A DNA stretch of 33,311 nucleotides from Candidatus Uhrbacteria bacterium CG10_big_fil_rev_8_21_14_0_10_48_16. Lineage in GTDB: Bacteria > Patescibacteriota > Patescibacteriia > UBA9934 > GWF2-40-263. The stretch lies in the NCBI GenBank assembly GCA_002793515.1, contig PFEU01000017.1, positions 13,182 through 46,492 on the forward strand, given 5' to 3'. The position numbers and the translations under genes were made by a program. A model generated the notes under the pieces. That model was given only the letters and a program-made list of their open reading frames with translations. It made no database searches and was not told the DNA's origin. Shown piece by piece: positions 1 to 33,311 of this stretch; position 1 is the first letter of the stretch; each line of letters starts with the position of its first letter.

Positions 1-138
1 TTTGTCCTCATCTGAGAGTCCAACATATTGTGCATTGGATGCAGACACAAATGCTTCATGCCCATGCGCATCTAGCCATTCCTTAGCTTCTTGCGCCTTT
101 TCCGCATACTGCATCGAATAACAGAGAGTGATTTTCAT
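1..138 (-). CDS. Partial CDS (3' end beyond window), short conserved hypothetical; N-terminus MKITLCYSMQYAEKAQEAKEWLDAHGHEAFV resembles nucleoside 2-deoxyribosyltransferase-like/DUF4406-type proteins
   Basis: Open minus-strand frame from ATG (136-138) to window edge; good promoter directly upstream. Confidence 0.6.
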   Translation of the reverse strand, partial: MKITLCYSMQYAEKAQEAKEWLDAHGHEAFVSASNAQYVGLSDEDK

Positions 139-146
139 ACAGAAGT

Positions 147-175
147 ATCTTAGGTTGCCTAGGAGGAAGAGTCAA
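147..175 (-). promoter_or_regulatory. Promoter TTGACT-N17-TAAGAT, 8 nt before ATG (leaderless layout)
   Basis: -35 at 170-175, -10 at 147-152, ATG at 136-138. Confidence 0.5.
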
Positions 176-207
176 AAATAAAATCCGTCACCACGGATGG
201 TGACGGA
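174..207 (-). terminator. Intrinsic terminator TCCGTCACC-N6-GGTGACGGA followed by T-rich tract
   Basis: 9-bp stem (184-192/199-207) then ATTTTATTTTT on minus strand. Confidence 0.7.
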
Positions 208-236
208 GTGCGTTGAGTTGCCGAGGTCTTTGCGAC

Positions 237-431
237 CTACTTGCGGTGGCGGGGCCCGCGACGCCCCTTCTTGTCGTTCTCCTCGTGCTTCTTGGGGAAG
301 ACGAGCTTCTTGAGGGCCTTCCTCGTCCCCGAGCTCCCCTTGCCGGAGCACCCCGGGTTGGCCTTCAGGTGACGGTTCATCTGACCGCCGTTGTTCGTCT
401 TGTACCCACAGTTTCCAGGACAGCTCTGCAT
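237..431 (-). CDS. 64-aa putative C2HC zinc-finger protein with basic C-terminal tail
   Basis: C-X3-C-X12-H-X6-C motif (CPGNCGYKTNNGGQMNRHLKANPGC), lysine/arginine-rich tail, AAGGA-like RBS upstream, terminator downstream. Confidence 0.6.
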   Translation of the reverse strand: MQSCPGNCGYKTNNGGQMNRHLKANPGCSGKGSSGTRKALKKLVFPKKHEENDKKGRRGPRHRK

Positions 432-555
432 CGTTCTTTTCCTTCTTCAGTTGGAACAGAGAACACGGGTGAAACTGGATGTCCGTTGACCTCCAGCACG
501 AACACAATGCCATACTCAACGCAATCTTGTCAAAAAACCCAGTAAAACAGAAAAA

Positions 556-1518
556 TCAACGCAAGTTTGATGCCCGAAACACCTCTGCATCAAGAAGGTG
601 GGTGATGTCTTCATGGTTCTCGTTGATCGCATGAAGCATGACAGGCTCATCCACCCCGATCGCATAGGCAACGGAAATAAGGACCTCTTTGGCAAGACCT
701 TCTTGCACGATCTTCAACGCAACCTCGCGCGCTTTATGGGTGGCGGAACGATCAACTTTAGAATTATCTTTTCCATGTGTTGAACCTCCTCCTCCTGGAA
801 GCACGCCCCCGTACCCGTCCACCGCAAGCTTACGCCCGGTCAGTCCAGAATCCGCATTGAATCCTCCGGTACTCCAAGCTCCAGCTGGATTAATTAAATA
901 TCGTGGCTCCGTAACCACCCCCATCCCCTCCTTAAAAAGGAGGGGGGAAATTTGTTTTAGAAGTTCCTCTCGCACCTCTTCGAGACTAACATTCTCATCA
1001 TGTTGCGCACTCACCACAATCACCTCGGGTTGCCCATCTCGAATAGTAACCTGACTTTTTCCATCGCTCTTAAGCCATGGAAGTTCTCCTGACTCACGCA
1101 AACGTTCAAGCCCATCGGTGAGAGCTCGTGAAAGCTCAACCCCAAGTGGAAGACCACTCTGCGTTTCTGAAGTCGCGTACCCGTACATGATTCCTTGATC
1201 CCCCGCTCCGCCCTCACTGACCGCTCCTCCAATCTGAGAAGACTGTTCGATGAGGTGAAGACGAATCTCAACAGGGTCATAGGCAACAGCATCGAGAACT
1301 TCTCGGGCAAGTCCAGCATAGTCAACCTGCGCATGCGTTGTCACTTCGCCTCCAATCGTGAGCACCCCCTTACATCCGAAAACCTCAACGGCCACTCGGG
1401 CAGAAGGATCTTGCGCAGTGATCTCTTGTAAAATTCGATCAGCAATTTGATCACAAACGCGATCAGGATGACCTTTCGTCACAGACTCAACCGTATAAAT
1501 CGATGGAAGTAATGGCAT
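556..1518 (-). CDS. metK: S-adenosylmethionine synthetase (short at the C-terminus)
   Basis: VTKGHPDRVCDQIAD, GAGDQGIMYGYATSET, GLTGRKLAVDGYGG, GKDNSKVDRSA motifs. Confidence 0.9.
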   Translation of the reverse strand: MPLLPSIYTVESVTKGHPDRVCDQIADRILQEITAQDPSARVAVEVFGCKGVLTIGGEVTTHAQVDYAGLAREVLDAVAYDPVEIRLHLIEQSSQIGGAVSEGGAGDQGIMYGYATSETQSGLPLGVELSRALTDGLERLRESGELPWLKSDGKSQVTIRDGQPEVIVVSAQHDENVSLEEVREELLKQISPLLFKEGMGVVTEPRYLINPAGAWSTGGFNADSGLTGRKLAVDGYGGVLPGGGGSTHGKDNSKVDRSATHKAREVALKIVQEGLAKEVLISVAYAIGVDEPVMLHAINENHEDITHLLDAEVFRASNLR

Positions 1519-1548
1519 AAAAAAATGCTCTTTCCAAAATAGAAAGAG
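1519..1548 (-). terminator. Riboswitch expression-platform intrinsic terminator directly abutting metK ATG
   Basis: CTCTTTC(1548-1542) loop GAAAGAG(1534-1528), T7 at 1525-1519, ATG at 1518. Confidence 0.75.
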
Positions 1549-1720
1549 TGGTTATGAATTATCTTTCCCAATTGGGCGAGAGGTCGCACCTTATCATTTC
1601 TGACAGGTTGCCCAGCCTAAAGGCCGGGTCCGGCTACGCCGGACGGGTAGATTTCGTCGTCACCAAGGTTTTGGCGACAGACATCGGGCTCGTTCCCTTC
1701 CTACACTCTTGATAGTCTTC
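1519..1720 (-). promoter_or_regulatory. SAM-I (S-box)-like riboswitch upstream of metK: aptamer about 1556-1720 plus expression platform/terminator 1519-1548
   Basis: Minus strand contains ATCAAGAG...AGGGAACGAGCCCGATG...GGGCAACC...AAGGTGC...GGGAAAGATAA in canonical S-box order, and then CTCTTTC-N7-GAAAGAG-CA-TTTTTTT-ATG; GAAAGA of the aptamer 3' strand can pair with TCTTTC of the terminator as antiterminator. Confidence 0.75.
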
Positions 1721-1727
1721 AATTGTG

Positions 1728-1746
1728 GTTTGATGTTACATCAAAC
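1728..1746. promoter_or_regulatory. Perfect 19-nt inverted repeat GTTTGATGT-T-ACATCAAAC, candidate operator
   Basis: 9-bp arms, 1-nt centre, overlapping the -35/spacer of the 1781 promoter between divergent genes. Confidence 0.55.
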
Positions 1747-1757
1747 AAGGCTATAAT
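1730..1757 (+). promoter_or_regulatory. Promoter TTGATG-N16-TATAAT
   Basis: -35 1730-1735, -10 1752-1757, upstream of CDS 1781. Confidence 0.6.
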
Positions 1758-1780
1758 GGAAGTATTAACCTGATCCTTCT

Positions 1781-2983
1781 ATGAAATCACTCTTACAAAG
1801 ACCTTGGTTTACCACAACAATAGGCATTCTCGCGGGAATTCTAATCCTTTCTGGATCCTTCTATTACCTCTTCCGCGAACACCTCCCTCAATCAACCTTC
1901 ACCTTTTTAGGGGAACGCGCCTTCGGAGATCTCTCACTCGAACAAGCCGTAACCACGGAAGACGCAGTAGGCGCTGGAGGAGGATCAGCCTCAAGCCTGA
2001 GGATGTACCCTATCGTGGCAGATGAATTTCCCTATCCTCAGGAAGTCATTGCCTACGAATATCTCTACCAAGGAGAACTTCCCGATCTCACAACTGTCGA
2101 TCCAACCGTCTACCGACGCGTGAATACGTTTGCTCTGCCAACTGTTCTTTCTGACAGTTTCTCTCAACTCACCATTGGGATCCTGTCCCTCTCCACATTC
2201 AATAATCTCGGAATTCAAACCATCAGCCTCAATGAATCAGATGAAACGGGTTACACGGTTGCTTTAGACATTCCTAATAATACCCTTTCTATTTCGCGCC
2301 AAAACGAGTACTGGCAAACCTTTGATACGACCCGCACGCTTTCTGCGTCTGACATTCCATCCAACGAGGCTCTTATTGAGAAAGCCAACCAATTCCTCGT
2401 CGATCATCAGATCAACGCCTCTTCATTTGGAACTCCAACCGTTGACCGAGCATTCATCGACCCTGAGTCATGGGTCCCAGATGCTATGAGCGTGATATAC
2501 CCAGCCCTCGTAGAAGACACAGAAGTCTGGTCTCTTTGGGGACAGCCATCCGGTCTTTCTGTTTCTGTCAGTCTTCGAACAGGAGAGGTTGATAATCTTT
2601 GGGCTCCAGGTGCCTACTCGCTCGAAGCATCCGCCTACGAACTCACCACCAACTCGGAAGAAGTTCTTGCTGTCGCACAACGTGGAGGGCTTTGGGAATA
2701 CATGCCAGAAAATGCCGATGTGACCTATACCTTCCTTCTTGGAGAACCTGAACTCGTTCTTGCCGAGCATTACCAATATGATGCCGAAGAGGGTTCCACG
2801 ATCCTTTATGTCCCTGCCTTCCAATTTCCTGTGGTGGAAGGTGATGCAGATGCGCCGTATCAAAGGCCATGGATCATTGTTCCGCTCGTAAAAGATATTC
2901 TTGATGAGGCTGGACGATCTTTTCCTACAGAGCCGTTCCTCCTAGAAGAAAAGGAAATTCTGCCCACCGAAGTCGTGAAATAA
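1781..2983 (+). CDS. Hypothetical membrane-anchored extracytoplasmic protein
   Basis: 400-aa ORF, one N-terminal TM helix, promoter and terminator flanking. Confidence 0.8.
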   Translation: MKSLLQRPWFTTTIGILAGILILSGSFYYLFREHLPQSTFTFLGERAFGDLSLEQAVTTEDAVGAGGGSASSLRMYPIVADEFPYPQEVIAYEYLYQGELPDLTTVDPTVYRRVNTFALPTVLSDSFSQLTIGILSLSTFNNLGIQTISLNESDETGYTVALDIPNNTLSISRQNEYWQTFDTTRTLSASDIPSNEALIEKANQFLVDHQINASSFGTPTVDRAFIDPESWVPDAMSVIYPALVEDTEVWSLWGQPSGLSVSVSLRTGEVDNLWAPGAYSLEASAYELTTNSEEVLAVAQRGGLWEYMPENADVTYTFLLGEPELVLAEHYQYDAEEGSTILYVPAFQFPVVEGDADAPYQRPWIIVPLVKDILDEAGRSFPTEPFLLEEKEILPTEVVK

Positions 2984-3017
2984 AAAAACACCCTCCCAGT
3001 CGGGAGGGTGTTTTTTT
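2984..3017. terminator. Bidirectional intrinsic terminator between convergent genes
   Basis: AAAAAAACACCCTCCC-AGTC-GGGAGGGTGTTTTTTT. Confidence 0.9.
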
Positions 3018-3546
3018 ACTCAGCAAACCGTATCGGAATTTCGATCGCATCATCATTCTCAGGAAGCCCAGAAGGGTTATCTCGTTGCAAAATCAATGCG
3101 CCATTTTTCATAAAGTCTTGTACTTGGCTGAGATCCTCAACGCCCTCCGTGAGTGGAAGAACATCCGTAAACTCAAGCGTTGCCGTAAACGGCACCATGT
3201 CTTCTGTCATCCATTCGCCCTGTGCGGTCGCATACCCTTCTGCGATAATCAATCCGTCCCAATTGACGAGAGAGAGCGGAAAGGTTGCTTCGAAGTACCA
3301 GAAACCAGGAACTTCCCCTGTGACGGTCAACGGTGAGGTCACGACCGAGCCCTGAAGGGGTGAGGTCACAACTAATTCGACTCCCTGCAAGGAAGTAAAC
3401 GCTGTTGAAGGGTCTTCTGGCGGGATGATCTCTTCTTGCTCTTCAGGGATTGAAGGAGAAGGGGGAGGAGCTTGAACTTCCCTCCAAACAATAAAAGCAC
3501 ACACAACGATCAGAACGACAAGGAACACGCGATAGAGATGATTCAT
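3016..3546 (-). CDS. Membrane-anchored protein with Gmad2-like immunoglobulin-like domain
   Basis: N-terminal TM; SPLQGSVVTSPLTVTGEVPGFWYFEATFPLSLVNWDG...WMTEDMVPFTATLEF. Confidence 0.75.
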   Translation of the reverse strand: MNHLYRVFLVVLIVVCAFIVWREVQAPPPSPSIPEEQEEIIPPEDPSTAFTSLQGVELVVTSPLQGSVVTSPLTVTGEVPGFWYFEATFPLSLVNWDGLIIAEGYATAQGEWMTEDMVPFTATLEFTDVLPLTEGVEDLSQVQDFMKNGALILQRDNPSGLPENDDAIEIPIRFAE

Positions 3547-3932
3547 AGATGATCGATATAACTTTGAACAATTAACATCGCCGCAAGAGCATCTTCGTCT
3601 GCTTGTGCCTGAAACTCTTGTTGCAAACGAATACTCTCCACACTGGTAAAGGACTCATCTTCTTCATAGACAGGGACCTTTACCGTCTCTGAAAGGGTTT
3701 TAATAAATGATCGCGTTTTCTCTAACTGCACAGAGGAGTGATTCCCCTGTGAAAGCGGGACTCCCACAACAATACATTCAATATCTTCCTGCTCCACCAA
3801 TGTTTTGAGATCCGAAAACGTTTTTTCTCCTTCGTTCACAATGACTTCTAGAGGGACGGCCATATGCGCGCTTGATTCCCCAAACGCGAGACCGATCTTT
3901 CTGTCTCCATAGTCGATCCCAAGAATTTTCAT
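3543..3932 (-). CDS. ruvX: Putative pre-16S rRNA nuclease / Holliday junction resolvase (RuvX/YqgF)
   Basis: MKILGIDYGDRKIGLAFG, VVGVPLSQ, DESFTSVES; 4-nt overlap with downstream gene. Confidence 0.88.
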   Translation of the reverse strand: MKILGIDYGDRKIGLAFGESSAHMAVPLEVIVNEGEKTFSDLKTLVEQEDIECIVVGVPLSQGNHSSVQLEKTRSFIKTLSETVKVPVYEEDESFTSVESIRLQQEFQAQADEDALAAMLIVQSYIDHL

Positions 3933-4720
3933 ACGGGAAGCGGTGTAAGTATTTCCGCACCCCCTTTTTTTGTAATCGCGATCGTCACTTCAAAATGTGC
4001 GGCAATAGATCCATCAGACATCACAATACCCCATCCGTCGTCGGCCGTATCCACATGATAATCCCCTCCCATTCCAAGCATCGGCTCAATGGCAAGACAC
4101 ATGTTTTCCAAAATTTCTACTCGAGGATACTGACTTGAAACAAAATTAGGAACGTGAGGAGCCTCATGTACCTCGTGCCCCACTCCGTGTCCAACCAGGG
4201 CTCGAACGATTCCATAGCCGTGTGGCTTCACATAATTTTCGACCGCGCGCGAAATATCTTTAATCTCCCCCCCAACCTTTGCTGCAGAAACTCCCGCGAG
4301 AAGGGAAGCTTTAGTTACATCCATCAGTTTTCGCGCCTCAGGCGTCACTTCTCCCACCGCAACCGTCACCGCCATATCTGTACAGAGTCCTTCAAACCAA
4401 CACCCGATATCAAATCCAATCACATCTCCTTCTTGCAATTGATAATCACGATTTCCAAGACCGTGCACCACTTCGTTATTAATAGAGATACAGATCGTAC
4501 TTGGGAAAGGGGTATCATCTGGAGTGCCCTTGTAGCCCTTGAACGAAGGAGTTCCTCCTCCTTCTCGAATGACCGCCTCTCCAATCGCATCAAGATCCTT
4601 CACAATCGCTCCAGGAGTCACGGCATCAATCGTTGCTTTTAGAGCCCGCGAAAGAAGCGCCCCTCCACGGCGCATCGCGTCTATTTCTTTGTCTGTTTTT
4701 GTCAGTGCCATATTATTCAA
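3929..4720 (-). CDS. map: Type I methionine aminopeptidase
   Basis: SINNEVVHGLG, GDVIGFDIGCWFEGLCTDMAVTVAVG, GHGVGHEVHEAPHVPN, AIEPML. Confidence 0.95.
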   Translation of the reverse strand: MNNMALTKTDKEIDAMRRGGALLSRALKATIDAVTPGAIVKDLDAIGEAVIREGGGTPSFKGYKGTPDDTPFPSTICISINNEVVHGLGNRDYQLQEGDVIGFDIGCWFEGLCTDMAVTVAVGEVTPEARKLMDVTKASLLAGVSAAKVGGEIKDISRAVENYVKPHGYGIVRALVGHGVGHEVHEAPHVPNFVSSQYPRVEILENMCLAIEPMLGMGGDYHVDTADDGWGIVMSDGSIAAHFEVTIAITKKGGAEILTPLPV

Positions 4721-5330
4721 GTGCGGTTAATAGACGGGCAAAAACCTCTTCGATGGACCCAAGTCCATCAACATGTGCTACAAGCTTCCCATAGTTCTCA
4801 ACGACCGGCATGGTGTCATGCTCATAAATTTCTAAACGTCGTGTGATGGCCTCAGGCGTATCGTCTTCGCGTTGATACCAGGCGCTTCCACACGGACAGA
4901 GATCTCCAACCTTCAACCCGTCGTGGATGGAAGCAACCTTCCCACACCCACGACATGTTAGACGTCCACCCAAACGTTTTAGTGATTCCGCACGAGGAAC
5001 ATCAATAACAAGGACATGCGTAGGGATATCAAAATTGAACGCCTCATACTGAGACATATTTCGTGGATACCCATCAAGAATATATCCATTCTGGGTGTCT
5101 GATTTTGCTAAACGACGTTTCAGCATCTCCGCTGCATCCTCATCACTGACAAGCTCGCCTGCCTTCAAAATACCAGAAAACTTCAGACCTAGATCTGAAC
5201 CACTTGCAATCTCATCGCGCAAAAGCTGTCCCATCCCAAATGCGGGAATACCTAATCGCTCTGAGAGTTTTTCTGCTTGGGTCCCCTTTCCGCTTCCTTG
5301 CGGGCCCATAAGAAGGATTTTATAAGACAT
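4713..5330 (-). CDS. adk: Adenylate kinase with Cys-rich (zinc-type) LID
   Basis: GPQGSGKGTQAEKLSERLGIP, GYPRN, LID CRGCGK...CPCG. Confidence 0.95.
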   Translation of the reverse strand: MSYKILLMGPQGSGKGTQAEKLSERLGIPAFGMGQLLRDEIASGSDLGLKFSGILKAGELVSDEDAAEMLKRRLAKSDTQNGYILDGYPRNMSQYEAFNFDIPTHVLVIDVPRAESLKRLGGRLTCRGCGKVASIHDGLKVGDLCPCGSAWYQREDDTPEAITRRLEIYEHDTMPVVENYGKLVAHVDGLGSIEEVFARLLTALE

Positions 5331-5338
5331 ATGAGCTC

Positions 5339-5347
5339 AGTATACCA
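5339..5347 (-). promoter_or_regulatory. Extended -10 TGGTATACT, 8 nt before adk ATG
   Basis: Minus-strand TGG-TATACT-gagctcat-ATG. Confidence 0.5.
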
Positions 5348-5372
5348 GAGTATGGTTCAACGTCGAGTAATC

Positions 5373-5396
5373 AAAAAATCGCCCTCGGCGATTTTT
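5373..5396. terminator. Terminator after secY
   Basis: AAAAAATCGCC-CTC-GGCGATTTTT hairpin with U-tract in both directions. Confidence 0.85.
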
Positions 5397-5402
5397 CTCT
5401 GT

Positions 5403-6668
5403 TTAGATTTCGTATTCACGCATGGTCATCTGTGCCTCAATCTGCTTGATACTATCGATAACCACAGCCACGATAATCAAGATAGAAGTTCCCCCAATCA
5501 CGAGACTCGCGTTTCCCGTAAACTGTTGGATCAGAATCGGAAGTACCGCGATAAGTGCAAGGAAGAGGGCACCGGTCAGAAGCAATCGATTTACCACCCA
5601 CCCAAGATAGTCTGCCGTCTGCTTTCCTGGACGAATCCCTGGAATGAATCCTCCTTGCTTTTGAATATTCTCAGCCACCTGATCTGGATGAAAAATGACA
5701 GCGGTATAGAAGTAGGCAAACACAACCACGAGAATAAAGTAGAGGCCTCCGTAGATCGCCTGATTCTGGAATGTTTGCAAGGTCCATGTCGCAATGGTTC
5801 GCAAGAGTTCCGTCTTTGCTCCTAAGAAAAATTGAGCAATAACGGTTGGAAACAAGACAATGGAAATAGCAAAGATAATTGGGATCACACCCCCCATGTT
5901 CAAACGCAATGGAATGTGTGAACTAACTGCTCCGGCACTACGAGATCCTCGTACCGCTCTTGCATACTGAACCGGAATATTTCGCTGAGCTTCATTCATT
6001 ACGACAATCGCAACTACCGTGACAATCGCCATCACCACAAAGGCGATTAACGACACGAGCTGACTCCTGTCATACACGGAAAGCGACTGACTTAGGAACG
6101 TCGGAAGTCCTGCAACGATTCCCGCGAGAATCAAGATAGAGATTCCATTTCCAATATTTTTTTCTGAAATAAGCTCTCCGATCCACATAAGGAACATGGT
6201 TCCTGTTGTCAGACTCACGATCGCAAACAATAATGTGGTCATTCCTGTATTGGTGAAAAACTGACCTTGTTGCGAGAGAAGAAGGATAAGCCCATAAGCC
6301 TGGATGATGGCAAGAGGGATCGTGGCAAGACGGGTCCACTGATTGATTTTCTGGCGACCCTGCTCTTCCTTTTGCATCTCTTCCACTTGCGGAATGATCA
6401 TCCCGAGGAGCTGAAAGATAATCGATGCGGTAATGTACGGCATCACCCCCATCGCCACAACCGAGAAGCTCTCGAGTGTTCCACCGGAAAAAATGTTCAA
6501 CAGTCCAAAGAACTGATTATCTCCCCCGAAAATACTTTTGAGCGCAGAAGCATCAACACCTGGAACAGGAATATGCGCGGTTACTCGAAAAATAATGAGC
6601 ATGGCAACAATAAAGAGGATGCTATTACGCACCTCTTTTGTCTTCCAAATCCTGACAAGCGTGTTCAT
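5403..6668 (-). CDS. secY: Preprotein translocase subunit SecY
   Basis: Multi-TM; FRVTAHIPVPGVD, MGVMPYITASIIFQLL, GNGISILILAGIVAGLP, RGSRSAGAVSSHIPLRLNMGGVIPIIFA. Confidence 0.95.
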   Translation of the reverse strand: MNTLVRIWKTKEVRNSILFIVAMLIIFRVTAHIPVPGVDASALKSIFGGDNQFFGLLNIFSGGTLESFSVVAMGVMPYITASIIFQLLGMIIPQVEEMQKEEQGRQKINQWTRLATIPLAIIQAYGLILLLSQQGQFFTNTGMTTLLFAIVSLTTGTMFLMWIGELISEKNIGNGISILILAGIVAGLPTFLSQSLSVYDRSQLVSLIAFVVMAIVTVVAIVVMNEAQRNIPVQYARAVRGSRSAGAVSSHIPLRLNMGGVIPIIFAISIVLFPTVIAQFFLGAKTELLRTIATWTLQTFQNQAIYGGLYFILVVVFAYFYTAVIFHPDQVAENIQKQGGFIPGIRPGKQTADYLGWVVNRLLLTGALFLALIAVLPILIQQFTGNASLVIGGTSILIIVAVVIDSIKQIEAQMTMREYEI

Positions 6669-6680
6669 AGAAAGAAGAAT

Positions 6681-7121
6681 TTAACGTGCAACAACGGTTC
6701 CACCTGCTTCTTCAATCTTCTTCTTTGCTGCGTCAGAAACGGCACAGTCCGTAAGCGTGATAGAAATGGTAATAGCACCTTTGGCAAGAACCTTTACGGG
6801 AAGGCTTGTTGACTCAATGAGTCCTTTCTTCAACAAAATGGCTGGAGAAACCTTTGCCCCGCTTTTAAATTCACGTGAAAGCTGATCCACATTAACAGAT
6901 TGAGCCTTTGGACGACTACTCTTGAACCCTCGGTTCTTTGGGGTCGCAAGCATGATCTGTCGAATACCAAGCTTTTGAAGACCAGTAACTCCAGATCGAG
7001 CCTTCTGACCTTTGATACCACGTCCAGAATATCGACCCGTTGAACCCAAACCACGTCCAATACGTTTTTTGGATTTCTGAGAGCCCTTCTGCGGTTGAAT
7101 GGAGTGAAGTGTAAGAGGCAT
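6681..7121 (-). CDS. rplO: 50S ribosomal protein L15
   Basis: GRGLGSTGRYSGRGIKGQKARSG. Confidence 0.95.
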   Translation of the reverse strand: MPLTLHSIQPQKGSQKSKKRIGRGLGSTGRYSGRGIKGQKARSGVTGLQKLGIRQIMLATPKNRGFKSSRPKAQSVNVDQLSREFKSGAKVSPAILLKKGLIESTSLPVKVLAKGAITISITLTDCAVSDAAKKKIEEAGGTVVAR

Positions 7122-7126
7122 AACGC

Positions 7127-7729
7127 TTAGGTTTTATCAGCTACCTTTTCAACGTTCTTAGTAGCCTTTTCCTCGACAACACGGAGTTGCTTGATAGCCT
7201 CAAGTGTTGCTTTGGCAATATTGATCTTATTGTTTGAATTGATGATCTTTGAAACAGCGTTTGGTACTCCAGCAAATTCCAGAATCATACGCATAGCTCC
7301 ACCGGACTTAAGTCCAGATCCTTTTGGAGCAGGCTTCAAAAGCACAAGTGCTGAACCATACTTTACCCAGACAGGATGTGGAATCGTTTCATCCACCAAT
7401 GGAACGGTAAGCACGTTCTTCTTTGCTTGTTTGTAGGCTTTTTCAATGGCGAGCTGTACGTCACTTCCTTTTGCCACACCAAAGCCCACACGTCCTTTCT
7501 TGTCACCAATCACAAGGGCACAACGAAAAGACATACGCTTTCCACCCGCGGTCACACGAGTCACTCGAGCGAGATCCAAAATCTTCTGTTCAAATTCTTG
7601 AACAGGTCGTGCATCACGTCTTCCTCGTCCTCGGCCTCGTTGACCTTGACCAGACTCACCCCCTCGACCAGATGGTCGATTTGATGAAGAAGCTGATTTT
7701 GCTGGTTGTACGTTCTTTGCGTCTGCCAT
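7127..7729 (-). CDS. rpsE: 30S ribosomal protein S5 with RG-rich N-terminal extension
   Basis: VTAGGKRMSFRCALVIGDKKGRVGFGVAKG; GSGLKSGGAMRMILEFAGV. Confidence 0.95.
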   Translation of the reverse strand: MADAKNVQPAKSASSSNRPSGRGGESGQGQRGRGRGRRDARPVQEFEQKILDLARVTRVTAGGKRMSFRCALVIGDKKGRVGFGVAKGSDVQLAIEKAYKQAKKNVLTVPLVDETIPHPVWVKYGSALVLLKPAPKGSGLKSGGAMRMILEFAGVPNAVSKIINSNNKINIAKATLEAIKQLRVVEEKATKNVEKVADKT

Positions 7730-7733
7730 AATA

Positions 7734-8090
7734 CTAAATAGTCAATCCTATTTCACGAGCTCCCTCGGCAACAGCCGCGACACGCCCATGAAAACGATAG
7801 GATCCTCGATCAAATACTGCTTTTTTAATTCCGAGTGTCTCAGCTTTTTTCCCGAGCAAGATCCCAACTTCTTTTGCAACTTCAAGCGGGGTTCCTTTTT
7901 TCTCGACATCTTTATCTGATGCAGACGCGAGCGTTCGGCCTTCCTCATCATTGATCAGTTGCACGTAGATGTGCTTGAGACTTCGCTTAACAGAAAGTCG
8001 CGGGCATTCAGCCGTTCCGTGAAGCCGAGCTCGTGTGCGGATGGCACGACGGATGGCATTTTGATGCTTTTTAACAATAGCTAAACTCAT
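7734..8090 (-). CDS. rplR: 50S ribosomal protein L18
   Basis: Start at MSLAIVKKHQ; RPRLSVKRS-like region, VFDRGSYRFHGRVAAVAEGARE. Confidence 0.93.
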   Translation of the reverse strand: MSLAIVKKHQNAIRRAIRTRARLHGTAECPRLSVKRSLKHIYVQLINDEEGRTLASASDKDVEKKGTPLEVAKEVGILLGKKAETLGIKKAVFDRGSYRFHGRVAAVAEGAREIGLTI

Positions 8091-8091
8091 A

Positions 8092-8649
8092 CTATTCACC
8101 TGCCTTTTGAGTCTTTCCAGCCTTGCGACGGATGACTTCCTCGGCATATTTAATTCCCTTCCCCTTATAAGGTTCTGGTTTTCGAACTTTTCTAATCTTA
8201 TCAGCGAGTTCACCAACATCATGCTTATTAGCTCCGATAAGCGTAATGGTGTTCCCTTCTACAACGGCATCCATTCCTTCAGGAAGCTCGATACGAACAT
8301 CGTGAGAGAACCCAACTGCTAAAACAATCTTACGTCCCTCGAGGTTCACACGGTATCCAACTCCATTTACTTCAAGTTTTCGGGTGAATCCTTCTGTAAC
8401 ACCGATAACCATATTCGCAATAAGTGCTCGGGCTGTACCCCACATGGATCGCTCGAACTTATCGTCTTCTTGGTTCACTGTAAGCTGAACTTCTTTTCCA
8501 TTTTCCACATCGACAAGATTTACTGAAACAACAGCATTCAAATCTTCTTTCAATTCCCCTTTTGGTCCTTTCACCATCACGATCTGATCATTGATAGTTA
8601 CTTCGACTCCTTGAGGAATGGCGATAGGTTTTTTTCCAACTCGAGACAT
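8092..8649 (-). CDS. rplF: 50S ribosomal protein L6
   Basis: MSRVGKKPIAIPQGVEV; KVRKPEPYKGKGIKY. Confidence 0.96.
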   Translation of the reverse strand: MSRVGKKPIAIPQGVEVTINDQIVMVKGPKGELKEDLNAVVSVNLVDVENGKEVQLTVNQEDDKFERSMWGTARALIANMVIGVTEGFTRKLEVNGVGYRVNLEGRKIVLAVGFSHDVRIELPEGMDAVVEGNTITLIGANKHDVGELADKIRKVRKPEPYKGKGIKYAEEVIRRKAGKTQKAGE

Positions 8650-8655
8650 AGGCGA

Positions 8656-9048
8656 TTATGAAATCTCACAGATTACTTCTCCACCCAGATGACGTACACG
8701 TGCTTCCTTGTTTGTCATCAACCCATTTGGTGTCGACAAAATAGCAATGCCAATGTTCGACAACACGACAGGAAGCTCAGTGGACTTCGCATAAATGCGC
8801 TTTCCGGGTCGACTTACGCGTCGAACCATCTGAATTTTTGGCTGTTTATTCTCGTAACTCAATTCCACGCGAATCGCTGGGAACTTTGCCGTCGTTACTT
8901 GCTCAGCTTTTGTGACATATCCTTCCTTCTCCAAAATCTTTGCAATCGCAAATTTGATTTTTGAGTACGGGAAAGATATCTCAGCTTTTCTTACAGCCTG
9001 AGCATTACGAATACGAGTCAACATGTCTGAAATAGGATCAGTCATCAT
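8656..9048 (-). CDS. rpsH: 30S ribosomal protein S8
   Basis: MTDPISDMLTRIRNAQ; RVSRPGKRIY; STPNGLMTNKEAR. Confidence 0.96.
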   Translation of the reverse strand: MMTDPISDMLTRIRNAQAVRKAEISFPYSKIKFAIAKILEKEGYVTKAEQVTTAKFPAIRVELSYENKQPKIQMVRRVSRPGKRIYAKSTELPVVLSNIGIAILSTPNGLMTNKEARVRHLGGEVICEIS

Positions 9049-9052
9049 AGGG

Positions 9053-9238
9053 TTACCAGCTTGATTTTCTTACACCAGGGATTTCACCGCGATTCGCTAA
9101 TTCCCGGAAGCAGATGCGGCAGAGTCCAAAAGCTCGCATATACCCTCGATTTCTTCCACATGACCAACATCGGTGAACAATCCGTGAGGAAAACTTTGGG
9201 CGCTTCTTTGATTTTGCAATTTGGTTTGTAGTTGCCAT
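9053..9238 (-). CDS. rpsN: 30S ribosomal protein S14 type Z (zinc-binding)
   Basis: [26 protein letters not shown]...GVRKSSW. Confidence 0.96.
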
Positions 9239-9241
9239 ATG

Positions 9242-9784
9242 CTATTCCTCTTTTTTAAGTGGGAGCCCAAGTTTTGTAAGAAGTGCCTTTGCTTCTGGAT
9301 CTGTCTTCGCTGATGTTGAAATGGTGATTTGAATTCCGTGAATAATGTCGATCTCCTCACTTCGGATCTCAGGAAAAGCAATGTGTTCCTTCAATCCAAT
9401 CGAGTAATTTCCTTGTCCATCAAATGACGTATTCGGCAAACCACGGAAGTCTCGCACGCGGGGAAGAGAGACTTTAATAAGTTTCTCGAGAAAATCCCAC
9501 ATACGCTTTCCTCGCAACGTCACTTTCATTCCCACGACGAGTCCCTGACGAATTTTGAAACCAGCGATTGATTTTCTTGCTTTTGTAGAAACGGGTTTCT
9601 GCCCAGAAATACGAGTCAGAGTCTTTTCTGCGGTTTCAATATACTTCGCATCTTTTATTCCTGCTCCAAGACCAACGTTAAGCGTAACCGTTTTAACGGT
9701 TGGAACAGCATGAATGTTTTTGTACCCAAACTCCTCTTTTAGTTTAGGAACAACTTCTTCTTTATAAAAAGTTTGAAACGCCAT
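9242..9784 (-). CDS. rplE: 50S ribosomal protein L5
   Basis: ITGQKP-like RISGQKPVSTKARKSIAGFKIRQG; TLRGKRMWDFLEKLI. Confidence 0.95.
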   Translation of the reverse strand: MAFQTFYKEEVVPKLKEEFGYKNIHAVPTVKTVTLNVGLGAGIKDAKYIETAEKTLTRISGQKPVSTKARKSIAGFKIRQGLVVGMKVTLRGKRMWDFLEKLIKVSLPRVRDFRGLPNTSFDGQGNYSIGLKEHIAFPEIRSEEIDIIHGIQITISTSAKTDPEAKALLTKLGLPLKKEE

Positions 9785-9788
9785 AGAA

Positions 9789-10112
9789 TTACTCGATATC
9801 TTCAGACTGACCCTTTGATCGGATCAATCGAATTTTGGTCTTCTTACCCTCTTTATCTATAAATTTATATCCAACGCGACCAGACTTTCCAGTTTTTGAA
9901 GAAATTACCTGAAGGTTTGATGCATGAATAGGAGCTGGGAACTCAATCTTTTGCCCCGCTCGTTCTCCTTGCTTCTTCAAGTGCTTGGTAAGCATGTTTA
10001 CCCCTTCAACAACCACACGCTCAAGTTTAGGAAACACCTGAATGATGGTTCCCTCTTTTCCTTTGTCTTTTCCCGCGAGAACGCGGACTTTGTCGCCAGT
10101 CTTAATCTTCAT
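9789..10112 (-). CDS. rplX: 50S ribosomal protein L24
   Basis: MKIKTGDKVRVLAGKDKGKEGTI. Confidence 0.95.
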   Translation of the reverse strand: MKIKTGDKVRVLAGKDKGKEGTIIQVFPKLERVVVEGVNMLTKHLKKQGERAGQKIEFPAPIHASNLQVISSKTGKSGRVGYKFIDKEGKKTKIRLIRSKGQSEDIE

Positions 10113-10117
10113 ATGCG

Positions 10118-10489
10118 TTAGAGCACCTCAGGAGCTAAAGAGATGATCTTGTTATACCCCAGCCCACGAAGTTCACGTGCTACGGGTCCAAAAATACGAG
10201 TCCCCTTTGGTTCCTTTGTTTTCTTATCAATAATGACGGCTGCATTTTCATCAAAACGAATATATGTTCCATCCTTTCGTCTCGTTTCTTTTCGTGATCG
10301 AACAATTACAGCTGTCACAACATCACTCTTTTTTACAGCCCCATGAGGAACGGCTTCCTTTACTGATGCCACAACTAAATCTCCGATAAACGCATACCGT
10401 TTTTGATATCCTCCGAGTACGCGAATCACCTTGAGTCTTTTAGCTCCCGTGTTATCAGCGACTTTCAATTTTGATTCTTCCTGAACCAT
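10118..10489 (-). CDS. rplN: 50S ribosomal protein L14
   Basis: [27 protein letters not shown]. Confidence 0.96.
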
Positions 10490-10492
10490 ATA

Positions 10493-10747
10493 CTAATTTA
10501 CGGTTTTCTTAGCGAGAACTCGCCAACACTTCGTCTTTGAGTATGGACGACATTCCTGAAAAGAGACCTTTTCTCCGACACCGTATGAACCATGCTCATC
10601 GTGAACATTGAACTTGGCGCTCTGCTTATATCGTTTTCCGTACTTTGAATGAACCACTGTACGATCTACGCGTACCACAAGCGTCTTGTCCATCTTGGTT
10701 GAGACGACTTCTCCGGTAAACGTACGTTGAATTTTCTGTGTAGTCAT
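10493..10747 (-). CDS. rpsQ: 30S ribosomal protein S17
   Basis: Start at MTTQKIQRTFTGEVVSTKMDKTLVVRVDR. Confidence 0.93.
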   Translation of the reverse strand: MTTQKIQRTFTGEVVSTKMDKTLVVRVDRTVVHSKYGKRYKQSAKFNVHDEHGSYGVGEKVSFQECRPYSKTKCWRVLAKKTVN

Positions 10748-10751
10748 ACAG

Positions 10752-10961
10752 TTATTCTGACTTGGTTGTTTCAATAACTTCCATCTGAGCAAGGAGTGTT
10801 TTGATTTTTGCGATTCCACGTTTTAACACACGAACTTCACGAACATTTTTCAACTGATTTGATGAAAGCTTAAAGCGCAATTCTTTTAATCGTGCGTACG
10901 CTTCATCCATTTCCTTCGTGAGTACTGTGGCGCTTTTTGAGCGCAATGTTTTTACATCCAT
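10752..10961 (-). CDS. rpmC: 50S ribosomal protein L29
   Basis: Position between L16 and S17; LKELRFKLSSNQLKNVREVRVLKRGIAKIKT. Confidence 0.92.
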   Translation of the reverse strand: MDVKTLRSKSATVLTKEMDEAYARLKELRFKLSSNQLKNVREVRVLKRGIAKIKTLLAQMEVIETTKSE

Positions 10962-10964
10962 ATA

Positions 10965-11384
10965 CTAGTTCACTTCACGAGTAATGATCTTTGTTTTGAT
11001 CGGAAGTTTATGTATAGCCAGTGTAAGAGCCTCACGCGCAAGAGCTTCATCAACTCCCCCCATCTCAAAAAGGATTGTTCCTGGTCTGACCACAACGACA
11101 TAGTGGTCAACCGCTCCCTTTCCTTTTCCCATAGGCATTTCTGACCCTTTGGAAGTCACAGGCTTATCTGGAAACACGCGAATCCAGATCTTTCCACCAC
11201 GTTTAATCGCACGAGTCATGGCACGACGTGCAGCCTCAATTTGACGTGAGGTTACCCAGGCGCCGGTCGTCGCTTTAATGCCATGTGAACCAAATGCGAG
11301 CGAGGTCTTGCTTGTAGCAAGACGCTTCCCTCGTGCCCGGCCCTTATGCCATTTACGGTGTTTCACTTTTTTAGGAATCTGCAT
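10965..11384 (-). CDS. rplP: 50S ribosomal protein L16
   Basis: [43 protein letters not shown]. Confidence 0.96.
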
Positions 11385-11394
11385 AATCGTGAAT

Positions 11395-12042
11395 TTAGGT
11401 ATTGTCGAAAACCTCTCCGCGGTTAATCCAAACCTTTACACCTGTTGCTCCCCAAATTGTTCGAGCGGTCACAGATGCGTAGTTAATATCTGAACGGAGG
11501 TTATGAAGAGGAATTTTTCCTTGAGAAATAGTTTCACTTCGAGCGATATCGGCCCCATTCAATCGTCCAGCTACGGTAATCTTAATTCCCTGGGCACCTG
11601 ACTTCATGGCACGTTCAATCGCCATCTTCATAATTCTACGAAATGGCATGCGCTTCTCGATATCAGCGACAATCTGTTGACCAATCACTTGAGCGGAAAG
11701 AGATGGTTTCTGAACCTCCTTAACATTGATGCTCAATTTCACTCGGCGACCACGGAAAAATTCTTGTTTAATTTTCTTGGTCAAATCCTCAATTCCTGCT
11801 CCTCCACGTCCAATGATAATACCTGGCTTTGCAGAGTGAACAATAAGTCGCACTTCTTGTCGTGATCGCTCGATTTCAATGCGGTCAATAAGGGCATCTT
11901 TCAAAATCTTTTTCAAGAATTCCCGCATCTCAACATCCTCTTTCAAGAACGTCTTAAAATTTTTCTTATTCGCAAACCAAACACCATCCCATCCACGGAT
12001 GACACCTATTCGGAAAATGACTGGATGTACCTTCTGTGCCAT
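11395..12042 (-). CDS. rpsC: 30S ribosomal protein S3
   Basis: [39 protein letters not shown]. Confidence 0.96.
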
Positions 12043-12048
12043 ATGAAT

Positions 12049-12414
12049 TTAGTTCGCGGTTGATGACTTACGATCCTTTGTTACACGTGGTTCCAACGTA
12101 ATCGAGATATGTGTTGTGCGCTTTCGAATCGGAGCCGATTTCCCAAAAGCTCGCGCACGCCATCGACCCAATGTTGGACCTCCATCAGCGGTAATGGCCT
12201 TCACAAACATTTCGTCTGCATTCAGTTGAAAGTTGTGAACGGCGTTCGCAACGGCTGAATCAAGAAGTTTGGTGACAGGCTCTGCTGCCGCCTTCTTCAT
12301 CACATGTAATTGTGATTGTGCTTCCTTGACTCCTAAGCCACGAATAACATCAATCACAAGACGAACCTTGCGAGGCGACATACGGATATAGCGTGCTGTT
12401 GCTTTGACTTCCAT
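12049..12414 (-). CDS. rplV: 50S ribosomal protein L22
   Basis: ATARYIRMSPRKVRLVIDVIRG; RARAFGKSAPIRKRTTHISI. Confidence 0.95.
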   Translation of the reverse strand: MEVKATARYIRMSPRKVRLVIDVIRGLGVKEAQSQLHVMKKAAAEPVTKLLDSAVANAVHNFQLNADEMFVKAITADGGPTLGRWRARAFGKSAPIRKRTTHISITLEPRVTKDRKSSTAN

Positions 12415-12427
12415 AAGATATCAATGA

Positions 12428-12700
12428 TTACGCGGTCTTTTGAGCCTTTCCTCCGTGACGATTGAATTTACGTGTTGGGGAAAACTCACCAAGCTTATGT
12501 CCAACCATATTTTCGAGGACACGAACTGTAATAAAATCTTTCCCGTTATGTACAGCAAACACGAATCCGACCATTTCCGGTGTAATCGTAGATGAACGAG
12601 CCCATGTTTTAATAGGAGCTCCTTCACCAGGCTTACGCGCGGAGATTTTCTTAAGGAGTTTTGGGTGGACGTAAGGTCCTTTTTTCAAACTTCGAGACAT
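12428..12700 (-). CDS. rpsS: 30S ribosomal protein S19
   Basis: [33 protein letters not shown]. Confidence 0.96.
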
Positions 12701-12701
12701 A

Positions 12702-13550
12702 TTACTTTCCTCCTACGAAACGTCCCTTTTTGCGACGTTGGATAATCAACTTCGTTGACGCCTTCTTTTTTCGGGTCTTTACACCCAGAGCAGGCTTACC
12801 CGTTGGAGTCTTCGGTTGTTTCAGTCCAATTGAGTTACGTCCCTCTCCACCTCCATGAGGGTGATCTACTGGGTTCATTGCTTTACCTCGAACGGTCGGT
12901 CGCCATCCTCGATGACGTGTACGACCTGCCTTTCCCCATCGAATCAATCGTCGATCAGGGTTTGAAGCGTGTCCAAGTGTTGCCATACATTTCTTCAGAA
13001 CCATGCGAACCTCTCCAGAAGGAAGGCGAACTGTTGCATATGATCCTTCTACAGCCATGAGCTGTGCAAATGTTCCGGCTCCTCGTACGATCTGCGCTCC
13101 CTTTCCAGGTTTCAATTCGATGTTGTAGATTTCCTGGCCAATTGGGATGTGTTCAAGCATGAAACGATTTCCTGTCTGAATCTCACCCTTACTCATTGAT
13201 GAAACAACGATTCCACCAACTTCTAGACCGATCGGAGCAATCATGTAACGCTTTTCTCCATCGGCATAGTGGAGAAGTGCAAGACGTGCTCCACGATTTG
13301 GATCGTATTCAATTGACGCAACCGTTGCTGGGACATCAAATTTATCTCGTTTGAAGTCCACGATTCGGATACGACGTTTCGCTCCGCCCCCACGATGACG
13401 CACCGTGATTTTTCCACCCGTACGACCGGCAAATTGTTTCTTTTTGATCGTGAGCTTCTTGTGAGGACTTGTCTTTGTAATATCAGCAAAATCATCAACG
13501 CTTGAGAGACGTCGTCCTGGGGTTGTTGGTTTGTATCGTTTTACTGCCAT
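12702..13550 (-). CDS. rplB: 50S ribosomal protein L2
   Basis: [20 protein letters not shown]-type; [15 protein letters not shown]. Confidence 0.97.
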
Positions 13551-13554
13551 AGGA

Positions 13555-13950
13555 TTAGACGCCTTCGTAGACGTTAATAGTCTGTCCCTTAGGGAGCGTT
13601 ACAATTGCCTTCTTCCAATCATTTCGCTTTCCCATTCGGCGACCGAAGCGCATATTCTTTCCTCGTACATTCAAAATGTTGATAGAAAGTGGTGAAACAC
13701 CGTAGAGACTCTTAATAGCGGTTCGAACCTGAATTCGATTTGCATTCTTTTGAACAACGAAAACGTATTGGTTTGCTCCTGCAAGAGACGCCGACTTCTC
13801 AGAAATGAGAGGCTTTACAATAATGTCTGCCTCATCAACACCAGCAAACTTTGAGACATCTGAAGTTTTTGTCGCCTTTGCAACAACCTTTTTCTCATCA
13901 GACTTCTCTTCGGTGTCTTTATTCTTTTTGACTCGATTTAAGATTCCCAT
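13555..13950 (-). CDS. rplW: 50S ribosomal protein L23 with charged N-terminal extension
   Basis: [43 protein letters not shown]. Confidence 0.93.
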
Positions 13951-13953
13951 ACG

Positions 13954-14589
13954 TTAATTGCGTTTATAGATATCCGTCACCATAGCCACAGCAGGTTCGG
14001 TGATTAACACGTAATCAAATCGCAATAAGTCAACAATATTCAGTGTGTTTGCTGGGATTGTTTCAATTTCCTGCAAATTGCGCGCAGCACGACTAACTGT
14101 TTTGTTTTCTGGGGTGGTCACGATAAGAGTCCGTTTTCCAGATGTTGGGAGGTTATTCAACACTTCGACGAGCTGTTTTGTTTTTCCTTCCTCTAAAAGG
14201 AGCTGATCAACAGCAATAAGTCGTTCGTGTGTTACTTTATCACTCAACACCATTGCCAAAGCCTTTCGACGAGCCTTGTCGTTCATCTTGACTCCAAAAC
14301 TTCTATCGTTGCGTGGACCAAATGTAATTCCACCACCAATCCAGATAGGAGATCGTCGAGAACCATGTCGAGCGCGACCCGTTCCTTTCTGCTTCCAAGG
14401 CTTCTTTCCTGATCCGGCAACTTCCCCACGAGTCTTTGTGTGGGCAATCGCTTTTCGTCCGTTTGATGTCTGCGCAACAACAGCCTCATGTACCAAAGCG
14501 GCATTTACTTTGACCGAAAACAAGCTCTCATCAAGAGTAAGCTCTCCTTTGGTCTTTCCATCTGTTGTATAAAGTTTTACGCGTACCAT
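13954..14589 (-). CDS. rplD: 50S ribosomal protein L4
   Basis: TKTRGEVAGSGKKPWKQKGTGRARHGSRRSPIWIGGG. Confidence 0.96.
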   Translation of the reverse strand: MVRVKLYTTDGKTKGELTLDESLFSVKVNAALVHEAVVAQTSNGRKAIAHTKTRGEVAGSGKKPWKQKGTGRARHGSRRSPIWIGGGITFGPRNDRSFGVKMNDKARRKALAMVLSDKVTHERLIAVDQLLLEEGKTKQLVEVLNNLPTSGKRTLIVTTPENKTVSRAARNLQEIETIPANTLNIVDLLRFDYVLITEPAVAMVTDIYKRN

Positions 14590-15206
14590 ACTGTTTTTCC
14601 GGCTCGGGCCTTAATCATAACCAATCCTCCACGTGGACCTGGAACAGCTCCTCTAATAGCGATGACGTTGCTGTGTGCGTCTGTTGAAACGACCTCCAAA
14701 TTCTTGACAGTCACTTGCTCACCTCCCATACGTCCCGCCATTCTCTGACCTTTAATGACTTTTCCTTGACGCTGAGATCCGATCGATCCTCCCATACGCT
14801 GCTGATCTTTGTTTCCGTGAGTCATAGGTCCCCCCTTAAACTTGTGACGCTTCATAACTCCGGCATATCCACGACCCTTTGAAATACCAACAACATCTAC
14901 ACGGGTCCCTGGCTCAAATACCTCAACCGTGATGGTATCACCGCGTTGCAATTCATTATCAGCTCCAACATGAAACTCTTTAAGATCTCTCACTTGTGGG
15001 AGATCTTTTAGGTGTCCGAGTTGGGGTTTAGGAAGCTTTGCTTTGAATCCACTTCCGACTTGAACAGCAGAATAGCCGTCCGTTTCTGTGTCACGGACTT
15101 GTGTGACAGTGTTTGGCTCAGCCAGAATAAGCGTGACAGGAACTACCGTTCCGTCTTCTTTAAACTGCTGTGACATTTCAATTTTTCGTCCAATGATGAA
15201 AGACAT
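14577..15206 (-). CDS. rplC: 50S ribosomal protein L3
   Basis: SKGRGYAGVMKRHKFKGGPMTHGNKDQQRMGGSIG. Confidence 0.96.
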   Translation of the reverse strand: MSFIIGRKIEMSQQFKEDGTVVPVTLILAEPNTVTQVRDTETDGYSAVQVGSGFKAKLPKPQLGHLKDLPQVRDLKEFHVGADNELQRGDTITVEVFEPGTRVDVVGISKGRGYAGVMKRHKFKGGPMTHGNKDQQRMGGSIGSQRQGKVIKGQRMAGRMGGEQVTVKNLEVVSTDAHSNVIAIRGAVPGPRGGLVMIKARAGKTVWYA

Positions 15207-15498
15207 AATGAAGCTAGCATAAAAGCTAGAAGTCGAAAGAAAACAGTGTTTCCTACCGGCTTCTAGCCTCGCGATCGAACAGGTTTATCTAAACCCACAT
15301 CTTCGATTGGCTGAGGAATAAACTATTGTGATAAACGAATTCTCCGTATGCAATCTTTGAAGCTCAGGAAGGTTTTCTCCGGGATTCACGCGTAGACATG
15401 AGATCTCTCTTCCTTGTTCTGGGATCACTGGATGGGACAGAGAACGGACATGAGCCAAGTGAACTTTGCTCGTATCCGTTCTCTGTCCCGAACTTTTT
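15207..15498 (-). promoter_or_regulatory. Long structured rpsJ-rplC intercistronic region (candidate leader/attenuation or processing element)
   Basis: About 290 nt non-coding gap in an otherwise tight operon; perfect 15-bp stem 15434-15448/15475-15489 with extended inner stem; 8-bp GCTAGAAG/CTTCTAGC stem near rplC. Confidence 0.55.
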
Positions 15499-15831
15499 TT
15501 AGGTCTTGATTTCGACATCTACCCCCGCAGGAAGATTTAGACTCATCAGTGCGTCAATGGTCTTCTCTGTTGGGTTTGTGATATCGATCAAACGCTTGTG
15601 TACACGCATTTCATACTGGTCACGAGCGTCCTTGTGGACAAACGTAGAACTATTGACTGTGTACTTACGTTTTTCAGTCGGAAGAGGTACTGGACCAATA
15701 ACTTGTGCTCCAGAACGTTCAGCCGTCTTTATGATCGTCTCCGTAGCTTGATCAATAATCTTATGATCATATGCTCGGATTTTGATGCGAATGCGGATCT
15801 TTTCTTCAGTTTTTTTCTTGTCGTCAGACAC
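15499..15831 (-). CDS. rpsJ: 30S ribosomal protein S10 (GTG start)
   Basis: [36 protein letters not shown]. Confidence 0.95.
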
Positions 15832-15853
15832 AGGCGTAAAGAAAGAACGAAAA

Positions 15854-15878
15854 GGAGAAGTGGTTAAGCCACTTCTCC
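15854..15878 (-). terminator. Hairpin between tuf and rpsJ, possible (partial) terminator or attenuator
   Basis: GGAGAAGTGG-TTAAG-CCACTTCTCC, short TTT tract on minus strand. Confidence 0.5.
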
Positions 15879-15885
15879 ATAATTA

Positions 15886-17079
15886 TTATTTGATAACTTT
15901 TGTAACAACTCCAGCTCCAACTGTGCGACCTCCTTCACGAATAGCGAAGGACATCTTATCTTCGAGAGCAACTGGTTGAATCAAGTGAATCGTAAGATTC
16001 AATGTATCTCCAGGCATAACCATCTCTGTTCCCTCTGGCAAAATAACTTCACCAGTCACATCTGTTGTACGGATGTAGAACTGTGGCTTGTATCCCTTGA
16101 AGAATGGCTTGTGACGTCCACCCTCTTCCTTTGAAAGAGCGTAAACTTCTGCCTCAAATTCTGTGTGAGGGGTAATAGATCCTGGCTTAGCCAAAACCAT
16201 TCCGCGCTCAACATCTTCCTTCTTTACTCCACGCAAGAGAAGTCCTGCGTTGTCACCAGCTTGACCTTCGGTCAATTGCTTGTTGAACATCTCAATTCCC
16301 GTTACAACGGTCTTTGAAGACTCCTCATGAATTCCAACAATTTCAACTTCTTCGTTGATTTTAACCATTCCGCGTTCAATACGACCAGTTACCACTGTTC
16401 CACGTCCTTCAATAGAAAATACGTCTTCAATTGGCATCAAGAATGGTTTATCTGTATCTCGAACTGGCTCAGGAATGTACGTATCAAGAGCATTTACAAT
16501 CTCCATGATTGGCTTTGAAGCCTCTGGATCAGTTGGATTCTCAAGAGCCTTCAATGCAGATCCACGAATCACAGGCACTTCATCACCTGGGAACTTGTAC
16601 TGCTTCAAAAGATCACGCACTTCCTCTTCAACGAGATCAATAAGCTCTGGATCGTCTACTTGATCAACTTTATTCAAAAATACAACGATTGCAGACACAC
16701 CAACCTGATGAGCAAGAAGAATGTGCTCACGAGTTTGTGGCATTGGGCCGTCAGCAGCAGAAACGACGAGAATAGCTCCGTCCATCTGTGCCGCACCAGT
16801 AATCATGTTCTTGATGTAGTCTGCGTGACCTGGACAGTCAACGTGAGCGTAATGACGCTTATCAGACTCATATTCACAGTGAGCTGTAGCAATAGTAATA
16901 CCACGAGCTTTTGACTCTGGAGCTTTGTCCAAGTCATCGACACCCTTTGATTGGGCAGTCATTCCGTTTGCGGTCAAAACCGCAAGAAGAGCAGCCGTAG
17001 TAGTGGTCTTACCATGGTCAACGTGACCGATTGTACCGACGTTTACGTGCGGCTTGTTTCGATTAAAGACTTCAGCCAT
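15886..17079 (-). CDS. tuf: Elongation factor Tu
   Basis: [57 protein letters not shown]; start chosen at MAEVF rather than the ORF-track upstream ATG. Confidence 0.97.
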
Positions 17080-17252
17080 ATGGATTGAAGTTGGGTACGA
17101 TTTACCCAAAAAGAGTTACGTTTTTATAATAATCTTATTGATTCTCAAGACGTGCGAAAGTATAACAGAGGGTATTGAAATGTGCAAGTCTTTCCCCTCC
17201 AACCTATGGACAGATGGGGGAAGGATCATATTATCCCTAATATTAGGACTTT

Positions 17253-17735
17253 TTACTCAACAGGCTCGAGATAGAACTGTTCTTCACCGTACTCATCATC
17301 TATTTGATTTTTTTCATTTTCAGGGTTTTTTTGCTCAACCACTTTCTCAACAGGTAATTCCGTTTGAACCTCTTCAATTGCCTCCTCAACATGTCGATTT
17401 GCGAATGCTTGATACTGTTTTTCAAGTTCTGCAAACTCTCCTTCACTTAGTTGATCTATGTCCCAGGTTTCTCCCTTCTCTTCAGCTTTCTGCATCACGT
17501 TCCAAATATCTGGTCCTTGAGCTGGCTGAGTGACATGTTCTGGCTCAATTTCGACAGGTTCTTCAAAATCCTCATCCTGCCAGTCATTTTCATAGCTCAT
17601 CTGGGCATCTAACATCATCTCATACTGATCCAGGTCCATGACAACAAAAGCATCGTCGCCATCTTTATCAACGACCACCATTGTATCCCCTGTTTTTCGA
17701 ACAAGATTCAAAACTCTATTGAGATGATTTTCCAT
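17253..17735 (-). CDS. Hypothetical acidic protein, antitoxin-like N-terminus (VVMDLDQYEMML)
   Basis: 160-aa ORF with strong promoter (TTGACA-N16-TACAAT). Confidence 0.7.
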   Translation of the reverse strand: MENHLNRVLNLVRKTGDTMVVVDKDGDDAFVVMDLDQYEMMLDAQMSYENDWQDEDFEEPVEIEPEHVTQPAQGPDIWNVMQKAEEKGETWDIDQLSEGEFAELEKQYQAFANRHVEEAIEEVQTELPVEKVVEQKNPENEKNQIDDEYGEEQFYLEPVE

Positions 17736-17744
17736 AGTGAAGGC

Positions 17745-17772
17745 ATTGTAGCCAACGTCCGTTATGTGTCAA
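17745..17772 (-). promoter_or_regulatory. Promoter TTGACA-N16-TACAAT, 9 nt before ATG (leaderless layout)
   Basis: -35 17767-17772, -10 17745-17750, ATG at 17733-17735. Confidence 0.7.
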
Positions 17773-17778
17773 TGACAC
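17766..17778. promoter_or_regulatory. 13-nt inverted repeat GTGTCA-A-TGACAC overlapping the -35 box, candidate operator
   Basis: Perfect palindrome in the 17253/ribH divergent spacer. Confidence 0.4.
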
Positions 17779-17836
17779 CTAAGAAATCCTGTGTTATCGT
17801 GACAATAATCCTTTTTAATCCTTTTTCCTTACCCTT

Positions 17837-18310
17837 ATGCAAGTCGAACTCGATTCAAAGACGATGCCAAAAATCCCCGGTGCAAAAGTCGCTATTCTCC
17901 AAGCAAAATGGTATCGCGAACCTCTTAATAGAATGGTCCAGAAAACGATCGATCTTCTTGTCGAGGCAGAGTGTCCAAAACCAGAAGTACACATCCTTCC
18001 TGGTTCTTTAGAATTACCTCTTGCAGCACAAGCGCTCATGCGAACAGAAAAGTATGATGCAATCATCTGTTTTGGTGCCATTATGAAAGGAGAAACGTAT
18101 CATTTCGATATGATCATGAATATGTGCGCCGAAGGATTTAATCGCGTGATGTTAGAAGAAGGTGTTCCAATCATTATGGAAGTGCTCCCCATCAGCTCAA
18201 ACGAGCAACTTGAAGCGAGAAGCCAAGATAACTCCTTCAACAAGGGAATCGAGGCTGCTATGGCAACCGCAGAAATAATTGATTGGCGACGTCGTAACCT
18301 CTCTAAATAA
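17837..18310 (+). CDS. ribH: 6,7-dimethyl-8-ribityllumazine synthase family protein
   Basis: PGSLELPLAAQALMRTEKYDAIICFGAIMKGETYHFDMI; NKGIEAAMATAEIIDW. Confidence 0.85.
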   Translation: MQVELDSKTMPKIPGAKVAILQAKWYREPLNRMVQKTIDLLVEAECPKPEVHILPGSLELPLAAQALMRTEKYDAIICFGAIMKGETYHFDMIMNMCAEGFNRVMLEEGVPIIMEVLPISSNEQLEARSQDNSFNKGIEAAMATAEIIDWRRRNLSK

Positions 18311-18442
18311 CACGTATTTGTTCATAAAGATTATTCGTGTTTTTATGAACAAAATCCCCTATTTCCTAGAAAAACATTGCGTGGGAGGATAATAAGCCCG
18401 TCTGGTCATTGACAGAATCCTTCTCTTCTGGTAGTCTATACT

Positions 18443-18642
18443 CTTGTGCACATATGTAATCCCAAAGCCTTCGGGCCTTGAGGATCAGTAAGACTTCTTT
18501 ATAAAAGCTTTACGGAAGACATTTGAGCAATAGATGCACAGGACAGAGTAGATGAACAGGAAGAAATAACATTGTTACGCCTGAAACAGAACTTCGTATC
18601 TCAAATGCAAAAACACTCGGGTCATGCCCGAGTGTTTTGTTT
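18443..18642 (+). ncRNA. Candidate structured non-coding RNA ending at an intrinsic terminator
   Basis: UUCG-capped hairpin 18459-18485, hairpin 18494-18518, long-range CATTTGAG/CTCAAATG pairing (18520-18527/18600-18607), inner CAGG...TAAC-ATT-GTTA...CCTG hairpin, terminator; TATACT at 18437-18442. Confidence 0.4.
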
Positions 18643-18645
18643 TTT
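18610..18645. terminator. Intrinsic terminator AAAACACTCGGG-TCATG-CCCGAGTGTTTTGTTTTTT, bidirectional
   Basis: 11-bp stem with U-tract. Confidence 0.85.
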
Positions 18646-20521
18646 ATCTCAGCACCCCTCCCCACTCCATAACCTCGAACCCATCACGATTTGCACGCGG
18701 AAGATATGAAGGAGGATCTGATGGTTCCCATGCATCAAGTCCCTCATAATCCATAAGGATCCGGAAGACATGGTCTGGCCTAACTGAGAGACTCAGTGGT
18801 GCCAACTCATTCATCACCGCCGTTCCATGAAAACCGATTTTGTAGAATGGATCAGACTCCATGCGTGGTAACCAGAATTCAAGAAAGTCTTCGATCTCAG
18901 ACGGGGTAAAATTCATCGAGAAGAGCGTTGACTCAAGAAAGAGCTCAACACCCTCTTGCTCAACAACCCAGTACGATTCTACTTGCGGATACAGACCTCC
19001 TCGTCCTTCCCAAAAAAGATATGGATATGTCACTCCATCTTCTTTGTTTACGATCTGTCCACCTGGATACGCCGTCACCTCCCACCCGTCCCCATACGCT
19101 GGTTCGGTATAGGAAAACCCTCCTCGTGGGCTTACCCAAACAGTCATGTCGGTTGTTTCTTCAGGGTAGAGATAGATCACCGGCTTTCCACACTCAACTG
19201 GTGGAAGAAGCTCATAATTCATCAATTCAACCCAACGACCAAGGGCATCTTGAAAATAGATATACGCATGCTCAAACGCATCGTAGGATAGAGGTTCCTC
19301 ATCAGGGGAAGACCACGTTGTAAGATTGAACGCGTCTGCAAAATATTCAATCTCGTAACTCTCAGGTTCGTAGATGCTAATCGTAGCATTTGCATCGTAC
19401 GTTCCAACGCCTGCCTTGGTTAGACGAAGTCCATCCACGACTTCCTGGGAAACCACATTCGTGAGTGTTGTAAATCCACACCCACCCAACGCTCCTTTCA
19501 TATATGTCTGGGTATTCTGAGTTCCGTCATTCCAGGTAATCGACGGAATCCCCTGAGAAAGAATGGGAGTCTCATCTCGCGTCGCATACTCAAAAAACAC
19601 GACTTCTAAATCATACCAAAGAACACGACCATCCTCATCGATCAAAAAGTATTGATTTTTTCCCACCTGAGTACTCGCTCCTTCCCCTGCTTCATACCCA
19701 ATCAACTCTTGACCCCCTTCTAGATGAATAACATTCTCGGATGCAAGAACTGAAGTTGCAATCGATGAATCAAATCGCACCCATCCACCAGAAAGGAAGA
19801 ATCTGTTTCCCTCTGCATCTTCGATAGACTCATCCGCGATAAGGTCTGAAATCTGAGCGGTGATATCAATCGTATATCCTGGCAAATCCTCAAGGATATC
19901 CACGTTATTCCAGCCGAGAATTTCCGTTGCGGTATAGGTGTTTAATGATGGAAATGACTCTCCGGTGCTCCGCCCCTCTTGATCAAGAATGACGGAATTT
20001 TTTTGTTTCAATGGATCTATCAGAACATAGAGCATCCTATGAGAAAACCCCAGCTCTTCCGTCCGTGCCGTTGCCAGCTCCAAGTACATCCCGTCATACG
20101 CTCCTCCCACAATCGTCCCTAAACGGACTTGAGAAAGCTGTAGTGGATTCCCACACAACGGCCATTCTTTCTGTTCATCCCACCCAGGACAAAGAGCACT
20201 CGCAAGAACTGGATCGACCGTCACATGAGGTTGCTTAAATGGATCAATCCAATCAACCACAAGTTCACTCTCTGTTGAAACGGTTAAAGCTGGTTCTGAG
20301 GAGTCTTCAGCAATGTCATTCTCTTCATCCTCACCAAGATCAGCTTCATTAACCACCGCCTGCTCATCCCCTGTGTCGTTGGAAACGAGTTTGAATAATT
20401 GACCCCCCAATTGAGCGATAAAAAGCCCGCCGATAAAGGAGGCAATACCAACGAGCACAACGACTCCTGCGAACCCAGAGGCTCTTGCGGGTGATGGTGC
20501 GTTAGGTTGTCTATCATTCAT
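18644..20521 (-). CDS. Hypothetical membrane-anchored surface protein with KPVIYLYP-motif C-terminal domain
   Basis: N-terminal TM; CGKPVIYLYPEETTDMTVWVSPRGGF...YLFWEGRGG; start MNDRQPN. Confidence 0.8.
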   Translation of the reverse strand: MNDRQPNAPSPARASGFAGVVVLVGIASFIGGLFIAQLGGQLFKLVSNDTGDEQAVVNEADLGEDEENDIAEDSSEPALTVSTESELVVDWIDPFKQPHVTVDPVLASALCPGWDEQKEWPLCGNPLQLSQVRLGTIVGGAYDGMYLELATARTEELGFSHRMLYVLIDPLKQKNSVILDQEGRSTGESFPSLNTYTATEILGWNNVDILEDLPGYTIDITAQISDLIADESIEDAEGNRFFLSGGWVRFDSSIATSVLASENVIHLEGGQELIGYEAGEGASTQVGKNQYFLIDEDGRVLWYDLEVVFFEYATRDETPILSQGIPSITWNDGTQNTQTYMKGALGGCGFTTLTNVVSQEVVDGLRLTKAGVGTYDANATISIYEPESYEIEYFADAFNLTTWSSPDEEPLSYDAFEHAYIYFQDALGRWVELMNYELLPPVECGKPVIYLYPEETTDMTVWVSPRGGFSYTEPAYGDGWEVTAYPGGQIVNKEDGVTYPYLFWEGRGGLYPQVESYWVVEQEGVELFLESTLFSMNFTPSEIEDFLEFWLPRMESDPFYKIGFHGTAVMNELAPLSLSVRPDHVFRILMDYEGLDAWEPSDPPSYLPRANRDGFEVMEWGGVLR

Positions 20522-22277
20522 ACGTAAACGGAATGACACCTGTTAAAGTAGACGAGACAAGCTCAGGTGTTGAGAGCTTAGCGATCGTTGAAAAAATTGA
20601 ATCTGCTTCCTCATCTGATACGGGAACAGGCTGTCCGTTCACGACCTGGATTGGGGATAGATATATCGTACCACCTGTCTCAGTCAAAAGCACAGCCACA
20701 CTCAACCCAACATTCGTTCCCGGAAGGATTTGATCAAAGATAAAATTCCCAAGAGAATAGACAACAGGAATATCTTCAATCATCTCTATTCCTTGAATCA
20801 CGTGGGGGTGCGAACCAATAATGAGATCTGCCCCGGCATGAACAATTTTTTTTGCAAGTTCGCGCTGAACCCCTTGAGGTTCAGGGATATATTCTTCTCC
20901 CCAATGTGGAAGGACGATCACAAACTGACCACGCTGTTTCTCTTCTTCAATCACGGGAGGGACGTCTTCAATGTTCGTCCCAAACTGATGATACCCAATC
21001 ATACTGACGTGATCGAATCGGTATACCGAATCACTGAGCGCATACCCCCCAAACCAATCGATTCCCATTTGGTCGAGCCATTCCTGTGTTTCTTGTTCCC
21101 CTTCAATGTAGCGATCTCGAGAATGATTGTTTGCAAGACTCACGACATCTACGAACGGTTTCATTGCCTCCACAAATTCTGGAGCAAACGTAAATCGAAA
21201 CGGCGGATCCTCTGTTGCCACAGAAACATCTTCACTGATTGTTCCTTCGAGATTTGCCACGCGCACGTGCGCCCCTTGCAGGTAGCGATTCATCTCCTGC
21301 CAGGGGTATTCAGCTCCCTCCATCTGAATGCGTGAACGTACCCCGCGATCAAGCATCATGTCTCCCACAAACTGCAGGGCAAGAAATGGCTCACCTACGG
21401 CTTCTCCTTTCTGAAACGTCCCAAGGATATGACTTGTATTCTCTCGCCAATCACTCGTCGCCCCCATCTGAAGTGAGCTTCCCCGATGGTGAAGGTTCCA
21501 CTCTTGCGTGCCACGTAAACGATTAAGCTCAAGCAATGTTGCGAGAACTGAATTTGCATCAATCTCAAGGGAGCAGGTATCTAAACAGGCTCCCGACTCA
21601 ATCGTCCGCAAGGTGACATCGTCATGGAAAACACGTATATGTTCCGGGAGATTATGAGACATGTCGATGGAAGAGATCACGATGGCTTTTGGGACAACCT
21701 CTTGGAGCGCCCCCGCAAGAGCCTGCACTTCCTCTTGAGTCGCTGTCTCATGAATCATTATCGGGACAATTCGTGCGCGAGGGAAAAACGCTTTCACAAA
21801 CGGCACAATCGCCGATACTCCATGCTCTTGTACAAACGTCTCTGGTTCATACGATAAGTCTGAGTCGTATTGAACAAGCTTCTCGAGCGCCTCCACATCC
21901 ACCTCCACATCTCCAAACGGTGTGTTCCAGGTTCCATCCGTTATCTGAATAGGAGCACGCCCAAGAGAAAAATGGTTCGGTGACAAAATCACCACCGTCT
22001 TTTCTCGACCTGTTCCAAGAGAGGCAAACGTCTGTGCAATCTTATCGGCGACCAACAAATGATGGGCCACGATTCCTGTGCGAGCCTTTGTCCGAACCGT
22101 CTGTTGAGCGTCACTCACAGCCGATTCATACAACGAAGGAGCTGCGAGCTCATACGAAAAGACATGCGACGTATTCTCAAAACGAGGGGGCTCCTGCTCA
22201 GCACCCGTTACCACCACTCCCAAATAAAAACACACAAGAACAAGGACTCCCATCCCCATGCGTGTGTGCCAACTCAT
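20514..22277 (-). CDS. MEMO-family (AmmeMemoRadiSam protein B-like) + CapA-family (poly-gamma-glutamate biosynthesis-like) fusion, N-terminal signal/TM
   Basis: MEMO: VVILSPNHFSLGR, EHGVSAIVPFVKAFFP, VISSIDMSHNLP; CapA: FVGDMMLDRGV, NLEGTIS, SLANNHSRDRY, LPHWGEEYIPEP, IGSHPHVIQGIE, YSLGNFIFDQ; start reset to MSWHTRMGMG. Confidence 0.85.
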   Translation of the reverse strand: MSWHTRMGMGVLVLVCFYLGVVVTGAEQEPPRFENTSHVFSYELAAPSLYESAVSDAQQTVRTKARTGIVAHHLLVADKIAQTFASLGTGREKTVVILSPNHFSLGRAPIQITDGTWNTPFGDVEVDVEALEKLVQYDSDLSYEPETFVQEHGVSAIVPFVKAFFPRARIVPIMIHETATQEEVQALAGALQEVVPKAIVISSIDMSHNLPEHIRVFHDDVTLRTIESGACLDTCSLEIDANSVLATLLELNRLRGTQEWNLHHRGSSLQMGATSDWRENTSHILGTFQKGEAVGEPFLALQFVGDMMLDRGVRSRIQMEGAEYPWQEMNRYLQGAHVRVANLEGTISEDVSVATEDPPFRFTFAPEFVEAMKPFVDVVSLANNHSRDRYIEGEQETQEWLDQMGIDWFGGYALSDSVYRFDHVSMIGYHQFGTNIEDVPPVIEEEKQRGQFVIVLPHWGEEYIPEPQGVQRELAKKIVHAGADLIIGSHPHVIQGIEMIEDIPVVYSLGNFIFDQILPGTNVGLSVAVLLTETGGTIYLSPIQVVNGQPVPVSDEEADSIFSTIAKLSTPELVSSTLTGVIPFTYE

Positions 22278-22278
22278 A

Positions 22279-23301
22279 TTATTTTCCTCCAACAATCTTC
22301 TTGATCGCAGGAAGCTTCTTTTGATAATCCATAAATTCAGAGATCTGTCCTCGTGCACGCGCAAGATTATGTTCACGACGCGAGGCATATCGTGAGGCAT
22401 CCCATCCAAAATAATGGTCATCAAAATAGTCCGCCATAAATCGAGCCGCGAGTTCGAGGGTAATGGTCCCAATCGCCTGCGGAACATACTGCACCTCTTT
22501 CTTCGTCATCATATCCCCCGCCCCTTTCTGATACCCTCTCCAAGCAGAGCGAAAAACCGCCAGGTTAAATGTATTATCAATGGCGTCTTCTGCCCCTCCA
22601 CACCAGGAACGAAATGCATCCCCAAGCTCCACAAGAAGCGGACGGCGGTTACACGTATCTAAGTCGATAATCGCCTTGGCTTCACCTTTGGTGTTAAACA
22701 AGATGTTTGAAATCTTCGGGTCCCCATGAATGACACGCATGGGAAGATCGCTTGGAAGAAAATACTTTGGAAGCATGATTGTAAGGAACTCAATTTCCTC
22801 CTGAACTTCCGCGACTTCCTCTTTTTTTCCTTTTTTTACAGACTCCAAAAATGACGCATACACTTTTTCTGTTTCATGAAGAATTTTTGTGGACGTAAAT
22901 GTATACGGAAACCCATCCATCACATGGTGAAACTGAGCATAGAGCTCTCCACACGCTTGAGCCATCTTTAAGTCCTTCAGAACGTGCAGTGTTTTCCCTT
23001 TCAGTTTCGTCTGCATTCTCCAAGCATCATTCCCGATCTTGAGTACAACATCTCCCTTCTTCGACAACACCGCTTGGGGGGTAGGAAACCCTTCAAGCGC
23101 AAGGAACCGAGTCACAAATAAAAAGTCCCGCCCGATGGCTTTACTCGCAAGAACAGGATGAAGCTTCTGCAAAATATATTGTCCTGTTGGTGTCTCAATT
23201 TCAAATGTCTTATGGACAAGGCCATCTGTCACAACTTTCACTCGAGTGACATTCCCTATATCATAGGAACTCAGTACGGCCTTTGGTATTTCATGTTTCA
23301 T
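22279..23301 (-). CDS. Phosphotransferase of the aminoglycoside phosphotransferase/N-acetylhexosamine kinase-like fold
   Basis: TPTGQYILQKLHP, RVIHGDPKISNILFN, AIIDLDT. Confidence 0.8.
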   Translation of the reverse strand: MKHEIPKAVLSSYDIGNVTRVKVVTDGLVHKTFEIETPTGQYILQKLHPVLASKAIGRDFLFVTRFLALEGFPTPQAVLSKKGDVVLKIGNDAWRMQTKLKGKTLHVLKDLKMAQACGELYAQFHHVMDGFPYTFTSTKILHETEKVYASFLESVKKGKKEEVAEVQEEIEFLTIMLPKYFLPSDLPMRVIHGDPKISNILFNTKGEAKAIIDLDTCNRRPLLVELGDAFRSWCGGAEDAIDNTFNLAVFRSAWRGYQKGAGDMMTKKEVQYVPQAIGTITLELAARFMADYFDDHYFGWDASRYASRREHNLARARGQISEFMDYQKKLPAIKKIVGGK

Positions 23302-23306
23302 ACGGT

Positions 23307-23858
23307 ATGGATATTATCATATTCTTTCTGATTCTTTCTGCAACGTTGGTGATTGTCACTAATGTCCTTGCGATCTATTGGTTTGGTGCGATGCTGATCC
23401 CCGCGTTTGCAGGCGGGGCACCGTATGTCCCCACACGCCCTGAAATCATGGAACGTATGTTTGAGCTCGCACAAATTTCCCAAAATGATATCGTCGTGGA
23501 TCTTGGATCAGGAGACGGACGTCTCGTCATTGCGTCCGCACAGGCAGGAGCGAAACAATCCATTGGCTACGAGATTCACCCTGGACTTGTACGTCTCTCT
23601 ACCTGGAAAATTAGACGAGCTGGATTTGAAAATTCTGCGATCATCAAAAATCAATCCATGTGGAACGCAGACCTTACTCATGCGGACCTTATTTTTCTCT
23701 ATCAAATCCCCTACGCTATGGGACGCATCAAGCGTCTACTGGAACGAGATCTCAGGCCCGGATCTCGAATCGTCTCCCATGCGTTCAAAATTCCTGGATG
23801 GGAACCAGATGAAGTCCATGGAAACGTTCTTTTGTACAAAATCAAAGACCGAGCCTAG
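23307..23858 (+). CDS. TM-anchored class I SAM-dependent methyltransferase, FAM173/ATPSCKMT-like
   Basis: N-terminal TM; PYVPTRPEIMERMFELA, DIVVDLGSGDGRLVIASAQAGA, GYEIHPGLV, GSRIVSHAFKIPGWEPD. Confidence 0.8.
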   Translation: MDIIIFFLILSATLVIVTNVLAIYWFGAMLIPAFAGGAPYVPTRPEIMERMFELAQISQNDIVVDLGSGDGRLVIASAQAGAKQSIGYEIHPGLVRLSTWKIRRAGFENSAIIKNQSMWNADLTHADLIFLYQIPYAMGRIKRLLERDLRPGSRIVSHAFKIPGWEPDEVHGNVLLYKIKDRA

Positions 23859-23871
23859 GCTCGGTCTTTTT
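23844..23871. terminator. Bidirectional terminator AAAGACCGAGCC-TA-GGCTCGGTCTTTTTT between convergent genes
   Basis: 12-bp perfect stem containing the methyltransferase stop codon. Confidence 0.85.
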
Positions 23872-23874
23872 TGA

Positions 23875-25971
23875 CTAATGTTTTCGAGAAGGTCCTTCTC
23901 CACGTTTTTCAACAATTTCCTTTGCGACGTTTGAAGGCACAACATCGTAATGAGCAAACTCCATAGAGTAGCTCGCTCGACCCTGCGTAATAGAACGTAG
24001 GCTTGTTGCGTACCCAAACATTTCCGCAAGAGGGACGAACGCATCGATCACCTTTGCTCCAGAGCGGTCTTCCATACTCTGGATTTGACCACGCTTGGCA
24101 TTCAAGTCTCCGACAACGGTTCCCATGAAATCTTCTGGTGTCACCACCTCAACTTTCATGACTGGCTCCAACAAATTGATCCCTGCCTTCTTTGCCGCTT
24201 CCTGGAAAGCCATCGATCCTGCAACCTTAAAGGCGGCTTCTGAGGAGTCTACATCATGGTAAGAACCATCGTAGAGCACGGCTTTTACATCGAGAATTGG
24301 ATATCCCGCAAGCACCCCACGATCAGCTGCTTCACGAATTCCTTTTTCAATCGCATTGAAGTATTCACGAGGAATAGTTCCACCCTTCACAATCTCTTCG
24401 AACTCGGTACCAGCTCCTGGTTCCAATTTCTCCAGATGAATAAGGGCATGACCATACTGTCCACGTCCACCACTCTGGCGAACGAACTTTCCTTCTCCGT
24501 CTGCATTTCCCTTGATGGTCTCGCGGTAGGAAACCTGTGGTTGACCCACATTACATTCAACAGAAAATTCACGCTTCAATCGATCAACGATGATATCCAA
24601 ATGAAGTTCTCCCATTCCAGAAATAATCACCTGGTTGGTTTCTTCATCTGTGCGCACACGGAATGTTGGATCCTCTTCTGCGAGCTTGTTCAAAGCGACT
24701 CCCATCTTCTCCTGGTCCTGCTTGGTCTTTGGTTCGATCGCAATCGAGATCACAGGTTCTGGGAAGATAATGGACTCAAGCAAAATTGGATTCTCCGGGT
24801 CACAAAGCGTGTGTCCGGTAAACGTTTCCTTCAGTCCTACCATGGCCGCAATTTCTCCCGCATGAACCTCGGTGATCTCTTCACGAGAGTTTGCGTGCAA
24901 TCGCACAATACGACCAACACGTTCTTTTCCTCCAGTCGATGAGTTCAAAATGTACGAACCTGCTTTTACACTTCCTGAGTAGACTCGAAAGAAGGCAAGT
25001 TTTCCAACGAATGGATCCGCTGCAATCTTAAATGCCAAAGCAGAAAATGGTTCTTCGTCTGAACTATGACGCACGATAACCACCTCACTATCATCTGGAT
25101 CTGTTCCTTGAAATTCTGGAACATCAAGCGGGCTTGGAAGAAAGTCAACGGCTGCATCCAAAAGAAGTTGGACTCCTTTATTCTTCAACGCGGATCCACA
25201 CAAGATCGGAATAAACTCGTTTGCAATGGTCGCCTTTCGAATAACCGCTTTGACTTCTTCGAGTGTTGGTTCTTCTCCTGCAAGATACTTCTCCATGATC
25301 GCCTCGTCATTTTCGGCAACCGCTTCAAGAAGCGCTGCACGATACTCATCTGACTTGGCTTTATACTCTTCTGGAATTTCAACAATATCAATATCCTTTC
25401 CTTGATCATCTCGGTAGAAATGCGCCTTCATGGTGAGCAAATTGATCACCCCAATAAAATCTGATTCTGTTCCAATAGGAAGTTGAATCGGATAAGCCTT
25501 CTTGGTCAGACGATTATGAACAGAAGCAACGTCCTTGTAAAAATCTGCTCCGGTTCGATCAAGCTTATTGATAAACACCAAACGAGGGACATGAAAATCA
25601 TCCGCATAGCGCCAGTTGGTTTCGGACTGTGGTTCTACTCCAGCCACTCCGTCAAACACGGCAATTCCTCCATCGAGCACACGCATTGAACGCTTTACCT
25701 CAACGGTAAAATCGATGTGTCCTGGAGTATCAATCAAGTTGATCTGGTGATCTTTCCAAAAACAGGTCGTCGCTGCTGCGGTGATAGTAATTCCCCGTTC
25801 ACGCTCTTGTTCCATCCAGTCCATGGTGGCTTCTCCTTCATGCACTTCTCCAATTTTGTGCTTTCGTCCTGTATAAAATAGGACACGTTCTGAAACGGTT
25901 GTCTTCCCTGCATCAATGTGTGCAAAGATTCCGAAGTTTCGAATTTTATCGAGCGGGTATTCTCTTGGCAT
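23875..25971 (-). CDS. fusA: Elongation factor G
   Basis: [52 protein letters not shown]. Confidence 0.97.
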
Positions 25972-25980
25972 AGAAAAAAA

Positions 25981-26451
25981 TTATCGACGAGCAAAGTGAG
26001 CAAAGGCGCGGTTGGCTTCTGCCATACGCTGAACATCCTGTTTTTTCTTAATTGCATCACCTTCACTATTGGCTGCTGCAATCAGTTCGTCAGAGAGTTT
26101 CACGGCCATTGGACGTCCTTTTTTCGCTCGAGCAGCTGTAATCACCCATCGGTACGCAAGAACGTAACGACGATCACCACGAACGCTCATAGGAACCTGA
26201 TAGTTGGCTCCCCCGACACGTCGACTCTTCACTTCAAGAGAAGGCATGACATTCTTCATGGCACGCTCAAAAACTTCAAGAGGATTCTCTTGTGTCTTCT
26301 CTGCAATAAGCGTAAACGCATCGTACACAACCTTTTGGGCCGTTGATTTCTTTCCATCTTGCATGATGTAGTTAATCAACTTTGTGACGTACACGTTGGC
26401 GTACTTTGGATCTGGGGTGAGTTCTCGCTTTGGGGCTTGTTTACCTCGCAT
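25981..26451 (-). CDS. rpsG: 30S ribosomal protein S7
   Basis: [40 protein letters not shown]. Confidence 0.96.
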
Positions 26452-26530
26452 AGTTTTGAATGATTCTGCCGGTGGTGCTTCCCCCTACGAGAGAGGTACT
26501 CCGACGTATGAATAAGATAAATTGAAAACG

Positions 26531-26640
26531 CTCAAAATGAGATGAAATGCGACGGTCTGGAAGGAGGAAATCGACGAAACGTAGTTCCTCTACATTGAGT
26601 CGATTTCCGACTGAAGACCGAGCAGATCGCTCATTTTGAG
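26531..26640 (-). promoter_or_regulatory. Large rod-like RNA hairpin in the rpsL-rpsG intercistronic region, candidate S7 autoregulatory element
   Basis: Nested helices: CTCAAAATGAG/CTCATTTTGAG (11 bp), GGTCT/AGACC (5), GGAAATCGA/TCGATTTCC (9), GTAG/CTAC (4). Confidence 0.65.
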
Positions 26641-26644
26641 TGTT

Positions 26645-27070
26645 TTATTTTTTGGCTTTTGGACGCTTTGCTCCGTACTTCGAACGGCTACGCATACGAC
26701 CTTCAACACCTTGTGTATCGTACACTCCACGCACAACGTGATAGCGCACACCAGGAAGATCTTTTACGCGCCCTCCTCGAATCATGACGATCGAGTGCTC
26801 CTGAAGGTTGTGTCCCTCTCCTGGAATATAGGCGTTAACCTCTGTTCCATTTGAAAGACGTACACGGGCGATCTTACGAATAGCGGAGTTTGGTTTCTTT
26901 GGAGTCATGGTGGTCACTTTGACACAAACCCCACGCTTAAACGCGCTTCCTTGTTTAAGCTCTGTTCGTTTTCGATGCAAAGAATCGAGCGTGTACTGCA
27001 TGGCAGGTGACTTGCTCTTAGATGTCTTTGATGTTCGGCCCTTTCGGACAAGTTGATTGACTGTAGGCAT
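26645..27070 (-). CDS. rpsL: 30S ribosomal protein S12
   Basis: [48 protein letters not shown]. Confidence 0.97.
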
Positions 27071-27161
27071 AGGTTAGGTAATGGAGTGGTTAAATCGACT
27101 GGTGTCCGAGCGACATAATCACCCAATAACACAACGACTTACTGACTCAAAAAGCGCCTGG

Positions 27162-27190
27162 AGAGTACCATGAGCATTATTTTCGGTCAA
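27162..27190 (-). promoter_or_regulatory. Promoter TTGACC-N17-TACTCT upstream of rpsL
   Basis: -35 27185-27190, -10 27162-27167; same hexamers and spacing as the promoter at 30993-31021. Confidence 0.5.
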
Positions 27191-27227
27191 GAACACAAGT
27201 GATGTGTAATCTTTTCACGGGAAGTAC

Positions 27228-27911
27228 CTAAAACGTCCTAAAAATTGAGGCAAAGTATCCATTACAACTTCCTCCAATCAAGCCATCACAGATAGCAAAG
27301 GCTGGTTCAGAGATAAAAAAGAAGATATTTATACTAGTAAACGCACTTACTAACACAGCGATCATCAGAATCTGAGGGCCACGTGTTGCCACAAACATCC
27401 GAAGCTCTTGATATTTTGGACTATCAAAAAGCGCAAAAAAGAGCTTTGATCCGTCTAATGGATGAACAGGAATGATATTGAAAAGCATCAAAAAGAGATT
27501 CAAGAGAACGGAGAGAAACAGAAAAATAGAAAGGAGGTTCAAGGGCGCGATTATTCCCCCACCCACAAGGACACGAAAGGCCACACCTGAAACAAGGGCC
27601 ATCACGAGGTTTGAACCCGGTCCAGCAAGAGCCACCTTCACCGCATCCCATTTAGGGTCTTTCAAATTATACGGATTATACGGAACAGGTTTAGCCCACC
27701 CAAAACCAAAAAGTAACAACAAAATAAGACCTGTTGGATCCACATGAGCCAACGGATTCAACGTGAGTCGTCCTTCATACTCTGCGGTCTTATCCCCTCG
27801 CAACTTTGCGACAAGCGCATGAGAAAACTCGTGAATCGTCAGGGTGAATGCAATTGCCGACAACCATGCGATCGCAACCGCCGGAGATCCTAGAAGAAGA
27901 TTGAGAAACAT
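27228..27911 (-). CDS. Site-2 protease family protein (peptidase M50)
   Basis: FTLTIHEFSHALVAKLRGD; ALAGPGSNLVMAL; NIIPVHPLDGSKL. Confidence 0.9.
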   Translation of the reverse strand: MFLNLLLGSPAVAIAWLSAIAFTLTIHEFSHALVAKLRGDKTAEYEGRLTLNPLAHVDPTGLILLLLFGFGWAKPVPYNPYNLKDPKWDAVKVALAGPGSNLVMALVSGVAFRVLVGGGIIAPLNLLSIFLFLSVLLNLFLMLFNIIPVHPLDGSKLFFALFDSPKYQELRMFVATRGPQILMIAVLVSAFTSINIFFFISEPAFAICDGLIGGSCNGYFASIFRTF

Positions 27912-27919
27912 ACGAAAGG

Positions 27920-27925
27920 ATTATA
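27920..27925 (-). promoter_or_regulatory. Consensus -10 TATAAT 8 nt before ATG (leaderless layout)
   Basis: Minus strand TATAAT-cctttcgt-ATG; -35 not convincing. Confidence 0.45.
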
Positions 27926-27988
27926 GCGAAGAATGGAAAAAGGGCGAAATAGAAAAACCGTACAAACAGGTTGTACGGAACGTCTCAA

Positions 27989-28195
27989 CTATGCGGCGAC
28001 CTGGTCGCGAAACTCTTCCAGCACGAGACTGATCTCAGATGCTGGGTTGGGGTTCTGAAGGGCAGCTCGCATCCGCTCGCCAATCCCGAGATCGGGATGG
28101 CGTGCGTCGAGCTCAGAGAGCTTGCGCATGGCGATCTGCATCGCCCGATCTGTCCGCTCATCCGTTGAGGGACTGTTTTTATCAGTATTATTCAT
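27989..28195 (-). CDS. Small hypothetical protein (start MNNTDKNSPSTDERTDRAMQ)
   Basis: 68-aa ORF, GC-rich codons. Confidence 0.55.
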   Translation of the reverse strand: MNNTDKNSPSTDERTDRAMQIAMRKLSELDARHPDLGIGERMRAALQNPNPASEISLVLEEFRDQVAA

Positions 28196-28214
28196 ATCTG
28201 TCAATAGATGATTC

Positions 28215-29261
28215 TTATCCTGTAGCACGCAAACCAAACTGTTCTGCTTCTGCAACGCTCAAATCCTGTGTCCCAGACGTTGAATCTACCAGATATCTAA
28301 ATTCAATATCTCCAATCACGATCTCTGGTTTTTTCACTCCTGCTGGTAAGTCTCCCCCAAACTCATCTACCGCTGTCATCAACAAACGATAAAGGCGAAA
28401 TTCGGCAAGAAAACGATCCTGTGCCGAAAGTCCAGAAATCTTTTCTTGAATCGACGCAAGTTCTGTAAGCTCACCTGCGACAATATCGAAAACCTCCTCC
28501 TCACCAATATCGATCCCCGATTCTGGACGACGATCAAGAAGCTCTTTTTGAACCCATTCCGCATCAAATTCTAGTTCTTCTTGTACTGCACGGGTCTGTC
28601 CCGCATATTTTTTAGGAAGATCTCGAACCTCATGAGCAGGTAAACCGGCTCGTGAAGCCTTTGCCTGATATAAAGTCAAGTCTACTATCAGTTTTGATGT
28701 TCCTTGATCAAATTTCACATCCGCTCCAACGAGATCAACCCCATATCGAACATCAATATTCACCCCCGTAGCAAACACACGATCAGGATGTGTTTGGGCT
28801 TGAGAGGAAACAAACCGTGCTAACTGCATCACACTAGACTCAAGCGTAAGCAAGTTCCCCCCCATTTCTTCAACGGAGGAATCTAGGAGTTGAACAACGT
28901 ATGGATTCTCATTGACCCTGTCAATCGAGCGTTTACGCTCAGCCATAATCTCATTTGCTTTTCGGCGAATCTTGTCAAAAAAAATCTTACCTTGCTGTGT
29001 TTCACGAATACGTGCAGGGAGTTTTAAATAGGCACGAAGAATGTGATCATTAAACTTTCCTAAATCTTCAATCTCAGGAGAAGAAAGAAAACGATCCACC
29101 GCCCGTTCAACCTGCTTTATCGTTTTTGCTTCAAGTGCAGACAATGCTTTTTCTTCCATGCCTCGATCTGTATACCGAGTATCTACAATGGGAATCACAT
29201 TCGCATACTCTTCACGAGTAGGTACCCTAAAGTTACCAGCAGTTTCTTTTCGTTTAAGCAT
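28215..29261 (-). CDS. Hypothetical protein, 348 aa
   Basis: Long ORF in minus-strand gene run; no recognised family. Confidence 0.75.
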   Translation of the reverse strand: MLKRKETAGNFRVPTREEYANVIPIVDTRYTDRGMEEKALSALEAKTIKQVERAVDRFLSSPEIEDLGKFNDHILRAYLKLPARIRETQQGKIFFDKIRRKANEIMAERKRSIDRVNENPYVVQLLDSSVEEMGGNLLTLESSVMQLARFVSSQAQTHPDRVFATGVNIDVRYGVDLVGADVKFDQGTSKLIVDLTLYQAKASRAGLPAHEVRDLPKKYAGQTRAVQEELEFDAEWVQKELLDRRPESGIDIGEEEVFDIVAGELTELASIQEKISGLSAQDRFLAEFRLYRLLMTAVDEFGGDLPAGVKKPEIVIGDIEFRYLVDSTSGTQDLSVAEAEQFGLRATG

Positions 29262-29290
29262 AAAATACCTTATATCTTAGTAAACTCTGT

Positions 29291-30595
29291 TTACACCTCC
29301 ACTCGCTCAATCTTTGCTCCTACGCTCTGCAACTTCTCTTGTAGTCGCTCGTACCCACGATCCAGATGATGGATCCCAGTCAGAGTAGAGGTTCCTTCTG
29401 CAACCAACGCCGCAACGACGAGGGCGAGGCCGGCGCGAATATCTGGAACGACGACTTCCGAAGCATGGAGTTTAGATGGTCCTGTGATAACCGCTGAGTG
29501 TTTGTAGTTTTGTCCTTTGAATCGACAATCTATCTCACCCAGACAGTTACTGAATAGAGTAATATCTGCCCCCATCTCTTTCAAGGAGTCTGTATAGCCG
29601 AATCGTTCTTCATACACGGTCTCGTGCACAATACTTGTTCCTTTTGCTTGTGTAAGAGCCACAACAAATGGCTGTTGCCAATCTGTCATGAATCCAGGAT
29701 GGGTATCTGTTTCAAGCTCGATCCCTTTCAGAGGCTTTGAACCTCGAAATAAAATTCCGTCTTCGTGCACCTCGTATTCTCCCCCAATCTTTCGTACGGC
29801 ATTTAAAAACGTGATCATGTGCTCGTGCTGGGCCCCACGTACAAAAATCTCTCCCCCTGTTCCAAGGGCCATCGCCCCGTAAGAAGCAGCAGCGATACGG
29901 TCTGGCATCACACGCACACGTGTTCCATGAAGTTTCTCAACGCCAACAATCTCAATAGAACGGTTAGCGTTAATTTGAATCATCGCTCCCATATCCTGGA
30001 GCATCATAATGAGTCCCTTCACTTCTGGTTCCCCTGCGGCATTTCTAATAACGGTCCGACCATCTGCCAGCACGCCGGCAAGGATGGCTGTCTCTGTTGC
30101 TCCAACCGAAGGGTATGGGAGTTCAATAACGGCTCCCTTGAGTCGAGACACACTCGCATGATAGCCGTCAGACGTTTCCTCAATGAGAGCCCCCATTTTT
30201 TTTAATGTCTCCAAGTGAAAATTCACAGGACGAGGTCCGATCTTATCGCCTCCGACTAACGGAACAAACGCTTCCCCAGCACGATGAAGAAGTGGCGCAA
30301 GAGCCAAAATACTGATTCGATTTTTTCGAGACAGTTCCCGAACGGAATTCGATGTCATGATGGGAGTCACCGTCCGAAGGGTATGTGCTTCGATCCATTC
30401 GACCTGAGCCCCTACCGTCATAATGATCTCCTGCGTAATTTCGGTTTCGTGCTGTCGAGGAACATTCGAAAGAATCACTTCCTCATCCGTTAAGAGAGAA
30501 GCGATCATCATTTTTGAGGCGGCATTTTTTGCTCCGGACACAGCGATCTCTCCATGAAGGGGAAGACCACCGGTGATTTTGAATATATCGGGCAT
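29291..30595 (-). CDS. murA: UDP-N-acetylglucosamine 1-carboxyvinyltransferase with Asp at the usual catalytic Cys position
   Basis: GAKNAASKMM; VPLVGGDKIGPRPVNFHLETLKKMGA; TDTHPGFMTDWQQPF; RAGLALVVAALVAEG. Confidence 0.95.
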   Translation of the reverse strand: MPDIFKITGGLPLHGEIAVSGAKNAASKMMIASLLTDEEVILSNVPRQHETEITQEIIMTVGAQVEWIEAHTLRTVTPIMTSNSVRELSRKNRISILALAPLLHRAGEAFVPLVGGDKIGPRPVNFHLETLKKMGALIEETSDGYHASVSRLKGAVIELPYPSVGATETAILAGVLADGRTVIRNAAGEPEVKGLIMMLQDMGAMIQINANRSIEIVGVEKLHGTRVRVMPDRIAAASYGAMALGTGGEIFVRGAQHEHMITFLNAVRKIGGEYEVHEDGILFRGSKPLKGIELETDTHPGFMTDWQQPFVVALTQAKGTSIVHETVYEERFGYTDSLKEMGADITLFSNCLGEIDCRFKGQNYKHSAVITGPSKLHASEVVVPDIRAGLALVVAALVAEGTSTLTGIHHLDRGYERLQEKLQSVGAKIERVEV

Positions 30596-30607
30596 AGGAA
30601 CAGAACT

Positions 30608-30961
30608 CTACCAAAGAGAGGCAACGACGTAAATCGTCGTCGTTGCAAGAAAGATCGGAAGGATCCAATCCACCCAATTAAGAAACCAACGTTCCCCACT
30701 ATACAGAAATCGAAACACGACTAACTCGAAAAATAACACAAACCCCATTCCCACCATCGTAACCGCAAAAGGAGATGCACTTGTCCCGAACAGGAAAAAA
30801 TAGATCCAAAAAAGACCAGCAAATGACACAATCACCGTAAAGTAATGCCACAGTAAATAACTTGTTCGCGAAAGGCTGTGAGCCCTATTCACAAATATCT
30901 CGATAAGAATCCAGGCGATAAGCGCGTGAATTCCGATGATGAGTGCACTTCCAAAAGTCAT
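30608..30961 (-). CDS. Hypothetical multi-TM membrane protein
   Basis: 117 aa, about four hydrophobic segments, 12 nt upstream of murA. Confidence 0.65.
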   Translation of the reverse strand: MTFGSALIIGIHALIAWILIEIFVNRAHSLSRTSYLLWHYFTVIVSFAGLFWIYFFLFGTSASPFAVTMVGMGFVLFFELVVFRFLYSGERWFLNWVDWILPIFLATTTIYVVASLW

Positions 30962-30992
30962 AGTTCTTGTAGTTTACACCTCTCATTGCGAC

Positions 30993-31021
30993 TTGACCAA
31001 GACACATTATCACCCTACTCT
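30993..31021 (+). promoter_or_regulatory. Promoter TTGACC-N17-TACTCT, 9 nt before ATG (leaderless layout)
   Basis: -35 30993-30998, -10 31016-31021, ATG 31031. Confidence 0.6.
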
Positions 31022-31030
31022 TCCTTCTAT

Positions 31031-31831
31031 ATGTTTGTATCCATTATTACCGATTGTCGTGATGACAATGCTCGGACCCGACAAGAAACGCGTTATGCGC
31101 ATTTATTTCCAGGAATGCACGTAAGCTTCATCGGAGCTTCAACCGATTCAGAAGCAGCTGGAAATGTTTTAGATATCCTCGACAACGCTGATGAGGCCCC
31201 TGGCATTATCGCTGTGAACTGCGCTCCACGACATGGACGAGCAAAGAAATGGAAAAATGGGTCACCGTTTGGGTATGCCTGGTTTGAAAATAAGCTGATT
31301 GTTGGAACCATTGATGGTCTGTGTTTTTCTTTTCTGAAACGCTTCGATCTTATTTCTGAAATTCATGTCACAGATATCACTACGGCGCTTCCTGTTGGCG
31401 GATATTCCCCTGCGCAAATTGAAATGGCATCTCAAACACAATTCAGAAGCTTGAATTACCTTCCACGTCTCGCAAAAATTGTTTGGGACAATCACGATGT
31501 TCCTGCTGAAGAACTTCCCATCCAAGAAGTCGCAGACCTGCCAAGTCTTATTTGGTGGATTGATTGCTTCGGCAACGCAAAGACAAGTCTGACTGCAGAA
31601 GATATTGATTTTGCTCCTGGCGAGGTAAAGCACGTTCAGTTTGATGACGGGACCTCCATGGATATCCCATGTGTAGAGCGTCTTGCGGATGTTCCAGACA
31701 AGGAACCTGCGCTCATCATCGGCTCCTCCGGATTCCGAGATCATCGCTTCATCGAGATCGTTATTCAGGGAGCGAGTGCAACGGAACGATTCCATCTCCA
31801 TAAAAATGATTCCATCACCATCACCTCCTAA
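31031..31831 (+). CDS. SAM hydroxide adenosyltransferase/SAM hydrolase-like protein (DUF62 family), divergent
   Basis: N-term MFVSIITDCRDDNA; C-term IDCFGNAKTSL...ALIIGSSGFRDHRFIEIVIQGASATERFHLHKNDSITI; start reset to MFVSIITD. Confidence 0.65.
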   Translation: MFVSIITDCRDDNARTRQETRYAHLFPGMHVSFIGASTDSEAAGNVLDILDNADEAPGIIAVNCAPRHGRAKKWKNGSPFGYAWFENKLIVGTIDGLCFSFLKRFDLISEIHVTDITTALPVGGYSPAQIEMASQTQFRSLNYLPRLAKIVWDNHDVPAEELPIQEVADLPSLIWWIDCFGNAKTSLTAEDIDFAPGEVKHVQFDDGTSMDIPCVERLADVPDKEPALIIGSSGFRDHRFIEIVIQGASATERFHLHKNDSITITS

Positions 31832-31839
31832 CCGTTGAC

Positions 31840-31866
31840 AACATGCCTGAAATAAGGCATGTTTTC
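31840..31866 (+). terminator. Hairpin AACATGCCT-gaaata-AGGCATGTTTT
   Basis: 9-bp stem, short U-tract. Confidence 0.6.
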
Positions 31867-31889
31867 GTTCTGCCAACCATGGAGCCGTG

Positions 31890-32618
31890 ATGAAAAAGGC
31901 TAAGCCGATCTTGATTCTGTGTCCTGGCTATTGGGGAAATGCCACCCAACCCTTCGTTAGGTGGTGGTTTCGCCACGTCATCCAATTCTTCAGCGATGAG
32001 TACGAGATCGTGCTCGTGACCTTCGAGGGAACATCGTTGCGAGACTACATCGCTCATGCGATTGAACAGACAAGAGTTCATCTCAATGGAGCGAGGCCCG
32101 TCTATGCGATCGGCTTCTCAGCTGGGGCGCAGGCCCTTCGGGGGATCTCCGAAGAGGTCCCGACGGCCTTCAAGGCAACAGCTCTTTACAGCGGACTTGA
32201 AAACTTCGGCGTTCGAGTCCCCAAGTTCTTTCGGGCAGCCTCAACGGCCTTTTGGCCACTGGTGCGATCGTTGTTCACGGGGACTCTCCGTCTAGACACC
32301 CTCCAGCAGGTGATCCGTATCTTCTTGACCGCAACCCCCTCCCCTGACGCGCTCGCACAAGAGCTCCTCACCAGGCACCTTCATGGTGAGCGTCGGATGG
32401 CCGTCATGCAGGCAGCCACGCCTGGCATGCGGATCACTCTCCAGGGCCTGGAATGCCCAACCCTCGTGGTCGTCCCCAAACAGGACTTCTTTGTAGATAG
32501 AGCCACCTACGAAGAGGACAACGTTCTTGAACGCCTCTACGTCGAGGGGGACCATAGCTTCATCACCGGAGATGGAGTCCAAAACCGGGGTCTGACCCAG
32601 ATGTTTCATCAGATATGA
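31890..32618 (+). CDS. Alpha/beta hydrolase; last nine codons lie in the IS terminal repeat region
   Basis: GYWGNATQPF, GFSAG nucleophile elbow, GDHSF His; GGAG RBS upstream; stop lies inside IS left end. Confidence 0.75.
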   Translation: MKKAKPILILCPGYWGNATQPFVRWWFRHVIQFFSDEYEIVLVTFEGTSLRDYIAHAIEQTRVHLNGARPVYAIGFSAGAQALRGISEEVPTAFKATALYSGLENFGVRVPKFFRAASTAFWPLVRSLFTGTLRLDTLQQVIRIFLTATPSPDALAQELLTRHLHGERRMAVMQAATPGMRITLQGLECPTLVVVPKQDFFVDRATYEEDNVLERLYVEGDHSFITGDGVQNRGLTQMFHQI

Positions 32619-33311
32619 GGTAGGATCTTTGAATGATAAAGAATATAAAAAGCACCCGTCTAAGCCCATACAAGCTTAGTCAGGTCATTAATGAGTTCGT
32701 CTTTAACACACCAGCAAAAGTCTGTGCTGAGAAACTAGGACTCAACAAAAACACAATCAATCTCTGGTACGGTCGAATGCGAGATGGGATTGCAAACCTT
32801 CCAGATCCAGATCCATTTTCTGGTGAGGTGGAAGTGGATGAGAGTTACTTTGGCAAGAAGAAAACAGGTAAAGGAAGAGCAGGCACCGTCCAAGGACAGG
32901 TGGCTGTTTTTGGTTTACGTGAGCGAAAAAGTGGACGTGTCATTGCTCAGGTCGTTGAGGGAGTGAGCGCCCAGCATCTTCTTCCTCTCATTGAGAAGTA
33001 TGTTCTCAAGGGGTCCACCATATATTTAGATGGGTTTGGTGCCTACTACCATCTCAAAGAGCTCGGTTACTCTCACCGTGTCGTCTACCACGACTATATG
33101 TTTGTCGACGAACACAAGGTCCACACCAACGGCATTGAGAGCTTCTGGGCTTATACCAAACACCTCCTCTCAACACGCAAAGGACTCGACTATAAAAGCT
33201 ACCAAAAACACATCAAAGAAGTTCAAAAAAGACACAACACTTTTTCAAACAAAAAACTTCGCTTACTACTGCGAAGAATCTTACAAAACAATGAGTAACA
33301 TCTGGGTCAGA
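32591..33311 (+). mobile_element. IS1595-family (IS1016-like) insertion sequence; right end reaches window end
   Basis: 15-nt terminal inverted repeats TCTGACCCAGATGTT (32591-32605) and AACATCTGGGTCAGA (33297-33311) flank the transposase. Confidence 0.88.
32633..33298 (+). CDS. IS1595-family transposase (ISXO2-like DDE domain)
   Basis: GEVEVDESYFGKKK, VFGLRERKSGRV, TIYLDGFGAYYHL, HTNGIESFWAYTKHLL. Confidence 0.92.
   Translation: MIKNIKSTRLSPYKLSQVINEFVFNTPAKVCAEKLGLNKNTINLWYGRMRDGIANLPDPDPFSGEVEVDESYFGKKKTGKGRAGTVQGQVAVFGLRERKSGRVIAQVVEGVSAQHLLPLIEKYVLKGSTIYLDGFGAYYHLKELGYSHRVVYHDYMFVDEHKVHTNGIESFWAYTKHLLSTRKGLDYKSYQKHIKEVQKRHNTFSNKKLRLLLRRILQNNE

Follow-up and report, generated by a model that had tools for sequence, protein, structure and literature searches.

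A predicted SAM-I riboswitch before metK in Candidatus Uhrbacteria, elaborated by a kink-turn hairpin and a dispersed double-hairpin repeat

SAM-I riboswitches (S-box, RF00162) combine helices P1–P4 with an L2–J3/4 pseudoknot, a kink-turn in P2 and a set of conserved ligand-contacting residues (listed in PMC3764141), and they can control metK through a terminator/antiterminator platform. Some rare variants of SAM-I are responsive to spermidine, including one that precedes a metK gene; these share the four-stem architecture and the OFF logic, but J1/2 and the P3 internal loop are changed (PMC10853860). A kink-turn carrying a third helix, as in the TPP riboswitch, is called a k-junction (PMC4005666, PMC4316175), the third helix interrupting the non-bulged strand (PMC4316175). 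Riboswitches can accommodate extra stem-loops at particular positions where the core is left undisturbed (PMC2258182). Among repeats, bacterial REPs are short, palindromic and dispersed (PMC3733652), and mitochondrial double-hairpin elements and other repetitive hairpin-forming elements have been described, with hairpin repeats within mitochondrial rRNAs reported to remain in the transcript (PMC2800124). The metK leader described here shares with SAM-I the four helices, the pseudoknot, the contact residues, the target gene and the platform, and it has the kink-turn G-A residues, which a helix interrupts. It differs from a typical member in this helix in the kink-turn bulge, in a second insertion, a double hairpin of 33 nt separating P2 from P3, and in a score below the Rfam cut-off.

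The window, i.e. the whole 33,311-nt stretch of DNA analysed, belongs to the 0.99-Mb genome of Candidatus Uhrbacteria, an uncultured, ultra-small bacterium. Among metK records bearing a group name the closest are from Candidatus Uhrbacteria MAGs, in agreement with the CPR-like host that had been proposed from the letters alone. A minus-strand leader of about 260 nt separates metK from a divergent ORF (1781-2983, plus strand). The proposed target gene was also borne out: the ORF at 556-1518 matches TIGR01034 with E = 7.8e-86 (288 bits, under the curated cut-off of 309), and its orthologues within the genus are 71-88% identical. Since metK begins straight after the terminator, the RNA precedes a SAM-synthesis gene, as expected of a SAM-I member. 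The features are collected in Table 1.

Table 1. Features of the metK leader, in window coordinates
Feature	Position	Strand	Basis or remark
SAM-I aptamer, 163 nt including 62 nt of two insertions	1718-1556	-	RF00162, 18.8 bits; held-out model R1, 37.5 bits
P1 5' strand, partner 1563-1556, 6/8 pairs	1711-1718	-	pair check
P2a 5' strand GTAG, partner CTAC 1650-1647	1701-1704	-	forms in predicted aptamer fold
Kink-turn non-bulged strand GAA, A at 2n (L003: TGA)	1698-1700	-	pair check
P2b hairpin GGG-AACGAG-CCC	1686-1697	-	loop CGAG (1692-1689) is the pseudoknot side
Insert 1, 29-nt hairpin in the bulged strand of the P2 kink-turn	1653-1681	-	ends +/- a few nt
Insert 2, 33-nt copy of double-hairpin repeat at the P2/P3 joint	1611-1643	-	family copies; empty sites
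P3, GCAACC ... GGTGC, with SAM-contacting internal loop	1586-1611	-	RF00162 alignment and relatives
J3/4 pseudoknot strand CTCG	1577-1580	-	pair check
P4 hairpin CCC-AATT-GGG	1567-1576	-	pair check
Switching strand GAAAGA, P4/P1 3' side or antiterminator	1562-1567	-	folds and 23-leader comparison
Intrinsic terminator hairpin; 3' arm with SD-like GGAAAGAG (1535-1528)	1528-1548	-	pattern scan
T7 tract running into the metK ATG (1518)	1519-1525	-	sequence
metK, methionine adenosyltransferase, 320 aa, regulated gene	556-1518	-	TIGR01034

The S-box blocks on which the original prediction was based are all present on the minus strand and in order: ATCAAGAG, AGGGA...GCCCGATG, GGGCAACC, AAGGTGC and GGGAAAGATAA. 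The Rfam SAM-clan search that it had proposed gave RF00162 as the best match of the clan, one weaker same-clan overlap being dropped, but the score over 1718-1556 (18.8 bits, E 0.08-0.23) is under the gathering score of 44.4 bits, and no match reached that score. This cut-off is a detection threshold and not a structural feature, and two insertions that interrupt the aptamer account for the low score. The Rfam score alone would leave the SAM-I call doubtful, and it is the homologues that decide. Within the genus, metK leaders give RF00162 scores of 74.6 (L004), 59.7 (L033) and 48.3 bits (L006) at the corresponding position, and four relatives that have neither insert show clear SAM-I matches in their metK leaders. 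A covariance model (R1) of 30 other Patescibacteria SAM-I aptamers, with the window and its sister left out, has two-sided changes at 23 of 33 pairs and a pseudoknot that is 98.3% paired across these relatives. It recovered the window aptamer with E = 2.2e-8 (58 kb searched) and the sister aptamer from genome G004 (L032 and L003 denote one locus) with 46.8 bits and E = 4.5e-11; a covariance search with filters off split the window locus and was excluded from scoring. The leader fold beats 200 of 200 shuffles (z = -4.4). A chance match is ruled out by the homologous leaders and the held-out model, and an assembly artefact by the presence of both inserts in two different genomes. By homology, the metK leader is a SAM-I riboswitch, as first proposed, and SAM binding is predicted. 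Of the 43 family genomes, 20 have SAM-I matches, as do 115 of the 384 genomes of the class; in the window's genome the class-wide search yielded a single match, namely the metK leader. Our search of the open-access literature found no report of SAM riboswitches in Uhrbacteria, which is weak evidence of absence. SAM-I aptamers occur widely upstream of metK in Patescibacteria, several with kink-turn branches, and standard cut-offs miss real riboswitches there.

With the inserts set aside, P2a (4/4), P2b (3/3), P3 (6/6), P4 (3/3) and the pseudoknot (4/4) are fully paired, and P1 forms six of its eight pairs. The pseudoknot pairs, CGAG with CTCG, are all Watson-Crick and covary across the 30 relatives. 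The residues of the P2 kink-turn G-A pairs are there with a helix in between; position 2n is A in the window and G in L003, and a SAM-I RNA engineered with the same G2nA change has had its structure solved (PMC4316175). The SAM-contact residues of J1/2 and the P3 internal loop are kept as AAGAG, GCAACC and GGTGC. Variants that respond to spermidine, including the one before a metK gene, make a ligand-switched SAM-I conceivable, but those types alter both J1/2 and the P3 internal loop (PMC10853860), and with SAM-type residues in both places a change of ligand appears very improbable here.

We next consider whether so heavily interrupted an aptamer is maintained. Between the window and L003, metK identity is 88% for the protein and 79% for the DNA and drops to 49% at fourfold sites (78/159), whereas the two leaders are about 95% identical. 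The 61 aligned sites of the inserts differ by three substitutions, of which two fall in the insert 1 loop and one turns a G-U pair of insert 2 into G-C, and there is one indel. So few changes have a probability of 5e-15 at the synonymous rate and of 1e-5 at the spacer rate (27% divergence, read off the upstream spacer). The inserts are known from two sequences only, and their structure is predicted and not derived from covariation. Given this conservation relative to fourfold sites, together with the kept core, the elaborated aptamer looks to be maintained by selection, to judge from these two leaders; the high identity could also stem from a transfer between these species that involved just the leader. 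The same data bear on the possibility that the insertions broke the aptamer, leaving a leader blind to SAM and a metK level fixed by the terminator. Such a loss would fit the low Rfam score and the position of the repeat, which adjoins the ligand pocket and makes the four-way junction more complex. However, both species keep the core pairs, the pseudoknot and the contact residues intact, and an aptamer without function should have decayed over that distance, yet the leader is far better conserved than the synonymous sites of metK. We therefore regard a broken aptamer as improbable.

The original prediction had mentioned one insertion. An insertion is indeed present, but comparison of the window aptamer with L128, L112 and L033 showed two, which differ in site and in origin: one is a dispersed repeat and the other lies in the kink-turn, and neither fact had been recognised. 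Both are common only to the window species and its sister species G004. Insert 1, missing in L128, L112 and L033, is predicted to form a stem of 3 + 8 bp, and its differences in L003 are confined to the loop apart from one indel. Branching from the bulged strand, it would turn the P2 kink-turn into a three-way junction. In this the RNA resembles a k-junction, and the A at 2n, hence an A-A pair at 2b-2n, is also found in one known k-junction. In contrast to the k-junction definition, in which the third helix interrupts the non-bulged strand (PMC4316175), the window helix is on the bulged strand, which places the aptamer outside that definition; the branched kink-turn may nevertheless bend in much the same way. 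Sequences read by eye revealed kink-turn hairpins in other Patescibacteria SAM-I aptamers. L207, L214/L062 and L204 have theirs on the bulged strand, whereas in L205, L206, L217 and others the hairpin is on the non-bulged one. Extra P2 kink-turn hairpins also occur among L212, L218 and L219, and several such aptamers are under the Rfam cut-off.

As for the origin of insert 1, a second dispersed repeat was dropped as an explanation because the host-family DNA search found no copies elsewhere. A duplicated P3 was also considered: the R1 alignment laid part of P3 onto insert 1, and GCCAAAACC..GGTG resembles P3. This is unlikely, as Rfam and L128 both put P3 downstream. The L207 hairpin is identical to insert 1 at 20 of 28 positions, and none of 5000 shuffles was as good, the pair having been chosen post hoc. 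Because of this resemblance, insert 1 may be an old branch shared with L207.

Insert 2 has the form TCCGGCGTAGCCGGA-CCCGGCCTTTAGGCTGGG, two flush hairpins beside the SAM pocket, within one or two nucleotides of SAM-contacting residues. In the host-family DNA search this stretch recurred at many unrelated places, and the rest of the aptamer did not. Several of these places carry TCCGGCNNNGCCGGA with TCCGGCCTTTAGGCCGGA immediately after it, or a version with paired changes, and the first hairpin changes on both arms among copies (TCCGGC/GCCGGA, TCCGCC/GGCGGA, TCTGGC/GCCAGA). Of the 43 family genomes, 13 contain the second hairpin, one of them at as many as 12 places, against a total of two matches for a reversed control pattern; the junction of the two hairpins is present in eight of 384 class genomes, seven of them in the host family. 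Insert 2 is, from its copies, a member of a dispersed repeat nearly confined to the host family. Some copies are intergenic and others lie within long open frames, potentially encoding SGLKAGSGxA; in L159, L270, L171 and other family copies, the in-frame repeat would add an SGLKAGSGxAG-like stretch to a protein. Such in-frame copies somewhat resemble palindromic elements in Rickettsia genes. In form and placement (short, palindromic, dispersed, intergenic and genic) the repeat is like bacterial REPs (PMC3733652) and, again in form and placement, like the mitochondrial and other hairpin-forming elements (PMC2800124); it is unlike them in its host, a Patescibacterium, and in its site inside a riboswitch aptamer.

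The empty site is visible at the metK leader locus only, as CTACCCG|CAGCC in L128 and CACCCG|CAACC in L033, indicating that target bases were neither visibly lost nor duplicated when the repeat came in. It would have done so between P2 and P3 in the common ancestor of the window species and G004, and then have been kept. With a G at its end, the repeat can be placed immediately before or immediately after the P3-opening G (1611, or 1644 in an alternative register), which by alignment is G43 in T. tengcongensis numbering. The ribose zipper that uses G43 and C44 favours the position just before G43. In a related SAM-I variant, breaking the first P3 pair abolished switching (PMC10853860), which, with the repeat so close to SAM-contacting residues, speaks against a working aptamer. 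An automatic census of Patescibacteria, with alignments fitted to the model, found P2-P3 insertions of at least 6 nt in none of 61 other aptamers, and we found no report in the open-access literature of a SAM-I RNA with an insertion at this site, which is again weak evidence of absence.

Downstream of the aptamer, the elements of the expression platform read in the original prediction were recovered. A 7-bp hairpin (CTCTTTC-TATTTTG-GAAAGAG) is followed by CATTTTTTT and then by the ATG at 1518; it is the only terminator-like site in 400 nt (pattern scan; one found, 0.3 expected in shuffles), and the run of the terminator into the start codon is common to five close relatives (L003, L004, L005, L006 and L033). 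GAAAGA (1567-1562) is complementary to TCTTTC (1547-1542) of the terminator 5' arm, and the two alternative leader folds are close in predicted energy. Across 23 CPR leaders, the complementarity between the P4/P1 3' strand and the downstream hairpin arm has a mean z of -2.6 against shuffles (-1.5 for the window leader alone), and strand and arm change together, on both sides, between these leaders. Together with the homologues, this covariation supports the proposed antiterminator/terminator layout.

The only SD-like sequence, as had been noted, lies within the terminator stem, in its 3' arm, and the host 16S rRNA retains the anti-SD core (GGATCACCTCCTTTT), so GGAAAGAG may serve to gate translation too. 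A mainly translational switch, in which the hairpin hides GGAAAGAG and termination is minor, would draw on the same two features, on the spacing of 9 nt to the ATG and on the GGGAGGAG that L005 has at the SD-like position. However, an intrinsic terminator requires a T tract close behind its stem, and the T7 tract is in that place, with T tracts also conserved among close relatives. A predominantly translational mode seems unlikely, although translational control and termination are compatible.

We thus favour termination. When SAM is plentiful, it would bind the four-way-junction aptamer and close P1, the terminator at 1548-1528 would form, and RNA polymerase would halt immediately upstream of the metK ATG. 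Under SAM scarcity, GAAAGA would instead pair with TCTTTC of the terminator 5' arm and metK would be transcribed. That the leader is such an elaborated SAM-I OFF switch, in which SAM turns metK off through P1 and the terminator, we consider likely. The analysis shows homology, kept core pairs and contact nucleotides, a covarying platform, that insert 2 derives from the repeat and that both inserts are conserved, while we infer SAM binding, the switching itself and any effects of the inserts on folding or affinity. A bolder reading is that the repeat was built into the ligand-binding domain, became a needed part and, with the kink-turn branch, alters SAM-I folding or affinity in a way unlike other SAM-I RNAs. 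The strong conservation of both inserts after the species split points to this reading, which we hold as tentative and less likely than not. If the RNA binds SAM, nature would have tested here to what extent the SAM-I core tolerates rebuilding, and the leader would clearly exemplify the recruitment of a small repeat by a regulatory RNA.

Finally, several genomes of the genus have more than one metK match (three in G000), which suggests that some members carry a second, divergent metK; a single SAM-I aptamer was found in G000 despite its three matches. Elsewhere in the window, at 15434-15489, there is an inverted repeat of 27 nt (GGGACAGAGAACGGACATGAGCCAAGT) whose arms are 89% complementary and 2 nt apart; it lies shortly upstream of the end of the ORF at 15499-15831.
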